Shown here piece by piece: positions 1-64,000 of a stretch of DNA of 64,000 nucleotides. The translations under genes and the position numbers were made by a program. Under the pieces are notes generated by a model. That model made no database searches. It was not told where the DNA came from and was given only the letters and a program-made list of their open reading frames with translations. Position 1 is the first letter of the stretch; each line of letters begins with the position of its first letter. This stretch comes from Euzebya tangerina (GTDB lineage: Bacteria > Actinomycetota > Nitriliruptoria > Euzebyales > Euzebyaceae): the NCBI RefSeq assembly GCF_003074135.1, contig NZ_PPDK01000001.1:1488001-1552000 (forward strand), in the 5' to 3' direction.

Positions 1-65
1 CGCATCAGGGCCACGCCGGCATCGTGCAGCGCCAGCGCGCTGCGGAGCCGCTCGACCTCATCCAC
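1..65 (-). CDS. Partial N-terminus of an unidentified protein
   Basis: A GTG-initiated reading frame enters from the window edge on the minus strand and is cut off after about 21 codons (begins VDEVERLRSALALHDAGVAL). It lies 21 bp downstream of the SDR stop and is probably co-transcribed with it. The helical start resembles short proteins that sit beside AbiEii-type nucleotidyltransferases; this is a weak resemblance from memory, and no function is assigned. Confidence 0.35.
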   Translation of the reverse strand, partial: MDEVERLRSALALHDAGVALM

Positions 66-86
66 GATGGCTACAGGATACTGCCG

Positions 87-854
87 CTACCGCGCGGTCC
101 AGCCGCCGTCGACCATCAGGATCGAGCCGTTCACCATGCGGCCGGCGTCGGAGGCGAGGTAGACCACCGCCCCGGCCACGTCGCTGATCGAGCCGACGTG
201 GCCGACCGGGATCCGGTCCACGACGGAGGCGTTGAAGGCCGGGTCGTCCAGCCGCTCGGCCGTGCCCGGGGTCCGGATGAAGGTCGGGGCGACGCCGTTG
301 ACGGTCACGCCGTGAGGGCCCCACTCCAGCGCCAGGACCCGGACGAGCTGGTTGACCCCGCCCTTGGAGGCGGCGTACACCGCGTGGTCGGGTATCCCGA
401 CGACCGAGGCCTGGGAGCTCATCGCGATCACCCGTCCGTGGCCCTGCTGGAGCATCACCCGGCCGGCTGCCTGGCAGGTGAAGAACAGGCCCTTGAGGTT
501 GACCGCCATCATCCGGTCCCAGTCCTCCGGGGTGACGTCGACCGCCGGGTGGTTGTCGCCCAGACCAGCGTTGGCCACGAGGATGTCGAGCTGCCCGTGG
601 TCGGCCACGATCTCGTTGACGGTTGCCGTGATCTGGTCGGTGTCGGTGACGTCCAGCGCGTAGGGGAGGATGCCCGGTCCGGCGTCAGCCAGGTCGTCGG
701 GGTTCCGACATGCGGCGGCCACCGTGGCCCCGGCCTGGGCCAGCGCGTCGATCAGTCCCCGGCCGATCCCACGGCTGGCGCCGGTCACCAGCGCCACACG
801 ACCGGCGAGGTCGAAGGAGGGGAGGGCGGGATCGGGGGTGTCAGAAGTGGTCAT
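87..854 (-). CDS. SDR family NAD(P)-dependent oxidoreductase
   Basis: Classical short-chain dehydrogenase of 255 aa. The Rossmann motif TGASRGIG is near residue 24, NAG near 95, the catalytic YAASK in the middle, and the C-terminus ends in the family-typical VDGGWTAR. Substrate unknown; a polyol, sugar or 3-oxoacyl substrate is possible. The start ATG overlaps the stop of the upstream GH16-like gene by 4 bp (ATGA), so the two are translationally coupled and probably act in the same carbohydrate-related process. Confidence 0.93.
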   Translation of the reverse strand: MTTSDTPDPALPSFDLAGRVALVTGASRGIGRGLIDALAQAGATVAAACRNPDDLADAGPGILPYALDVTDTDQITATVNEIVADHGQLDILVANAGLGDNHPAVDVTPEDWDRMMAVNLKGLFFTCQAAGRVMLQQGHGRVIAMSSQASVVGIPDHAVYAASKGGVNQLVRVLALEWGPHGVTVNGVAPTFIRTPGTAERLDDPAFNASVVDRIPVGHVGSISDVAGAVVYLASDAGRMVNGSILMVDGGWTAR

Positions 855-1792
855 CGGGTGGGCTCCCAGGCCTGGAAGCGGTCGATGGAGAACCGCTTCG
901 GGTAGGGGCCGGACCGCGGGGTCTCGGCGGTGTCGAACTGGTACAGCCCCAGCATGAACTGCATCGGATAGTCGGGCGACTGGGCGACCTGGCGCACCGG
1001 CTCGTCGTCGAGGTACCAGGTCAGGTCCTCGGGCGTCCAGCGCAGCCCGTAGGAGTGGTAGGTCGCCACGTCGATTGCGGCGTCCACGGTGGCCTCATCA
1101 TCGGTCAGGGCGGGGTCCCCGAAGGCCTTGACGTTCATCCCGACGGCGGCCCCGTCCGGGGTGACTGCCGTCCCGAAGATCTCCATCACGTCGACCACAC
1201 CCGACCGGTGGGGCTCGTCCTCCACCCCGATCATCCACAGCGCGACCATGCAGCCGGGCTCGAGGTCGGCCTTGGCGCGGAGGCGGAAGACCCCGTAGGT
1301 CGGGGTGTAGAGCCACTGGGTCTCCTGGGCCTCGCGGACCACCGCCTGATCGGAGAACTGGTGCTGCCCGACCGACGAGCCGACCGGCCCGGCGAACACC
1401 CCGGTCTGGATGGAGGAGACCCGGACCTGACCGTCGAACTCCGGGCACCACGGCGCCTGGTGCTCCTCGATCAGCAGCGTCAGCGCGCCGTTGTTCACGT
1501 GGTAGCGGGCCGCGGAGTCCTCGCGGGAGGACCACTGCGGCAGGTGGTGGGGCAGCCACAGCGACGGGTCGAGGTCGGGGTGCTTGGTCGCCCCGCCGGA
1601 CTCGCCGGCTTCTGTGCCGGTGAGATGCTCGGCCGGCTTGCGGGGCTGGGTCTGTCTTGTCGTCCCGTCCGAGGCCCCGGCGTGTGAGCCGGTGGGCTTC
1701 TCAACCGGCTGGCGGGGCTCGGTGCCGTCGAAGTGATCGTCGACGACGAGGGTGTAGGACTCGCGGACGACGTCGAGCAGGGTCTGGGGCAT
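851..1792 (-). CDS. GH16-like glycoside hydrolase with altered catalytic motif
   Basis: 313 aa, no signal peptide. The C-terminal two thirds show the GH16 beta-jelly-roll pattern (TPTYGVFRLRAKADLEPG, VALWMIGVED, WYLDDEPVR). The family active-site signature E-x-D-x-x-E appears as VVDVME at 199-204. The acid/base E204 and D201 are kept, but the nucleophile Glu is Val199 (GTG instead of GAG). Residues about 26-73 are an insertion between HFDG and LDPSLW made of two similar units of about 24 aa, beginning PRQPVEKPTG and PRKPAEHLTG. It may bind sugar without hydrolysing it. First gene of an operon with the SDR. Confidence 0.8.
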   Translation of the reverse strand: MPQTLLDVVRESYTLVVDDHFDGTEPRQPVEKPTGSHAGASDGTTRQTQPRKPAEHLTGTEAGESGGATKHPDLDPSLWLPHHLPQWSSREDSAARYHVNNGALTLLIEEHQAPWCPEFDGQVRVSSIQTGVFAGPVGSSVGQHQFSDQAVVREAQETQWLYTPTYGVFRLRAKADLEPGCMVALWMIGVEDEPHRSGVVDVMEIFGTAVTPDGAAVGMNVKAFGDPALTDDEATVDAAIDVATYHSYGLRWTPEDLTWYLDDEPVRQVAQSPDYPMQFMLGLYQFDTAETPRSGPYPKRFSIDRFQAWEPTR

Positions 1793-1864
1793 GCGTGGCT
1801 CCGGGGGTGGAGGAGGTCAAGACCCAAGTGTCGGGGTGCGGCGGCGGAGGCGACACTGGCAGAG
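1793..1864. promoter_or_regulatory. Divergent intergenic region of GH16/SDR operon and GlxA-type regulator
   Basis: This 72-bp gap between divergent starts must hold both promoters. The arrangement suggests that the regulator controls the GH16-SDR operon. I see no clear inverted repeat. Confidence 0.4.
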
Positions 1865-2857
1865 ATGACAAGTGACCGGAACAAGCTGCCAACCCCGTCG
1901 CGGCTCGTCGTGGCGGTGCTGGTGGAGCCGCCGCTCCTGGCCTTCGAACTCGGGATCGCCTGCCAGCTCTTCGGCCTGGATCGCTCCGACGACGGGCTGC
2001 CGACGTACGACTTCCGGGTCTGCGCTGCCCAGGCTGGGCCCCTGGCCACGACCTCCCTGATGTGGGTGACGCCCACCCACGACCTGGCCGCGGCCGAGGA
2101 GTCGGACGTGGTCGTGGTGCCCGGGTGGGCCGGTCTGGAGGTTCCGCCGTCAGGTGAGTTCTGCGAGGTCCTGCGTTCCGCAGTCGCGCGCGAGGCGGGG
2201 GTCATGTCGATCTGCACCGGCGCGTTCGCGCTGGCCGGCGCCGGAGTGCTGGACGGCCGTCGGGCGACGACCCACTGGCAGTTCACCGCGCGACTGCGGC
2301 GGGCCTACCCGCAGGTGCGGGTCGAGCCGGACTCGCTGTACGTCACCGACGGACCGGTTCTGACCAGCGCCGGGGCAGCCGCCGGGATCGACGCGGGCCT
2401 GCACCTCCTGCGTGAACTGCACGGCTCTGCGGTCGCCGCCGCTGTGGCGAGACGGATGGTCCTGCCGGCCTACCGGACGGGCGGCCAGGCCCAGTTCGTC
2501 GAGCGGCCCGTCGCTGGCGGCCATCGCGATGATGGGCTGACCGGTCTGCTGGACTGGATCGTGGAGAACCTGCACCGGCCGCTCACCGTCCGGGTGATGG
2601 CCCGGCAGGCCCGCATGTCACCCCGCACGTTCGTGCGCCGCTTCACCGAGACGACGGGCACGACCCCGCACCGCTGGCTGGTGGACCGACGGACCGAGCA
2701 CGCCGAGCGCCTCCTCGAGACCACCGACATGACTATCGGGGCGGTCGCCAAGCGCTCCGGTTTCGGCGCCACGGACACCCTCCGCCACGCGATGCGCGAA
2801 CGACGCGGCACGACCCCGTCGGCCCACCGACGCGCGTTCGGTGGACAGACGGGGTAG
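1865..2857 (+). CDS. GlxA-type regulator: DJ-1/PfpI domain plus AraC HTH
   Basis: 330 aa. The N-terminal DJ-1/PfpI amidotransferase-like domain (about 15-185) includes VVVPGWAG and the nucleophile-elbow region SICTGAFALAGAG. The C-terminal AraC double helix-turn-helix (about 225-325) includes MARQARMSPRTFVRRFTETT and IGAVAKRSGFGATDTLRHAM. In this family the DJ-1 domain is a ligand sensor. ATG 1865 is chosen because homology starts right after it and it leaves a promoter-sized gap to the divergent GH16 gene, its probable target. Confidence 0.92.
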   Translation: MTSDRNKLPTPSRLVVAVLVEPPLLAFELGIACQLFGLDRSDDGLPTYDFRVCAAQAGPLATTSLMWVTPTHDLAAAEESDVVVVPGWAGLEVPPSGEFCEVLRSAVAREAGVMSICTGAFALAGAGVLDGRRATTHWQFTARLRRAYPQVRVEPDSLYVTDGPVLTSAGAAAGIDAGLHLLRELHGSAVAAAVARRMVLPAYRTGGQAQFVERPVAGGHRDDGLTGLLDWIVENLHRPLTVRVMARQARMSPRTFVRRFTETTGTTPHRWLVDRRTEHAERLLETTDMTIGAVAKRSGFGATDTLRHAMRERRGTTPSAHRRAFGGQTG

Positions 2858-2884
2858 GTGGTCGCGGGGTGCTTCCGTTGGGTG

Positions 2885-4534
2885 CTAGCTGGAGCAGAGG
2901 TCGAGGCCGACGTTGTAGGTGACCACGACCTTCTCCACCCCCTCGGTGGTCTCCGGGTCGAAGCTCGCGAAGAAGGCGTCGACGTCGTCGGCGCCGCTGT
3001 CGATCCGATCGATGGCGAGAGAGGTGCCGTCACGCCCGGCGGCCAGAAGCTCCATGGAGACGACCTGCAGCTCGTCGTCGAGGTCCAGCGTCAGGCTGCT
3101 CTCGAACCAGCGGAGGCGGATGTCATCGTCGGCCTCCTGGCAGGCCCTCGCGTCGATGCGCTCCTCGTCGTTGATCTGGACGCTTGCATTGGTGGGGCCA
3201 ATGGGGCCGTTGTCGGTGTCACAGAGGCCGAGCCCGACGTTGTAGGAGACGGTGATCTCACGGATGCCGTCGGTGTTCGGGCCACCGAAGGTGCCACCGA
3301 TGGCAGCGACGTCGTCGGCGCTGCTCTGGACGTCTGTGATGGTGGTCGTCCGCGCCGAGCGGTCGGGGCTGGCGAGCTCCATCGCCACGACTTGGGCTTC
3401 AGCGTCGGCCTCCAACGTGATGGTGCTGTCGGCCCAGGTCAGGAAGATGGTGTTGTCCCTGGTCTGGCACACCTCGGCGGCGACGGGGGCCTCGTTGTTG
3501 ATGTAGACCGAGCCCTGGATGGTGTCGGCGTCGAAGCGCTGGCTGGCCACCTCACGGGTGATGTCGAGCGGGATGGCAGCGGTTCCGCCGTACACGGTGA
3601 TGGTGCTTGGCGGGTTGGCGGCCAGGTACTCGGTGGTGGAGTCGGACAGGCCGGCTGGGTCGACCAGCAGCATGGGCTGCTCGGTCAGGGCGGCGTGGGT
3701 GCCGCCGGAGAGTGCGTCGGGGAACTTCTCGCCGGAGGCGATGGCGACGCGGTTGTCCTCCTCGGGTCCGGTGGGCGGCAGGAACTCAACGGCCAGACGG
3801 GAGGTCTCGTACTGGTCGGCGCCAACGATCTGGGTGTCGGTCTCGAGGGCGTCGGCGGCGACCTGGCCGACGGCGATCGTCTCGGCCTCGGGGTGGGCGT
3901 CGAGGTAGGCCTGGGTTTCGGCGGGGATGGTGGTGCCGTCGGTGAGGATCGTGGTCGCCACGAAGTCACGTGCGGCGGTGTGGCCGGCGGTCAGGGCGTC
4001 GGGGAAGGTGTTGCCGTCGGCGATGTAGATGCGGGTGGGGTCGCCGTCTCCGTTGGCGGCCTCGGCGATCGCGACGGCGGTGGCGTAGCGGGTGTACCCG
4101 GCCACGCGTTGGGTGGCGAACCCGAGGGCCTCGACCTCGGCCTGGACCTGGTTGGAGATGGCGTCGGTGCCGCCGGCCAGGAAGACGGTGCCATCGGCGG
4201 CCATGACCCGGGTCAGCTCGGCGGCGGTGGCGTCGGAGAGGCCATCGCCGTTGGTGAGGAGCAGTGGCCCATCGGCGGCGGTGGCCAGGACGGTGCCGGC
4301 GAGGGCGTCGGGGAAGAGGTCGGCGCGAACCAGTACGGCTTCGCGCCGCTCGGTGGCGTACTCGTTCGAGACGTCGACGGCGGTGGTGATCCGTTCGGGC
4401 CCGGCGAGCCGGTTGGTGAGGAGCGGGTCGCGCTCACCGAAGGGGGGTGGCTCGCCCTCCTGGGCTCCGGCGAGGGGGACGGTGAGGGCGGTCATCGCGA
4501 TGATGGCGAGGATGGTGAGTAGGGATCGGCGCAT
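2885..4534 (-). CDS. Secreted CWB2-repeat surface protein with duplicated C-terminal domain
   Basis: 549 aa. Signal peptide MRRSLLTILAIIAMTALTV... ending near AGA/Q, then three CWB2 (PF04122) repeats over about 40-325 (RLAGPERITTAVDVS, RVAGYTRYATAVAIA, IVGADQYETSRLAVE), which in Firmicutes S-layer proteins anchor to cell-wall polymer. The last 210 aa hold two related modules of about 100 aa (about 340-440 and 450-549). Each has an early Cys (AEVCQ, ARACQ), a central QVV-MEL strand, a DD-A acidic segment and an end YNVGL-LC. I do not recognise this module. Monocistronic and exported. Confidence 0.9.
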   Translation of the reverse strand: MRRSLLTILAIIAMTALTVPLAGAQEGEPPPFGERDPLLTNRLAGPERITTAVDVSNEYATERREAVLVRADLFPDALAGTVLATAADGPLLLTNGDGLSDATAAELTRVMAADGTVFLAGGTDAISNQVQAEVEALGFATQRVAGYTRYATAVAIAEAANGDGDPTRIYIADGNTFPDALTAGHTAARDFVATTILTDGTTIPAETQAYLDAHPEAETIAVGQVAADALETDTQIVGADQYETSRLAVEFLPPTGPEEDNRVAIASGEKFPDALSGGTHAALTEQPMLLVDPAGLSDSTTEYLAANPPSTITVYGGTAAIPLDITREVASQRFDADTIQGSVYINNEAPVAAEVCQTRDNTIFLTWADSTITLEADAEAQVVAMELASPDRSARTTTITDVQSSADDVAAIGGTFGGPNTDGIREITVSYNVGLGLCDTDNGPIGPTNASVQINDEERIDARACQEADDDIRLRWFESSLTLDLDDELQVVSMELLAAGRDGTSLAIDRIDSGADDVDAFFASFDPETTEGVEKVVVTYNVGLDLCSS

Positions 4535-4717
4535 GGCAGATCAGACCTCCGGTTGAGGGTTGAGGGGTGGGCGCGTTCGGCGTGCGCTCACTTGACTCAA
4601 CGCCTACCACCGCGACGGGGTTGACATCATCTGTCCGTAAGGCCCGCGTTATGGTCCGGTGGTCGGTCCTGGATAGCCGCCGTACACTGCGTCGTCCGCC
4701 CCCGCGGCGGACACCCA
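4535..4717. promoter_or_regulatory. Intergenic region between CWB2 gene and tRNA-Thr
   Basis: A 183-bp gap containing the CWB2 promoter (minus) and the tRNA promoter (plus). TACACT at 4683-4688 could be the tRNA -10 box, but its -35 is poor. A consensus TTGACA at 4621-4626 has no -10 at normal spacing on the plus strand. Confidence 0.3.
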
Positions 4718-4793
4718 GCCGGGTTAGCTCAGTCGGCAGAGCGATTCACTCGTAATGAATAGGTCCGGGGTTCGATTCCCCGACCCGGCTCCA
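4718..4793 (+). tRNA. tRNA-Thr (anticodon CGT)
   Basis: Complete cloverleaf. Acceptor GCCGGGT/ACCCGGC (4718-4724 with 4783-4789), D stem GCTC/GAGC, anticodon stem ATTCA/TGAAT around loop CTCGTAA (anticodon CGT at 4751-4753, reading ACG), T arm CGGGG-TTCGATT-CCCCG, discriminator T and an encoded CCA end at 4791-4793. It marks the left edge of the defence block; tRNA genes are common integration targets, but no integrase or repeat of its 3' end was seen. Confidence 0.97.
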
Positions 4794-5482
4794 GAGAACG
4801 TGCAGGTCAGAGGCGGTTTCGCGGCTCGCATCCTCCTCGTGAGCGTAGCCAGGCCGATCGCCGATCCAAGGTCCGTCCCAGTCAGATCCCACTGCGGGGC
4901 TGAGGGGAGCGCAGGCCTTGATGCCGCGGCCGACACGGACCGCAACCCTCGCATCGCTCGTAGCCTCCGTCGAGGCCTCTGATATCCGGGGATACCTGAC
5001 GTCGCGGGATCCGCTCGATAGTCCCCGTTACGGCACGGCCAGGCCGATCATCCAGGGTCGGCGTCAGGAGCGTAACGACTCGGTGTTGCGTCCATGGGTG
5101 AGGCAGGTCTCCCGGGCGTCGTCGCGGATGAGGGTATGCCGTCCCGTAGGTCGGCCTGCATCAAGGGGTCCCCACGTTCGGGAGCAGGACACGCCCGAGT
5201 CCCTCGGACGTAGTCGCCACTGCTTTGTGAGTGCATCCGTCGTAGTCGGAAGGCCGACCGACCGTGTGCCTGGCTCGTGGTTCCGCTCTTCCAGTGGTGG
5301 AGGTGGCCCGCCCTGTCGGCCTTTCGCGCGCAACCCACGACCGCCAAGGGGCCATGGCGATGCCTGGCAGCCTTACCCGGCCACTGCATACCTCGCAGTA
5401 GTTCCACCGGCGAAGTTCCTGGATGCCATGTCACAGGTCGCCCGTACCCTTCGGAGTCAGAGTCCGATTCCGGGAGGAACGC
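4794..5482. other. 689-bp gene-free region upstream of CBASS operon
   Basis: Frames here run against each other with no family signature and no good ribosome binding site, so I call no gene. The word CCAGGCCGATC occurs twice (around 4850 and 5040). TACCCT at 5445-5450 is a possible -10 for the CBASS operon. GGGAGGA at 5472-5478 is the ribosome binding site of the first CBASS gene. The stretch may be a remnant of the junction formed when the defence block was acquired. Confidence 0.45.
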
Positions 5483-6472
5483 ATGGCGCAGTTGATCACC
5501 CAGTTCGAGAAGGCTTGCTCGAACGTTGAACCTGACGCCGAAGACATCGCCAACGCTGCGGAGGCTCACGCGGCCATCCGTGATGTTCTCGACAACCACC
5601 CAGACCTCGTCGTCAAGGGCATCGACACGGTCCTGATCGGCAGCTACAAGCGGCACGTATCGATCCGCCGGGTGAAGGACGTCGACGTGCTCTCACGCAC
5701 GGACGGGCTTGACATGACTGCGCCTGAGGCACTCGACCTGTTCGAGCAGATCCTGTGCCATGAGGACGCCTTCGGTGAGGACCGAGTGGAACGCCAAGAC
5801 CGGTCCATCAAGATCGGGTTCCCCGATTACAACCTCGATGTCGACGCCGTGCCTGCCCGTCCCGCCGGCGAGTACTGGGAGATCCCAGACCGGGGAGCCA
5901 CCTGGACGAAGACCAATCCCGAGAAGCTCACCACACTGAGCTCGACGATAAACGGCACGTTCGACGGCCTGTACGTCCCGATCGTCAAGCTCATCCGGCA
6001 GAGCCGCCGCGCCAACTTGGACAGGCGACCCGGCGGTTTCTACTTCGAGATCCTCACATACCACGCCTTCAATAATGGGCTGGATGGCGACAACCTCCCC
6101 ACGCTCTTCGTCGCCGCCATGCGGTCCGTCGCCGACCAACTTGCCGAAGTCGTCAACGGCGGCGACGTGGAGGACCCCACGATGCCTGGCGAGTACATCA
6201 CGGTCAGGGTGACCGACGCGCAACTGCTGGCTGCCGCCCGGAAGTTCGCGGCGCTCGCCGACAAGGCCGAGGGCGCTCTGGGCAACGACGATCTATGCGG
6301 GTCCGCGTTGGCCTTTCGGGAGGTCCTGGGCAAGAACTCCGATGACGAGTGGGTCTTCCCGATGCCTGCGAGCTGCAACGACGACGGTACGAGGAAGGCC
6401 GTCGCTACCGTGTCGTCCACTGCCACCGCCGGCGACCAGGACGTCCCGGCAGGGAACCGGCGCTTTGCGTGA
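5483..6472 (+). CDS. CBASS CD-NTase (cyclic oligonucleotide synthase)
   Basis: 329 aa cGAS/DncV-like nucleotidyltransferase. Signature G53-S54 (IGSYKRHVSI), metal-binding D66 and D68 (VKDVDVL) and third Asp D121 (LDVDAVPA), followed by the helical C-terminal half. In CBASS it makes a cyclic di- or trinucleotide on phage infection, which activates the effector encoded three genes downstream. ATG 5483 follows GGGAGGA at 6-bp spacing. The stop overlaps the GTG of cap2 by 4 bp. In type II CBASS, Cap2 conjugates the C-terminus of this enzyme to cellular targets; here that end is ...DVPAGNRRFA. The product cannot be predicted from sequence alone. Confidence 0.95.
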   Translation: MAQLITQFEKACSNVEPDAEDIANAAEAHAAIRDVLDNHPDLVVKGIDTVLIGSYKRHVSIRRVKDVDVLSRTDGLDMTAPEALDLFEQILCHEDAFGEDRVERQDRSIKIGFPDYNLDVDAVPARPAGEYWEIPDRGATWTKTNPEKLTTLSSTINGTFDGLYVPIVKLIRQSRRANLDRRPGGFYFEILTYHAFNNGLDGDNLPTLFVAAMRSVADQLAEVVNGGDVEDPTMPGEYITVRVTDAQLLAAARKFAALADKAEGALGNDDLCGSALAFREVLGKNSDDEWVFPMPASCNDDGTRKAVATVSSTATAGDQDVPAGNRRFA

Positions 6473-7908
6473 GCCCATGGGAGGCGGCGGCCGCGGCAGC
6501 ACGCGAGGCGTTCCTAGAGGACTTGGCCAACGTCGGGTTCAACGTCAGGTCATCTGAGCGAGCCGAAGGAGATGTCGAGCACCACGGACGTCTGGTCCCC
6601 GTCGACATCCACATCCCGCCGGGGTTTCCCTACCAGCCCCCGAAGGTTCGGCCCATCGACGGGACAGGCGGTCTCTCCTGGCATGCGGAACTCGACGGCA
6701 CGCTATGCCTCTGGGCCGCCGAGGAATGCGGGTCACTACCCTGGCAGACAGCGCGACAGGTCGTTGAACGCGTCCAGCATTGGCTCGACCACGACGCCCG
6801 CGGATGGATCGATGACACCCCCGACCTCGACCTGGAGCGGTATTGGCCCAGCACCGAGGGCCTCGTCCTGCACCCCGACCTCGACCCCCTGATCGGCAAA
6901 GTTGCACGCCTCACCCGCATCGGCAGCGTCTGGACCGTGAAGCCCGGGGCACCCCCGGAGGGTGGGAAGCAGCTGGGCTGCCTCATCCTGGACGTCGGCG
7001 AACTGGCGGCACCGCTGCGCGCCGAAGAACAGGTCCTCGACGAAGTCGCAGCGATCCGTCCGGCGCTTGAGAAGCGCGTCGGGTCCCGCGACATGCCACT
7101 GGTCATGATCCGCTACTGGCGCGACGGCAGCGCGGGGGTGTTGACGCTGCGGGCCACCAGCACCAAGCCCCTCACCCTGGCATCGATCGCTACCGCTCAC
7201 CATGGCGACGCCACGCTACAGCTACGCGCAGGCGTTGATCGTGGCCTCCTCAGCGTCAAGGCCGTTGCAGTCATCGGCTTGGGTGCCATCGGGTCGCAGG
7301 TCGCCGGTCTACTCGCCAGGGCGGGCGTGGGGACACTGACCCTGGTGGACCACGACATCGTGCGCCCGGGCAACCTAATCCGTCACACAGCCACACCCGC
7401 AGACGTAGGGCACCCCAAGCCTGATGTCGTTCAACGCCAAATCAGGACTGGCCCATCGACGACGAACGTCAACATCCAACGGGAGGCGGTGGTCACACTG
7501 GAAGCTGCTACGGAACTGCTCAACAAGCACGACCTGGTGATCGACGCCACGGCCAACCAGGCGGCGACCCGTCTACTTCTTGACGGTGCACGGTTGCTCG
7601 ACCGGCCGGTCGTGAGTGTGTGCCTGGTCCGAGAGGGGCAGGTCGCCAGGGTGGATCGTGCTCCGCTGCGACCTGGAGAGGACCACCGGCCGGCTGCGCC
7701 TGAGACGGCCGTTGCCACCCTGATGTTCGAAGGTGGATGCGGCAACCCCATTTCCCCCGCGCCGATGTGGGCAGCCACTGCGGCGGCAGCGCGAGCCGTC
7801 GGCGCTTGCGTAGACGCGCTCACGGGTCGCAACGAGTACCCGCCTACCGTGCTGGATGTCCTCGTCGCCGGTGACGGCTCGTGCGGCCCCGTGGGGGAAA
7901 GTGGATGA
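6469..7908 (+). CDS. cap2: CBASS Cap2, E2-E1 ubiquitin-transfer-like fusion
   Basis: 479 aa. The N-terminal E2-like domain has the catalytic Cys C80 in GTLCLWAAEE, preceded by the UBC-type IPPGFPYQPPKV. The C-terminal ThiF/E1 domain has the adenylate-binding glycine loop VIGLGAIGSQVAGLLARAG (about 268-286) and the acidic VDHDIVRPGNLIRH. Candidate E1 catalytic cysteines are C424 (EGGCGNPISP) and, less likely, C385. Cap2 primes the CD-NTase by conjugating its C-terminus. GTG 6469 overlaps the upstream stop (GTGA); a longer frame extends upstream, but only inside the CD-NTase gene. Confidence 0.94.
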   Translation: MSPWEAAAAAAREAFLEDLANVGFNVRSSERAEGDVEHHGRLVPVDIHIPPGFPYQPPKVRPIDGTGGLSWHAELDGTLCLWAAEECGSLPWQTARQVVERVQHWLDHDARGWIDDTPDLDLERYWPSTEGLVLHPDLDPLIGKVARLTRIGSVWTVKPGAPPEGGKQLGCLILDVGELAAPLRAEEQVLDEVAAIRPALEKRVGSRDMPLVMIRYWRDGSAGVLTLRATSTKPLTLASIATAHHGDATLQLRAGVDRGLLSVKAVAVIGLGAIGSQVAGLLARAGVGTLTLVDHDIVRPGNLIRHTATPADVGHPKPDVVQRQIRTGPSTTNVNIQREAVVTLEAATELLNKHDLVIDATANQAATRLLLDGARLLDRPVVSVCLVREGQVARVDRAPLRPGEDHRPAAPETAVATLMFEGGCGNPISPAPMWAATAAAARAVGACVDALTGRNEYPPTVLDVLVAGDGSCGPVGESG

Positions 7909-8378
7909 GGGTGCGACGACCACGAATCGTTATTCGTACGACCCGTAGAGCGCTAGGAGAAGGCTTCAGAGCAGGACAGCGACGACTTCCACGCGAAACC
8001 GGCGGCATCATCCTCGGATGGCGCGATACCGGTCTCATCCACGTGGAGCAACTGCTCGAGGTACCCGACCCACACGCCCACTACGTCAACTACGAACGCA
8101 GTCATGATGCCGCCCAGCGCGCCTTGAAGGCGGCCTTGGCGCAACTGCCCCCTGACACCCTTCAGGGCTACGTAGGCGAGTGGCATACCCACCCCGTAGA
8201 GCACCCGCCCAGCAAGCAGGACCGCAAGGAGCTCAGGGCAATCGCACGCACAACGGGCAAGCCCGTCGTCCTGATGGTCCTGGCGGCCGGCGGTGCCGGA
8301 CGATGGCACCCAACAGCCCTAACGGCTCACGGCCGGCCCCTCAGAGCGATCCCAACACGAATCGAGGAGCTTCCATGA
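7905..8378 (+). CDS. cap3: CBASS Cap3, JAMM/JAB isopeptidase
   Basis: 157 aa. A JAMM metalloprotease with E31 (RETGGIILGW) and the zinc motif H94-x-H96-P...S103-x-x-D106 (GEWHTHPVEHPPSKQD). In type II CBASS it reverses Cap2-made conjugates of the CD-NTase. ATG 7905 overlaps the cap2 stop by 4 bp (ATGA). All metal ligands are present, so an active enzyme is expected. Confidence 0.94.
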   Translation: MRVRRPRIVIRTTRRALGEGFRAGQRRLPRETGGIILGWRDTGLIHVEQLLEVPDPHAHYVNYERSHDAAQRALKAALAQLPPDTLQGYVGEWHTHPVEHPPSKQDRKELRAIARTTGKPVVLMVLAAGGAGRWHPTALTAHGRPLRAIPTRIEELP

Positions 8379-9829
8379 CCCTTCCCTCACGCGCCGCTGC
8401 CATCCGAGGCGACGACTACCAGCACGCCATCGGCTGGTACTGGGCATGCCAGATGCTCCAAGACCCCGACATCGGAAGCGTGACAATCGAGGACCCCGAA
8501 GGCGGAGCATTCGACGACATCCTCATCCGGCGACGAACAGGACTTGACACGTACATCCAAGCCAAGAGTTCCAACTACGGAAACACCATCGTCGACGCGG
8601 CCTGGCTACTGACGCCAAAATCCGACAAGAGCCGCAGCCCGCTCCAGCGGTTCCACGACACCTACCTCCGCCTGACAGCCGATCAGCGGCTGGTCTCCTT
8701 GGAGCTGTGGACCAACCGGGGCTTCGACCACGACAACCCACTCCTTGGCCAGCTCCTCGATCGGAAGCATGACAAAGTGGACACGGCTCGAATGCTGGGC
8801 GTTTCATCGCGAACAAAGATCGGGAAGGAGCGTGACGCTTGGGCCCAGCATCTGGGTATCACCAAAGATGAACTGGCCGCGTTTCTCAATCAGTTCTCCT
8901 GGAAGCAGACCGGCTCAGAGCTCGACTGGCACAAGCATGCCAAGCCACTCATGCAGCTCGCCGGCCTCCGCGATGACGACGAAGCATTGACCATCGGCGT
9001 CAACGTTGTCCGGGACTGGGTCAGCAACGGCATCGGCACGCGAACCGTCGACGACCTCCGGGCCGAGGTCGCCAACCGCAACCTACTCGCGCTCACGGGG
9101 ACGCTCCTCTTGGCCGTTGACGGTATCGACCACGACCCGACACCGACCCCGCCCAACCTGCGGCTCGACTTCGTCGATCTGCACGAGGGCGACGATTCGT
9201 TCAGCCGCAAGCTTCTCAAGGACCCCGCCGACTGGGACCGCGTGGTGCGTCCGGCGTTCACAGATGCAGCCCGGACCCTGGCCTCGTATCGCGTGCGCCG
9301 CGTCCACATCGCTGGGGCGCTGCGCCTCCCCATGTGGTTCGCGGCAGGACGATCATTCCCCGAGGTAAAGAAGTGGATCGTTTCGATGGACCAAGTGGAC
9401 GAGCAGTGGAGCACGGACACCATCCCCGAAGACATCGCTCCTCGTGAGCTCGCCCGCAAGGACATCACTGGTGACACCGATGTGGCGCTGGCAGTCGCCC
9501 TGACGGGTGATCCCACAACCCAGGTCGAGGACTACCTCCGGTCGAGTGGGCTCCCGGTCGGACGCATGATCGTGCTTGGTCCGCACGGCAAGCCGTCGGC
9601 GACAGCTGTGCCGTCGCCCGGATGGGCCATGGGCTGGTCTCGTGGGGCAAGGGACATCGTGCGCGGCGAGGCGCAGGCAGCGGATAATGCCCACATCCAC
9701 CTCTTCATGCTCTGCCCGGCTGGGATCGCAATGATGCTCGGGCATCAGTGGAACGTCATGCCCGCGACGACGATCTATGAATTTTCGGAAGGCAAGTACA
9801 GCCCGACCTTCACCTTCCCCGGCGCCTAG
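8375..9829 (+). CDS. cap4: CBASS effector Cap4: DUF4297 endonuclease plus SAVED domain
   Basis: 484 aa. The N-terminal PD-(D/E)xK nuclease of the DUF4297 type begins RGDDYQHAIGWYWACQML and carries E39, D47/D48 (GAFDDILI) and Q62-x-K64 (YIQAKSS). The C-terminal SAVED domain (about 300-484) includes HIHLFMLCPAGIAMMLGHQW and TIYEFSEGKYSP, the conserved SAVED core. Cap4 binds a cyclic trinucleotide through SAVED and then degrades double-stranded DNA, killing the infected cell. ATG 8375 overlaps the cap3 stop by 4 bp and follows GAGGAG. Confidence 0.94.
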   Translation: MTLPSRAAAIRGDDYQHAIGWYWACQMLQDPDIGSVTIEDPEGGAFDDILIRRRTGLDTYIQAKSSNYGNTIVDAAWLLTPKSDKSRSPLQRFHDTYLRLTADQRLVSLELWTNRGFDHDNPLLGQLLDRKHDKVDTARMLGVSSRTKIGKERDAWAQHLGITKDELAAFLNQFSWKQTGSELDWHKHAKPLMQLAGLRDDDEALTIGVNVVRDWVSNGIGTRTVDDLRAEVANRNLLALTGTLLLAVDGIDHDPTPTPPNLRLDFVDLHEGDDSFSRKLLKDPADWDRVVRPAFTDAARTLASYRVRRVHIAGALRLPMWFAAGRSFPEVKKWIVSMDQVDEQWSTDTIPEDIAPRELARKDITGDTDVALAVALTGDPTTQVEDYLRSSGLPVGRMIVLGPHGKPSATAVPSPGWAMGWSRGARDIVRGEAQAADNAHIHLFMLCPAGIAMMLGHQWNVMPATTIYEFSEGKYSPTFTFPGA

Positions 9830-10262
9830 GGAGCGGAATCCGGCCCGTCACGCGTTGTTGCCCACACACCGTTCTCGACTAAAGGAAAGACAAATCTCCG
9901 CGAGGACAACCTGGGTACGTAGTCGGCGAGTAACGGGTCAGACGGGCATGTTCGCCATGCGCGCGAGTGGGGGCTGCCAAGCGTCGCCATGCCACGCGTC
10001 GGTGCGAGCGCCGACCGGTTGGTATCCCCGCATGCCCAGGACCTTCATGCCACTGGATCGGCTCGGCCGATCTTGCGTACCGGCTTTGGACTCGGGACCG
10101 CGAACGCTTCGGTTCACGTCCTGCTGCAGGTCAGCGACCTAATCGTGGATGTCTTCGGCTCGCACCGTGCGGAGACTCCAGTTCGTAACGCAGGCTCGCG
10201 CTCAAGGTTGTCTTGGCCTCCGCCGAAGGACCCGACGTTGGACGACGGACGGGAGGCCAGGG
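9830..10262. other. 433-bp gene-free region between CBASS and NERD gene
   Basis: No frame here resembles a known protein and no tRNA or repeat is visible. It must contain the CBASS terminator and the promoter of the next gene. GGGAGG at 10251-10256 is the ribosome binding site for that gene. Confidence 0.4.
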
Positions 10263-11126
10263 GTGGCGAAGTTGATGAAGATCCGACGCGACGATGTGTG
10301 TGGTGGCTGCGCCACGACGATCGTCGCCGGAACGTCGGCCTACTGGCTCCGCGATTCCCGCCAGGTGTGGTGCCTCCCCTGCCATGAGACGCCGGACGCG
10401 ACGGCGCCGCCAGAAGAGCAGGCAGGGACGGCCGGGGCCAGCGCACTGGCCGAGTACCATCGTCGATCGGAGCGGGAACTAGCCCGTACGGAGAAAGCGA
10501 TAAAGGCTGACGCCGAGTGGCGCGACCAGGTGGTGGCCGACCGCCCGGTGCTCGGTTGGGTGGCGCGGGCTACGACGCCGAAGCCCACGACCGGCCCGGA
10601 GTCCCAGGCCACGCGAGCATGGAAGGTCGGGGCTGAGGGGGAGCAGCGCGTCGCCGAGGTGCTTGCTGACGTCGACGGCATCACCATCCTCCACGACCGC
10701 GCGGTGCCCGGATCCAAAGCCAACATCGACCACATCGTCGTCGGGCACGCGGGCATCTACGTCATCGACGCCAAGAAGTACAAGGGGAGGATCGAGGTCC
10801 GGGACAAGGGTGGGCTGCTGTCCAGCGACCGTCGGCTCTACGTCGCTGGCCGGGACCGGACCAAGCTGGTCGAGGCCATGAGGTGGCAGATCGACGTGGT
10901 CGAGAATGCCCTGCCGCCGTCCTTCGCCCACGTTCCGGTCATCGGGGTCCTGTGCCTCGTGGCGGCTGAGTGGTCCCTCATCCCCCGACCGATCGTTCTC
11001 GACGGTGTCACCGCCCTGTGGCCGGGGCGCCTGCCCAAGTTCGTGACCACGAACACGGACGGGGTGTGGATGGACGGAGAGGCGGTGGGCCAGAGCCTCG
11101 CGGCGGCACTACCCCCCGCTGGCTGA
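10263..11126 (+). CDS. NERD-domain nuclease-like protein with zinc ribbon
   Basis: 287 aa. N-terminal cysteine pairs CGGC and CLPC within the first 45 residues look like a zinc ribbon; a charged helical linker follows. The NERD domain covers about 115-230: GAEGEQRVAEVLAD, then NIDHIVVGHAGIYVIDAKKY, which has the D...D-x-K pattern of PD-(D/E)xK nucleases. GTG 10263 is chosen for its ribosome binding site at 6-bp spacing; ATG 10275 is the alternative. NERD proteins are often found with defence genes, and this one lies just beyond CBASS, but it is separately promoted. Confidence 0.85.
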   Translation: MAKLMKIRRDDVCGGCATTIVAGTSAYWLRDSRQVWCLPCHETPDATAPPEEQAGTAGASALAEYHRRSERELARTEKAIKADAEWRDQVVADRPVLGWVARATTPKPTTGPESQATRAWKVGAEGEQRVAEVLADVDGITILHDRAVPGSKANIDHIVVGHAGIYVIDAKKYKGRIEVRDKGGLLSSDRRLYVAGRDRTKLVEAMRWQIDVVENALPPSFAHVPVIGVLCLVAAEWSLIPRPIVLDGVTALWPGRLPKFVTTNTDGVWMDGEAVGQSLAAALPPAG

Positions 11127-11143
11127 GCCCGACAGCGTCGCGG

Positions 11144-12043
11144 TCACGTCGAGCCGAGCACGTCCAACTGCTCTCGTAGACGGCGGATGTGCGCCGGACC
11201 GACCTCGCAGCAGCCCCCGACGATCTGGGCCCCTTGGTCCACCCAGCCAATGGCGTGACCGGCGTAGGCGGCAGCGTCCAGGTCATTGCGAGCGTCCGGG
11301 AGCCCGTCGGTCACGACCCACCCGTCGGGGATGCCGACGAACCCGTTGGCGAACCCGCCGGCCGGTCGGCCGGAGTCAACCAGCGCAGCCATGGCCGCCG
11401 TGATCCGCTCCGGCTGGACGCAGTTCACCAGCACCGCCGCGACCGGCAGATCCGCCACAGCAGCCAGCGCGGCGGCGATCCCCGAGCCGTCCCGCAACGC
11501 ACCGGCCTCTCCCTCCTCCGCCAGCGTCCACGACACCCACACCTCCCTGCCGGTCGCGGCGGCCGCGGTCAAGGCGGCACGGGCCTCCTCCGCCGTCGAC
11601 ATCGTCTCGCAGAGGAACAGGTCGACGTGGGGGAGCAGCAGCTCCGCCTGCTCGGCGTACAGCGGCACCAGCTCCTCGAATGCTCCGACGGCGTCCGGGT
11701 TGAACGTGCCGCGCAAGGGCCCCAGCGACCCGGCGATCCGGACCGGTCGGTGGGTCTCCTCCCGAGCCCGCACGGCCAGCTCTCCCGCGGTGCGGTTCAG
11801 CTGCTCGAACAGATGGCCGACACCGACCTTCTCCAGCCGGTCCCGGCCAGCGGCGTAGGAGTTGGTCGTGATGACGTCCGCCCCGGCCTCGATGTAGTCG
11901 CGGTGGACCGCCAGGACCTCCTCCGGGGCGTCCAGCAGAGCGGCGGCGGACCACAGCGTCTCAGATCCCGCGACCCCACGCGCGACCAGCTCCTGCCCCA
12001 TGCCGCCGTCCAGCAGCGTCACCCCAGCGGTGGTGTTCGACAT
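11144..12043 (-). CDS. Homocysteine S-methyltransferase family protein
   Basis: 299 aa TIM-barrel enzyme. N-terminal LLDGGMGQEL, central IAGSLGPLRGTFNPD, and the zinc ligands: the Cys in LVNCVQPE plus the Cys pair in IVGGCCEVGPAHI. The family transfers a methyl group from S-methylmethionine or a similar donor to homocysteine. ATG 12043 places the barrel motif at residue 10. Convergent with the NERD gene. Its central and C-terminal segments recur as a broken fragment near 19 kb. Confidence 0.93.
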   Translation of the reverse strand: MSNTTAGVTLLDGGMGQELVARGVAGSETLWSAAALLDAPEEVLAVHRDYIEAGADVITTNSYAAGRDRLEKVGVGHLFEQLNRTAGELAVRAREETHRPVRIAGSLGPLRGTFNPDAVGAFEELVPLYAEQAELLLPHVDLFLCETMSTAEEARAALTAAAATGREVWVSWTLAEEGEAGALRDGSGIAAALAAVADLPVAAVLVNCVQPERITAAMAALVDSGRPAGGFANGFVGIPDGWVVTDGLPDARNDLDAAAYAGHAIGWVDQGAQIVGGCCEVGPAHIRRLREQLDVLGST

Positions 12044-12159
12044 GCCACGATCCTGCCCGGGATGCTGGCGTCGCGCCCCCGATCCAGCCCGTGCGGACGG
12101 GCGAGCGTGGTGCCCACCCAGGCTCAAGGTCGCGGGTCCCGACGTCGACAAAGGATTGG

Positions 12160-13239
12160 ATGGTCCAAGTGGCACGAGCGGTGTGGGAGGGATTCGGGCG
12201 GCTACCCCTGCCGGTCCGGCTGATCGCCTGGCTGCTCGGCTTCTGGATCCTCCCCGTCGCGTGGCTCGCCGCGCGCGGCAGCCGAGTCGCGCGGTACGGG
12301 GCTCTCGCCTTCCTCGTCCTCGTGACGGCGCCAGTGGCCCTCGCGATCGCGACCGACGAGACCGAGCCCGCGCGCGAGGTCGTGGTGGAGGCTCCGACCC
12401 CCACCGCTCCCACGGAGATCCAGCCCGCGCAGACGCCCTCCGCCGCCGACTCGCCTGTCCCGGACACCCCCGAGACCGACGAGGCGGATCCCGCTCCGCT
12501 TGAACCGACTGAGGAACCGACGGAGGAGGAGCGCGGCCCGACCCTGCTGCACATCCAGCGACCCATAGACGGCGACAGCTTCGTCGCCTCCGACGGCGTG
12601 GAGTACCGGGTCTCGATGATCAACACGCCCGAGACGGCGGAGTGCGGATCGGCCGAGTCCGACCAGGCCGGCTACGCCCTCCTCGAGCAGGGCTTCACCG
12701 TCCAGCCGACCGGCGGGACGACCTTCGGCCGCATGGTGGTCGTCGTCACGCTCGCGGACGGGCGCGGGTACGGCGTGACGATGGCCCAGCAGGGCATGGT
12801 CGACGACCGCTACCTGGAGGAGTACCGACACGAAGCGCCGGAGGAGGCCGACCAGTTGGAGGCGGCGTTCGCCACCGCCAGGCAGTCCGGCGCCGGCCTC
12901 TGGACCACCTGCTGGTCGGACACCAGCGACCAGATCGCGGTCGCCACCGCAACGCCGGAGCCAGCCGACCGGACGCCCACCGTGGCACCGCAGCCGCTGC
13001 TCCCACCACAGCCGGCCCCCGCGCCGCTCGAGCCGCTCACGCCGCCTGAGCCGCAAGACCAAGTGCCCGCCGCTGAGGAGGGATGTCACCCGGCCTACGA
13101 GGAATGCCTCCCGATCGGCCCCGACCTCGACTGCGCCGACATCGGCCATCGGGTCCACCTGACGGGCCAGGACGACCCGTACCGACTGGACGGCAACAGC
13201 ACCACCCGGCAGAACGGGATCGGCTGCGAGTCGTACTGA
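12160..13239 (+). CDS. Membrane-anchored thermonuclease (SNase) with C-terminal calcium-binding-like tail
   Basis: 359 aa. Two hydrophobic segments (about 15-32 and 43-60) anchor it, followed by a Pro/Thr/Glu-rich linker. The SNase domain runs from about 125 to 260: IDGDSFVASDG, YRVSMINTPETAECG (equivalents of Arg35 and Glu43) and FGRMVVVV (Arg87 equivalent). After a proline-rich spacer comes an excalibur-like tail (CHPAYEECLP, DLDCADIG, DPYRLDG, NGIGCES). Probably an extracytoplasmic calcium-dependent nuclease. The last 40 bp or so of the gene recur at 15.96 kb. Confidence 0.9.
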   Translation: MVQVARAVWEGFGRLPLPVRLIAWLLGFWILPVAWLAARGSRVARYGALAFLVLVTAPVALAIATDETEPAREVVVEAPTPTAPTEIQPAQTPSAADSPVPDTPETDEADPAPLEPTEEPTEEERGPTLLHIQRPIDGDSFVASDGVEYRVSMINTPETAECGSAESDQAGYALLEQGFTVQPTGGTTFGRMVVVVTLADGRGYGVTMAQQGMVDDRYLEEYRHEAPEEADQLEAAFATARQSGAGLWTTCWSDTSDQIAVATATPEPADRTPTVAPQPLLPPQPAPAPLEPLTPPEPQDQVPAAEEGCHPAYEECLPIGPDLDCADIGHRVHLTGQDDPYRLDGNSTTRQNGIGCESY

Positions 13240-13277
13240 CCCGACCGCTCTGTCGCAGGAGGTCCCGAGGCCGGGGA

Positions 13278-13543
13278 TCACGAGTCCACCCGGCCCCGGA
13301 GCAGACAGAACTCGTTGCCCTCCGTGTCTGCCAGGACCACCCAGGTCTGCTCGCCCTGACCGATGTCCACGCGGGTCGCGCCGAGGTCGAGCAGCCGCTC
13401 AAGCTCCTCGGCCTGGTAGTCCAACGCTGCCATCCGGCTCTCGACGGCTCCGGACCGGCCCCACTCAGTGCGGCGCACCAGAAGCTGACGAGCTGGGCCA
13501 CATCGAAGGCAGCGACCACACTGGTCAAGAGCGGGGAAGCCAG
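13278..13543 (-). pseudogene. Broken copy of the VOC gene at 16.0-16.4 kb
   Basis: The C-terminal part (LLDLGATRVDIGQGEQTWVV...) is nearly identical to the intact VOC protein at 16036-16407. The central part, roughly 110 bp, is missing at about 13428, after which the N-terminal part resumes in another frame (DVAQLVSFWCAAL against DVDRLVSFWCAVL). The start codon is lost (CCCAT in the intact copy is GCCAG here). It follows the SNase gene with the same spacing as in the second copy, showing that both were duplicated together. Confidence 0.85.
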
Positions 13544-13602
13544 CGACGAATCGTTCCGCCCGTCAGAGTCCCGGCTGCCTGGGTCATACGACTTCCAAGC
13601 TG

Positions 13603-13991
13603 GTGTGCTCAGCTCCTCGGACACCCACCGAGGACCCCCAAGCGGCCACCCTGTTGCGTCTGCTCTCGGCGGCAGGGAAGTCGGTGCAGGCGGTCCCCTG
13701 GACCCTGCGTCCAACCGGTTCCACGACCTGGTCTCACAACGGTGGGCCGCGATGGTCGCCGAGGATCCCTCACTACTCGATGCTGCGGTCACCGCGCTCG
13801 ATGGGATGTCAGGGAGCTACACCGACGTCTGGCGCCATCTGCTGGCTGCCGGTCCCGACGCCGTCATCGGCGTGCTCACCTCTCCCTCCGACGCGGTCTC
13901 GGCGCTGAAGTCGGATGCGCCGTTCGGGAGGATGGGACTGATCGGTGAGGACGAGCGTCGCGAGCTCCTCAGGCGGGCCTATGGGGCGTGA
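13603..13991 (+). pseudogene. Frameshifted small gene of unknown function
   Basis: Two frames together make one plausible protein. The first (from GTG/ATG about 13603) reads EDPQAATLLRLLSAAGKSVQ; the second continues LDPASNRFHDLVSQRW... and runs to 13991 ending LLRRAYGA. The switch needs a one-base indel near 13690-13700. The helical pattern could suit an antitoxin or regulator, but I recognise no family. If intact instead, the second frame could start at ATG 13752 and encode 79 aa. Confidence 0.5.
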
Positions 13992-14219
13992 GCAGGTCTG
14001 GCACGCGGCGAGGGCGTCCTGTCGGGTTCTCGGTGTTCGTCGTGTGCTGTGATCGGCAGTCAAGCGCTCTGAGTCAGCCAGGCATCTGCCGCACCGTGGC
14101 CACCGCTCCGCCACGAGGCGCGCTCGGCACTCCCAGCCATCTGCCCCAAGCTCGATGTCGTCCTCCTCGAGGCGGATCTTCGACGGAATGGTCCGCCGTC
14201 GATGCTGGTTCCAGCGGAT

Positions 14220-14834
14220 ATGAACATCGGGATCATCGGATCAGGCAACATCGGCGGCACGCTCGCGACGCTCCTCACTGCGACCGGCCACGACGTCATG
14301 TTGGCCAACAGTCGCGGGCCGGACAGCTTGCGAGAGACTGTCGAGGGCAACGACCGGCTACAGGCTGGCACGGCAAGCGAAGCGGCGCAGTTCGGTGAGG
14401 TGGTCATGGAGGCCATCCCGCTGAAGGCCATTCCCGGCCTACCCACTGATGATCTGGAGGGGAAGATCCTGGTCAGCGCCGCCAACTACTACCCCGACCG
14501 CGACGGTCAGATCGACCTCGGTGGGCTGAGCCAGACCGGTTGGGTCGCTCAGCAGGTGCCTGGCGCCCGCGTGGTCAAGGCCTTCAACACGATCTGGTTC
14601 CGGCACCTCGCGGAGCGAGGGGACACGACCAAGCCCGAGGACGAGCGGCGGGCGATCCTGCTGGCGGGGGACGACGAGGAGGCAAAGGCAACGGTCGCTG
14701 ACCTGATCCGCGAGCTCGGCTTCGCGCCAGTGGACACCGGGACGTTGGAGGAGAGCACGCGGCAAGAACCCGGACAGCCGCTGTACAACGCCGACGTGAC
14801 GGGTGCGGAGGCTCGCCGGCAGTTGAGCAGCTGA
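14220..14834 (+). CDS. NADPH-dependent F420 reductase-like oxidoreductase
   Basis: 204 aa single Rossmann domain of the NAD-binding 'F420 oxidoreductase' family. MNIGIIGSGNIGGTLATLL at the N-terminus, then the NADP-selecting NSRGPDS after strand 2, ILVSAANYYP and VVKAFNTIW. Members reduce or oxidise small substrates with NADPH or link NADP to F420. ATG 14220 puts the glycine motif directly at the N-terminus; an upstream start at 14202 would add 6 aa. It is 15 bp from the next gene, so probably co-transcribed. Confidence 0.88.
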   Translation: MNIGIIGSGNIGGTLATLLTATGHDVMLANSRGPDSLRETVEGNDRLQAGTASEAAQFGEVVMEAIPLKAIPGLPTDDLEGKILVSAANYYPDRDGQIDLGGLSQTGWVAQQVPGARVVKAFNTIWFRHLAERGDTTKPEDERRAILLAGDDEEAKATVADLIRELGFAPVDTGTLEESTRQEPGQPLYNADVTGAEARRQLSS

Positions 14835-14849
14835 GCGTCTGGGTCAACC

Positions 14850-15395
14850 GTGCAGCAGCTCTCAACAACCGTGGTGGCCGTGGTCGGGTCGCAGGCTCAG
14901 CCTGCCGTCCAGGACGTCGCGGGCGCCAACCTCCGGGTGATCGCGGCGACGGATGATCCCGTGACGACCTGGGCCGAGGTCCGCCGCAGCCGATCGCCGT
15001 TCACCGTCATCACTGACGACCCGCTGAGCGAGGTGGCACAGGCCTGGTCCGAGCTGTTCGCCAGCCAGCGCTCGACGGGCCGTCTGGAGGTCGCAGTCCG
15101 GGAGGCACGGCAGCGCATCCGCGCCGGGGTGCTGGACCTGCCCGACTACTACCTGACCGCCGGCGAGGCGCCGTTCCACCTCACCGTGCTGGCTCCGCAG
15201 TCAGCGGTCCGCGTCGTGCCGCTCGATGCGGACGTGGCACGAACGGTCTCGGGGCTGTCGTCCGGGCGCTGGTGGCCTCCGCCGGGTGAGCTGTTGGCTG
15301 ACCTCGACCGGCGACTGCCCGATCGGTTCGCCGCGGCCAACGCGCGGGACGAGCCATCGCTGGTGGCCCTCGGGGCCGCGACCCATCAGACGTGA
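14850..15395 (+). CDS. Hypothetical protein
   Basis: 181 aa from GTG 14850, 15 bp after the F420-reductase-like gene. No family recognised. Globular composition with alternating hydrophobic strands at the N-terminus (TTVVAVVGSQ), an aromatic segment LPDYYLTAGEAPFHLTVLA and VRVVPLDADVARTVSGL. Codon use matches its neighbours, so it is likely a real gene. The context suggests a role linked to the oxidoreductase, but nothing in it shows which. Confidence 0.65.
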   Translation: MQQLSTTVVAVVGSQAQPAVQDVAGANLRVIAATDDPVTTWAEVRRSRSPFTVITDDPLSEVAQAWSELFASQRSTGRLEVAVREARQRIRAGVLDLPDYYLTAGEAPFHLTVLAPQSAVRVVPLDADVARTVSGLSSGRWWPPPGELLADLDRRLPDRFAAANARDEPSLVALGAATHQT

Positions 15396-15593
15396 CTGCT
15401 GTTGGCGGGGCATTCGGTGTGGTCTCCGGATGTCGCCCGGCCCGTGAGGAGCCCCGACCTAACCCGGTGCCGCCGCGTGGGTAGCGGTGCTCACCGCTTG
15501 CCGGTCCGTAGGTGGGCGGCTACGGCCAGTGAGTCGACGGAGCATCCATCGCGGTCCAGGCGCAGGAGGTGCTGGTGACGAGTGCCTGCAGGG

Positions 15594-15958
15594 TGGAGCC
15601 GATCGGTAGAACCGCACGATGGCCCCTCGGCCCATGTACACCTCGGCCGGGCCGTCGTCGGACAGGACCGGGTAGCCGTCAGCGAACTCGAGCGTCAGCA
15701 CCGCCTGCACCTCGCTGTCGGTGAACGGTTCGAGGTAGGCGGTCGCGAAGCGTGGCGAGAAGGTGGCGGCGGCCGCGGCAGCTCGCTCCGGGAAGCTAGG
15801 GAGCCCGAACAGCTGGACCAGGACCGGGAGGTGGCTGGTGACCGGCTGGCCCGTCACGTCGACGGCGTCCGTGGTGGCCTCCAGCACGTCGCCGAGGATC
15901 GTCAGCAGATGGGAGAGCGCATCACCGGCGAGGTTCTGAACCTCGTCGATCTGCAAGC
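15594..15958 (-). pseudogene. Fragment of an AAA/STAND-type ATPase gene
   Basis: Minus-strand frame with Walker-B-like LQIDEVQNLAGDALSHLL followed by LLTILGDVLEA, LPVLVQLFGLPSFPERA and YLEPFTDSEVQAVLTLEF. This is the order seen in actinobacterial ATP-binding proteins of the 'DEVQ' archaeal-ATPase type. Walker A and the C-terminus are missing. The 5' end is fused directly to a copy of the SNase gene's last codons. A second fragment of the same family, with near-matching words, lies at 40.38-40.50 kb. Confidence 0.7.
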
Positions 15959-16003
15959 ACCCATCGGGAGAATGGAATCGGCTGCGAGTCGTGCTGACCC
16001 GAC
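15959..16003 (+). pseudogene. Duplicated 3' end of the SNase gene
   Basis: Encodes THRENGIGCESC-stop, matching TTRQNGIGCESY-stop at the end of the SNase gene (13239), and is followed by the same downstream sequence into a VOC gene. It has no start and no upstream part, so it is only the edge of the duplicated segment. Confidence 0.8.
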
Positions 16004-16035
16004 CCGTCAGCCGCAGGAGGTCCCGAGGCCGGGGA

Positions 16036-16407
16036 TCACGAGTCCACCCGGGCCCGGAGCAGACAGAACTCGTTGCCCTCCGGGTCTGCCAGGACCACCC
16101 AGGTCTGCTCGCCCTGCCCGATGTCCACGCGGGTCGCGCCGAGGTCGAGCAGCCGCTCAAGCTCCGCGGTCTGGTCACGGTCGCGGGGCCGGATGTCGAG
16201 GTGCAGGCGGTTCTTCGTCGTCTTCGCCTCCGGCACGGGCTGCACCAGGATGGTTACCGAGCCTGGCGCCTGCGGGTCGGCGATCTCGACGGCGCCGTCC
16301 GGCTCCACAGCTTCGGACCGGCTCCACCCGAGCACCGCGCACCAGAAGCTCACCAAGCGGTCCACATCGTGGGCATCGATGACGATGGTCGAGAGCGCGG
16401 AACCCAT
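16036..16407 (-). CDS. VOC (glyoxalase-fold) family protein
   Basis: 123 aa, single VOC protein of the glyoxalase-like 'Glyoxalase_6' type. STIVIDAHDVDRLVSFWCAVLG at the N-terminus, central NRLHLDIRPRDRDQ (conserved His-x-Asp) and C-terminal VLADPEGNEFCLL with the metal-ligand-type Glu. Substrate unknown. This is the intact partner of the broken copy at 13.28-13.54 kb. Confidence 0.88.
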   Translation of the reverse strand: MGSALSTIVIDAHDVDRLVSFWCAVLGWSRSEAVEPDGAVEIADPQAPGSVTILVQPVPEAKTTKNRLHLDIRPRDRDQTAELERLLDLGATRVDIGQGEQTWVVLADPEGNEFCLLRARVDS

Positions 16408-16759
16408 CGGCGCACCCTACCGGCAGGTCGGTGGGGCCGCGATGGTGCCCGCCGCCTGCGGCCACTCGGCGGTCGCGATCTCCTCCTCGGGCTCGCGGGG
16501 GTGGGGAAGCGCACGGGGACCCTCGTCGCGTCCGGCTTCCCCCTCGGACGCGATCACGTTGGCGGCCACCATGAGGAGGAGGCTGTGACCGCCTCGCTCC
16601 TCGCCGACCTGGCGGATGTCTGATCGCCGCAGCCCAGGCCTGCGCGGGGCGCGATTCGCGCCATCACTTTCCATCGGACGGTGCCTGTGGACAACGGTCC
16701 AAGGGCGAATGGCAGACCTGTTACCGTCGTGGTCACAACTGACCAGGGGGGTGGAACTC
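16408..16759. other. Gene-free stretch upstream of second CWB2 gene
   Basis: Contains the nucleotidyltransferase fragment described at 16437-16578. The remaining 180 bp should hold the promoter of the CWB2 gene. GGGGGTGG at 16746-16753 is a plausible ribosome binding site for ATG 16760. Confidence 0.4.
16437..16578 (-). pseudogene. Broken 3' copy of the nucleotidyltransferase gene at 19.1 kb
   Basis: The minus-strand translation MVAANVIASEGEAGRDEGPR... aligns residue by residue with MVASLADVITSKEAAGRDKD..., the C-terminal part of the intact gene at 19128-19631. The stop is lost and everything upstream of this segment is absent. Confidence 0.75.
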
Positions 16760-18568
16760 ATGAGACTGTCAACGGGGAAGCTCGCCGCCGGATTGGTCCT
16801 GGCCGTGATCTGGACGGCACTGCCACTCTCGGCGTCGGCGCAGCCAGCCCAGACCCAGCGAAAGCACGCCGGATGGATCAACGACTCCCACATGGCCTAT
16901 CCGGGGCCGCACGACTGGGATGGGCTGTCCGGGTCGGTCCGTCCGGACGGCTACGGGGACGATCCCGAGGTGATCGCGGACCTCCTGCAACAAGCCGTGG
17001 AGGGCACCAGTGAGCCGGTCGACCCCGCCGACCTGGCGCCACCCTGGGACCCGGCGCCCGAGCCGAGCGACGAACCCCCCGGCCCACTGACCGGTTCAGT
17101 TGGCCCCGATGGGTTCGGGGACGACCCAGAGGCCATCGCCGAGGCGTTGCAGCAGGCTGTCGACGGCTCCGATCCGCCAACCGAGCCTGACGTTCCTCCG
17201 GTCCCCCCGACCCCAACCGACAGTGCCTTCGACCAGCGCGGCGAAGTGCAAGAGGTCGTTCGGCTGGCAGGTCTCAACCGAGTCACAACCGCACTGGCTA
17301 TCGCCCAGTCCCTCACACGCGAGAGTGCACCACCTGAGGCCGTCATCATCGCGTCGGCAGACAACGCTCGCTACGCAGACGCGCTGTCCGCAGCCACCGT
17401 TTCTGCGGAGTACGGGGCCCCCGTCCTGCTGACGTACAGCGAGACGCTCCACCCGGACGTGGAGCAAACGTTGGCCGACTGGGCTGGCGACGACCCGACA
17501 CGTCTGACCGTCCTGCTCGTCGGCGGAACGGTGGCGCTCAGCACCCAAGTTGAAGATGCGGTGCAGGCCGGTGGGTACATCGTCAGTCGCGCAGCCGGTC
17601 CCAACCGGTTCGCAACCGCGGTGCAACTCGCCCAGATCGCCGACATCGACTCGCCAACGCACGTCATGGTCGCCAACGGTGGTAGAGACGAGATGGGGGC
17701 TCCTGCCTTCCAAGACGCACTCGTCGCCGGGGCAGCCGCGGGAGAGTACGGGGTGCTGCTCCTGAGCGACGGTACGCGCATGCCGGCAGAGACCGCCGCC
17801 TACATCAACGAGGAGTCCGTCGGGAAGAACTACTACGCGATTGGAGCGGCGGCTCAAGCGGCCTACCCCAATGGCATCCCCGTCGGCGGCAATCCCGTCG
17901 ACGGCAACGATGAGGTGTACGCGACCTCCGTGGCAGTAGCCCAACGGTTCACACCCGGGTTCACGCGCTTCGGTCTGGCCAGTGGCGAACGCTTTCCAGA
18001 TGGACTCGCCGGCGGAGGGCACGCCGGTCGACTTGACGTACCGCTGCTGCTGTCCACGGGGACCGGCTTGCCCGACGTCGTACTGGAGCACGTGGCGGCG
18101 CAGCCACGAGAGACGGCGTACGTCTATGGCGGAGTGGACGCCATCGATGAGTCGCTCAGCCTGCAGATCGGGGTCAGCGACTACCAGACCAACTGTGGAT
18201 GGACCGGTGGGATCCTCTTCGGCGTCGAGTGTCGCGTCACATTGTCCCGAATCGCCACTCAACAGTTCTGCGACGAGTGGTGCGGTCGGGCAGACGAACT
18301 GGCGATCGGTGGAGCGACCGCTGCAGGCATTTGCGCAATCGTGGGCTCCACCACCGCAGGCGTCGGATGTGTTGTCGCTCTCGGGACTGGAGGGACATTC
18401 TTCTTGGACCTACAGTCGGCTGCCGACCAGGGCGCATGCTTCGCATACGGGTTCTTGTACTCGGCACTCGTAGGAACTGCGGCGACGGTGATCGACCCTA
18501 CGGAGGTCAGGGACGGTGCCGTATGCGACGACGCCAGTCGACTGGATACTACTAGGAGAGAGAATTGA
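16760..18568 (+). CDS. Secreted CWB2-repeat protein with Cys/Gly-rich hydrophobic C-terminus
   Basis: 602 aa. Signal peptide at 1-31 ending near ASA/QP. Residues 50-150 hold two copies of an approximately 26-aa unit (SGSVRPDGYGDDPEVIADLL and TGSVGPDGFGDDPEAIAEAL) separated by a proline-rich spacer. Three CWB2 repeats follow (VVRLAGLNRVTTALAIAQ, AAGPNRFATAVQLAQ, then a divergent third). The last 130 aa contain nine cysteines and Gly/Ala-rich hydrophobic stretches (GGATAAGICAIVGSTTAGVG, ACFAYGFLYSALVGTAATVI) of unknown function. The stop overlaps the TTG of the next gene. Confidence 0.88.
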   Translation: MRLSTGKLAAGLVLAVIWTALPLSASAQPAQTQRKHAGWINDSHMAYPGPHDWDGLSGSVRPDGYGDDPEVIADLLQQAVEGTSEPVDPADLAPPWDPAPEPSDEPPGPLTGSVGPDGFGDDPEAIAEALQQAVDGSDPPTEPDVPPVPPTPTDSAFDQRGEVQEVVRLAGLNRVTTALAIAQSLTRESAPPEAVIIASADNARYADALSAATVSAEYGAPVLLTYSETLHPDVEQTLADWAGDDPTRLTVLLVGGTVALSTQVEDAVQAGGYIVSRAAGPNRFATAVQLAQIADIDSPTHVMVANGGRDEMGAPAFQDALVAGAAAGEYGVLLLSDGTRMPAETAAYINEESVGKNYYAIGAAAQAAYPNGIPVGGNPVDGNDEVYATSVAVAQRFTPGFTRFGLASGERFPDGLAGGGHAGRLDVPLLLSTGTGLPDVVLEHVAAQPRETAYVYGGVDAIDESLSLQIGVSDYQTNCGWTGGILFGVECRVTLSRIATQQFCDEWCGRADELAIGGATAAGICAIVGSTTAGVGCVVALGTGGTFFLDLQSAADQGACFAYGFLYSALVGTAATVIDPTEVRDGAVCDDASRLDTTRREN

Positions 18569-18819
18569 GCGGCCTGAGGAATCGCAGCCGGCCATCTTGG
18601 TACGCAAGAATCAGTCTCGCGCTTACCGTGATTCCGGTTTGGACAGGCCTGATTGTCCTCTCCGGTGCCTCCGACGCCCTCGCAGACATTGACTTGCTCC
18701 TCATGATGGCGGTGCTTCTTGTCCCGCAAGTGGCCATCATGTTTGCACTACTTCCCATAATCGAGCGCTTCTGGGAGCGGCGGCTGAGAAGCGCTGCTCG
18801 AGACCCCGAACCGCAGTGA
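18565..18819 (+). CDS. Small two-helix membrane protein
   Basis: 84 aa. TTG start at 18565 overlaps the upstream stop by 4 bp (TTGA) and follows GGAGAG at 5-bp spacing. Two transmembrane helices: ISLALTVIPVWTGLIVLSGA and LLLMMAVLLVPQVAIMFALL; the tail is basic (ERFWERRLRSAAR). Strict coupling to the CWB2 gene suggests the two products act together, for example as an accessory or protective partner for the hydrophobic C-terminus. That function is inference only. Confidence 0.75.
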   Translation: MSGLRNRSRPSWYARISLALTVIPVWTGLIVLSGASDALADIDLLLMMAVLLVPQVAIMFALLPIIERFWERRLRSAARDPEPQ

Positions 18820-19127
18820 ACGTGGATCACGTACCGCTTGATGCCAGCCGGGGCTTGCACGTCCACGAACTCACGCAGGCGGCCACCGTTCTCGCCAGGC
18901 CCCACTGCCCATAAGCCTGACTTGACCAGCAGCGCTCGTTAGGAGGTCTGCTCGTACGGCTGCCTGAATTTGTTGGCGGGAGTGCGCGCCGGCCCGACTT
19001 CGCAGCACCACCGACAGCGTGGGGTTGAACGTGTCACGCAGTGGCCGCAGCGAGCCGGCGACCTGGACCGGTCGGCCAGCCCTCCTCTCGGCGCCTGGCG
19101 CAGGCCGATGGTGCCGCCCGGCTGCGG
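18820..19127. other. 308-bp stretch holding a gene remnant
   Basis: Apart from the homocysteine-methyltransferase fragment described at 18981-19095, no coding signal is seen here. Confidence 0.45.
18981..19095 (-). pseudogene. Broken copy of homocysteine S-methyltransferase gene
   Basis: On the minus strand VQVAGSLRPLRDTFNPT matches VRIAGSLGPLRGTFNPD of the intact enzyme at 11144-12043. Just beside it, 18981-19011 matches the DNA for the intact gene's C-terminal GGCCEVGPAH region. Two distant parts of the gene are thus joined by an internal deletion. No start or stop in frame. Confidence 0.75.
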
Positions 19128-19631
19128 TCACCCGCTGCTGGCGATCTCCTCTTGGAGCGCGCGGAGGTAGGGGAGGGCACGGTGATCCTTGTCGCGTCCT
19201 GCCGCCTCCTTGGACGTGATGACGTCGGCGAGGGACGCCACCATGACCTGCGTGCCGCCTCCGAGATCAAGCTCGACCGCGTCGTCGATCAGCGTGGCGT
19301 AGCCATCGGGGAATCCGGAGGGGGTGATCGTCAGGTCGAGGTCGCCGGCGTCGGTCGTCAGGTTGAGCATGTGGGGCTGGGAGACCAAGAACCCGGTGTT
19401 GATCGGGAACGCGACGCCGTCCGGGTCGCCAGTCCGAATTCGGGCCCCGAGTTCCCGCAGGGCGGCAGCCAGTCGGTCCATGTTGGCCTCGTCGCGGGCG
19501 GGCGCGATGTCGACGTCTTCGGTCGGCAGCGCTGAGCCGTGGGCGACCGCAGCCATGCCTCCGACCAGAACGAACCGCACCCCGTGGTCCTGGAGCGTCC
19601 GGATCAGTCGCTCTGTGTCCAACTCCCTCAC
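19128..19631 (-). CDS. Nucleotidyltransferase (AbiEii/MNT-like), toxin or antitoxin component
   Basis: 167 aa. Polymerase-beta-fold nucleotidyltransferase: FVLVGGMAAVAHGSALPTED with the D-x-D pair (TEDVDIAPA) and a later acidic strand DLDLTITPSGF. The C-terminus has VMVASLADVITSKEAAGRDKD, typical of AbiEii-like proteins. Its ATG overlaps the stop of the RHH gene by 4 bp, the usual toxin-antitoxin arrangement. The catalytic set appears intact. Confidence 0.82.
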   Translation of the reverse strand: MRELDTERLIRTLQDHGVRFVLVGGMAAVAHGSALPTEDVDIAPARDEANMDRLAAALRELGARIRTGDPDGVAFPINTGFLVSQPHMLNLTTDAGDLDLTITPSGFPDGYATLIDDAVELDLGGGTQVMVASLADVITSKEAAGRDKDHRALPYLRALQEEIASSG

Positions 19632-19906
19632 GAGGCCGTCGCCTCGCCCAGGGGTCGGACCTTCCTGACGGTGCGGTCATTCCAGGCGATCCGCTCGGCA
19701 GGCGTGAGACGCAGCATGCGACGGATTTGAGAGCGGTCCACGTCCTCCGCGGGCAACGCCGCAGCGATCAGTGCCCGCAGGTACGCCGCACGTGTCATGC
19801 CCGCGCTGGCGGCAAGCCGGTCGACATCGCGCAGCAGCTCCGGTGGGAGGCGGACGGTCACCCGTTGACCGACTCGCGGACGGCCTCGGCCTGGAGTGGT
19901 GGTCAC
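19628..19906 (-). CDS. Ribbon-helix-helix antitoxin-like protein
   Basis: 92 aa from GTG 19906. An N-terminal basic arm, then the RHH pattern QRVTVRLPPELLRDVDRLAA and SAGMTRAAYLRALI. The C-terminal third is an extension (LTPAERIAWNDRTVRKVRPL) that could contact the partner. First gene of the pair with the nucleotidyltransferase; DNA binding to its own promoter is expected for this family. Confidence 0.82.
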   Translation of the reverse strand: MTTTPGRGRPRVGQRVTVRLPPELLRDVDRLAASAGMTRAAYLRALIAAALPAEDVDRSQIRRMLRLTPAERIAWNDRTVRKVRPLGEATAS

Positions 19907-19918
19907 GACACGATTATA
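19907..19918 (-). promoter_or_regulatory. Consensus -10 of leaderless RHH/nucleotidyltransferase operon
   Basis: TATAAT on the minus strand at 19918-19913 lies exactly 6 nt ahead of GTG 19906, so transcription should begin at or near the start codon. The -35 region is weak. Confidence 0.6.
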
Positions 19919-19989
19919 CGGCGTCGCCTATTGGGGCCCGGTCTCTTCCGCCTACGATCCAGCTCGCCAAGGCAACAAGAGAGGTAGCA

Positions 19990-20526
19990 GTGACGTCAAT
20001 CCAAGTCCTTGCTCCAGGATGGCATGTACCGGACGGCGAGCCCGAGGTACAGGTCGGCGAGGTCTGGACGGCACGGATCGAGGTCAAGCCCGCAAGGCCC
20101 GCCAGCAGCGAGGCGTGGCAGCCGGACGTCGTGGACGCCTATGACGGCAGTGACCCGATGCTCAGGCCGATTGCTGGTGTGGCTGCCGGCTACGAATTCA
20201 CGGCGACAGCGACGGTGACCGGACGACGATGGACGGTCCTTGCCATTGACAGCCTGCGCATGGCGGTTCCGAGCTTGCACGACGATGCCGTTTCGGGTCG
20301 CGGCGTCTTCGTGCACGACACGCACTTCATCGACGAACCCGAGATCATCAGCGCACTCGAGATCCCCCTCCTCGCTGAGCGAATCAGGTGGGCCGCCCCG
20401 AGATCGCCGCTCCTCGCAGTGGACGAGACAGTCGAGCTGCGCGAGCTGGACTCCACGTACGACCAGGTGGTCGAGGGCCGGTCGACCGACGGGACGTTCA
20501 TGATCACCGGCCATCTGGTGGGGTAG
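19990..20526 (+). CDS. Hypothetical protein
   Basis: 178 aa from GTG 19990, preceded by AGAGGTAG. No family recognised. It looks like a soluble beta-rich protein (VQVGEVWTARIEVKP, YEFTATATVTGRRWTVLAID) with a C-terminal RSTDGTFMITGHLVG. It is divergent from the RHH/nucleotidyltransferase pair across an 83-bp gap. Confidence 0.65.
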   Translation: MTSIQVLAPGWHVPDGEPEVQVGEVWTARIEVKPARPASSEAWQPDVVDAYDGSDPMLRPIAGVAAGYEFTATATVTGRRWTVLAIDSLRMAVPSLHDDAVSGRGVFVHDTHFIDEPEIISALEIPLLAERIRWAAPRSPLLAVDETVELRELDSTYDQVVEGRSTDGTFMITGHLVG

Positions 20527-20620
20527 GTCGCGCCCCCGCCTCAACGAATGAAGCTCGGACAACCATGACCTCTGTGGATAACTGAGACTGGTTGACGTGT
20601 GTTAACGGCATACTGCCGAC

Positions 20621-21055
20621 ATGAACACACCACCTCTGCTCCCGCCAGCCGACACCCCGCCCCTCCGCACCGCCGTCGACGTCCACCGCCAGTGGGCCGC
20701 CCTCATGGGTGAGCTCGGATTCGCCGACCGCTGCTTGTGGCTGATGCTCCTGGATCGGGACGGCCGTCCACAGCCCGTCCTCCCGCGATTCGAGGAGCTG
20801 CCAGCCCTCCCCGACGGCATGATTCCCCGGAACCTCGCCATCGTCTGTCGCAATCTGATGGAGACCGAGGAGATGCCCGTCGCCCGGGTGGCCTTCCTGC
20901 TGTCCCGCCCCGGCCGTGGCGAGATCACGACGTCGGACCAGGCGTGGGCCGAGGCCCTGGAGGCGGCTGCCGCCTCCGCCGGCGTGCCGATGTGGCCCGT
21001 CCACATCGCCGGGGACGACCGCATCGTCGTCTACGACCTGCCCGCGGCTGCGTGA
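20621..21055 (+). CDS. Hypothetical protein
   Basis: 144 aa, ATG 20621. No named family recognised; the pattern WAALMGELGFADRCLWLMLL-DRDG with several prolines, then ARVAFLLSRPGRGEITTSDQ, looks like a widespread actinobacterial cytoplasmic protein. A Uma2 gene follows 6 bp later, so the two may be co-transcribed. Confidence 0.7.
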   Translation: MNTPPLLPPADTPPLRTAVDVHRQWAALMGELGFADRCLWLMLLDRDGRPQPVLPRFEELPALPDGMIPRNLAIVCRNLMETEEMPVARVAFLLSRPGRGEITTSDQAWAEALEAAAASAGVPMWPVHIAGDDRIVVYDLPAAA

Positions 21056-21061
21056 ACGCCG

Positions 21062-21643
21062 ATGGCTCTAGACTTGGCCGCGATGGGCGAGCTGCTGATC
21101 CGACCGGACGATCTGGACGTTCGCGGGCTGCGGAGTGAGGAGTACATGGCGCTGTTCGAGATGGGAGCCTTCGAGGGTGAGCGGGTCGAGCTCATCGGCG
21201 GGCAGGTCATTCGCGTGAGCCCGATGTCGGACCCCCGCGCCTGGACGATCATGCGCCTCAACGCGCAGCTCGCGTCGCTCATGTCGTCTGGCTACGACGT
21301 GCGGGTGCAACTGCCGGTCGATGTCAGCGAGTACTCGATGCCAGAGCCCGACGTGAGCATCCACCCTCGCCTGGACCGGCCAGATCAGCGGCCGACCACC
21401 GCCCTGGTGGCCATCGAGGTGTCGGTGACCTCGCTGCGGCTCGACCTGACCCACAAGGCGAGCATCTACGCGTCCGCCGGTATCCCGCTCTACCTCGTGT
21501 TCGACCTGAACGGCGACCGCCTGGTCGTCCACCGAGCTCCCGAGGGCGGCACGTACACCGACGTCGCGGAGCACGTGCCCACCGGTGGGTTCGACGTCCT
21601 CGGCATCGACCTCGACCTGCCCGAGCTGTTCGGCCGCGGCTAG
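21062..21643 (+). CDS. Uma2 family (DUF820) restriction-endonuclease-fold protein
   Basis: 193 aa. Conserved Uma2 order: FEGERVELIGGQVIRVSPMS, then PEPDVSI (catalytic-type Asp), AIEVSVTS (Glu of the PD-(D/E)xK core), the K in HKASIYASAG and IPLYLVFDLNGDRLVV. Its cellular role is not established for the family. ATG 21062 or the later M at 21083 could be used. It overlaps the convergent helicase gene by 4 bp. Confidence 0.9.
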   Translation: MALDLAAMGELLIRPDDLDVRGLRSEEYMALFEMGAFEGERVELIGGQVIRVSPMSDPRAWTIMRLNAQLASLMSSGYDVRVQLPVDVSEYSMPEPDVSIHPRLDRPDQRPTTALVAIEVSVTSLRLDLTHKASIYASAGIPLYLVFDLNGDRLVVHRAPEGGTYTDVAEHVPTGGFDVLGIDLDLPELFGRG

Positions 21644-24600
21644 CCGAACAGGGCTTCGACGTCCTCCGCGGTCAGCTTCCCGTCGAAGGCGGGGCCGCCG
21701 GCCATCACCCCCTCGACCAGCTCGGCCTTGCGTTCGGCCAGCCGGCGGACCTTCTGCTCGATGGTGTCCTCGGCGATCAGGCGGTAGACCATCACCGGTC
21801 GGGTCTGGCCGATGCGGTGGGTGCGGTCGATGGCCTGCGCCTCCGTCGCCGGGTTCCACCAGGGATCCAGCAGGAACACGTAGTCGGCCTCGGTCAGGTT
21901 CAAGCCCACCCCGCCGGCCTTCAGGCTGATGATGAAGACCGGCTCCGCCGAGGTCTTCCACGCCTCGACCACCCGGTCCCGCCGACGGGTCGAGCCGTCC
22001 AGATAAGCATGCGCAAGCCCGGCCTGCTCCAGCCGCTCCCGGACCAACGCGAGGAAGCTTGTGAACTGGCTGAAGACCAGCGCCCGGTGGCCGGCCTCGG
22101 CGATCTCGGTCAGGTGCTCGACCAGCACGTCCAGCTTGGCCGAGGCCACTCCAGCCTTCGCCTCCTCCACCAACCCCGCGTGCAAGCTGGCCAGCCGCAG
22201 CAGCGTGATCGAGCGGAGCACGGTGAAGCGGTGCTCGTCCAGGTCACCCATCAGCCCCAGCACCTTCCGGCGCTCCCGCTGCAGCCACGTGTCGTAGACC
22301 TTCCGGTGCGCTGGCGTGAGGGTCACGTCCAGGATCTGCTCCTGCTTGGGCGGCAGGTCCGGTGCGACCTCCTCCTTCGTGCGGCGCAGCAGCAGCGGTC
22401 GGATCCGCCTACGCAGCAGGGCCAGACGCTCGATGTCGCCGCTGCGCTGGATCGGCGTGGCCCACTGCTCCTTGAAGCGTGAGGGGTTGGGATACAGCCC
22501 TGGTGCTGCGACCGAGAGGAGGGACCACAGCTCCATCAGGTTGTTCTCCATCGGCGTGCCCGTGATGGCGATGCATGTCGGGGCGCCCAGCCGCCTGACG
22601 CACCCGTACACCTTGGAGCGGTGGTTCTTCACGGCCTGGGCCTCGTCCAGCACCAATCCGGCCCAGCGGACCCGCCGGTACTCCTCGGCGTCCAGCCGGA
22701 AGCGGGTGTAGCTGGTGATGACGACGTCGGCTTCGGCCGCCAACTCCTCGGCGGTGGTGCCCATCTTGGCGAAGGTCGCATCGGCCACCCGAACGTCCAG
22801 GTCGGGCGTGAAGCGGGCGGCCTCGCTCACCCAGCCGTGCACCACCGACGCAGGTGCAACCACCAGGAACGGCCCATCTGCGGCCCCGGCCCCACCACCC
22901 GGCCCTTCCGCGGCCGACAGCTCGCTCGACATCCCGCTCGACATCTCGCCGCGCCGCTGGTGGAGGATCATCGCCAGCGTCTGGACGGTCTTGCCCAGGC
23001 CCATGTCGTCAGCCAGGATCCCGCCCAGCTGGTGCTCGGCGAGGAACGCCAGCCAGCTGAAGCCCTCCTGCTGGTAGGGCCGCAGGGTGGCCTGCAGGCC
23101 GGGTGGCGGGTCGAGCTGCCGGACGGACGGGTCGGCCAGCAGCCCCTCGACCTGCCGCTTCCACGCCGCGGCCTGCCCGGTCACGATGCCGAGCGCTGCC
23201 AGCTGCTCCCACAGGTCGGCCTGGTATCGGCTGATCGACAGACCCTTGGCGGTGGGCTCGGTGAGCCCTTCGGCCTCCTCGATGAGGACGCGCAGCTGGT
23301 CGAACACCGGCCGGTCCAACGACATCCACGCTCCATCGCGGAGCATCAGTCGGGTCCGGCCCTCCGTCAGTGCGGTGAACACCGCCCCCAGCGGCACCGT
23401 GCGACCGTCCACCTTCAGCTCGACGTCCAGGCCGAACCAGTCGCGGTTGTCCTCGAACGCTCGTGTGGCCACCTCCACCTGCACGACGTCGGTGACGTCG
23501 CGGTAGTCGGGCAGCGTTCCCTCCACCTCGACGATGACGTCAGGGTGCTCCTCCAGCTCTGGCAGGAGCCGGGTCGCCAGGTCGATGGCCGCCTCGCCGG
23601 TCACGATCGCCGAGGGGCGCAGCGCACCGGCTGCATCCAGCAGACCGAGCGGGGCGTCGAAGTCGGCCTGGCCGAGGGAGCCGGTCCCCGTCACCGAGGC
23701 CAGCGCGCCGATCGCCTTGGCCTCGGCCGCCGGGTCCCGCCACGGGGTCACGTCGAGGTCGGCGTCGATCAGGTCCTCGCGCGACTCGTCGTCGATGCGG
23801 TAGCGGACACCCCAGTGGATCTGCAGCCGGTCCGCGTGCTCCGGGACCACTCGCGCCACCAGCTCAGGACCGGTGATCGTCGGTGGTATGAACGAGCCGT
23901 CGCTGGAGGTGACGTGGGTCTGTCGACGCAGCCGTGTCCAGCCCTCGGCGACGAATGTGGCCTCCTCAGCGGCGGGGATCGGGATGGCCTCGTCGGCTTG
24001 CAGCGCGTCCACCAGTCCGGCGGGCGGTGTGGCGTTCAGGGGCGCCAACCACAACCCGGGTGCGTCCTCATTGCTGGCCTGCCCGGCGTCGTGCGGCGAG
24101 TCGGTCAGAGGCTGCATCGGGGCTGATGGCTCCTCGGGCTTCGCCCCGCCCTCCACAGGGTCCCCCGGGGCATTTCGTGCCAGCACGACGCCGTGCGCCG
24201 GCTTGCCGACGAACAGGATCGGGTCGACGGTCCGATCGTCGAGCCACAGGCCCGGAGTCGCCACCAACCCACCGCTCGGGCCGTCGGGACGGGTGAGATC
24301 CAGCCTGACCTCGGCTGCGACGGGCGAGAGGTCCACGGCTGCGGCACCGGACCGGCCCGTGCGCAACGGCATGCCGGCGTCCACGGCCGCTTGCAGCAGG
24401 GTCCACAGCTGCGGGTGGGCGAACTCTGTCAGGTCCAGGTCTCTGACGGAGGTGGTGTAGCTGCCGTACGTCGCCAGGGCCGTCGACATGGCGTACAGCG
24501 CCTTGGCAACCCGCACCTGCTCCGTGTCGAAGACCGTCGGACCCGAGCGTCCGTACCCGCCGCTCCACTCCGAGAGGGTGCGCCAGTCCAGTGTTCCCGC

Positions 24601-25197
24601 CGTCCATCCGGTCCGTCCCGGCTGGATCAACCGGACGCTGAGGGAGGCCGGCAGGGACGTGGTGCGGGTGGTGGGACGTCGGAGGGTGAACTGCAGCCCG
24701 AGGGGCGCCGTGTCACGGTCGCGGTGCCACGCACTGGAGGTCGTCGGGGACAGCAAGGTCCTCCAGGGGGCCTGCTCGGCGCCAGTCCCTACCCCTCCGG
24801 CCACGGGATGAGCGGAGTGGTCCGACGACTCGTGGTGATCGCCGTCCACGGCGAGCCCGCCGAGTGCCGCCTCCCCGTTGCGAGGCGCGAGCTCTACCAA
24901 GCCGCGGTCCGCGGCGAGCACCAGCGCCGCGACGTGCTTGCAGTCACCGACCATAGGGCAGGAGCAGTCCCCGCCGAGGAGCACCCACGACCCGCGGCGC
25001 CGGGCCCACTCGGCGGTGGTGGTGTAGATCCGGGATCCGCTGCCGTGAACCTGCCCGACCAGCGTCGTGGCGTCCGGGTCCCAGGAGGCCGAGCGGACCA
25101 TCCCGTCCCGGGCGTACCGCCGGCCCCGGTCCGTGAAGGTCGGGCCCAGGACGTCGCTCACGCCACCGATGGAGGTTGGAGGTGGGCGGTCTGGCAT
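21640..25197 (-). CDS. SWIM zinc-finger SNF2/SWI2 helicase
   Basis: 1185 aa. N-terminal SWIM finger at about 80-92 (CSCPMVGDCKH), a long middle region with the bacterial SNF2-associated domain, then the ATPase core: motif I DDMGLGKTVQTLAMIL (about 740), motif II LVLDEAQAVKN, motif III ITGTPMENNL, and the C-terminal lobe LVFSQFTSFLALVRERL through TEAQAIDRTHRIGQTRPVMVYRL. Full-length for its class. Likely a DNA translocase in repair or transcription; it could also serve defence, but no dedicated partner is present. Confidence 0.95.
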   Translation of the reverse strand: MPDRPPPTSIGGVSDVLGPTFTDRGRRYARDGMVRSASWDPDATTLVGQVHGSGSRIYTTTAEWARRRGSWVLLGGDCSCPMVGDCKHVAALVLAADRGLVELAPRNGEAALGGLAVDGDHHESSDHSAHPVAGGVGTGAEQAPWRTLLSPTTSSAWHRDRDTAPLGLQFTLRRPTTRTTSLPASLSVRLIQPGRTGWTAGTLDWRTLSEWSGGYGRSGPTVFDTEQVRVAKALYAMSTALATYGSYTTSVRDLDLTEFAHPQLWTLLQAAVDAGMPLRTGRSGAAAVDLSPVAAEVRLDLTRPDGPSGGLVATPGLWLDDRTVDPILFVGKPAHGVVLARNAPGDPVEGGAKPEEPSAPMQPLTDSPHDAGQASNEDAPGLWLAPLNATPPAGLVDALQADEAIPIPAAEEATFVAEGWTRLRRQTHVTSSDGSFIPPTITGPELVARVVPEHADRLQIHWGVRYRIDDESREDLIDADLDVTPWRDPAAEAKAIGALASVTGTGSLGQADFDAPLGLLDAAGALRPSAIVTGEAAIDLATRLLPELEEHPDVIVEVEGTLPDYRDVTDVVQVEVATRAFEDNRDWFGLDVELKVDGRTVPLGAVFTALTEGRTRLMLRDGAWMSLDRPVFDQLRVLIEEAEGLTEPTAKGLSISRYQADLWEQLAALGIVTGQAAAWKRQVEGLLADPSVRQLDPPPGLQATLRPYQQEGFSWLAFLAEHQLGGILADDMGLGKTVQTLAMILHQRRGEMSSGMSSELSAAEGPGGGAGAADGPFLVVAPASVVHGWVSEAARFTPDLDVRVADATFAKMGTTAEELAAEADVVITSYTRFRLDAEEYRRVRWAGLVLDEAQAVKNHRSKVYGCVRRLGAPTCIAITGTPMENNLMELWSLLSVAAPGLYPNPSRFKEQWATPIQRSGDIERLALLRRRIRPLLLRRTKEEVAPDLPPKQEQILDVTLTPAHRKVYDTWLQRERRKVLGLMGDLDEHRFTVLRSITLLRLASLHAGLVEEAKAGVASAKLDVLVEHLTEIAEAGHRALVFSQFTSFLALVRERLEQAGLAHAYLDGSTRRRDRVVEAWKTSAEPVFIISLKAGGVGLNLTEADYVFLLDPWWNPATEAQAIDRTHRIGQTRPVMVYRLIAEDTIEQKVRRLAERKAELVEGVMAGGPAFDGKLTAEDVEALFG

Positions 25198-25211
25198 GAC
25201 CGCACAGTAGG

Positions 25212-25646
25212 TCAGGACCCGGTGTCGGCGAACGGATTTCGGATCTCGATGCCGTCGAAGGCGAACCCGTCCTGCAGGTCTTCACTGTAGAGGACGTCGC
25301 ATGCGCCGCGAGATGCGGCAGCCAGGATCATCGCGTCCCACAGGGACAACTGGTGGTCGCGTGACACGCGTACCGCCCTGGCGATCAGATCGGCGTCCGT
25401 GGCGACTGACGCGGCGGGCCGCAACTCCTCGATCTGAGCCGCAGCATCCTCGGGCGATAGCGGACTACCCAGCTTCCGGGTCACCGTGACGTAGAACTCC
25501 GCCAGGACCTGGGCGCTGATCACCATTTGCCCGCCGATGTCGACGAGCAGCGATACCGCGCGGTCCCGTTTCGCAGGCTCGTCCTGATCGTGGGCGTAGA
25601 CCAGGACGTTGGTGTCAACGAAGGGCCGCACGGTCGTGCAGCTCAT
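25212..25646 (-). CDS. vapC: PIN-domain ribonuclease toxin (VapC)
   Basis: 144 aa. First acidic residue in FVDTNVLVYAHDQDEP, mid Glu in VLAEFYVTVTR, and the C-terminal pair in SLWDAMILAAASRGACDVLYSEDLQDG, the full PIN quartet. VapC toxins cleave RNA. ATG 25646 overlaps vapB by 32 bp; GTG 25631 is an alternative that begins right before the PIN core. Confidence 0.9.
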   Translation of the reverse strand: MSCTTVRPFVDTNVLVYAHDQDEPAKRDRAVSLLVDIGGQMVISAQVLAEFYVTVTRKLGSPLSPEDAAAQIEELRPAASVATDADLIARAVRVSRDHQLSLWDAMILAAASRGACDVLYSEDLQDGFAFDGIEIRNPFADTGS

Positions 25647-25854
25647 CACGGGTCCACGATGCTCCTGCACTGCCAGAGCCGCTGGCCATGGCCCGATCGA
25701 GGAATCGCGTCATCGCCTGCCGACGCTCATCCTGACCGGCAAAGGCCTGCAGGAACGATCGAACAGCAGCATTGACCGACGTTCCCTGCTCGAGTGCCCG
25801 GATTCGAGCCAGACGGAGCACGTCGTCATCGATCGTCACCGTGAGGTTGGCCAC
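25615..25854 (-). CDS. vapB: VapB-type RHH antitoxin
   Basis: 79 aa from GTG 25854. N-terminal ribbon-helix-helix (NLTVTIDDDVLRLARIRALE then TSVNAAVRSFLQAF), with a C-terminal segment ASWTRDELHDRAALR that should wrap the VapC active site. It is placed directly before vapC with overlapping ends. Confidence 0.88.
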   Translation of the reverse strand: MANLTVTIDDDVLRLARIRALEQGTSVNAAVRSFLQAFAGQDERRQAMTRFLDRAMASGSGSAGASWTRDELHDRAALR

Positions 25855-25866
25855 GGGATCAGTGTA
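25855..25866 (-). promoter_or_regulatory. Leaderless vapBC -10 box
   Basis: TACACT on the minus strand (25866-25861) stands 6 nt before GTG 25854, the same geometry as other leaderless starts in this window. It lies at the very end of the upstream gene. Confidence 0.5.
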
Positions 25867-26560
25867 GCACCAGATCCGTGTTCCACGGATTGGGGTCGGA
25901 GTTCCAGTCGAACGGTCGTGCATCGGGGAAGAGTTCGGTGTCGATCCACCAGGCCGACCACATCATCCGCGGCAGCGGCCACTCCACCTTCCGGCGGGTC
26001 GGGCCGACCGGGGTGAAGGGCTCGGACTGACAGTGCCCCTCCCACTCGTCGGGCTGGAGGAACCACGGGCCACCGTCCACCAGGTTGGCGCGTCGATCAG
26101 GGTGGGCGAAGCGGTACGCCACGGTCGGGCGGGTTCCCATCAGCAGCTGCTCCCAGCAGGCTGGGCAGGGCATCCGGGTGCGCTCCACCACGATCCCGTC
26201 TCCACCGGTTGCGATGAGGTTCCACCGGTCGTTGGCGCTTCGTCCCTCGACCTCGACGGTCCCGGTGATGGTGTGGTTGTAGGTGAAGTCCGACAACGCT
26301 CGGCCGAAGCGCTCTGGACCCGAGGGTCCGAGCAGGTGGGTGTGGAGGTAGCTGAGCCACTCGGGTATGGGCTCCTTGGTCCCGAACTCCATGGTCACTG
26401 CGAGGGTCCGACCGTCAGGGTCGGTCTCCCAGGGACAGGAGAGGCCGGGTCTCCTGATCTTGTCGGAGTGGCGGTTGATGCGTGTGAGGTAGGCCCGTTC
26501 CTGTGCGTTCAGAGGCGGGTCGATGTTCATGCGTCCGGAGGGGTAGATCTCGATTCCCAT
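25859..26560 (-). CDS. Hypothetical protein with CPxC motif
   Basis: 233 aa, ATG 26560, beginning MGIEIYPSGRMNIDPPL. No family recognised. A single CPAC pair sits mid-protein (RTRMPCPACWEQLL), and the C-terminus is Trp-rich (MMWSAWWIDTEL, PFDWNSDPNPWNTD). Its start lies 34 bp inside the 3' end of the ribokinase gene, so it is probably translated from the same mRNA, though the heavy overlap could also mean a slightly later start. No link to ribose metabolism is visible. Confidence 0.6.
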   Translation of the reverse strand: MGIEIYPSGRMNIDPPLNAQERAYLTRINRHSDKIRRPGLSCPWETDPDGRTLAVTMEFGTKEPIPEWLSYLHTHLLGPSGPERFGRALSDFTYNHTITGTVEVEGRSANDRWNLIATGGDGIVVERTRMPCPACWEQLLMGTRPTVAYRFAHPDRRANLVDGGPWFLQPDEWEGHCQSEPFTPVGPTRRKVEWPLPRMMWSAWWIDTELFPDARPFDWNSDPNPWNTDLVLH

Positions 26561-27519
26561 GCCAGCAGGGTGGCTGATGAGGAGGGGCCCGCGAGAGGGG
26601 ATTGACCGGGGCTGTGGACAACGGTCACCCGGTCGGCGGTCGGCATCGCCTCCTGCGCGCCGGCCCTCGTGACCGAGAGCGCACCTGCCGTGACGGCCGT
26701 CCGCGCCGCCATCTCGATGTCGTCACCTCTGGCGAGGACCGCGGCCAGCACCCCGCAGAAGGTGTCGCCCGCCCCGGTGGTGTCCACCACCTCGACCGCA
26801 GGTGCGGGCAGGTGCCAGCGGTCATCCCCGGTCACGACGACCGCACCCGCCGCCCCCAGCGTGACCACCACCGTCGCAACGTCCAGGGTGGCCGCCGCGG
26901 CCATCGCACCCTCCACCCCTGCCACGTCAGGCTGACCCGACAGCGTGGCCAGTTCGACCTCGTTGAGGGTCAGCAGATCCACGTCCGCCAGGAACCCCGC
27001 CGGCAGGTTCTGCACCGGTGCCGGGGTCAGAACCCCGGTGCCCGACGCGAGGGCCAGCACCCGTGCCACGACGTCGAGGTCGGTCTCGAGCTGGGTCAGG
27101 ACCACGGCCGCCCCGCCTATCAGGTCCGCGACAGCGTCCAGGTGGTCGGTCGGGATGGCGTGGTTGGCACCGGGGGAGACCACGATGGTGTTCTCGCCGC
27201 TGGCGTCCACCACGATGCTGGCCGCCCCCGTGGCAACCGGAACGGTCACGGTGTGGTCGACGATCCCCTCCGCCCGCAACCGGTCGCGAAGCAGCGCGCC
27301 GTCGCGATCGTCCCCGACAGCGCCGACGAACGCGACCGCCGCTCCCATTCGCGCGGCGGCGACCGCCTGGTTCAGGCCCTTGCCACCCGGCGTGGTGGCG
27401 AGCTCGGAGCCCATCACCGTCTCGCCCGGCCGGGGGAACCCGTCGACCCGGACGGTCCGGTCGACGTTGGCCGAGCCGACCACGACGACTTGCGGCTCGC
27501 GCTGCCCCTCGGCGGTCAC
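26527..27519 (-). CDS. rbsK: Ribokinase (PfkB family)
   Basis: 330 aa. Ribokinase signatures: N-terminal VVVGSANVDRTVRVDGFPRPGET, substrate loop TTPGGKGLNQAVAAARMG, and the ATP/anion-hole motif VVDTTGAGDTFCGVLAAVLA with catalytic Asp. It phosphorylates ribose to ribose-5-phosphate. Ten bp behind the SDR gene, in one operon with a nucleoside hydrolase, which would supply its ribose. The C-terminal 20 residues are an unusual Ser/Pro-rich tail. Confidence 0.92.
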   Translation of the reverse strand: MTAEGQREPQVVVVGSANVDRTVRVDGFPRPGETVMGSELATTPGGKGLNQAVAAARMGAAVAFVGAVGDDRDGALLRDRLRAEGIVDHTVTVPVATGAASIVVDASGENTIVVSPGANHAIPTDHLDAVADLIGGAAVVLTQLETDLDVVARVLALASGTGVLTPAPVQNLPAGFLADVDLLTLNEVELATLSGQPDVAGVEGAMAAAATLDVATVVVTLGAAGAVVVTGDDRWHLPAPAVEVVDTTGAGDTFCGVLAAVLARGDDIEMAARTAVTAGALSVTRAGAQEAMPTADRVTVVHSPGQSPLAGPSSSATLLAWESRSTPPDA

Positions 27520-27529
27520 TACAGGCTCC

Positions 27530-28339
27530 TCACTGCAGCGTTGCGCCGGCGTCGACGATCTGGGTCGTGCCGGTCACGTACCTCGCGCCCGGTGAGCACA
27601 GCCACGCGATCACGTCTGCCACGCCGGCGGGCTCCATGCGGTGGATCGGCAGCGGCAGCCCGAGGCTGCTGCCCTCCTCGCCCAGGGAGGCCTGCCAGGC
27701 CTCGCTCTCGGGATTCTCCGTCATGGGGGTGGCGGTGCCTCCGGGGTGCACGGTGTTGACGCGGATCCAGTGTGGCGCGAGCTCCAGGGCAAGGCTCCGC
27801 ATCAGCGCCACCAGGCCGGCCTTGGCCGCCGCGTAGTGTCCTATCGTCGGCAGCGGCTTGATCGCCGCAGTGGAGGAGACGATCACGATGCTGCCGCCGC
27901 CCTCACGCTCCATGAGCGCCGGGATGGCCGTGCGGCAGGTGTTCCAGGTGCCGGTCAGCGTGACGTCGATCATCTGCTCCCAGGTCTCCCGCGGCAGCTC
28001 CCAGGTGCTCGACCCGAAGCTTGCAATCCCCGCATTGGCTACGACGGCATCCAGCCGGCCGTAGGTCTCGGTGGCGATCTGCACCGCCCGCTGCAGGTCC
28101 TCGTCGGAGCGGACGTCGGCCGGCGCGGCGACGATCTCATGGCCGTCGGAGGCGATGGCCGCCACCGTCTGGTCGAGGAGGGAGCCGTCGGCGGTGTCGT
28201 ACACCAGATCCTCCATGCGCCGGTCGAGGTCCGAGGCCACGACGGCGAAGCCGGCCTCCGCCAGGGCCAGCGCCGTCGCCTGGCCGATCCCACGGGCTGC
28301 CCCGGTCACCAGCGCAACCGGTCGGTCCTGCTCGCTCAT
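27530..28339 (-). CDS. SDR family oxidoreductase (mycofactocin-type insertion)
   Basis: 269 aa. [28 protein letters not shown], catalytic Ser ([10 protein letters not shown]) and YAAAKAG. Between strand 2 and helix C is an insertion of about 25 residues ([20 protein letters not shown]), as in mycofactocin-associated SDRs that hold NAD tightly; that subfamily call is tentative. ATG 28339 overlaps the upstream SDR stop by 4 bp. Confidence 0.9.
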
Positions 28340-29040
28340 GCGGTCTCTCCTCCGTCGACGTCGATCACACAGCCCGTCACGAACGAGGCGGCGTCCGAGA
28401 GCAGGAAGGCGATGACCTCCGCCACCTCCTCGGGCTGGCCAATGCGGCCGAGCGCCGTCCGCTGCGCCAGGGTGCCCTGCCAACTGTCCTCATCGCCCTC
28501 CGGTCGGTTGCCCCGCAGCAGCCGTGTGTCGATCGGGCCGGGTGAGACGCAGTTGACCCGGATGCCGTCGGGCCCGAGCTCGCGTGCCGCGGCCCGCGAC
28601 CAGTGGATCAGCCCCGCCTTGGAGGCGCTGTAGACGGTGAAGTCGGCGTAGGCCCGCCGACCGGCTGCCGAGGCGACCGTCACGACGGAGCCGCCGTCCG
28701 CCGCCAGGCGTGGCTGGGCAGCTCGGACCAGCAGTGCCGTTCCGCGGAGGTTGACGGCGAGGGTGGTATCCCACAGCTCGGCGTCGCTGGCGGCGATGTC
28801 GGCGTAGGCGGTCACCGCCGCCGTGACGACCAGGCCGTCCAGTCCACCCATCTGCTGGGCGCTCTCGGCGACGGCGTCCGCACAGCCGACCGGGTCTGCG
28901 ATGTCGAGGGTGATGTCCCCGCCCTCGCGGTCGGCGGACGTGACGGTGGCGCCGGCCGCCCGGCACAACTCGACGGTGGACCGGCCGATCCCGTTGGCCC
29001 CGCCCACGATCAGGATCCGTCGAGCCTCAAGTGTCCTCAC
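28336..29040 (-). CDS. SDR family oxidoreductase
   Basis: 234 aa from GTG 29040. [20 protein letters not shown] (Gly motif), a short strand-2 region pointing to NAD (TSADREGG), [10 protein letters not shown] and the catalytic YSASKAG. C-terminal [17 protein letters not shown] overlaps the nucleoside hydrolase stop by 4 bp. Together with the neighbouring SDR it may act on the released base or on a modified sugar in the same pathway. Confidence 0.9.
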
Positions 29041-30044
29041 GCGACACCACCGGCTGCTGCGCCGGCGGCCCCGCCGCCGTCGCCAGCGGCCGAGAGCATC
29101 GCGACCACCTCGTCGGCGAACCCGTCGGGCACCTCGAGGACCACGGTCGCTCGTGCCCCCTCGATCGGCGGGTAGTTCCGGTAGATCCCGCGGAGGTCGC
29201 AGATCGTCTTCCCGCGGGATGGCCCCTGGGAGATGTCGACGGTGGCGGTGACGGTCGGGGCCAGCGTCGGGACCAGCTGCCCGGCTGCGATGGCGACGGC
29301 CAGGACATCGTGCATCGGTGACTGCCGCTCGTCGTAGTTCTCGGAGGCGAAGAAGGAGAAATAGGTTTCGAGCGCCCCGGCGATGTACTGGGCCGCGGGG
29401 CCGGCGGCGGCCAGACGGGTCCGGTGGGTCTCGGTCAGGTGGACCAGCATGGTGACGTCGAGGGGGACGATCGTGAGCGGCCACTCCGCGGCGAACGCGG
29501 CGTGGGCGGCCTCGGGGTCGCAGAGGATGTTGGCCTCGGCCATCGGGGTGACATTGCCGGGCGCCAGCGCCGCGCCACCCATGATCGTCAGGCCCTTCGC
29601 GAGCCGGGGCAGGTCGGGTTCGAGCAGCAACGCCATCGCGACGTTGGTGAGCGGTCCGACGGCGACGATCTCGACCTCCCCCGGCCGGGCGCGGATGGTC
29701 TCGACCAGCTGCTGGGCGGCGCTGTGGGGTGCGGCCTCGCGCGCGGCGGTCTCGGGAGCCATGCCGCCCTGCCCGTCGCCGCCGTGGACGTGCGGTGCGA
29801 AGACCGCCTGGCCACCGGCGAGGGGGCTGGCCGCACCGGCGGCGACGGGGACCTCGGTGGCCCCGACCAGGTCGAGCACGTGGAGGGTGTTCCGGGTGGC
29901 GTTCTTGACGGTGGTGTTGCCCCAGACGGCGCCGACGGCCAGTAGCTCGACGGCTGGGGACAGCACGGCGTACATGATGGCGATCGCGTCATCGATGCCG
30001 GTGTCGCAGTCCATCACAATCGGCTGCGGCGCGGGGGTGGTCAT
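29037..30044 (-). CDS. Nucleoside hydrolase (IU_nuc_hydro family)
   Basis: 335 aa. The calcium-binding signature [12 protein letters not shown] at residues 12-23 is complete, with [26 protein letters not shown], and the C-terminal calcium Asp in PMHDVLAVA. It splits ribosides into base and ribose. In an operon with a sugar-type ABC importer and ribokinase, it provides the cleavage step between uptake and ribose phosphorylation. Base specificity cannot be read from the sequence. Confidence 0.94.
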
Positions 30045-30071
30045 GGAGTTCTCCTGGGCGGTTGGTGTCGG

Positions 30072-30998
30072 CTAGTCGATGCCGGAGGCGGCGATCGAGC
30101 GGACGAAGTGGCGTTGGAAGCGGAGCAGCAGGACGACGGGGATCACGGCCAGGATGAAGGTGCCGGCGAAGATCTGGCCGGGATCGAAGCCGTACTCCGC
30201 CTGTCCCTGCAGCTGGGCGAGGACGACCGGACCGACCTGGAGGTTGGCGTCGGAGATCACGATCAGCGGCCACAGGTAGGCCTGCCACTGGAAGACGAAC
30301 AGCAGCAACCCCGCGCCCACGAGCGCCGGTCGGGCGAGCGGGAGGTAGATGCGGAACAGGATGGTCATCGGTCCGGCGCCGTCGACCTTGGCGGCGTCGG
30401 ACAGCTCCTTCGGTATGGCGAGGAAGAACTGTCTGAGCGCGAAGACGGCCAGGCCGTTGCCGATGCCGGGGAGGATGAGTGCCGAGTAGCTGTTGCGCAG
30501 CCCCCAGTCCAGGAACAGCTCGCCCAGGGGTATCGCGATCGCGTCGAAGGGGACGAGGAAGCCGAGCACCACGACGGTGAAGACCACCTGTCGGCCGGGA
30601 AAGTCGATCGCAGCCAGGGCGTAGGCCGCCATGGCGCACACGATCAGCCCGCCGACGACCGTCACACCGGCGACGAGCAGGGAGTTGAACACCGCCCGTG
30701 GGAAGGGGCCGTCGGTCAGCGCCGTGAAGCTGGCCACGGACCAGTCGGTGGGGATCAGGACGCGTGGGTCGAGCGGTGAGAGGTAGCGGAAGATGTCCCG
30801 CTCGGGCCGAAACGCGCTGACGACGATCCAGATGAGCGGGAGGGCGAAGAAGATGCCGGAGAGGACCGCGATCGGCAGCAGGACCCAGCGCCGCACACCG
30901 CGCGGAGCGTCCAGTCCGACGCCGCGGACGCGGTTGCTGTCGTCCGCGGGATCTGCTCCCTTCTCGAGGTCGCCGTCGGCCTTGCGGGCGGTGCTCAT
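30072..30998 (-). CDS. ABC sugar-type importer permease (MalG/UgpE-like)
   Basis: 308 aa with six transmembrane helices after a charged N-terminal tail. The EAA loop is DAAKVDGAGPMTILFRIYLP near residue 205, which docks the ATPase. It pairs with the MalF-type permease upstream, whose stop overlaps this start by 4 bp. No ATPase is encoded in the operon, so a shared MsmK-type ATPase must serve it. Confidence 0.93.
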   Translation of the reverse strand: MSTARKADGDLEKGADPADDSNRVRGVGLDAPRGVRRWVLLPIAVLSGIFFALPLIWIVVSAFRPERDIFRYLSPLDPRVLIPTDWSVASFTALTDGPFPRAVFNSLLVAGVTVVGGLIVCAMAAYALAAIDFPGRQVVFTVVVLGFLVPFDAIAIPLGELFLDWGLRNSYSALILPGIGNGLAVFALRQFFLAIPKELSDAAKVDGAGPMTILFRIYLPLARPALVGAGLLLFVFQWQAYLWPLIVISDANLQVGPVVLAQLQGQAEYGFDPGQIFAGTFILAVIPVVLLLRFQRHFVRSIAASGID

Positions 30999-31924
30999 AC
31001 CTTCTCCCCGGTGCGCAGCATGCCGAACTGGACGGTCACGATCACGAGCAGGATGGCCATGATCACCACGACCTGCGCGGCAGCCAGGGGGTAATCACCG
31101 AACCGGTAGGCCTGCTCGTAGGTCGACCACATGATCACGTCGCTGGCGCCGTTCGGGCCGCCGCTGGTCAGGATCTGGATCGGAGCGAAGGTGAGGAAGT
31201 TGACGACGGTGTCGGCGATCAGCACGAAGGCGAGTGGGCGGCGGAGCAGCGGCAGGGTGATGTGGAAGAAGCTTCGCCACCACCCGGCGCCGTCGATTGC
31301 GGCGGCCTCGTAGTACTCGCTCGGGATGTCGTTCAGGCCGGCGATCAGGAAGATCATCCAGTACCCGACACCGACCCAGGAGGCCATGACGATCAGGGAC
31401 GGGATGACCTGCCCCTGGTCGATCAGGAACCCCTGGGTTGGCAGGCCGATGGCTTCCAGGACCGCGTTGATCGGTCCGTCGTCGGGTCGGTAGGCGACCC
31501 GCCACACGATGGCCGACACCGCGATCGGGATCGCCGTGGGCGCGTAGGCGAGGGTCCGCCACAGCCGGCCGGCCGGCAGCTTCTGCGTTAGCAGCACCGC
31601 CAGCGCCAGCGCGACGAGGATCTGGAACGGGTTGATGAGCAGGTTGAACCACAGGGTTACGCGCAGGGAGTTCAGGAAGTCCGGCGAGGTGAACATGAAC
31701 TCGTAGGTGGCCAGGGAGTAGCCGCCGTCGGGATCCTCGAAGCTCGAGATGGCCGCCTGCATGAAGGGAACGAGTCGGAACAGGATCACCGCGATGACCG
31801 CTGGTGCCAGCAGCAGCGCGGCCCATGCCCGCTGTGACAGCGGCCGCAACCGCCGACGAGACGACTGGTCCCGTCGACGGTCTGCGAACGCCGCTGGCTG
31901 GTCGGTCGTCGCGGCGTCGCTCAC
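30995..31924 (-). CDS. ABC sugar-type importer permease (MalF/UgpA-like)
   Basis: 309 aa from GTG 31924. Six helices (first WAALLLAPAVIAVILFRLVP) and an EAA loop EAAAIDGAGWWRSFFHITLP near 222. Overlaps the binding-protein stop by 4 bp. Forms the membrane channel with the MalG-type permease. Confidence 0.93.
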   Translation of the reverse strand: MSDAATTDQPAAFADRRRDQSSRRRLRPLSQRAWAALLLAPAVIAVILFRLVPFMQAAISSFEDPDGGYSLATYEFMFTSPDFLNSLRVTLWFNLLINPFQILVALALAVLLTQKLPAGRLWRTLAYAPTAIPIAVSAIVWRVAYRPDDGPINAVLEAIGLPTQGFLIDQGQVIPSLIVMASWVGVGYWMIFLIAGLNDIPSEYYEAAAIDGAGWWRSFFHITLPLLRRPLAFVLIADTVVNFLTFAPIQILTSGGPNGASDVIMWSTYEQAYRFGDYPLAAAQVVVIMAILLVIVTVQFGMLRTGEKV

Positions 31925-33354
31925 CGCTCGAACGCGCGCGCGATGTCTTCCTCTGCCTGGGTCAGCCGCTCGGTGACGTCGCTGCCGTTGCGGATGTCTT
32001 CCAGCGCCTCACCGATGAGGGTCTCGAACTCCACGTACCCGACGCTGAAGGGGCGCGGGACGGCGGTGTTGTCGATCTCGTAGGTGACCAGGTCGGCCAG
32101 GCCGGTGAGGGTGTCACGGGTGGACTCGAGCTCGGCAAGCTGCTGTGGCAGCGCCTCCAAGTTGGCCGACGGCACCGCCAGCCCGGACGCCATGGCCAGC
32201 GCGCCCTCCTCGGTCAGGGTGATCCACTCGACGAAGGTGACGGCGGCGTCGACGTGCTCGGTGTTGGGGTCGATCGCAAGGTGCTCGGAGTCGGTGGGGG
32301 TGACCTCCTCACCGCCCTCGAAGTAGGGGTAGGCGGCGATGCCGTAGTTGAGGTCCTCGGTGCCGGAGAAGTCGGGGATCCACCAGGGGCCGCCCGGCAT
32401 GAACGCGGCTTCGCCGTTGAAGAACAGCGGCTTGGTGTCGTTCGGCTCGACGCCGCGTGGCGCAAGGCCCGACTCGTACAGGTCGGCCCAGTACTCGGTC
32501 GCCGCGATCCAGCCGTCGTTGGTGACATCGACCTCGGTGCCCTCCGGGCCTGACAGACCGGAGCCGCCGCCCTGGGACTCGGGGAGGGGCTGGAACTGGT
32601 AGTAGCGAGAGACCTGGTCGTCGACGTAGCCCCAGGTGGCGCCGGCCTCCTGAGCCTGCTCGGAGAGATCGCGCAGCTCCTCCCACGTGATCCGCTCCGC
32701 CGGATCCATCGACGGGGGCTCGATGTCGGCCGCCTCGAGCAGGTCGATGTTGTAGTACAGCAGCTGGGTCGACGTGCGCATCGGGACGGTCCAGAGACGG
32801 TCGTCGATCACGGCGGTCTCGATCGACGCCTCGGGCACGACGCCCTCGAGCGCGTCGACGCCGATCAGGTCGGTCAGGTCCAGGGCGTACCCCTCCTCCA
32901 CGATGGTGGGGTTGCGCGGCGCATCGGCGTAGTAGACGTCGATGTCCTGGGTGCCACCGCCGACGCGCTGGGCGATGACGGCCGAGAGCTCCTCGAAGGG
33001 CACCGACTCATAGGTGACGTCGATGCCGTCGTGGCTCTCCTCGAACTGCTCGGTGACGGGGTCGATCAGCTCGGCCGGCTGGGTGCCGACGAAGCGGATC
33101 TCGACGGACTCGCCGTCCGTGCTCTCCTCGTCGCCGCCCTCGTCTGCGGTGTTGTCGTCTGCGGTGTCCTCCGCTGCGGTTTCGCCGGTGTCGGTTGCAC
33201 CCTCGTCACCGTCGTCGCCCGCGTCGTCACCACCGCTGCAGGCTGCGAGCACGAGGACCAGCACGGTCACCAGGGCGATCAGCCAGCGCTGGTCCAAGCT
33301 TCGTGACGATCGGTTGGTGCCGTCGCTGGATGGTCGGTGGGTCGTCGTTCTCAT
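31921..33354 (-). CDS. ABC importer substrate-binding lipoprotein (family 1)
   Basis: 477 aa. ATG 33354 is chosen because it gives an N-terminal lipoprotein signal (WLIALVTVLVLVLAACSGG, lipid Cys in LAAC) and is preceded by AAAGGA. An acidic Asp/Glu/Thr linker follows, then the SBP_bac_1 fold (VYYADAPRNPTIVEEGYALD, MRTSTQLLYYNIDLLEAA, FFNGEAAFMPGGPWW). It captures the substrate outside the membrane, presumably a riboside or oligosaccharide-like molecule given the operon. Confidence 0.92.
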   Translation of the reverse strand: MRTTTHRPSSDGTNRSSRSLDQRWLIALVTVLVLVLAACSGGDDAGDDGDEGATDTGETAAEDTADDNTADEGGDEESTDGESVEIRFVGTQPAELIDPVTEQFEESHDGIDVTYESVPFEELSAVIAQRVGGGTQDIDVYYADAPRNPTIVEEGYALDLTDLIGVDALEGVVPEASIETAVIDDRLWTVPMRTSTQLLYYNIDLLEAADIEPPSMDPAERITWEELRDLSEQAQEAGATWGYVDDQVSRYYQFQPLPESQGGGSGLSGPEGTEVDVTNDGWIAATEYWADLYESGLAPRGVEPNDTKPLFFNGEAAFMPGGPWWIPDFSGTEDLNYGIAAYPYFEGGEEVTPTDSEHLAIDPNTEHVDAAVTFVEWITLTEEGALAMASGLAVPSANLEALPQQLAELESTRDTLTGLADLVTYEIDNTAVPRPFSVGYVEFETLIGEALEDIRNGSDVTERLTQAEEDIARAFER

Positions 33355-33379
33355 CGGTGTTCCTTTCGGTTGGTTTGCG

Positions 33380-34129
33380 TCAGGTGTCGCGCGGCAGCGG
33401 TGGCACCATCCCGTCGGGTGCCTCGGCCGCGGCAGCGCGCAGGTGGTCCAGGACCGCGTGGCGATCAATCCGTCCCGTGGGGCCGGCCAGCGAGAGTGCG
33501 GCGTCCGCACCCTGCGTCGTCCGAAGTGCGATCGCGACCGAGTGCATGCCCGGGTAGAGCTCGTCGCACTGCTCCGACCAGCCCTGGGTCCGATACTGCG
33601 CCAGCTCTCGGTCGGAGGGTGTCTCCACCCCTGCGTGCCGGAGGTCCTCGACGACGCCGGGTTCGGCGACGGCCAGCAGGATCCGGGCGGAGGCGGAGGT
33701 CCGCATCGACAGCGACGTGCCGATGTCGATGTTGGCCTTCATGGCCACGCTCGGCTCACGGCGTGCCACGACGATCGCCTGGGTGCCATCGATCATGACG
33801 AGGGAGGCGGTCTCCCCGGCACGGGTTGCCAGACGGTCCAGCCAGGGCGTCAGTCGGGCGCCGAGCCCGGCCTGGGTCATGGCGCCGTTGGCAACCGTGA
33901 AGGCCTTCAGCGTCAGGCGGTAGGTGGCGTCGGGCAGTTGCTCGACCCAGCCGGCGTGGACCAGCGTCTGCAGTTGCTGGAAGACCGAGCTGCGGTCGGC
34001 GTCCACGCGGCCGGCCAGGTCGCTGGCGCCGACCGAGGTCTCGACGTCGGCGAGGACGTCGAGGAGGGCGAGCGCTCGCAGGACTGACGTGAGCAGCCGG
34101 CTGCGTGGTTCTTTCTTGGTTGTTGTCAT
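33380..34129 (-). CDS. IclR family transcriptional regulator
   Basis: 249 aa. N-terminal winged HTH (SVLRALALLDVLADV, SDLAGRVDADRSSVFQQLQT), C-terminal IclR effector domain. ATG 34129 is preferred to the TTG two codons upstream. It is the first gene of the importer/nucleoside hydrolase operon (25 bp to the binding protein) and is divergent from the amidohydrolase operon, so it probably senses the transported compound and controls both directions. Confidence 0.92.
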   Translation of the reverse strand: MTTTKKEPRSRLLTSVLRALALLDVLADVETSVGASDLAGRVDADRSSVFQQLQTLVHAGWVEQLPDATYRLTLKAFTVANGAMTQAGLGARLTPWLDRLATRAGETASLVMIDGTQAIVVARREPSVAMKANIDIGTSLSMRTSASARILLAVAEPGVVEDLRHAGVETPSDRELAQYRTQGWSEQCDELYPGMHSVAIALRTTQGADAALSLAGPTGRIDRHAVLDHLRAAAAEAPDGMVPPLPRDT

Positions 34130-34140
34130 TGACAAACACC

Positions 34141-34157
34141 TGTTGCTATGTACAACA
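34141..34157. promoter_or_regulatory. Candidate IclR operator
   Basis: Inverted repeat TGTTGCTATGTACAACA (5-bp arms TGTTG/CAACA around 7 nt) in the 50-bp gap between the IclR gene and the divergent amidohydrolase. It is the only clear dyad there, and a central site would let one regulator act on both promoters. Confidence 0.6.
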
Positions 34158-34179
34158 ACTATTCGTTAGGCTGATCCCG

Positions 34180-35379
34180 ATGTCAACCCAGGCCGCCCAA
34201 GAATCGACGCACGGTGATCTGCTGATCACGAACGTGGGAGCTGTGTTCGATGGATCGGTGGGCGCGACCGCCGCCGACATCTCAACGGTGCTGATCCGCG
34301 ATGGACGGATCGCCGCGCTGGGGGACGACCTGGGGGGCGACACCGCGAAGGATGTGCCCGTGCTGGATGCCGGCGGAGCAACCGTCGTGCCAGGGCTGAT
34401 CGACAACCACGTCCACCCGGTGATCGGCGACTGGACCCCACGGCAGCAGCAGACCAACTACCTGGAGGGGTTCGTCCACGGCGGCGTGACGCGGGTCGTC
34501 TCCGCAGGTGAACCCCACACACCCGGACGGCCACGTGATCGAGTGGGGACCAAGGCACTGGCAGTACTCGCACACCGATCGTTCCAGGCCGTGCGACCGG
34601 GCGGTATGACCGTCCATGCAGGCGCAGTCCTGCTCGAACCGGGGCTCACCAAGGACGACTTCGTCGAACTCGCCGACCAGGGTGTGCATCTGGTGGGCGA
34701 GATCGGGATCTCCGGCGTCCAGGATACTGACCAGGCGGCGGAGATGACCCGCTGGGCCCAGGCAGCCGGCATGACGGTGACCGTGCACTTCGGCGGGCAG
34801 TCGGTGCCAGGCAGCACGGTCATCGACGGTCCCTTCGTCGCCAGCGTGCGGCCCGACGTGGCCGCCCACGCCAACGGCGGGCCGACCGCACCGTCCCTGG
34901 ATGACGTCGAGCAGGTGCTCGTCCAGACGGAGGCTGCCGTCGAGGTGGTGCACAACGGCAACGTCCGTGCCGCCCGCGACATCGCGAAGATGATGCAGAG
35001 ATCCAACGCGCTGGACCGGCTGGTCGTCGGGACCGACTCACCGGCCGGGACCGGGGTGGTGCCGCTCGGCATCCTTCGCGTGCTCTCCTGGCTCTGTGCG
35101 CTGGGTGGGCTGGATGCCGGCTCGGCGATCGCCGCGGCGACCGGGAACACCGCGCGGGTCCGGCGCATCGATGGCGGTCTGCTCCGGGTGGGTGAGGTCG
35201 GCGACATCGCGCTGCTCGACGCACCCATCGGCAGTCACGCCCATGACCTGGTGGGGGCGCTCGAGTGCGGCGACACCCCGGCCGTCGCGGCCGTGGTTAT
35301 CGGCGGCAACCCCGTCCTGACCCGCAGCCGGAACACCCCGCCGCCCAAGCGGGCCGCGACCGTGGTCGAGGGGCGGTAG
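34180..35379 (+). CDS. Enamidase-like amidohydrolase
   Basis: 399 aa. Amidohydrolase-superfamily beta-sandwich plus TIM barrel: LLITNVGAVFDG, then metal site VPGLIDNHVHPVIGDW, the His in VTVHFGGQS, AAHANGGPTA, and the metal Asp in VGTDSPAGTGVVPLGIL. The NHVHP motif and order resemble Eubacterium enamidase, which opens 6-oxo-tetrahydronicotinate; this is a family-level guess. It heads an operon with PF06684 proteins and an isochorismatase-fold hydrolase, divergent from IclR. Confidence 0.82.
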   Translation: MSTQAAQESTHGDLLITNVGAVFDGSVGATAADISTVLIRDGRIAALGDDLGGDTAKDVPVLDAGGATVVPGLIDNHVHPVIGDWTPRQQQTNYLEGFVHGGVTRVVSAGEPHTPGRPRDRVGTKALAVLAHRSFQAVRPGGMTVHAGAVLLEPGLTKDDFVELADQGVHLVGEIGISGVQDTDQAAEMTRWAQAAGMTVTVHFGGQSVPGSTVIDGPFVASVRPDVAAHANGGPTAPSLDDVEQVLVQTEAAVEVVHNGNVRAARDIAKMMQRSNALDRLVVGTDSPAGTGVVPLGILRVLSWLCALGGLDAGSAIAAATGNTARVRRIDGGLLRVGEVGDIALLDAPIGSHAHDLVGALECGDTPAVAAVVIGGNPVLTRSRNTPPPKRAATVVEGR

Positions 35380-35382
35380 GGC

Positions 35383-35964
35383 ATGGCGACCTTCACGCTG
35401 CGCCGGACCACGACGGTGATCACCGAGGTGACCCACGATGGCGGGCCGTCGCTGCCCACGCCGCGACGCAAGGCTGTGATCTGTGCGGTCGTCACCAACC
35501 CCTTCGCGGGTCGGTACGAAGCCGAGATCGAGTCGGCGATGGCGGACCTAGGACCGCTGGCCGAGCGCCTGGCCGCATCACTGATCGCCGTTCTGGGCGG
35601 GCCGGATGAGATCGAGAGCTACGGCAAGGGCGCGATCGTCGGCGTCGACGGGGAGTTGGAGCACGGCGCGCTGTGGCACAACCCTGGTGGGTGGGCCATG
35701 CGTGAGGCACTCGGTGGTAGCAAGGCGATCGTGCCCTCCAGCAAGGTGGTCGGCCCGATCGGGACCCGACTGGTCGTGCCGTTGGCCCACCGCGAGGCGG
35801 CCTACGTTCGGTCCCACTTCGACAGCGTCGAGGCGGCGGTCGACGATGCGCCACGCCCGGAGGAGATCGTGTTGGCGCTGGCCATGAGCGACGGACCGCG
35901 GGTGCACGCCAGAGTGGGCGGCCTCCGGGCCCAGGACATCATCGGAGAGGATGGGTTGCGATGA
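35383..35964 (+). CDS. PF06684 'amino acid synthesis' family protein, copy 1
   Basis: 193 aa. Family hallmarks: VICAVVTNPFAGRYEAEIE, SYGKGAIVGVDGELEHGALW, GGSKAIVPSSKVVGPIGT and HREAAYVRSHFD. The biochemical role of the family is not settled despite its name. Starts 3 bp after the amidohydrolase stop and overlaps its paralogue by 4 bp, so the three are one transcript and the two paralogues may form a heteromer. Confidence 0.85.
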   Translation: MATFTLRRTTTVITEVTHDGGPSLPTPRRKAVICAVVTNPFAGRYEAEIESAMADLGPLAERLAASLIAVLGGPDEIESYGKGAIVGVDGELEHGALWHNPGGWAMREALGGSKAIVPSSKVVGPIGTRLVVPLAHREAAYVRSHFDSVEAAVDDAPRPEEIVLALAMSDGPRVHARVGGLRAQDIIGEDGLR

Positions 35965-36539
35965 CCGCGATCCGAACCAGGATTGCCCGCATCGAGGAGG
36001 TCGAGCGCGTGTGGGACCAGCCGCTGGCGCAGCCGTGCCGTCGCGTGGTGACGGCGGCGGTGATCGCCAACCCGTACGCCGGGCAATTCGTCGAGGACCT
36101 GAGTCCCCTCTACCAAGTGGGAGAGGACCTCGGTCGCGAACTGGGGGAGTGGGCCGTGTCGCTGCTGGGCGGCGACATCAGCGTCCACAGCTACGGGAAG
36201 GGCGCAATCGTCGGGACGGCCGGTGAGCTGGAGCATGCCGCCGCAGTGCTGCACCCGCAGCTCGGGAAGGGGCTCCGGCCGGCGGTCGGAGGCGGGAAGT
36301 CGCTGATCCCCTCGTCGAAGAAGATGGGCGGGGTCGGGACAGTGCTGGACGTGCCTCTGGGGCACAAGGACGCGGCCTACGTGCGCTCGCACTTCGACGC
36401 GATCGCGGCGTGGTGTCCGGACGGGCCGCGGCCTGATGAGCTGCTGGTCGCGGTGGCGGTGACTGACTCGGGTCGGCCGCTGGCCAGGGTGGGGGGCCTC
36501 CCGGCCGAGGACATCGTGGGCGAGGATGGGTTGCGGTGA
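35961..36539 (+). CDS. PF06684 'amino acid synthesis' family protein, copy 2
   Basis: 192 aa. Same landmarks as the upstream gene (VIANPYAGQFVEDL, SYGKGAIVGTAGELEHAA, GGKSLIPSSKKMGGVGT, HKDAAYVRSHFDAI, ending DIVGEDGLR), but only moderately similar otherwise, so the duplication is old. ATG overlaps copy 1, and its stop overlaps the GTG of the next gene by 4 bp. Confidence 0.85.
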   Translation: MTAIRTRIARIEEVERVWDQPLAQPCRRVVTAAVIANPYAGQFVEDLSPLYQVGEDLGRELGEWAVSLLGGDISVHSYGKGAIVGTAGELEHAAAVLHPQLGKGLRPAVGGGKSLIPSSKKMGGVGTVLDVPLGHKDAAYVRSHFDAIAAWCPDGPRPDELLVAVAVTDSGRPLARVGGLPAEDIVGEDGLR

Positions 36540-37192
36540 CCCGTTGGTGGGAGTGGGAGGAGGCGTTCCCGATCGAGCCGGACGGGACGGCGCTTCTGGT
36601 GGTGGACATGCAGCAAGGCTTCATCGAGCCCGGCTCCGTGCTGGAGGTGCCGATGGCCCGGGAGCAGATACCCGTGATCCAGGCCCTGATCGAGGGCTTC
36701 CGGGAGCGAGGCATGCCCGTGGCTTACACCCGCTTCGTGGCCCGGGAAGATCACTTCCTCCCGTTCTACCGGTCGCGGGCACCTCAGCGGGGGCTGGACT
36801 TGGCCGCGCCCCGATCGATGTTCGCGCCGGACAGCGACGACGCCAAGATCGATGAGCGGCTCGCGCCGCGGGAGGGCGAGATCGTGGTGGACAAGATCGC
36901 CTACGACGGCTTCCACCAGACCGAGCTGGACGATCGACTGCGGTCGCGCGGGATCGACACGCTGGTGCACTGCGGCACGGTCGTGAACTGGTGCGTTGAC
37001 TCCACGCTCCGCGCAGCCTTCCACCGGCGCTATCAGAACGTGGTCGTTGCGGATGGGGTGAGCGGCTACGAACACGCGGGGGCGAGTGGTGAGGACTGGG
37101 TGGCGAGAGAGCTGGACTTCTTCGCGGAGGCGCTGGCGACGGTGCTGAGGGCGGAGGACGTGCTGGCAGAGCTGGGCGCAAGCGAGACTTAA
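36536..37192 (+). CDS. Isochorismatase-fold cysteine hydrolase
   Basis: 218 aa from GTG 36536. The catalytic triad is complete: D24 (VVDMQQGF), K120 (VDKIAYDGFHQT) and C153 (VVNWCVDST), with the cis-peptide region HCGTVVN. Relatives hydrolyse nicotinamide, maleamate, ureidoacrylate or N-carbamoylsarcosine. As last gene of the amidohydrolase operon it most likely removes an amide or carbamoyl group from the opened ring. Confidence 0.92.
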   Translation: MTRWWEWEEAFPIEPDGTALLVVDMQQGFIEPGSVLEVPMAREQIPVIQALIEGFRERGMPVAYTRFVAREDHFLPFYRSRAPQRGLDLAAPRSMFAPDSDDAKIDERLAPREGEIVVDKIAYDGFHQTELDDRLRSRGIDTLVHCGTVVNWCVDSTLRAAFHRRYQNVVVADGVSGYEHAGASGEDWVARELDFFAEALATVLRAEDVLAELGASET

Positions 37193-37259
37193 CCCGTCAG
37201 GTCTCCGCCCGTTCGACGACGGACGGGGGGCATCAGAACCGCGATACGGTCGTCGGTGG

Positions 37260-38693
37260 ATGGGAAGTCGGCGGGTCGTGATCGCGTGTCTGTGTGCGCT
37301 CATCGTTGCGTGCTCACCGATCGCGGCAACCGACACGACGGAGTCTGCCGCTCCGACCGGGAACGCCGAGACCGCCGCGGCCGCCGACATCGCGGATGGG
37401 CCTCCTGGTCCGCCGACCAACCTGCCGCCGGCCGGGCCGACAGCACCCACCGGGGCTGAGCCGACCACACCCGAGCCGACTGCACCTGAGCCGACCGCGC
37501 CTGAGGCGACGACACCCGAGCCGACGACGCCCGAGCCGACGACGCCGGAACCCCCAACGCCGTGGCAACGTGACCTCGCCGCCCTCATCGACCGCCAGAC
37601 CGCGTCCGGCACCGACATCTCCATCTCGATCGCCAGCGACCAGCGAGGCGCGATCTACGACCATCAGGCCGGCCTCGAGCTCTGGCCCGCCTCGAACCAG
37701 AAGATCCTGACCGCGATCGGCGCTCTCGAGCTCCTCCCGCCAGATCACCGATTCACGACCACCTTCGCCACGAGCGGGACGGCGGGCGGCGCCCTCACCG
37801 GCGATCTGGTGGTGATCGCCGGCGGCGACCCGACCCTCACCAGCCTGGACCTGCGCGGCATGGTCGACACCCTGGTGACCCGCGGAGTCCGCCATATCCA
37901 GGGAGACCTGGTCGTCGACGCCAGCCGCTACGAGACGGCGACAACTGCTCTCGGCTGGCAGGACTGGCAGGTGCCGACCTACGTCGGTCCGATGTCGGCG
38001 TTCATGCTGGACGACAACCGCTGGCGCACCGATGCGGCCTACCTGGCCGACCCGGCCCTCGGCAACCTCACCCGGCTGGCCGACTTCCTGGGGGCCGCCG
38101 GCGTGCAGCTCGATGGCACCATCCGAACAGGCGCCGCAACTGCCGCCAGGGTGTTCGTCGAGCACACCTCCGCACCGGTGGCCGAGCTGCTGCCGCGCAT
38201 GCTCGGCGCCAGCGACAACGAGATCGCCGAGTCCCTGATCCGCGAGATCGGCTTCCTCCATGGCGACGACGGGTCCACCCCCGCGGGGTTGGCTGCGATC
38301 CGTCGGGCCCTCGCTGCCAATGGGTTCCTGCTCACCGGTACGGACGGCGACGGATCCGGCCTCAGTCGCGCCAACTACCGCTCGGCCACCAACTGGCGGG
38401 ACCTACTGGCCTACGCCCGCTCGCAGCCGTGGGCCGAGGCGTTCACCGACGCGCTCCCCGTCAGTGGGGTATCCGGCACCCTGGCCGGCCGCCTGACCGG
38501 TCCCGCCACAGCCGGCCGGATCACCGCCAAGACCGGCACGATCATCGGCGGCCGGGCACTGTCGGGGTATGCCGTCCTCCCCGACGGTGACCAGGTCCAG
38601 TTCTCCATCGTCGTCAACGGACCGGACAGCAATATCGCGGTGATCGACGCGGTGCTGTCCCACCTGCTCGCCACACCTCCGCCTCTCGGATAG
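37260..38693 (+). CDS. D-alanyl-D-alanine carboxypeptidase/endopeptidase, PBP4 type
   Basis: 477 aa. Lipoprotein-type signal (CLCALIVACS, Cys18), then a low-complexity linker of repeated TPEP/TAPE units, then the S13 peptidase: active S145-x-x-K148 (PASNQKIL), S318-D-N320 (GASDNEIAE) and K424-T-G (AKTGTI). All three penicillin-binding motifs are intact. It trims peptidoglycan outside the membrane. Monocistronic. Confidence 0.93.
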   Translation: MGSRRVVIACLCALIVACSPIAATDTTESAAPTGNAETAAAADIADGPPGPPTNLPPAGPTAPTGAEPTTPEPTAPEPTAPEATTPEPTTPEPTTPEPPTPWQRDLAALIDRQTASGTDISISIASDQRGAIYDHQAGLELWPASNQKILTAIGALELLPPDHRFTTTFATSGTAGGALTGDLVVIAGGDPTLTSLDLRGMVDTLVTRGVRHIQGDLVVDASRYETATTALGWQDWQVPTYVGPMSAFMLDDNRWRTDAAYLADPALGNLTRLADFLGAAGVQLDGTIRTGAATAARVFVEHTSAPVAELLPRMLGASDNEIAESLIREIGFLHGDDGSTPAGLAAIRRALAANGFLLTGTDGDGSGLSRANYRSATNWRDLLAYARSQPWAEAFTDALPVSGVSGTLAGRLTGPATAGRITAKTGTIIGGRALSGYAVLPDGDQVQFSIVVNGPDSNIAVIDAVLSHLLATPPPLG

Positions 38694-39021
38694 GACCACC
38701 ACAGAAATCTGCACGAAATCAGGAGGCGTGGCCACACAACAGACGACGGTGGCCGGGTCAGGTAGCGGACCAGGCCGCCACGACACAGGGCGGACGCAAC
38801 CTCCTTGTGGCTGAATACCACCGGCTCGAAACCGGATCCCGACGGCGGGTGACCAATCACCGTGCAGCCGTCATCAGTCACATCCGCATCGCGCACGATG
38901 CAGCAACCATCACCACGCGTCGACTGTGACGGGGCCGGGTCCGTGACGGAGGGTCAGGGGCATCCGGCCACCGTCTTCGCATCACAGGGGCGTGCGTCAC
39001 CCCCGTGCTACCGTCTGCCCC
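38694..39021. other. 328-bp gene-free region before MntA/HepT
   Basis: No gene I can support. On the minus strand a short frame reads GGLVRYLTRPPSSVVWPRLL, which could be a remnant, but it has no start and no family. The right end holds the MntA promoter. Confidence 0.4.
39009..39021 (+). promoter_or_regulatory. Leaderless -10 of mntA-hepT
   Basis: TACCGT at 39009-39014 is followed after 7 nt by GTG 39022. There is no ribosome binding site in front of any start here, which supports a leaderless mRNA beginning at GTG. Confidence 0.5.
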
Positions 39022-39408
39022 GTGTCTGCGGGACAGACGATGAAGCTGCCGGCCGGGCTTTCCCTAGAGCGCATCCAGGAAGCTCTCCGCCAGGCCGGCG
39101 CCGTCTTCGCCTTCGTCCACGGCAGCCGCGTCGACGGAACGCACCGCGACCACTCGGACGTCGACGTGGCGGCCTGGTTCGGCCGGGACGTCAATTCCTG
39201 GGAGGTGCCGGTGCCACCACCGGTCGACCTGCTCGTGCTCGACACAGCGGGGCTTGAGCTGTCAGGACGTGTCGCGCAGCACGGCGTCCTGATCCTCGAC
39301 GACGACCCGCCCACGCGAGTCCGCTGGCAGGCCGATCGTTCCAAGCGCTATCTGGACGAGGCATACCGTCGACAGCAGCTCGTCCGGACGGTTCTCGGCG
39401 ATGGTTGA
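39022..39408 (+). CDS. mntA: MntA-type nucleotidyltransferase antitoxin
   Basis: 128 aa. Minimal nucleotidyltransferase motif FVHGSRVDGTHRDHSDVDVA (G-S...D-x-D) is intact. In MntA/HepT modules this protein AMPylates and silences the HEPN toxin. GTG 39022 is chosen for the leaderless promoter; ATG 39040 would remove 6 aa. It overlaps hepT by 8 bp. Confidence 0.88.
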   Translation: MSAGQTMKLPAGLSLERIQEALRQAGAVFAFVHGSRVDGTHRDHSDVDVAAWFGRDVNSWEVPVPPPVDLLVLDTAGLELSGRVAQHGVLILDDDPPTRVRWQADRSKRYLDEAYRRQQLVRTVLGDG

Positions 39409-39841
39409 TGCCGTCCGATTGGCCCGACTGCTGCAACGGCTGGGGCAGCAGATGTCCATTCTGCAACGACGAGCGAAGGAGGATCGTGCCGCGCTGAGTG
39501 CCGACGAGGCGCGGCTGTCCGGCACCAAGTACCGCTTCATCACGGCGATCGAGGCCGTGTTGGACGTTGCCCATCATCTGCTGGCCTCAGAGCTGTGGGG
39601 ACCGGCCGAAGACAGCGGCGATGCCGTGCGACAACTCGCCCGCCATGAGGTGGTTGATCGTGAGTTGGGTGACCGACTGGCTCGAACCGTCGGGTTTCGC
39701 AACGTTCTGGTCCATGGCTATGCCGAGGTCGATGACGGCATCGTGCTGGCTGCGCTGGATGAGCTGGACGATCTTGAGTCGTTCATCGAGCAGGTCAGAT
39801 CCTGGGCCGCCCTCCAGGCGGGCGATACCGATGCCACCTAG
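39401..39841 (+). CDS. hepT: HepT-type HEPN ribonuclease toxin (DUF86)
   Basis: 146 aa all-helical HEPN protein. RNase motif R-x4-H in FRNVLVHGYAEVDD, with the family-typical following Tyr, the target of AMPylation in characterised pairs. KYRFITAIEAVLDVAHHLLA is the conserved DUF86 helix. Immediately behind its antitoxin, overlapping by 8 bp. Confidence 0.9.
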   Translation: MVDAVRLARLLQRLGQQMSILQRRAKEDRAALSADEARLSGTKYRFITAIEAVLDVAHHLLASELWGPAEDSGDAVRQLARHEVVDRELGDRLARTVGFRNVLVHGYAEVDDGIVLAALDELDDLESFIEQVRSWAALQAGDTDAT

Positions 39842-39953
39842 GTCCTCCGATTGTCGTGGGTCGATGCCGGTGGTGGAACGCACGGGGTGCCCATCTCGGC
39901 GAAGATGGCCTCAGGCCGGAACATGCGGTGTGCAGCCCCACGTTGGGTCCCAG

Positions 39954-40376
39954 ATGAACATCTGGACGCCCTGGATTGCACTGGACGATGAGCACGTGCA
40001 GCTCAGTCTGGAACCGAGCGCCGTGATCGATGCCTTCAGAACGCGCCTGTCACATGCCGATGTGATCGCCTGGGACGAGCAGCGCGACGTGCTGGTGGCC
40101 CGCTTCGCAGGTCAGGCGGGGGCATTCTCCTTCGCCACTGCCGAAGTGGTGCGGTTCACGCCCACGCGGATCACCTTCACCCACCTCTCCGGTCCCTTCA
40201 TGGCCTGCGAGGAGACCGTTGACGTGGTTACGAGCGACCCCGGGGTTGTTGTCACTCACCGCGGCCGCTTCCGGATGAAGTACGGGCCGCTCGGCTGGCT
40301 CTTCGGGCGGTTTGTCGTCAAGCACCTCTTCGAACAGCATGTTGCGGAGGAGATGTCCGGCCTCGTCGCGCAGTGA
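39954..40376 (+). CDS. SRPBCC-like hypothetical protein
   Basis: 140 aa, ATG 39954. Strand-helix pattern with VRFTPTRITFTHLSGPFMACEE, then VVTHRGRFRMKYGPLGWLFG and a long C-terminal helix FVVKHLFEQHVAEEMSGL, consistent with a START/SRPBCC lipid- or ligand-binding fold. Family call tentative; no operon partner. Confidence 0.6.
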   Translation: MNIWTPWIALDDEHVQLSLEPSAVIDAFRTRLSHADVIAWDEQRDVLVARFAGQAGAFSFATAEVVRFTPTRITFTHLSGPFMACEETVDVVTSDPGVVVTHRGRFRMKYGPLGWLFGRFVVKHLFEQHVAEEMSGLVAQ

Positions 40377-40379
40377 GCG

Positions 40380-40505
40380 AGCGACCTCCAGGGTCCCCTC
40401 CGTCAGCACGCGGTAGCCGTCGGCGAACTCGAGCGTCAGAGACGTCCGCACCTCGGCGTCGGTGAAGGGCTCGAGATAGGTCCTCGCCCGATGGCCGCAG
40501 ACGGG
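40380..40505 (-). pseudogene. Second fragment of AAA/STAND-type ATPase gene
   Basis: The minus-strand frame ARTYLEPFTDAEVRTSLTLE continuing FADGYRVLTEGTLEVARSL matches the end of the fragment at 15594-15958 (YLEPFTDSEVQAVLTLEF, ADGYPVLS). It continues slightly further toward the C-terminus. No start, no Walker motifs; it abuts the SRPBCC-like gene. Confidence 0.65.
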
Positions 40506-40598
40506 GCGCCAACCCCAACTCGTAAGAGTACGTCCTGCCGGCGAAGGCGTAGGAGTACCGATTCGAGTACATGTACGTCACCTGGGCTATGCAGCCGA

Positions 40599-41045
40599 TC
40601 AGGTGTCGTCGATGCGCGCCAACAGGTCAGCCAGCGTGGCCAGCTCCGCCTCGCTCAGCACCTCCAGCTGCCGCGCGGCGACCTGCCGGCGTCGTCGGGT
40701 GAGCGTGCCCAGCAGGTCCCGGCCGGCCTCGGTGGCCTCGACGACCACGGCCCGACGGTCCGTCGGGTCGGGTGAGCGGGCCACCAGGCCCTGCTCCTCC
40801 AGTTCGTCGATCACGTCGGTGGCCGAGCGGCGGGCGATGCGAAGCCACTCGGCGACCTGACTCATCCTGGGTGGGCTGTCGCAGCAACTGACCATGCGCA
40901 GTGCTCGCCACTGCGCCGGCGTGACGCCGGTGTCCTTCAGGTCCCGCCGCACCGCGTGGCGGAGCCGACTGGCCGTGTGGTGCAGCAGATCGGCAACCTG
41001 CTCGGCCGTCGTCGCCGGCCCGCGCTCGGGAATACTTGACACCAT
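40599..41045 (-). CDS. MarR family transcriptional regulator
   Basis: 148 aa. Winged HTH core (TPAQWRALRMVSCCDSPPRM, SQVAEWLRIARRSATDVIDE) and wing SPDPTDRRAVVVEATEAG with the conserved DxRxxxV. The CC pair in the first recognition segment could sense oxidants. Divergent from an ABC exporter across 64 bp, the standard layout for a repressor of its own exporter. Confidence 0.92.
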   Translation of the reverse strand: MVSSIPERGPATTAEQVADLLHHTASRLRHAVRRDLKDTGVTPAQWRALRMVSCCDSPPRMSQVAEWLRIARRSATDVIDELEEQGLVARSPDPTDRRAVVVEATEAGRDLLGTLTRRRRQVAARQLEVLSEAELATLADLLARIDDT

Positions 41046-41050
41046 TAGTG

Positions 41051-41068
41051 AGTTAACCTCATCATGAG
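41051..41068. promoter_or_regulatory. Candidate MarR operator
   Basis: A perfect dyad CTCATCATGAG (41058-41068) follows a GTTAAC palindrome (41052-41057). Outer words AGTGAG (41047) and CTTACT (41074) are also near-inverted. Located between the divergent MarR and exporter genes. Confidence 0.55.
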
Positions 41069-41109
41069 TCTTGCTTACTACCTCCGAACCCTACCGACGG
41101 GAGCCCGAT

Positions 41110-42966
41110 TTGCCTAGACCTCCCCGCGCCATGTTCCACGACCCCTCCGTCACCGACCACAAGTTGGCCCCCGGGACCCTCCGCCGGATCGCCGGCTTCG
41201 CCAGGCCCTACCGCCGCCAGATCGCCATCTTCCTCTCCCTCGTGATCGTCGACGCCATCGCCGGTGCCGCCACCCCGCTGCTGTACCGCGCGATCATCGA
41301 CGACGGCATCACCGGCCAGCGGCCCGGCCTGGTCATCGGCCTCTCGCTGGGCGTCGCGCTGCTCGCGCTCGTCTCCGCCAGCATCGGCCTGGTCCAGCGG
41401 TGGTTCTCCTCCTCGATCGGTGAGGGGTTGATCCACGACCTGCGGACCCAGGTCTTCGACCACGTCCAGGCCATGCCGATCGGCTTCTTCAGCCGGGCGC
41501 AGACCGGGGCGCTGGTCAGCCGCCTCAACAACGACGTCCAGGGCGCCCAGCAGGCCTTCACCTCAACCCTGTCCAACGTCGTCGGCAACCTGATCGGCGT
41601 CACCACGACCATCGCCGCGATGGCGGTCCTGTCGTGGCAGATCACCCTGCTCGCCCTGACCTTGCTGCCGCTGTTCCTGCTGCCAGCCCGCTGGACCGGC
41701 CGCCGGCTGGCAGAGATGTCCCGCGAGCGCGCCCGCCTCAACGGGGAGATGGGCCAGACCATGACCGAGCGGTTCAACGTCTCGGGCGCCCTGCTGGTCA
41801 AGCTGTTCGGCCGTCCCGAGGAGGAGTCGGCCGTCTTCGCCGAGCGCACCGCCCGGGTCCGCGACATCGGGGTCCGCTCGGCCATGTACGCCCGAGTGGT
41901 CATGACCGCGCTCGGCCTGCTGGCCACACTGGCGACCGCCATGGTCTACGGCGTCGGTGGCCTCAGCGTGATCAATGACGGGATGCAGATCGGCACCCTG
42001 GTCGCGCTGACCGCCTATCTGGGCCGGCTGTACGGGCCGCTGACGTCGCTGTCGAACGTGCAGGTCGATGTGATGACGACGCTGGTCAGCTTCGAGCGGG
42101 TCATCGAGGTGCTGGACCTGGAGCCGATGATCACCGACCCTGAGAACCCGGTCGAGTTGCCGGACGGGGTCCCCTCGGTCTCCATCGAGGACGTCTCGTT
42201 CACCTACCCCACGGCGGAAGAGGTGTCGCTGGCCTCTCTGGAGGGTGTCGCAACCCTCTCGACCGACGCCGGGGGAGAGGTGCTGCGCGGCATCGACCTG
42301 CACGTCGAGCCGGGCCGGACGCTGGCGCTGGTCGGCGCCTCGGGGGCGGGGAAGTCCACCATCGCGGGTCTGGTCAGCCGCCTGTACGACCCCACGTCCG
42401 GCACGGTCAGGCTGGGTGGCGTGGACCTGCGCGACACGACCCAGGCCCAGATCCGACAGGCCGTCGGAGTGGTCGCCCAGGACGTCCACCTCTTCCACGA
42501 CACCCTGGCCGCCAACCTGCGCTACGCCCGCCCGGACGCCACCGACGAGGAGCTGTACGCCGCGCTGGCGGACGCCCAGATCCTCGACGTCGTGCTGGCC
42601 CTGCCCGAGGGCATCGACACCGTCGTCGGCGACCGGGGCCACCGGCTGAGCGGCGGTGAGAAGCAGCGCCTCGCGATCGCCCGGCTGCTGCTGGCCGACC
42701 CCGGCGTGGTCGTCCTGGACGAGGCCACCGCGCACCTGGACACCCACGCCGAGATCGCAGTCCAGGCCGCCCTGAAGACGGCACTCGAGGGCCGGACGTC
42801 GATCGTGATCGCCCACCGCCTCTCCACCATTCGGAACGCGGATGAGATCGCCGTGATCGACGCCGGCCGGGTCGTCGAGCGTGGGACCCACGCGGACCTG
42901 CTGCTGGCCGACGGCGCCTACGCCCGACTGGTGGACGGTCAGGCGACGACGGTCCTGGCGGCCTGA
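41110..42966 (+). CDS. ABC exporter, fused permease and ATPase
   Basis: 618 aa. Six-helix exporter domain (about 35-335), then nucleotide-binding domain: Walker A GASGAGKSTI, Q-loop VAQDVHLF, signature LSGGEKQRL, Walker B VVLDEATAHLD, H-loop IAHRLSTI. A half-transporter that must dimerise, probably for a lipophilic drug. TTG 41110 has GGGAG 7 bp upstream; ATG 41131 and TTG 41071 are alternatives. Overlaps the convergent VOC gene by 28 bp. Confidence 0.93.
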   Translation: MPRPPRAMFHDPSVTDHKLAPGTLRRIAGFARPYRRQIAIFLSLVIVDAIAGAATPLLYRAIIDDGITGQRPGLVIGLSLGVALLALVSASIGLVQRWFSSSIGEGLIHDLRTQVFDHVQAMPIGFFSRAQTGALVSRLNNDVQGAQQAFTSTLSNVVGNLIGVTTTIAAMAVLSWQITLLALTLLPLFLLPARWTGRRLAEMSRERARLNGEMGQTMTERFNVSGALLVKLFGRPEEESAVFAERTARVRDIGVRSAMYARVVMTALGLLATLATAMVYGVGGLSVINDGMQIGTLVALTAYLGRLYGPLTSLSNVQVDVMTTLVSFERVIEVLDLEPMITDPENPVELPDGVPSVSIEDVSFTYPTAEEVSLASLEGVATLSTDAGGEVLRGIDLHVEPGRTLALVGASGAGKSTIAGLVSRLYDPTSGTVRLGGVDLRDTTQAQIRQAVGVVAQDVHLFHDTLAANLRYARPDATDEELYAALADAQILDVVLALPEGIDTVVGDRGHRLSGGEKQRLAIARLLLADPGVVVLDEATAHLDTHAEIAVQAALKTALEGRTSIVIAHRLSTIRNADEIAVIDAGRVVERGTHADLLLADGAYARLVDGQATTVLAA

Positions 42967-43895
42967 GCAGGCTGGAGGAGTTCGAGGACCCCGCCCCACG
43001 CCGGCCACATCGTGGTGACCGAGCGGCCCTCGTGCGGACCGGTGGTGGGCGTGACCGGGCCCTCCAGATCCCCGTCGAGAGGGGCCGCCATCACCCGTTC
43101 GTCCCGCACCTCGAGCGACAACACCACCGACAGCGGCCGACGGGCGGCTGACTCCGGCGCCGCATCCGGCACCGTGGCCATCAGCTCCGCGCGAGCGTTG
43201 CGCCGCTCGGGACCACGCAGGAGGACGGCGCGGAAGGCCGAGCCCTCGGGTAGGCCGATCATCGCCTCCACCGTCGGGCCCTCGAAGACCTGGTCGAAGT
43301 AGACCTGGCCGCCCAACCGGTCCCGCAGGGTCGACAACCCCGCCTCGATGTCGTCGGTCACCGTGATGGCGGCCACCACCTCGCTGACCTGCTCCTCCGG
43401 CCGGTCACCCAGCACACAGCGGTGCCGGTCCGGCAGGTACTCCACGAAGGCGTGGACCAGCCCCAGCGGCGCCTCGAGCAGCACCTCGTCCACCGTGAAG
43501 TCGGTCCCGAACAGCGGGTAGGAGACCGGCTCGGAGCGGAAGCGGAAGCCGTCAGCGAGCAACGCCGCATGCAACCCCGGCAGGTCCCTGACGTAGAAGT
43601 CCAGTGCGAACGGGCCTGGGACGGCCATCGAGCGGGGTTCGGTCACCTCCGGCCACCCCGGCACGCCGACCAGGCGCAGGCCACCGCCCAAGGCTCCGGG
43701 CTTGGCCAGGTCCCGGACGTCCAGCGTCGACGCGGCCCAGCCCTCCCGATCCAGCCGCCACAGCCGGTGGTAGGCGCTGCCCGGCGTGATCTCCCAGGCA
43801 CCTGTCTGGGTGAAGCCCAGGTGCCCCTGGTACAGCCGCAGCAGCGGCTCGACCGAGGGGGCGAACAGGGTGCAGACGTCGATGCCATCGAACAT
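42939..43895 (-). CDS. Two-domain VOC family protein
   Basis: 318 aa. Two glyoxalase-like modules: the first begins IDVCTLFAPSVEPLLRLYQG and includes GPFALDFYVRDLPGLHAAL; the second starts near EVVAAITVTDDIEAGLSTLR. The final 60 residues are an extension. Substrate unknown. Eleven bp behind the acyl-CoA dehydrogenase gene, in the minus-strand operon headed by the peptide-binding lipoprotein. Confidence 0.85.
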   Translation of the reverse strand: MFDGIDVCTLFAPSVEPLLRLYQGHLGFTQTGAWEITPGSAYHRLWRLDREGWAASTLDVRDLAKPGALGGGLRLVGVPGWPEVTEPRSMAVPGPFALDFYVRDLPGLHAALLADGFRFRSEPVSYPLFGTDFTVDEVLLEAPLGLVHAFVEYLPDRHRCVLGDRPEEQVSEVVAAITVTDDIEAGLSTLRDRLGGQVYFDQVFEGPTVEAMIGLPEGSAFRAVLLRGPERRNARAELMATVPDAAPESAARRPLSVVLSLEVRDERVMAAPLDGDLEGPVTPTTGPHEGRSVTTMWPAWGGVLELLQPAQAARTVVA

Positions 43896-43906
43896 GGATC
43901 GACCCC

Positions 43907-45091
43907 TCAGTAGCTGCGGGGGAGGCCCATCGCCTCGCCCAGGATGTTGCGGACCATCTCGTTGCTGACCGGGCTGAACAGCTGCAGCCGGGCATCTCGG
44001 AAGAACATCTGCATCGACGACTCCCGCGCCAGGCCCATCGCCGCCAGCGTGCGCATCCCCTGGTCCACCACGGCCGCCGTGGCCTCCGCCGCCGCCAGCT
44101 TCGCCATCCCGGAGATGTCGGTCACATCGACCCCTGACTCGTAGTCCTCGACCGCCCGCTCGGTCAAGAGCATCGCCCCAGCCAACCGCACCGAGACGTC
44201 CACCAGCCCGTGCTGGACCGCCTGGAAGCCGCCGATCGGCCGGCCGAATGCCTCCCGCTCGCCGGCGTAGAGGACCGCCGCCTCCAGCGCCCCCTGCCCT
44301 ACTCCGAGGCTGATTCCGGCCGAGAGCAGCCGCTCGATGTTGAGCGTCTCTCGCAGCATGTGGAACCCCCGTCCCTCCTGCCCCACGAGCGATCCGGCCG
44401 GCGCGACGGCCTCGTCGAACACCACCTCACACGTCCCCGCCCCGCGCATCCCCGCCAGGTGCACGCGCCGGACCGACACGCCGTCCTGGTCGGTCGGGAC
44501 CGCGAGCACGGAGAGCCCGTTCGCCCGACTCCGTCCCGACGGCGGCTCGCTGGTCCGGGCGACCGTGAAGATGACCTCGGCACGATCGGCCATCGAGATC
44601 CACAGCTTGCTCCCCGTGACCCGCCATCCCCCGTCGACCGCAACGGCCCTCGTCCGGGCGGCCAGCGCATCCGTTCCGCCGCCCGGCTCGGAGATCCCGT
44701 AGGCGTGGATCGCCGACCCCTCCGCAAGCGGCCGCAGCCACGCCTCCTGCTGCTCGGCCGTCCCGTGATCCCCCAGCATCCGCCCGACCATCCCGCACAG
44801 CACGTAGTCGACGGCCAGCGAGGGGTATCGGCGGGCGATCTCGATGCAAGCCGCGACCGCCTCTCGCGCCGTCCCGCCACTGCCGCCCAGTTCTGTCGGA
44901 ATCCCGAGGCCCAGGACGCCCAGCTCGGCCAGGCCGGCCCAGGCCCGATCGGGGAACTGATCAGCTTCGTCCAGCGCCCGGACGGTCTCCCAGTCCAGCT
45001 TGGTGTCGAGCAGGGCGCCCATCGAGTCCCGCAGCGCCCGACACTCCTCAGTTCGGAAGATGTCGGGCAGCAGGGTCCTCGTGGGCGCCAC
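43907..45091 (-). CDS. Acyl-CoA dehydrogenase
   Basis: 394 aa from GTG 45091. The three acyl-CoA dehydrogenase domains are present: N-terminal helices, HAYGISEPGGGTDALAARTR with FAD-contacting Ser/Thr and WISMADRAEVIF, and the C-terminal helical domain YAGEREAFGRPIGGFQAVQH. It introduces a 2,3-double bond in an acyl-CoA. Follows the peptide-binding lipoprotein by 38 bp; with the ligase, hydratase and CoA-transferase 15 kb away it points to a CoA-linked catabolic route. Confidence 0.93.
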   Translation of the reverse strand: MAPTRTLLPDIFRTEECRALRDSMGALLDTKLDWETVRALDEADQFPDRAWAGLAELGVLGLGIPTELGGSGGTAREAVAACIEIARRYPSLAVDYVLCGMVGRMLGDHGTAEQQEAWLRPLAEGSAIHAYGISEPGGGTDALAARTRAVAVDGGWRVTGSKLWISMADRAEVIFTVARTSEPPSGRSRANGLSVLAVPTDQDGVSVRRVHLAGMRGAGTCEVVFDEAVAPAGSLVGQEGRGFHMLRETLNIERLLSAGISLGVGQGALEAAVLYAGEREAFGRPIGGFQAVQHGLVDVSVRLAGAMLLTERAVEDYESGVDVTDISGMAKLAAAEATAAVVDQGMRTLAAMGLARESSMQMFFRDARLQLFSPVSNEMVRNILGEAMGLPRSY

Positions 45092-45129
45092 TGCTCAGCC
45101 CACCCCCGCGGAGATGACGACGGCGGGCA

Positions 45130-46974
45130 CTACGACGGCGTCGCCTCCCGCACCAGCGGGCCGAACGGGGAGTACTGCCGCAGCGAGCCGGCATCCACGC
45201 TCGAACTCGTCGCCACCAGCAGCTGGGAGTTGAAGATCGGCACGTACGGCACGTCCTCCATCAGGAACTCGTGCGCCTCGGTGATCGCCGCGTCACGCTC
45301 GTCGCCGACCGGCAGGTCGCGCAGCTCACCCAGCAGGGCGTCGAACTCCTCGTTGGCGTACCCCTTGAAGTTCTGGAACGCCTCGGTGCTGTGGTGCTCC
45401 AGCTGCATGAAGTACCAGGCCTCCGGCACGATCGGAGTGTTGGCACCCAGCCACGCGGTCAGCTGCCCCTCGGTCTTGCGCTCCTCGAACTCGCTGTTGG
45501 AGGCGATGGTCTCGATCTCGGCCGTGATGCCGACGTCGGCCAGCTGGGACTCGAGCAGCACCGCGATCTGCTCGGCGTATGGGCCCGGCCGGGTCAGGTT
45601 GATCGTGAGGGGGAACTCGAGGCCCTCGGCGTACCCGGCCTCGGCCAGCAGCTCACGGGCCCGCTCGGGGTCGTAGGTGTAGGGCTCGGGCGGATCGGGC
45701 TGCTCCAGACCACTGGGCAGCTGGTTGGCCAGGACGTCGGCGAAGCCCTGCATCGGGCCGCTGACGATGGCCTCGCGGTCGATCGCGTGGGCGATGGCCT
45801 GCCGGACCTGCTGGTCCTGGAACGGCTCGAACGCGTGGTTCAGCTCGAGCATCACCATGGTGTTGCCGACCCGCGTGGTGGTGTCGACCTCCTCGGAGCC
45901 CTCGACGCTGGCGAACTGCTCGGGCTGCAGGCCGGCGGCGTACTCCACCTCACCCCGCTGGAGCAGCTGCAGGCGGGAGCTCGCATCGGGCACCTGCTGC
46001 ATCAGCACCTCGCCGTAGGCCGGCGCGTCACCGGGCCACCCCGGGTTGGTCTCCATGGTGATGGACTCACCGGGCGAGAACGTCGTCACGTTGTACGGCC
46101 CGTACGTGGCCGTGTTGCTGCTCAACCACTCGCTGGCCCACTCGTCTTCATCAGTGGCGTGGGACTGGACCTCAACAGAGTCGAGCGGCGAGAGGTTCCA
46201 CAGCGTCAGGACTGCCCGGACGTAGGGGTTCGGCTCGGTCACGTTGACCCGGAAGGTGCGCTCGTCGATGACCTCGATCGGGTTCTCGGCGTCGATCCGA
46301 CCGACGGAGAGGACGAACTGGCCGACGAAGTCGTTGGCGAGCACCCGCTGCATCGTCCAGGCCACGTCCTCGGAGGTCAGCGTGTTCCCGTACGGGCTGG
46401 TGGCCTCGCGGAGGGTGATGACCAGGCTGCCATCGTCCTCCTCCTCGTCGGACTCGACCAGGAGCGGCTGCACGCTGTCGAGACCTGTCGTCCCGAGCGT
46501 GTCATCGGTCACGTCCTCCGGGTCGGCGAACTCGTATAAGGGTCCGGCCCAGGCGATCTCGAGCTCGGTCGAAGGTGTGCCCTCGTAGACGCCCGGGTCG
46601 ATGTTGGAGACGACCGTCGGCACCGCCATCCGGAAGGTCCCGCCGCCGGCGGCCGAGTCCTCCCCATCAGAGGCGTCCTCGCCACCACCGTCCTCGCCCG
46701 CACCGTCCTCGCCGGAACCCTCCCCACCGTCCTCGCCACCACCGTCCTCGCCCTCAGCGTCCTCGCCGGAACCCTCCCCACCGTCCGAGTCGCCACCGTC
46801 CGAGCCGTCCGAGCCGTCCCCGCCGTCCGCCTCCTCGGTCGTCCCCTCGGCGCTGTCGGCATCGTCGGCGTCCGTCCCGCCCGCGCAGGCAGCGATCAGC
46901 AGCGACAGGACCGCCATCAGACACACCAGCTTGAGGTGGCGGCCGCGGGTCTCCCGTAGGTTCAACCGTCTCAT
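45130..46974 (-). CDS. Peptide/opine-type ABC substrate-binding lipoprotein (family 5)
   Basis: 614 aa. ATG 46974 gives a lipoprotein signal (LVCLMAVLSLLIAACAGG). Residues 30-100 are an extreme Gly/Asp/Glu/Ser linker of repeated GEGSGEDAEGEDGGG-like units. The SBP_bac_5 domain follows, with VNVTEPNPYVRAVLTLWNLS, QVRQAIAHAIDREAIVSGP and YDPERARELLAEAGYAEGLE. It delivers substrate to the permeases encoded divergently. Its promoter lies in the operator-bearing gap described separately. Confidence 0.93.
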   Translation of the reverse strand: MRRLNLRETRGRHLKLVCLMAVLSLLIAACAGGTDADDADSAEGTTEEADGGDGSDGSDGGDSDGGEGSGEDAEGEDGGGEDGGEGSGEDGAGEDGGGEDASDGEDSAAGGGTFRMAVPTVVSNIDPGVYEGTPSTELEIAWAGPLYEFADPEDVTDDTLGTTGLDSVQPLLVESDEEEDDGSLVITLREATSPYGNTLTSEDVAWTMQRVLANDFVGQFVLSVGRIDAENPIEVIDERTFRVNVTEPNPYVRAVLTLWNLSPLDSVEVQSHATDEDEWASEWLSSNTATYGPYNVTTFSPGESITMETNPGWPGDAPAYGEVLMQQVPDASSRLQLLQRGEVEYAAGLQPEQFASVEGSEEVDTTTRVGNTMVMLELNHAFEPFQDQQVRQAIAHAIDREAIVSGPMQGFADVLANQLPSGLEQPDPPEPYTYDPERARELLAEAGYAEGLEFPLTINLTRPGPYAEQIAVLLESQLADVGITAEIETIASNSEFEERKTEGQLTAWLGANTPIVPEAWYFMQLEHHSTEAFQNFKGYANEEFDALLGELRDLPVGDERDAAITEAHEFLMEDVPYVPIFNSQLLVATSSSVDAGSLRQYSPFGPLVREATPS

Positions 46975-47044
46975 GTTCTCACTCCAGTTCCGTGGCTGCG
47001 TTCGGGAGGTGTCGGCCGGGGTGATCGACACCACCGATCGTCGG

Positions 47045-47073
47045 ACCGTATAATCATCAGATGTATTCGTCAA
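47045..47073. promoter_or_regulatory. Operator-promoter region 1 of the CATCAGATG regulon
   Basis: CATCAGATG at 47055-47063 between the divergent binding-protein and permease operons. Minus-strand promoter: TTGACG (47073-47068), 17-bp spacer containing the site, TACGGT (47050-47045). Plus-strand promoter: TCGACA (47025-47030), 18-bp spacer, perfect TATAAT (47049-47054), with the site directly behind the -10. A bound repressor would block both. Confidence 0.75.
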
Positions 47074-47104
47074 TCTGTTTCGGACAGGCGGCATTCGAGG
47101 ATCG

Positions 47105-48133
47105 ATGAGTGGCTTCTGGCGGTATCTGGGCCGCCGCATGGCGCTGCTTCCGATCGGCCTGTTCGTCGTCGTCACCCTGTCCTTCGCGCTGGTCAACCTG
47201 GCGCCCGGCGACCCGGCCCGCGCCATCGCCGGCGGCCTGGCGGACGAGGAGACGCTGCAGGAGATCCGCGTTGACCTGGGCCTGGCTGAGCCCATCCCGC
47301 AGCGCTACGCCAGCTACCTCGGTGACCTGGCCCGCGGCGACCTGGGGACCAGCTACTTCACCAACCTGCCGATCACCCAGGAGATCTGGGAGCGCCTGCC
47401 CGACAGCCTCGAGCTGATCGTCATGTCCCTGACCGTCGCCGTCGTCCTGGGGCTGGCCGTCGGCGGGATCGGCGCCTACTACCGGGGCCGCGCCGCCGAC
47501 CGCATCTCGCGCCTCGCGACCAGCGCCCTGCAGTCCATCCCCGACTTCTTCCTGGGACTGCTGCTGATCTACCTGCTGTTCTTCCTGCTCGGCTGGGCGC
47601 CCGCCCCGGTCGGTCGGATCGGTCTGATGGAGTCCCGACCGCCGCGCGTCAGCGGCGGACTGCTGATCGACGCGGCCATCGCCGGTGACTGGGAGATCTT
47701 CGCCAGCGGCCTGCGCCACAGCATCATGCCGGTGCTGGCGCTCGGCCTCTTCTACTCCGCCTACTTCGCCAAGACCACCCGCGCGGTCCTGGCGCAGGCC
47801 TTCGCCTCACGGCAGGTGGAGTTCGCCCGCGCCTGCGGCCTGCCGACCCGCACCATCTGGGCCTACGCGCTGCGGCAGGCCCGGACGCCGATCCTGACCT
47901 ACGGGGCCATCCTCTTCGCCGTCCTCATCGGTGGCGCGGCGATCGTCGAGATCGTGTTCGCCTGGGGTGGCATCGGGGAGTGGGCGGTCGACCGGATCCT
48001 CTCCCTGGACATCCCCGCCATCCAGGGCTTCGTGCTGGTCGCCGGGATCATCACCCTCATCACCTACGTGGCACTGGACGTCCTGGTCGCCCGCCTGGAC
48101 CCGCGGATCACCTACGGCGCGGAGGGGTCGTAG
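47105..48133 (+). CDS. Peptide/nickel-type ABC importer permease (DppB-like)
   Basis: 342 aa. Six membrane helices; the first includes LPIGLFVVVTLSFALVNLAP, followed by the family-typical GDPAR. Loop ARACGLPTRTIWAYALRQAR is the ATPase-docking EAA-type segment. First gene of the plus operon; the stop overlaps the next GTG by one base. Confidence 0.94.
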   Translation: MSGFWRYLGRRMALLPIGLFVVVTLSFALVNLAPGDPARAIAGGLADEETLQEIRVDLGLAEPIPQRYASYLGDLARGDLGTSYFTNLPITQEIWERLPDSLELIVMSLTVAVVLGLAVGGIGAYYRGRAADRISRLATSALQSIPDFFLGLLLIYLLFFLLGWAPAPVGRIGLMESRPPRVSGGLLIDAAIAGDWEIFASGLRHSIMPVLALGLFYSAYFAKTTRAVLAQAFASRQVEFARACGLPTRTIWAYALRQARTPILTYGAILFAVLIGGAAIVEIVFAWGGIGEWAVDRILSLDIPAIQGFVLVAGIITLITYVALDVLVARLDPRITYGAEGS

Positions 48134-49077
48134 TGTCCTTCCCGTCCGCCGCGCCGCCGGAGCCGACCCCGCCCGACCCCACAGCCGCCGAGTCGGCAGC
48201 CTCCGACTCCGGGGCGACCGAGTCGCCACAACCCTCCCCGCCCGCGCAGCCGACCGCGCTGCAGCGAACGCTGACCTGGAGCCGCAGCCACCCCGGCATC
48301 ACCCTCGGGTTGCTGGTCCTGGTCGCGATCCTGCTGGCCGCGTTCGTCGCACCGCTGCCGCACGATCCCGCCCGGCCCGACGCCGGCAACACGCTGGCCC
48401 CTCCCGGCGGGGAGTACTGGCTGGGCACCGACCGATCCGGCTTCGATGTCTTCTCCCGCACGATCGTCGCTGGCCGGCTGGATCTGCCGTTGGCCCTCAT
48501 CGGCACGCTGGTCTCGCTCGTCGTCGGCGTCCCCATCGGACTGGCGGCCTCGGCGAAGGGCAAGTGGGACGAGACCATCATGCGCGGCCTCGACGTCTTC
48601 CAGGCCTTCCCGCTGCTGGTCCTCGCGATCGTCATCGTCGTGCTGACCGGCAACAACCTGCGCAACGTCGTCGTCGCCATCGTCCTGATCAACGCCCCCC
48701 GGTTCATCCGCCTGACCCGCAGCGAGGCCCTGGCCGTGCGCGAGAGCCGCTTCATCGAGGCCGCCCACGCCATGGGCGCCACCAAGGCCCGGGTGCTGTG
48801 GCGCCATCTGCTGCCCAACATCTCCGGCTCGATCCTGGCGCAGGCCTCCCTCGGTGCCGCCAACGCCATCGTCGTCATCGCCGCGCTGTCGTTCCTCGGG
48901 ATCGGCACCAGCCCCTCCGACGCCAGCTGGGGCGCGATGATCCGCTCGGGCAGCCAGGTGATGGCCACCGGTCAGTGGTGGGTGGCGCTCGGGCCCGGGC
49001 TGGCCGTGTTCATCACGGTGCTCAGCTTCAACGCCGTCGCCGATGGGATCATGGCCATCCTCGAGGAGAAGCTCTAG
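48133..49077 (+). CDS. Peptide/nickel-type ABC importer permease (DppC-like)
   Basis: 314 aa from GTG 48133. Proline-rich cytoplasmic N-terminus of about 45 aa, then GTDRSGFDVFSRTIVAGR, six helices and the docking loop EAAHAMGATKARVLWRHLLP. Partner of the DppB-like permease. Confidence 0.94.
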   Translation: MSFPSAAPPEPTPPDPTAAESAASDSGATESPQPSPPAQPTALQRTLTWSRSHPGITLGLLVLVAILLAAFVAPLPHDPARPDAGNTLAPPGGEYWLGTDRSGFDVFSRTIVAGRLDLPLALIGTLVSLVVGVPIGLAASAKGKWDETIMRGLDVFQAFPLLVLAIVIVVLTGNNLRNVVVAIVLINAPRFIRLTRSEALAVRESRFIEAAHAMGATKARVLWRHLLPNISGSILAQASLGAANAIVVIAALSFLGIGTSPSDASWGAMIRSGSQVMATGQWWVALGPGLAVFITVLSFNAVADGIMAILEEKL

Positions 49078-50097
49078 GTGGACGGGCCGTCGACGGCGGA
49101 GGGAACCAACGCGGAGGCGTCTCTGCTGGCCGTCCGCGACCTGCGCTCGGAGTTCCACACGACCCGCGGCACCGTCCACGCCGTCAACGGCGTCAGCTTC
49201 GACGTCGACCGCGGCGAGCTGGTCGGCATCGTCGGCGAGTCCGGCTGCGGCAAGTCCGCAACGATCCGCTCGATCATCGGCCTGCTGCGACCCCCCGGCC
49301 GGGTCGTCGGAGGGTCCGCCGACTTCCTCGGCCGGGACCTGGTCGCCATGTCTGCGCGACGACGCCGGCAGCTGCTCGGCGCCCGCATCGGCTTCGTCCC
49401 CCAGAACCCGTTCGGCTCCCTCAACCCGGTCATGACGATCGAGCGGCAGTTCCTGCGCGTCATCCGGGAGCACAGCGACCTCTCGAAGGCCGACGCGCGT
49501 GACCGTGCCCGCACGATGCTCGACCGAGCTGGGATCGCCGATCCCGAGCGGGTCCTGGGCGGCTACGCCCACCAGCTGAGCGGTGGCATGGCTCAGCGCA
49601 CGGTGCTGGCCATCGCGATGTCCCTGGAACCCGACCTGGTCATCGCCGACGAGCCCACCACCGGCCTCGACGTCACCGTCCAACGGCAGATCCTGGACCT
49701 CACCATCGAGTTGGTGCAGCGCGACGAGCGGGCGATGCTGCTGGTCACCCACGACCTGGGCGTCGTCGCCCACTACTGCCAGCGAGTCGTCGTGATGTAC
49801 GCCGGCAAGGTGGTCGAGGTCGGCCCCACCGCCGCGGTGTTCGCCCAGCCGGCCCACCCCTACACCGAGTTGCTGCTGCAGGCCGTCCCCCGGCCCGGCG
49901 AGCCACTGCGGATCGCTCGGGGCCAGATCCCCGACCTGGTCGACTACCCCGAGGGCTGCCCCTTCTACGACCGCTGCGAGTACCGCGACGACCCCCGCTG
50001 TCAGACCCAGGCGCCGCCGCTGCGCGAGGTCGGTCCCGACCACCAGGCCGCGGTCTACTACGACATCAGCGCACGCCAACCCGTGGGGACCGCCTGA
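49078..50097 (+). CDS. ABC importer ATPase (DppD-like)
   Basis: 339 aa from GTG 49078, directly after the previous stop. Walker A GESGCGKSAT, Q-loop VPQNPF, signature LSGGMAQR, Walker B VIADEPTTGLD. The C-terminal oligopeptide extension carries CPFYDRCEYRDDPRC, the cysteine cluster that binds Fe-S or zinc in this subfamily. Confidence 0.95.
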   Translation: MDGPSTAEGTNAEASLLAVRDLRSEFHTTRGTVHAVNGVSFDVDRGELVGIVGESGCGKSATIRSIIGLLRPPGRVVGGSADFLGRDLVAMSARRRRQLLGARIGFVPQNPFGSLNPVMTIERQFLRVIREHSDLSKADARDRARTMLDRAGIADPERVLGGYAHQLSGGMAQRTVLAIAMSLEPDLVIADEPTTGLDVTVQRQILDLTIELVQRDERAMLLVTHDLGVVAHYCQRVVVMYAGKVVEVGPTAAVFAQPAHPYTELLLQAVPRPGEPLRIARGQIPDLVDYPEGCPFYDRCEYRDDPRCQTQAPPLREVGPDHQAAVYYDISARQPVGTA

Positions 50098-51080
50098 TGG
50101 CGCTGGTCAGCCTGCAGGGCGTCACCAAGCGGTTCGACACCCCCAAGGGGCTCGTCCACGCCGTCAACGGCGTGTCGCTCGACATCGGGCAGGGCGAGAC
50201 CGTTGCCGTCATCGGCGAGAGCGGGTCCGGCAAGTCCACCCTGGGCCGGCTGCTGCTGGGGCTGCACCGGCCCGACGAGGGGTCGATCACCTTCGACGGG
50301 CAGGACCTCGCCACCCTGCCGGCGGCGGACCTCCGGGCCGTCCGGTCACGCCTGACCGTGGTGTTCCAGGAGCCGGATGAGTCCCTCAACCCCCGCATGA
50401 GCGTCGGCCAGAACATCGCCGAGCCGCTGCGGATCCACTCGCCGACGATGGGGCGTGAGGAGCGGCGCAGCACGGTCGCCGAGGCGCTCGATGCCGTGTC
50501 GCTGCCCCGTGACTTCGCCGACCGCAGCCCCAGCCAACTGAGCGGCGGCCAGCAGCAACGCGTCGGCATCGCCCGCGCGATCGTGACCGACCCGGCGTTC
50601 GTGGTGCTCGACGAGCCCACGTCCTCACTCGACCTGTCGGTCCGCTCGCAGGTGCTGGCCCTCCTGAACGACCTCCAGGAGCGTCTGGACCTCTCCTTCC
50701 TGTTCATCACCCACGACATCCAGACCGTCGCCTACGTCTCGGACCGGATCGCGGTGATGTACCTGGGCACCATCGTCGAGACCGGTCCGACCGAGCAGGT
50801 GGTCGGCGACCCGCGCCACCCCTACACCCTGGCGCTGCTCTCCTCGGCGCTCACCCCCGACCCGTCCGACACGCTGCCCGAACTCCGACTGCGCGGTGAG
50901 GTGCCGTCCGCCACCGACCTGCCCGCCGGGTGCCTCTTCCACTCCCGCTGCCCGTACCGTCGGGACGAGCGCTGCCAGACGGAGCGACCCCCGCTGCGCG
51001 AGGTGTCGCCTGGCCACTTCGTCGCCAGCTTCTACGCCATCGGTGCGGCCGAACGGGCCGAGGTCGGGTACCGCACATGA
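50097..51080 (+). CDS. ABC importer ATPase (DppF-like)
   Basis: 327 aa. Walker A GESGSGKSTL, signature LSGGQQQR, Walker B VVLDEPTSSLD, C-terminal CLFHSRCPYRRDERC. ATG overlaps the DppD stop by one base. Completes the importer with the two permeases and the binding protein. Confidence 0.95.
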   Translation: MALVSLQGVTKRFDTPKGLVHAVNGVSLDIGQGETVAVIGESGSGKSTLGRLLLGLHRPDEGSITFDGQDLATLPAADLRAVRSRLTVVFQEPDESLNPRMSVGQNIAEPLRIHSPTMGREERRSTVAEALDAVSLPRDFADRSPSQLSGGQQQRVGIARAIVTDPAFVVLDEPTSSLDLSVRSQVLALLNDLQERLDLSFLFITHDIQTVAYVSDRIAVMYLGTIVETGPTEQVVGDPRHPYTLALLSSALTPDPSDTLPELRLRGEVPSATDLPAGCLFHSRCPYRRDERCQTERPPLREVSPGHFVASFYAIGAAERAEVGYRT

Positions 51081-51235
51081 GCTCCCAGCCGACTGAGCAC
51101 GGCGACCCTGCCGCAGCAGACCCCGTCGAACCGACGCCGATCCTCACCGTCGCCACCCTGCTCGAGACGCTCCGCGCCGCCGTCCGTCGGCTGCCGCAGG
51201 ACCAGGCACCACCGCCGCCAGGCCGCCCGTCATGA
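51077..51235 (+). CDS. Small protein between ATPase and amidase, possible amidase partner
   Basis: 52 aa. ATG overlaps the DppF stop (ATGA), and its stop overlaps the amidase ATG (ATGA). N-terminal half is acidic/proline-rich; the rest is one amphipathic helix ILTVATLLETLRAAVRRLPQ. Small GatC- or AtzG-like chains often precede amidases of this type and wrap them; the sequence itself is too short to prove that. Confidence 0.6.
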   Translation: MSSQPTEHGDPAAADPVEPTPILTVATLLETLRAAVRRLPQDQAPPPPGRPS

Positions 51236-52596
51236 CCAGGACCATCGCCGAGCTCGGGCGGGCCGTCCGGGACGGCAGAACCAGCATCGTCGAGCTCACC
51301 GAGCAGACCCTGTCGGCCATCGAGCGTTGGGAGCCGACCATCCACGCGTGCCTCGGTGACCTGGCCGACCGGGCGCGGCGGCAGGCCGAGCGGCTGCAGC
51401 GGGAGCTGGACCGCGGCGAGGACCGGGGACCCCTGCACGGCATCCCGCTCGGCGTGAAGGACCTGATCGACATCGAGGGTGAGGTCACCACCGCCGGATC
51501 GGTCATCCTGCGCGACAACGTTGCGACATCAAGCGCCCCGGTGGTGCAGCGGCTGGAGGAGGCCGGGGCCGTGGTGGTCGCGAAGACCAACACCCACGAG
51601 TTCGCCTTCGGTGCCCTCACCCCGCCGACCCGCAACCCGCTCGACCCGGCCCGCATGCCGGGCGGCTCCTCCGGCGGCTCGGGGGCGCTGGTCGGCGCCG
51701 GCATCGTCCCGGCTGCGCTGGGGACCGACACGGCCGGTTCGATTCGCGAGCCGGCAGCGCTGTGCGGGGTAGTCGGGCTCAAACCCACGTACGGGCGAAC
51801 CGACCTGCGCGGCATCGTGCCGCTGGCCTGGAGCCTGGACACCGTGGGCCCCATCGCGGCGACCGTCGAGGATGCCCGGGCGGTGCTCCAAGCCATGCGG
51901 CCCACCGGCCCGGACGCTCCACTCCGCGACCGGCGCTCTGAGACGGTCGACATCGCCGACCTGCGGATCGCCACCTGGGAGGAGCTGACCAGCCGCTTCG
52001 AGCGGGACGTCCGCGGGGTGCACGACGACGCCCTTGCGGCCCTGACGGAGGCGGGAGCCGAGGTGGTGCCGGTCTCGCTCGGCAGTCCTGACGAGCTGGT
52101 GGCGGCCACGATCGTGGTGCTCGGCGCCGAGGCGCTCAGCTACCACCGGCCTTGGCTGGACACCCGACGGGGGGAGTACGCGCCCGACGTGCTGGCCTAT
52201 CTGGACTTCTCGGCCACCATCACTGCCGAGGATCTGGTCGGCGCTCGCCGCCTTGGCGCGGGGTTCACCCGCCGTCTGGAGCAGCTCTGGCGGGACGTCG
52301 ATGTGCTGGTGACGCCGGCGCAGTTGGTGGTGCCACCGCGGATCGTCGACGAGGAGGTGCTGTTCGAGGACGGTCGGCACGGCCCGCGCGATCTGACGCT
52401 GATCCACCCCCTGGCGCCGTTCAACCTGAGTGGCCACCCCGCGGTCTCGGTGCCGGTCGGCCGGACCCCCGACAGGGGCTTCCCCGTGTCACTGCAGGTC
52501 GTCGGCCCCCGCGGCACCGAGTTCGGCCTGCTGGACGTGGCAGCAGTGGTGCAGCGCACGTGCAGGTGGGTGCCATCGTGGCCTGAGCCGCCGTGA
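51232..52596 (+). CDS. Amidase (amidase-signature family)
   Basis: 454 aa. Ser-cisSer-Lys triad complete: K76 (LGVKDLID), S147 (GGSSGGSG) and nucleophile S170 (GTDTAGSIREPAA). The family hydrolyses small amides or acts in GatA-like transfer. Directly behind the importer genes, so it probably cleaves the imported amide-containing substrate. Overlaps the small gene upstream by 4 bp. Confidence 0.94.
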   Translation: MTRTIAELGRAVRDGRTSIVELTEQTLSAIERWEPTIHACLGDLADRARRQAERLQRELDRGEDRGPLHGIPLGVKDLIDIEGEVTTAGSVILRDNVATSSAPVVQRLEEAGAVVVAKTNTHEFAFGALTPPTRNPLDPARMPGGSSGGSGALVGAGIVPAALGTDTAGSIREPAALCGVVGLKPTYGRTDLRGIVPLAWSLDTVGPIAATVEDARAVLQAMRPTGPDAPLRDRRSETVDIADLRIATWEELTSRFERDVRGVHDDALAALTEAGAEVVPVSLGSPDELVAATIVVLGAEALSYHRPWLDTRRGEYAPDVLAYLDFSATITAEDLVGARRLGAGFTRRLEQLWRDVDVLVTPAQLVVPPRIVDEEVLFEDGRHGPRDLTLIHPLAPFNLSGHPAVSVPVGRTPDRGFPVSLQVVGPRGTEFGLLDVAAVVQRTCRWVPSWPEPP

Positions 52597-52650
52597 TGCC
52601 GCATGGCGGTCGTATCGTGAACCGTCGCTCCCTCGCCTCGAGGACCACCC

Positions 52651-53145
52651 GTGCCGCCTGACCAAGCCCCGCGCCGTCCCTACCCGCCCGTCCTGCATGA
52701 CGGCGACCCGGAAGCCTCTGCGTGGCTCCGCCGTGCCGAGGGGCCGCCCGACATCACCTTCCCCGGCGGTTCGACCTGTGAGTTGCTGGCCACCGGCGAC
52801 CAGACCGACGGACGCTTCGGCCTGTACCGCTGGACCTTCGGGGAGGGGGAGTCGGGGCCCGACCCGCACTTCCACCGGACGATGTCCGAGCAGTTCTACG
52901 TCCTCGACGGCGAGGTGCGCGTCCACGACGGCACGAGTTGGAAGACGGCACATCCCGGCGACTTCCTGTACGTCCCGCCGGGCGGCATCCACGGGTTCCG
53001 CGGCTCGGGCGGCGCCTCGATGCTGTTGATGTTCACGCCCGGCGCACCCCGCGAGGCCTACTTCCGAACCCTGGCCGAGGACCCGCCGACGGACGAGGAG
53101 ACCCTCAACGCGTTCCTCGACGCCCACGACAACCACTACTTGTAA
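52651..53145 (+). CDS. Cupin domain protein
   Basis: 164 aa from GTG 52651, 54 bp after the amidase. Cupin motif 1 HFHRTMSEQFYVLDGEVRVH and motif 2 PGDFLYVPPGGIHGF carry the His/Glu metal ligands. Role unknown: possibly a small dioxygenase, isomerase or sensor of the pathway. Last gene of the importer operon. Confidence 0.88.
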   Translation: MPPDQAPRRPYPPVLHDGDPEASAWLRRAEGPPDITFPGGSTCELLATGDQTDGRFGLYRWTFGEGESGPDPHFHRTMSEQFYVLDGEVRVHDGTSWKTAHPGDFLYVPPGGIHGFRGSGGASMLLMFTPGAPREAYFRTLAEDPPTDEETLNAFLDAHDNHYL

Positions 53146-53169
53146 GCCGCGCTGCACGGCGTGAGTGAG

Positions 53170-54381
53170 TCAGACGCCTCGCGCGGTCCGTTCGATGTCC
53201 TCCACGGCCGCGAAGATCTCGTGGGCCTCGTAGATCTGGACGTTGCGAGCGGCTGTGGTCCGGTTGAGGACGCCGACGTCGGTGAGCGTCTCCAAGGCAT
53301 TGCGCGCCGCCGGAGCGCTGACGCCGTGGCGGTCCGCTGAGAGCGATACCGTCGTGACCGGTCGCGATGGCAGATCGGGGACGATCCTGTGGATCACCGA
53401 GTCGGGTCGACTGCCGGCCACCTCAGGAATTGCCTGCCACTCATCAACTATGGAGTCCACGTGGTCCGCAAGCGTGTCGGCCATCGTCGCGGCGATCATG
53501 GCCGTCTTGGCAAAGTCCGCGACGTACGCATCCACCTCGCCGTTCTCATACCCGGACAGGGACTCCAGGTAGTTGTCGGGATCGCCGAGGATGGCGACCG
53601 ATAGCGGGGCGGTGGTCGTCGGCGTGATGGCGCGTCGACGCAACACCAGATGCGTCAGGGCCCGTCCAACGCGTCCGTTGCCGTCCATGTACGGGTGGAT
53701 GGTCTCGAACTGCGCGTGGGTGATCGCGGCCTGAGCGATGGCCGGGATGTCAGTGCCGGTGATGAACTCGCTGAGATCAGTCATCAGTCGGGGGAGGTGA
53801 GCTGGGTCCGGTGGGACGTGGCGGGCACCGCGCGGCGAGTAGTCCGACCCCCCGATCCAGTTCTGCACGGTCCGGATGTCTCCGGACCAGACCTCGTCCG
53901 GTAGAAGGGTTCGGTGGACAGCGTCGATCGTCGCCGGGGTGACCGGCTCATGAGCCCTAGCGAGGGCGAGTTCGAGGGCATGCAGGTTCGCCGCGACGTC
54001 CTTTGCAGATCGCTGCGTCGTCGGTAGGCCGGCCAAGGCCCGGCTGACGTAGCGTTGCTTGACCTCCAGCTGCTCGATCTTCGAGGAAGCCGCAGACTCG
54101 GTACGGAGGAGCGCGAGGATGGATCGGCCGGAGTTCCGTGCATCTGAACGGATGAGAGCAGCTGCCGCCTCGGTGATCAGATTGATGGTGTCGGCCGACA
54201 GTTGCGGCCTGCGCCCGGCGATCGCCGCGGGCAGCGACGGGGTGTAGTGAACGCGTCGATCGGCTGCGGGGAGGCGTCGGCCGGCCTGAGGGGTCCAGAT
54301 CCGCGAGGTGTCCTCGGCCACTCTCGGCCACGACTCATCGCCGGGTGCGTGAGCAGCACCGGGCGTCGGACGGAGGCTCAT
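53170..54381 (-). CDS. Fic family protein with C-terminal winged helix
   Basis: 403 aa. N-terminal Fic_N segment, inhibitory-helix motif SSKIEQLEVKQR (S-x-x-x-E), central Fic motif IHPYMDGNGRVGRAL (HPF is HPY here), and a C-terminal winged-HTH (DRHGVSAPAARNALETLTDV). It transfers AMP or a related group to a protein hydroxyl. The wHTH and an inverted repeat before the gene suggest autoregulation. AGGAGG lies 6 bp before ATG 54381. Confidence 0.92.
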   Translation of the reverse strand: MSLRPTPGAAHAPGDESWPRVAEDTSRIWTPQAGRRLPAADRRVHYTPSLPAAIAGRRPQLSADTINLITEAAAALIRSDARNSGRSILALLRTESAASSKIEQLEVKQRYVSRALAGLPTTQRSAKDVAANLHALELALARAHEPVTPATIDAVHRTLLPDEVWSGDIRTVQNWIGGSDYSPRGARHVPPDPAHLPRLMTDLSEFITGTDIPAIAQAAITHAQFETIHPYMDGNGRVGRALTHLVLRRRAITPTTTAPLSVAILGDPDNYLESLSGYENGEVDAYVADFAKTAMIAATMADTLADHVDSIVDEWQAIPEVAGSRPDSVIHRIVPDLPSRPVTTVSLSADRHGVSAPAARNALETLTDVGVLNRTTAARNVQIYEAHEIFAAVEDIERTARGV

Positions 54382-54401
54382 GACACCCTCCTGGCGGATC
54401 G

Positions 54402-54452
54402 TTTCATCTACACATCCCAGATGAAAGGTTATCGGCTTATCCTTTCATCTAC
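54402..54452. promoter_or_regulatory. Inverted-repeat operator of the fic gene
   Basis: AGATGAAAGG (54419-54428) and CCTTTCATCT (54441-54450) form a perfect 10-bp inverted repeat around 12 nt. A third half-site TTTCATCT lies at 54402-54409. The site is 21-70 bp before the fic start and overlaps the 3' end of the alpha/beta hydrolase gene. Confidence 0.65.
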
Positions 54453-55257
54453 TAGCCGCTGCGGAAACGAAACGAAGGACCCTTGCCGCGAACTCCGTCG
54501 GAATTCGGAGCGGCAGCTGGCCGACCAGGCCGGGGACCCGCTCCAACTGGGCGTCCGGGAACAGGACCACGGCCTCCTCGTCTGAGGTGATGAGCAGGTC
54601 GTCCTCCGCCGTGTAGAGCAGCACCGGGCACCTGACGTTCGCCAGGTCTGGCCGTGGGTCGTAGCGGAACGCCGCGTTGTACGCCAGGTGGTAGTCCTGC
54701 AGGTTGGCGAGCAGCGTCGTCGCGCCCAAGTGCAGCAGGTCGGGCGGCCCCGACCAGATCCGCTCGTAGCGCTCCCAGGCCCAGGCCAGATGACTGCCGT
54801 CGGGCGCGATGGGGACCTCCGGCGCCCAGCTGCGCAGGTACTCCGCGCGCTGCTCCTCGGTGATCAGCGGCACACCGGAGAGCACGAGATGGGTCACTCG
54901 GTCCGGTGCCTGCACGGCCATCTGCACGGCCAGCGAGGCGCCGGTGTGGACGCCCACCACCGCGATCCGGTCGAGCCCCATCGTCCGGGTCACCTCGAGC
55001 AGGACGCTGGCGTACTCGCTTATCTCCGCCCGCGCCGGCGGGCCGTCGGACATCCCGTACCCGGGCGTGTCGATGGCCACCGCGCGAGCGCCGCGCGCCA
55101 GTGCCGGCAGCACCGCGGCGTACGTGGCTGAGGACAACGGGGACTCGTGGAGCAGCACGATGGCTGGCCCCGCCTGGCCGGCCCGTCGGATGTGCACCTG
55201 CCCCCACGAGGTCTCGACGTAGCCGCGGCTGACCCCCTCGACGCGAGCCCGGCTCAC
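54445..55257 (-). CDS. Alpha/beta hydrolase with non-canonical nucleophile elbow
   Basis: 270 aa from GTG 55257 (GTGA overlap with the upstream stop). Alpha/beta hydrolase order: IVLLHESPLSSATYAAVLPA (oxyanion region), AIDTPGYGMSD, the elbow VVGVHTGASLA and the late acid region LLYTAEDDLLI. The elbow reads G-V-H-T-G, so the usual Ser (GxSxG) position is His, with Thr next. The chemistry may therefore differ from an ordinary esterase. In the minus operon with the cupin-like gene. Confidence 0.85.
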   Translation of the reverse strand: MSRARVEGVSRGYVETSWGQVHIRRAGQAGPAIVLLHESPLSSATYAAVLPALARGARAVAIDTPGYGMSDGPPARAEISEYASVLLEVTRTMGLDRIAVVGVHTGASLAVQMAVQAPDRVTHLVLSGVPLITEEQRAEYLRSWAPEVPIAPDGSHLAWAWERYERIWSGPPDLLHLGATTLLANLQDYHLAYNAAFRYDPRPDLANVRCPVLLYTAEDDLLITSDEEAVVLFPDAQLERVPGLVGQLPLRIPTEFAARVLRFVSAAASR

Positions 55258-55913
55258 CGCATGATCACTCTGGCCCAGACCGGTCCGGGCTCCACCGCGG
55301 GCAGGGTCGCACCCGCAGGCACGGTGTGCCAGCGGTGGCCGGCCAGGTCGAAGAGGTCGACCCGGGCGATCCCCGCCGGCACATCCGTCTGCTCCGGGAC
55401 CGACTGGACGATCCACGTCTCGCGGTCCGCCGCGCGGCGAAGCGCCCACCCGGTGACACCGAGCGGCGACGTCGCGGTCTCGGCCTCGGTCCAGGTCGCA
55501 AGCTCGAGACCGTCAGCCGCCGCCTCCGCAGCGGGAGACACCGACTCCGACCACTCGTTCGGCTGGCTGAACCAGGCCAGCGCGAGCGCACCCGTCGGGG
55601 CCGCAGAGTCGGTGCGGGTGAAGGAGGTCGGGAACCAGCCGTAGTCCCCGGCGCGGTAGGTGCGGCCACTCATGCGGAACCCGCCTGCGATGAAGGTGAC
55701 CTCCTCGATGGCGTCGTAGTGCCCCGGTCCCGGCCGAGACCAGCCGGTCGGGAAGCGCACGAGCACGTCGAAGCCGCCATCGGGATGGGCGCCCAGGCGC
55801 GTCAGGTGGACCGGTGTGTTGCTGCCCGGGATGGTGAACTCCCGCCACGTCGCCGCGCCGATGTCGATCGTGGTGATCTCGGCCGAGCGGGACGTCGTCG
55901 TCGTGTCAGGCAT
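55254..55913 (-). CDS. Cupin-like protein (DUF4437-type)
   Basis: 219 aa, ATG 55913. A single beta-barrel cupin pattern: VHLTRLGAHPDGGFDVLVRF, IEEVTFIAGGFRMSGRTYRA, GDYGWFPTSF and a second strand set at 130-215. Metal His residues are few, so a non-catalytic role is possible. First gene of a leaderless transcript starting inside regulon site 2; divergent from azlC. Confidence 0.75.
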   Translation of the reverse strand: MPDTTTTSRSAEITTIDIGAATWREFTIPGSNTPVHLTRLGAHPDGGFDVLVRFPTGWSRPGPGHYDAIEEVTFIAGGFRMSGRTYRAGDYGWFPTSFTRTDSAAPTGALALAWFSQPNEWSESVSPAAEAAADGLELATWTEAETATSPLGVTGWALRRAADRETWIVQSVPEQTDVPAGIARVDLFDLAGHRWHTVPAGATLPAVEPGPVWARVIMR

Positions 55914-55919
55914 GCGTCG

Positions 55920-55948
55920 AATCTAAAGATCAGATGTTTTGGATGCAA
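55920..55948. promoter_or_regulatory. Operator-promoter region 2 of the CATCAGATG regulon
   Basis: The site GATCAGATG is at 55928-55936. The minus-strand promoter is TTGCAT (55948-55943), 17-bp spacer containing the site, TAGATT (55925-55920), then 6 nt to ATG 55913, a leaderless start. It also overlaps the first possible azlC ATG on the plus strand. Confidence 0.72.
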
Positions 55949-56692
55949 GACTCCCGCGGGCCTGTGGTAAACATCAGAGGTATCACCGCCCTGCCTCCGC
56001 TACGGACCCGCGCCGGGATCCTGGCCATGTGGTCCCTGCCGGCACTCGTCTTCGGCGTGTCCTTCGGCGCCGTTGGTGTCGCGGGTGGGGCCGATCCGCT
56101 CATGCTGACGGTCATGTCGGTCGTCGTGTTCGGGCCGAGCTCGCAGTTCGGGGCACTCACCATCCTCTTGGCCGGAGGGGCGGCGACGGCTGCCCTGGTG
56201 ACCGGGCTGGTCCTGAACAGCCGATTGGTCGCGCTCGGCCTGGTGATCTCGCCGCGCCTCGACGTCGGCCCGATCAGGCGTGCGTTGGCCGCCCATCTGG
56301 TGGTCGATGCCTCCGTCCTGCTGGCCATCAGGATGGAGCGGCCAGCCGACCTGCGGCGCTTCTACCTCGAGTCGGGCGTGGCCGTCTGGCTCTCCTGGAT
56401 CCTCGGGACCATGGCTGGATCTGTGGTCGGAGGGAGCCTGGACGATCTGGGCCGCTTCGGGATCGATGTGGCACTCCCCGCGCTGTTCCTGGGTCTGCTG
56501 GCCCCGACGATCACCGATCGTCGCAGCCGGGTGGCGGCCGCCGTCGGTGCCGTTGCTGCGGTCGCCACGACGCCGGTGCTGCCGCGCGGCATCCCCGTGC
56601 TGCTCGCCACGGTCGGAGCCGCAGTCGCGGTCGTGGCGGTGGACCGCGATGTGGCCGAGCCATCGCAGCCGGACCGGGAGCCCAACGCATGA
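55934..56692 (+). CDS. azlC: AzlC family branched-chain amino acid exporter subunit
   Basis: 252 aa, five to seven hydrophobic helices. Family features FGVSFGAVGVAGGADPLMLT, VVVFGPSSQFGALTILLAGG and LVLNSRLVALGL. The first ATG (55934) lies inside the operator; GTG 55964 is an equally good start and would leave the operator outside the gene. Works with AzlD, exporting small carboxylic or amino acids. Confidence 0.88.
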   Translation: MFWMQDSRGPVVNIRGITALPPLRTRAGILAMWSLPALVFGVSFGAVGVAGGADPLMLTVMSVVVFGPSSQFGALTILLAGGAATAALVTGLVLNSRLVALGLVISPRLDVGPIRRALAAHLVVDASVLLAIRMERPADLRRFYLESGVAVWLSWILGTMAGSVVGGSLDDLGRFGIDVALPALFLGLLAPTITDRRSRVAAAVGAVAAVATTPVLPRGIPVLLATVGAAVAVVAVDRDVAEPSQPDREPNA

Positions 56693-57000
56693 CCTGGACG
56701 GTTGTCGTCGTCCTGGCGCTCGGGACCTACGCGTTCCGGTGGATCGGCGTGACCGTCCTGGCCGGCCGCGACATCTCCAGCCAGGTCGAGGAGGTCCTCC
56801 GACTCCTGCCCCCTGCCATCATCGCGGGGCTCGTGACCACGCAGACGTTCGCCAGCGGCGGCGATCTGACCATCGACGCCCGGCTGCCCGGTGTCCTGGC
56901 TGCCGGGATCGCTGTGCTGCTGCGAGCCCCACTGATCGTCGTCCTCCTGGTGGCCCTGCTCACGACCGCCCTGTTCCGCTCGACCGGAGTTGCCACATGA
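56689..57000 (+). CDS. azlD: AzlD family transporter subunit
   Basis: 103 aa with three to four helices (WTVVVVLALGTYAFRWIGVT, LLPPAIIAGLVTTQTFASGG, LIVVLLVALLTTALF). ATG overlaps the azlC stop (ATGA), and its stop overlaps the next ATG (ATGA). Usual partner of AzlC. Confidence 0.9.
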   Translation: MTWTVVVVLALGTYAFRWIGVTVLAGRDISSQVEEVLRLLPPAIIAGLVTTQTFASGGDLTIDARLPGVLAAGIAVLLRAPLIVVLLVALLTTALFRSTGVAT

Positions 57001-57905
57001 CCACACCCACGACGCCTGACCGGACCGTCATCGACACCGCCACGATGCCCTGGATCAACGGCTTGGATGTGCTGGCCAACATGGCTCCGGCCTTCCGTGA
57101 CAACCTCGGTCCGCGGGAGCGGGTGGACGACCTGTTCGCCCGCTACCACCGTAAGACCCTGCGCCTGGACGATGACACGACGCGCCGACTGGACCTCATA
57201 CGGGTTGAACCCGGCTACCGCGACCTCACCAACGCCTACCACGACTCGGTGGAGGAGTGCCTGGTCCTGGAGGGCACCGTCAGCATCGACGGTGAGGGCG
57301 AGTTCCGGGCCGGCGACTACTTCTGGCGGCCGCCCGGCTACGTCCACGCCGCCGAGACGGCCGACGGGTTCACCGCGCTGCTGGGCTTCCAAGGTGTCGA
57401 CCCCGACGAGGACAGCGAGGGGGCGTCACGGGTGATCCGGCCCGACGAGGAGGCGGGGACGAACGCGCTGGACGGGACGACGGAGGGTGCGTTCGCCGCA
57501 GACACGGTGGGGCCGCGCGGCTGGGTCCGCTGCAGCTCAGGACTGCTCCCGGAGATCCCCGGACCGGTCGTCGCCCGCCACCGGGGGCCGTTCGAGGGGA
57601 TGGATCTGGACCGGCTGTCCGTGCGGGTGCTCAGCCACAACCCGTGGACCGACGGCCAGACCCTGCTGGTCCGGCTGCTCCCCGGCTACACCGAGTCGGG
57701 CTCGGCCCACGGCACCGCGGCCTACGAGCACGTGGTGCTCGAGGGCAGCTACGAGATCGCCGGCGAGATGCACGGCACCGGCACCTATCTGCAGAGACCG
57801 GCGGGCGTCGTCGATCACCCGATGACCAGCGCGGACGGCGCGCTGCTGTACGTCAAGCTCGACGGCACCTGGGATCGTGTCGTCGCGGCGAACACGAGGT
57901 CATGA
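56997..57905 (+). CDS. Double-cupin protein
   Basis: 302 aa. First barrel: HDSVEECLVLEGTVSIDGEG with GDYFWRPPGYVHAAET; second barrel: AAYEHVVLEGSYEIAGEMHG with YLQRPAGVVDHPM. Related to DUF4437-type cupins and to the single-cupin gene 1 kb upstream. Function unknown. Last gene of the azlCD operon. Confidence 0.82.
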   Translation: MTTPTTPDRTVIDTATMPWINGLDVLANMAPAFRDNLGPRERVDDLFARYHRKTLRLDDDTTRRLDLIRVEPGYRDLTNAYHDSVEECLVLEGTVSIDGEGEFRAGDYFWRPPGYVHAAETADGFTALLGFQGVDPDEDSEGASRVIRPDEEAGTNALDGTTEGAFAADTVGPRGWVRCSSGLLPEIPGPVVARHRGPFEGMDLDRLSVRVLSHNPWTDGQTLLVRLLPGYTESGSAHGTAAYEHVVLEGSYEIAGEMHGTGTYLQRPAGVVDHPMTSADGALLYVKLDGTWDRVVAANTRS

Positions 57906-57929
57906 GCAGGCCCGGACGTGATTCAGGAC

Positions 57930-59489
57930 TCACGTCGTCACGCGGATCTCCCGCTTGAGCACCTTCCCAGCAGCGGACTTCGGCAGGGCGTCGACGAAGT
58001 CGTAGCGCTTGGGGACCTTGTAGCCGGCCAGATGCCCACGGACGTGGGCGTCCAGCGCCTCCGCGGTGGCGACCTCTCCTGAGGCACCGGGGTCACGGCG
58101 CACGACCACGGCGGTCACGCTCTCGCCCCACGTCTCGTCCTCCACCCCGATGACCGCACACTCGGCGACGCCCGGATGGGTGATCACGACCTCCTCGACC
58201 TCGCGCGGGTACACGTTGGTGCCGCCGCTGATGATCATGTCCTTGACCCGGTCGATGATGTAGTAGAAGCCGTCCTCGTCCTTGACCGCGATGTCGCCGA
58301 CGGTCACGAAGCCGTCGTCGTCGACCGCCGCCGCGGTCGCCTCGGGGTTGTCGAGGTAGCCGTTGAACACCATGGGTGAGCGGGTGAACAGCTCGCCGGG
58401 CTGGCCGGGCTCGGCCGGTTGCCCGGTGTCGGGGTCGATCAGCTTGATGGTGTTGAGGAACCAGGCGGGTCCCACGCAGCGCTCCTTGCGGCGCATGTCC
58501 ACCGGACGGCAGTTGGTCACCACCCCGGTCTCGGTCGCTCCGTAGACCTCGTGGAAGCCGACGTCCGGCAGCGAGTCCATGGCCCAGAGCTTGAGCGGCT
58601 GGGGGAGGGGAGCGGCGTTGCAGTAGATGACCTCGAGCCCCTCGGTGTTGGCGTCGGCCAGCGTCGACTCACCCATCGCCCGCAGCATCTGCAGGTGGGC
58701 GGGGACCAGGAAGACCGAGTGCGGTCGGTAGGTGCCGAGCAGCGCCAGGAACTGCTCGGGATCCCAGGAGCGCAGCATCGCCACGCTCCCGCCGGTCGCC
58801 GGTCCCATGTAGGCGAAGGCGAACCCGGCACCGTGGTACATCGGCGCGACGGCGATGGTCCGGCGGCCGGGCCCCAGGCCCCACTCGAGCGCACCGCCCA
58901 GGAAGATCAGCGAACGGGATCGGTGGCTGAGCAGCACCCCCTTCGGCAGACCGGTGGTGCCGCCGGTGAAGGTGCAGGAGTACGGGTCGGTATCGCCCAC
59001 GGGGGCGCGAGGGTCCTCGGGCCGGGCGTCGTCGAGCACACGCTCGTACGGCTCGCCGACCTGCGGGTCGGTGCCGCCGTCGGTGATCCCGAACACGGTG
59101 TCGAACAGCTGGCCGGCGTGATCGCCGTACAGGTGGGCCAGCGCGTCGTCGCCGATCACCGCGGCCACGTGCCCGGCGGTGAGGACGTGGGTGGCCTCGC
59201 GGCTGGTGTACCGCGGGTTCAGGGGGACCGAGACCATGCCGGCCTTGGCGATCCCGGCGGCAACCTCGGGGTACTCGAGCCGGTTGCCCAGCGCCACGCC
59301 GACGAAGTCGCCCCGACCGAGCCCCCGCGACAGCAGTGCCTGCGCCACCTGTGAGGCGCGCCGGTCAACGTCGCGGAAGGTCAGGGAGCGATCGCCGTCG
59401 ACCACCGCCACGGCTCCGGGCGAGGCGAGCGCGAACTCACGGATGCCGCTGGCGATGTGGAGTCGGTCGCCGCCGGGGAGCAGGCTCAC
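57930..59489 (-). CDS. Acyl-CoA synthetase (AMP-dependent ligase)
   Basis: 519 aa from GTG 59489. P-loop YSCTFTGGTTGLPKGVLLSH, A5 motif YGATETGVVTNC, A8 region DEDGFYYIIDRVKDMIISGG and the C-terminal catalytic Lys in PKSAAGKVLKREIR. It activates a carboxylic acid to acyl-CoA. Follows the LLM gene by 19 bp, third in the operon MaoC-LLM-ligase. Confidence 0.94.
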   Translation of the reverse strand: MSLLPGGDRLHIASGIREFALASPGAVAVVDGDRSLTFRDVDRRASQVAQALLSRGLGRGDFVGVALGNRLEYPEVAAGIAKAGMVSVPLNPRYTSREATHVLTAGHVAAVIGDDALAHLYGDHAGQLFDTVFGITDGGTDPQVGEPYERVLDDARPEDPRAPVGDTDPYSCTFTGGTTGLPKGVLLSHRSRSLIFLGGALEWGLGPGRRTIAVAPMYHGAGFAFAYMGPATGGSVAMLRSWDPEQFLALLGTYRPHSVFLVPAHLQMLRAMGESTLADANTEGLEVIYCNAAPLPQPLKLWAMDSLPDVGFHEVYGATETGVVTNCRPVDMRRKERCVGPAWFLNTIKLIDPDTGQPAEPGQPGELFTRSPMVFNGYLDNPEATAAAVDDDGFVTVGDIAVKDEDGFYYIIDRVKDMIISGGTNVYPREVEEVVITHPGVAECAVIGVEDETWGESVTAVVVRRDPGASGEVATAEALDAHVRGHLAGYKVPKRYDFVDALPKSAAGKVLKREIRVTT

Positions 59490-59508
59490 TCGTGTTCTCC
59501 CTTCGCGA

Positions 59509-60537
59509 TCACGCGGCCCTCCCGAGGTGATCCAGGATGGACGCCTGGGCCTCACGGGTCACCTCAGTGCACACCAGGTGGGTCGGGGGGCTCAGCTTCA
59601 GCCCGTCGACCAGCCCCGCGTAGGCCGCGCGCTTCTCCTCCACCTCGTCCGGGGTGCCGGCGAACGTCAGGGCGGCGACCATCTCATCAGGCACAGCCGC
59701 GATCATGGCAGCGGTGTCGCCCGAGCGGAAGGCCTCGCGGATCGCGGCGGCCTCGTCGCCGAAGCCGTGGAAGGCGAAGAAGTCCGCGTAGGTCTTCACC
59801 GTGGCGTAGAAGGCAACCAGACCGGCCGCGCGCCGCCGGGCCGCCGGACCGTCCTCGTCGATCACACAGCAGCCCGAGGCGACCAGGTCGATGTCGGACC
59901 GGTCCCGGCCGCTGGCCTCCAGCCCCTCGCGAATCCGGGGCAGAACGACCTGGTCCAGGTACTCGGGCGATCCGAGCTCGTGCCCCAGCCACCCATCGGC
60001 CACCCGTCCGGCCAGATCGCACATCTTCGGCCCGACGGCTGCCAGGTAGACGGGGATGGCTCGGCGTGGCTGGGTGTGCCCTCGGTCCCAGCCGCGGATC
60101 GAGGTGGACACCAGCTCTCCGCCCGCCTCGATCTCTTCTTCGTCTGGTGCGCCGGCGATGACGGCGCGGATCACCTCGACGGTCTCCTCCAGCCGCTCGA
60201 CCGGGTGGTCGAACTCGGCGCCGTGCCACGACTCGACCAGTCGACGCACACCGGAGCCGAGGCCGAGGACGAACCGGCCCTGGCTCTGCTCGTCGAGGTC
60301 CATGGCCTCCAGGGCCGTGGTCATGGGAGTCCGGCAGAAGGCCCAGGCGATGCCGGTCCCGACGACCGCGTGCTCGGAGTTGGCCGCCAGCACGGACGCG
60401 GTGATGGTGGCCGAGCGCTGCAGTTCGGCGCTCCAGAGCCCCGCGACGCCAGCCTCGTCCGCCGCTCGGGCTGCCTGACCGAGTTCGGCCATCGACTCAC
60501 CCCAGGGCATCAGGGTGGTGCGCGGCAGATCACGCAT
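59509..60537 (-). CDS. LLM-class (luciferase-like, F420-type) oxidoreductase
   Basis: 342 aa, ATG 60537. Bacterial luciferase-like barrel: AARAADEAGVAGLWSAELQR, VVGTGIAWAFCRTPMTTALE, FVLGLGSGVRRLVESWHG, VYLAAVGPKMCDLAGRVADG. The pattern suits actinobacterial F420-dependent members. The start lies 8 bp inside the MaoC gene. The substrate is likely an intermediate of the CoA pathway around it. Confidence 0.92.
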   Translation of the reverse strand: MRDLPRTTLMPWGESMAELGQAARAADEAGVAGLWSAELQRSATITASVLAANSEHAVVGTGIAWAFCRTPMTTALEAMDLDEQSQGRFVLGLGSGVRRLVESWHGAEFDHPVERLEETVEVIRAVIAGAPDEEEIEAGGELVSTSIRGWDRGHTQPRRAIPVYLAAVGPKMCDLAGRVADGWLGHELGSPEYLDQVVLPRIREGLEASGRDRSDIDLVASGCCVIDEDGPAARRRAAGLVAFYATVKTYADFFAFHGFGDEAAAIREAFRSGDTAAMIAAVPDEMVAALTFAGTPDEVEEKRAAYAGLVDGLKLSPPTHLVCTEVTREAQASILDHLGRAA

Positions 60538-61048
60538 CGGGCCACGGCTCCTCTGCACGGGGGAACAGGTCCTTGTCCTGGGGTGCTGAGCGCTTGTAGA
60601 CCATCACGGTCCGGTTGTACGTCATCACCACATCGCCGTCCTGGTTCAGCCCGCGGGTCATCGCCGAGACGATGCCGGCGTAGGGGCGCGAGTTGGACTC
60701 CCGCAGGTCGGTGATCTTGCTCTCGGCGTACAGCGTGTCGCCGACGAACACCGGGTGGGTCAGCGCGATGTCGGTCATCGCGAGGTTGGCGATCGCGTTC
60801 TCGGAGAGGTCCTGCACCGTCATCCCGAGGACCAGCGCGATGGTGAAGCCGCTGTTGACCAACAGCTTGCCGAACGTGGACCGCTCGGCGTAGTGGCGGT
60901 TGAAGTGCATCTGGTTGGTGTTCATCGTCAGCAACGTGAACCAGGTGTTGTCGACCTCCGATATGGTCCGGCCACGCTGGTGCTGATGGACGTCCCCGAC
61001 CGCGAAGTCCTCGAAGTACCGCCCCTGCCAGTCCGCCACGTCGGCCAT
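60530..61048 (-). CDS. MaoC family enoyl-CoA hydratase-like protein
   Basis: 172 aa hot-dog fold. FEDFAVGDVHQHQRGRTISE, MNTNQMHFNRHYAERSTFGK (hydratase-2 Asn/His region) and NLAMTDIALTHPVFVGDTLY. The overall pattern recalls mesaconyl-CoA hydratase types. It would hydrate the double bond made by the acyl-CoA dehydrogenase. The mRNA is leaderless (6 nt from -10 to ATG). Confidence 0.9.
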   Translation of the reverse strand: MADVADWQGRYFEDFAVGDVHQHQRGRTISEVDNTWFTLLTMNTNQMHFNRHYAERSTFGKLLVNSGFTIALVLGMTVQDLSENAIANLAMTDIALTHPVFVGDTLYAESKITDLRESNSRPYAGIVSAMTRGLNQDGDVVMTYNRTVMVYKRSAPQDKDLFPRAEEPWPDA

Positions 61049-61054
61049 AGCCGC

Positions 61055-61083
61055 ACAATAAACATCTGATGATTGCCTCGCAA
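61055..61083 (-). promoter_or_regulatory. Operator-promoter region 3 of the CATCAGATG regulon
   Basis: Minus-strand promoter TTGCGA (61083-61078), 17-bp spacer containing CATCAGATG (61071-61063), TATTGT (61060-61055), and 6 nt to ATG 61048. Same geometry as region 2. Confidence 0.78.
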
Positions 61084-61087
61084 GCTG

Positions 61088-61117
61088 TTGTGTCCAAAGC
61101 ATCAGATGTTTTACGGT
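61088..61117 (+). promoter_or_regulatory. Operator-promoter region 4 of the CATCAGATG regulon
   Basis: Plus-strand promoter TTGTGT (61088-61093), 18-bp spacer containing CATCAGATG (61100-61108), TACGGT (61112-61117), upstream of the CoA-transferase operon. Its site centre is 37 bp from that of region 3, in opposite orientation. Confidence 0.75.
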
Positions 61118-61198
61118 GCCGCTGGACACCGTCTTGAACGGACCGTCACCCGGACCAGCCGAGCGGTGTGACACCCAGCCCACCGAGGAGCCTGCCTG

Positions 61199-62416
61199 AT
61201 GCCCGACGCCCCCCTGAGCGACATCCGGGTGATCGCGGTCGAGCAGTACGGGGCTGGCCCGTTCGGTTCGCTGCACCTGGCTGATCTCGGGGCCGAGGTC
61301 ATCAAGATCGAGGATGCGAGGACCGGTGGCGATGTCGGGCGGTACGTGCCGCCGTTCGCGGATGCCGAGGCCGAGGACAGCCTGTTCTTCCAGACCTTCA
61401 ACCGTGGCAAGCGGTCCCTCTCCCTCGACCTGTCCACGGCGGCCGGGCAGGAGGTGCTTCGCGATCTGGTCGCGGGGGCGGACGCCGTCTACTCCAACCT
61501 CCGTGGTGACCTGCCCGAGCGGCTCGGCATCACCTACGACGCCCTGGCCGACGTCAACCCGATGATCGTGTGTGCCTCGGTGTCGGGGTACGGCATGACC
61601 GGCCCGCGGGCCAAGGACCCCGCCTACGACTACATCCTCCAGGGGCTGACCGGGTGGATGTCGCTGACGGGTGAGCCGGATGGACCACCCACGAAGACCG
61701 GTCTGTCGCTGGTCGACTACCTGGGTGGTGTCCTCGGAGCCTTCTCCCTGCTGGCCGGCGTCCACCAGGCGCGGCGCGACGGGATCGGCTGCGACTGTGA
61801 CGTCTCCCTGTTCGACGTGGCTGTCTCGATGCTCACCTACCCGGCCACGTGGTGGTTGAACGAGTCTCACCAGGCAACCCGCCGGGCCGACTCCGCCCAT
61901 CCGTCGCTGGTCCCCTTCCAGAACTTCCGGACCGCCGACGGCTGGATGGTGGTCGGCTGTGCGAAGGAGAAGTTCTTCGTGCGCCTGGCCGAGGCCATCG
62001 GCAGGCCCGAGCTGGCGACGGACCCCCGCTACGTCGACTTCACGGCCCGGGCCGAACATCGAGAGTCGCTGCTCGACATCCTGATCCAGACCTTCCAGAC
62101 CAAGCCGACGGCGGAGTGGTTGGCGATCCTCGGTGATGCCGGAGTGCCGTCAGGCCCGGTCAACGACGTGGCCACCGCCTTGCAGGATCCGCAGATCGAG
62201 GCTCGCGGCTCGATCGTCACCGTCGACCATCCGCGGCGCGGCGAGCTACGACTGCCGGGGACCGCCGTCCGCGTCGGTGACCAGGGACCGGGACGGGCGG
62301 CGGCGCCCGAGCGGGACGCCGACGCCGCGGTGCTGATGGCAGAGCTGGGCTACGACGAGGCGCGGGTGCGAACACTCCGCGATGCAGGCGCCTTCGGGTC
62401 GGTGGCCGACGGATGA
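61199..62416 (+). CDS. CaiB/BaiF family CoA-transferase
   Basis: 405 aa type III CoA-transferase. VIAVEQYGAGPFGSLHLADLG, NRGKRSLSLDLSTAAGQEVL, VSGYGMTGPRAKDPAYDYIL and catalytic Asp in GLSLVDYLGGVLGAF; C-terminal DHPRRGELRLPGTAVR. Moves CoA between an acyl-CoA and a free acid. GAGGAG 8 bp before ATG. First gene of the operon with MmgE/PrpD and RidA. Confidence 0.95.
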   Translation: MPDAPLSDIRVIAVEQYGAGPFGSLHLADLGAEVIKIEDARTGGDVGRYVPPFADAEAEDSLFFQTFNRGKRSLSLDLSTAAGQEVLRDLVAGADAVYSNLRGDLPERLGITYDALADVNPMIVCASVSGYGMTGPRAKDPAYDYILQGLTGWMSLTGEPDGPPTKTGLSLVDYLGGVLGAFSLLAGVHQARRDGIGCDCDVSLFDVAVSMLTYPATWWLNESHQATRRADSAHPSLVPFQNFRTADGWMVVGCAKEKFFVRLAEAIGRPELATDPRYVDFTARAEHRESLLDILIQTFQTKPTAEWLAILGDAGVPSGPVNDVATALQDPQIEARGSIVTVDHPRRGELRLPGTAVRVGDQGPGRAAAPERDADAAVLMAELGYDEARVRTLRDAGAFGSVADG

Positions 62417-62429
62417 GTGCGAGGGCCCG

Positions 62430-63815
62430 GTGACCCTCGCCGCAGACCTGGCGGAGTGGGCTGAGAACGCAACGATCCCGGACCACGTCGAGGACGTTGT
62501 CGCTCGGCACCTCGCCGATGCCCTGACCTGCGCCTGGGCCGGTCGCGGGACGCCGGTCGTGCAGTCGGCGCTGGCAGCGGTCGCGGGTGACGCAGGTCCC
62601 TGCAGGCTGCCCGGTCTCGGCGTGTCGCTGGCTGCCCCCTCTGCCGCGCTCGTACTCGGTACCGCCATCCACGCCTTGGACTTCGACGACACCCACGCTG
62701 CAGGCCTGGTCCACGCCTCAGCGCCAACCGTCGCCGCGGGGCTGGCCGTCGGGCAGGTACAGGGCTCCCGGCCGGTTGAGATCCTCGCCGCCATCGCGGT
62801 CGGGATGGAGATCATCTGCCGACTCGGCACGGCGGTCCGCCACGGCTTCCACGCCCGCGGGTTCCACGCCACATCGGTGTGCGGCACCCCCGCGGCCGCC
62901 GCGGTGGCAGCCCGCCTATCCGGCGCTGACAAGCAGGGGATCGCGGCTGCCATGACCCTGGCCACGTCGATGTCCTCGGGACTGCTCGAATTCCTGGCCG
63001 ATGGCTCATCGACCAAGCAGGTCCACCCGGGGTGGGCGGCACACGCCGGGGTCATGGCAGCTCGGCTTGCAGGACAGGGCATCGCCGGCCCCGCCGCCGC
63101 GCTGGAGGGGACGAACGGCCTCTTCGCCACCTTCACCGGGACGGCGGTTCCGCCCGAAGCTGTCACCGACGCTCTGGATGAGCGGTGGGAGGCGACCCGC
63201 ATCACGATCAAGCCCTACCCGGCCTGCCAACTGGTCCACGCCGCGCTGGACGCGGCCGTCGAGATCGGCCCGCAGGTGGACGAGCACGGCCTGGCCGACA
63301 TCACGTCCATCACGGTCGACCTGCCCAGAGCGGCCGCTGACGTTGTCGCCGAACCCGACGCGACCAAGCGCCGGCCACGAACGCCGTACGAGGCCAAGTT
63401 CTCCCTGGTCTGGTCGCTCGCGGCGATGCTGCACGACGGCGCGGTGACGGCCACGACGTTCGCCGCGGGGCGGCTGGCAGACCCGGCGCTGCTCGCACTG
63501 GTGGACCGGACCGACGTCCGGCTGGTCGAGTCGGACGGCCCGGCCGCCGCAGCACCCGGACGGGTCGCCATCACCTGGGTCGACGGTCACACCGCCGAGG
63601 GCCGCGTGGCGCACAGCAGCGGCGGCCCCGACGACCCCGATCTGGACCAGGTGGTCCAGCGCAAGATGGTGGCGGCCCTCGGCTCGGAGCGGGCGACGGC
63701 GCTGGCGACAGCCGTTGACGGTTTGCGCCGGAGCGGCAGCCCCGCAGCCCTCGAGGTGATGCTCGCCGCCCTCGAGGACACCACACCCCCGCAGCTGACA
63801 GGATCCACGACGTGA
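62430..63815 (+). CDS. MmgE/PrpD family protein
   Basis: 461 aa from GTG 62430. Conserved IHALDFDDTHAAGLVHASAP, HARGFHATSVCGTPAAAAVA and KPYPACQLVHAALDAAVEI. The family includes 2-methylcitrate dehydratase, cis-aconitate decarboxylase and iminodisuccinate epimerase; with RidA and a CoA-transferase next to it, a substrate other than methylcitrate is likely. Its stop overlaps the next GTG by 4 bp. Confidence 0.92.
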   Translation: MTLAADLAEWAENATIPDHVEDVVARHLADALTCAWAGRGTPVVQSALAAVAGDAGPCRLPGLGVSLAAPSAALVLGTAIHALDFDDTHAAGLVHASAPTVAAGLAVGQVQGSRPVEILAAIAVGMEIICRLGTAVRHGFHARGFHATSVCGTPAAAAVAARLSGADKQGIAAAMTLATSMSSGLLEFLADGSSTKQVHPGWAAHAGVMAARLAGQGIAGPAAALEGTNGLFATFTGTAVPPEAVTDALDERWEATRITIKPYPACQLVHAALDAAVEIGPQVDEHGLADITSITVDLPRAAADVVAEPDATKRRPRTPYEAKFSLVWSLAAMLHDGAVTATTFAAGRLADPALLALVDRTDVRLVESDGPAAAAPGRVAITWVDGHTAEGRVAHSSGGPDDPDLDQVVQRKMVAALGSERATALATAVDGLRRSGSPAALEVMLAALEDTTPPQLTGSTT

Positions 63816-64000
63816 CCTTCACCCCCATCACCCCGACGGACTTCCCCTGGTTCGACTACCAGCGCTACAGCTTCTCCCTCGGCCTGCGCACCGGTGGTGC
63901 CGAGGGGAAGGTGGTGCTGTCCGGCCACTCGGCGTCGGAGTACAGCCCCGACCGCGGGCGGATCGTGGTCGACGGTGACATGCGAGCGCAGGCGAACACG
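63812..64000 (+). CDS. RidA (YjgF/UK114) family protein, partial
   Basis: First 63 residues, cut by the window end. Starts GTG 63812 overlapping the upstream stop (GTGA). The RidA pattern is visible: FPWFDYQRYSFSLGLRTGGA, VVLSGHSASEYSPDRGRIVV, GDMRAQANT. RidA proteins hydrolyse imine/enamine intermediates, so the pathway probably produces one. Confidence 0.85.
   Translation, partial: MTFTPITPTDFPWFDYQRYSFSLGLRTGGAEGKVVLSGHSASEYSPDRGRIVVDGDMRAQANT

Follow-up and report, generated by a model that had tools for sequence, protein, structure and literature searches.

The window analyzed here, a 64,000-nucleotide stretch of the Euzebya tangerina genome (contig NZ_PPDK01000001.1, positions 1,488,001 to 1,552,000), contains a small block of DNA in two copies. 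The block comprises the end of a gene for an SNase-like protein and a convergent VOC gene, which is decayed in the first copy and intact in the second. Our preferred reading, to which we assign a probability of roughly 0.7, is a segmental duplication with early decay of the VOC gene in copy 1 and, at a later time, ectopic gene conversion between the copies.

Organization of the Duplicated Block

Pairwise alignment within the window yielded two matches that are collinear and share one orientation; together they define one block in two copies, copy 1 at 13198–13558 and copy 2 at 15956–16422 (no strand is assigned to either). The first match is ungapped (13198–13417 against 15956–16175, 204 of 220 positions identical, E = 6e-92). 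The second covers 13429–13548 and 16294–16412 (91/121 identical, E = 5e-17), and extends to 13558 and 16422 under laxer scoring. The alignment score was 325 bits, compared to 33.7 bits for the best of 100 shuffled pairs. The block runs from the last 13 codons and the stop codon of the SNase-like gene, through intergenic DNA, into the convergent VOC gene and approximately 15 bp beyond its start. Homology therefore continues, collinear and in one orientation, across the boundaries between genes and intergenic DNA, as in a segmental duplication.

The preliminary description had located the two segments at about 13200–13543 and 15959–16407, which is nearly exact. Similarity is not confined to the C-terminus of the VOC protein, but spans the SNase end, the stop codon, the intergenic DNA, and the 5′ end and start region of the VOC gene. 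The alignment thus supports the original reading of a duplication with one decayed copy, which had overlooked the uneven identity of the copies and the junction with an ATPase gene remnant, both described below.

The SNase-like gene is intact (12091–13239, + strand; 382 aa counted from the earliest possible start) and its last 42 bp form the left end of copy 1. Its product has a weak likeness to thermonucleases (NCBIfam, E = 0.0023). Copy 2 carries 42 bp of this gene and nothing of the gene upstream of those. This tail remnant of 13 residues and a stop codon (15956–15997, + strand) is identical to 13198–13239 at 35 of 42 positions, in the same frame and with a shared stop, and the contrast between the 382-aa ORF and the remnant bears out the earlier observation that the whole SNase gene is kept in copy 1 and only its tail in copy 2. 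A second SNase-like gene of the same genome (L032, G000 C1:1431487–1432035) lies about 56 kb ahead of the window; with two in-frame stops in its match, it appears to be a pseudogene as well.

The block is gene-sized and both of its edges are sharp, features that would also suit a mobile cassette or insertion element carrying VOC genes. However, long edge-specific repeats are absent, no recombinase was found in or beside the block (among the larger ORFs scanned, from 11 to 18.6 kb), and the genome holds just these two copies, with one further, more distant VOC gene that matches weakly. Nor was such a block present in the plasmid collection, where the matches listed were VOC or F420-dependent oxidoreductase genes alone. 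We consider a mobile origin very improbable.

The VOC Gene Is Intact in Copy 2 and a Pseudogene in Copy 1

The VOC gene of copy 2 (16036–16407, − strand) is uninterrupted, as first described, and encodes 123 aa. It matches the Glyoxalase_6 profile over its whole length (PF18029, E = 8.9e-30; profile positions 2–106 of 106), with 103.9 bits against a curated cut-off of 23.6. Its best relatives, VOC proteins of related genomes, are 50–60% identical (one row of their alignment, L013, was on the wrong strand and was left out), and like the Glyoxalase_6 VOC proteins of actinobacteria the product matches the full profile and has no unusual feature.

The counterpart in copy 1 (13281–13543, − strand) is a pseudogene, with a reading frame that is disrupted relative to its intact homologue. 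At about 13418–13428, 118 bp of copy 2 are represented by just 11 bp, a net deletion of 107 bp; in addition, there are one 2-bp and one 1-bp indel in the 5′ part and the start codon has changed from ATG to CTG. These lesions account for the central deletion, frame change and lost start that had been attributed to this copy. A match to PF18029 persists in the C-terminal part (E = 9.7e-10), and the 5′ part matches copy 2 only, among all the loci fetched. Counted by codon position (1/2/3), the two VOC copies differ at 2/2/1 sites in the 3′ part and at 6/10/10 sites in the 5′ part, a near-even spread that fits neutral decay, as expected of a gene without function. Caution is needed before the ORFs of 66 aa and 302 aa that lie over copy 1 are annotated as genes.

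Divergence Between the Copies Is Uneven

Read from the SNase side of the block toward the start of the VOC gene, the copies differ at 11 of 61 (18%), 5 of 159 (3%) and 27 of 118 (23%) positions. The outer parts are alike in divergence (p = 0.56), while the middle has diverged six- to sevenfold less and differs from both ends (p = 5e-4; p = 5e-6 when its VOC portion is compared with the 5′ part of the VOC gene). The copies had been called near-identical, which holds for about 13254–13407 only, and not for the SNase tail (7 of 42 positions differ) or the 5′ part of the VOC gene.

In a segment scan, the best low-divergence segment had 3 differences over 152 bp; none of 300 permutations reached this contrast. 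The local divergence is significantly below that of the flanks, silent sites included: at the silent-rich third positions, 1 of 46 differ in the VOC 3′ part against 10 of 37 in the 5′ part (p = 0.002). We designate 13254–13407 of copy 1 (no strand; 3 differences in about 152 bp) as a putative gene-conversion tract, which is short and rests on small numbers, and the right end of which is approximate, as the 107-bp deletion lies at that edge. The uneven divergence is best explained if the duplication is old and a stretch of about 150 bp at the 3′ end of the VOC gene was converted later.

As the C-terminus of VOC proteins is well conserved in the family, protein constraint needed testing as a cause of the conserved tract. 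In 101 relatives compared with copy 2, third positions differ about equally in the two VOC parts, 44% and 51%. The jump at third positions is thus absent from the relatives, and protein constraint does not account for the tract. The same reasoning bears on an account without gene conversion, in which a simple duplication decayed evenly and the VOC 3′ end stayed similar through chance or protein constraint. The C-terminus is indeed where the family is most conserved, but the VOC gene of copy 1 is dead, the gap at third positions is about twelvefold, the permutations did not reach the contrast, and the relatives have no such contrast at their third positions; we regard this account as unlikely.

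Gene conversion as the cause would fit what is known as intrachromosomal gene conversion between paralogues (concerted evolution), in which a short tract is far more alike than its flanks in otherwise diverged copies. Here, in contrast, one of the partners is a pseudogene.

Junctions and Surroundings of the Block

Copy 2 begins at the broken end of another gene. A remnant of a gene for an AAA-type ATPase (15633–15959, − strand), with 64% amino acid identity to residues 181–289 of a much longer open ORF in a congener (G002), is cut at an IDEVQ (Walker B-like) motif where copy 2 begins. The remnant abuts the SNase tail of copy 2 without a gap, so that two broken genes meet at 15956–15959. A second scrap of the same AAA-ATPase family is present at 40398–40487, the corresponding ORF being long and open in two congeners, and a DNA search of the genome revealed no intact copy of this ATPase gene.

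Near the other end of copy 2 lies a 3′-terminal scrap of a nucleotidyltransferase gene (16440–16574, − strand), 76% identical over 141 bp to 19106–19246; the whole gene is at 19128–19631. This gene (AbiEii/DUF2204-like) is preceded by a small ribbon-helix-helix-like gene (19628–19906), and the two possibly form a toxin-antitoxin pair. It is adjoined by a scrap of a homocysteine S-methyltransferase gene with an internal deletion (18983–19136), of which the whole gene is found at 11144–12175. With copy 2 joined to the ATPase remnant and located beside the nucleotidyltransferase scrap, the region between about 13 and 19.6 kb has been rearranged and is rich in pseudogenes. Directly after copy 1, 13603–13990 is probably a frame-changed 3′ remnant of a regulator-like gene, for which there was no family match. 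Further upstream is a Type II CBASS-like defence operon (5423–9829), with an oligonucleotide cyclase (E = 6e-115), an E1-E2 protein (E = 1e-125), a JAB peptidase and a SAVED-PDDEXK (Cap4-like) effector (E = 3e-109).

The scraps differ by about 15–27% from the whole genes, like the outer parts of the VOC block, so that a larger and older series of duplications and losses competes seriously as an origin of the block. The SNase and VOC genes may have been duplicated whole in a larger tandem duplication, with separate losses of the SNase gene in copy 2 and the VOC gene in copy 1 and no gene-sized displacement; the deletion of the copy 2 SNase gene would then have made the ATPase junction. The nearby partial repeats (16440–16574 against 19106–19246, and 18983–19136 against parts of 11188–11805) diverge to a similar degree, as if they stemmed from one old duplication series. 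On the other hand, no similarity was found between the flanks of the two copies outside the block and the scraps are in no simple repeated order, and we consider this history possible, if doubtful. A translated comparison of the flanks yielded no more than scattered matches of low identity, as is typical for GC-rich DNA, and we did not use it.

Relatives and the Direction of Copying

No single-copy outgroup was found by DNA or protein searches in the genus and 40 relatives, and at every fetched locus outside the window SNase and VOC genes were not neighbours. Three of the 41 genomes searched, all congeners, have a clear homologue of the SNase-like protein (40–44% identity); in none of these is a VOC gene adjacent, and the three loci have no neighbours in common with the window. 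The direction of copying is therefore assigned by parsimony: only copy 1 has the complete SNase gene, which makes it the likely parental copy.

Proposed History of the Block

In the history that we favor, segmental duplication with subsequent gene conversion, about 360–470 bp (the SNase 3′ end and the complete VOC gene with about 15 bp ahead of its start codon) would have been duplicated approximately 2.76 kb downstream. The displaced copy would have landed where the broken ATPase gene now abuts, with edges that may have been joined illegitimately. The original VOC gene, in copy 1, would have turned into a pseudogene early and the displaced copy 2 would have been retained, after which ectopic conversion may have restored near-identity along about 150 bp at the 3′ end of the VOC gene. 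Copies that are 3–25% different are atypical of an assembly artefact, though an assembly error is conceivable. We also considered that the whole stretch is a hot spot at which a hitherto unrecognized local mechanism repeatedly copies and converts gene-sized scraps over a few kb, the VOC block being one product, and find this very improbable.

Direct-orientation copies of which one is intact and the other has indels, a deletion and a lost start are also seen in partial (segmental) bacterial gene duplication with pseudogenization. The present case differs in that the dead copy occupies the likely parental site and the surviving one is displaced. Duplication, decay and gene conversion are well-known processes of bacterial genome change. 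Nothing in the block is new in kind, and we regard it as ordinary genome turnover. It provides a clear small example of a gene that lives on in a displaced copy while the probable original has died, the two still being linked, on our reading, by gene conversion.
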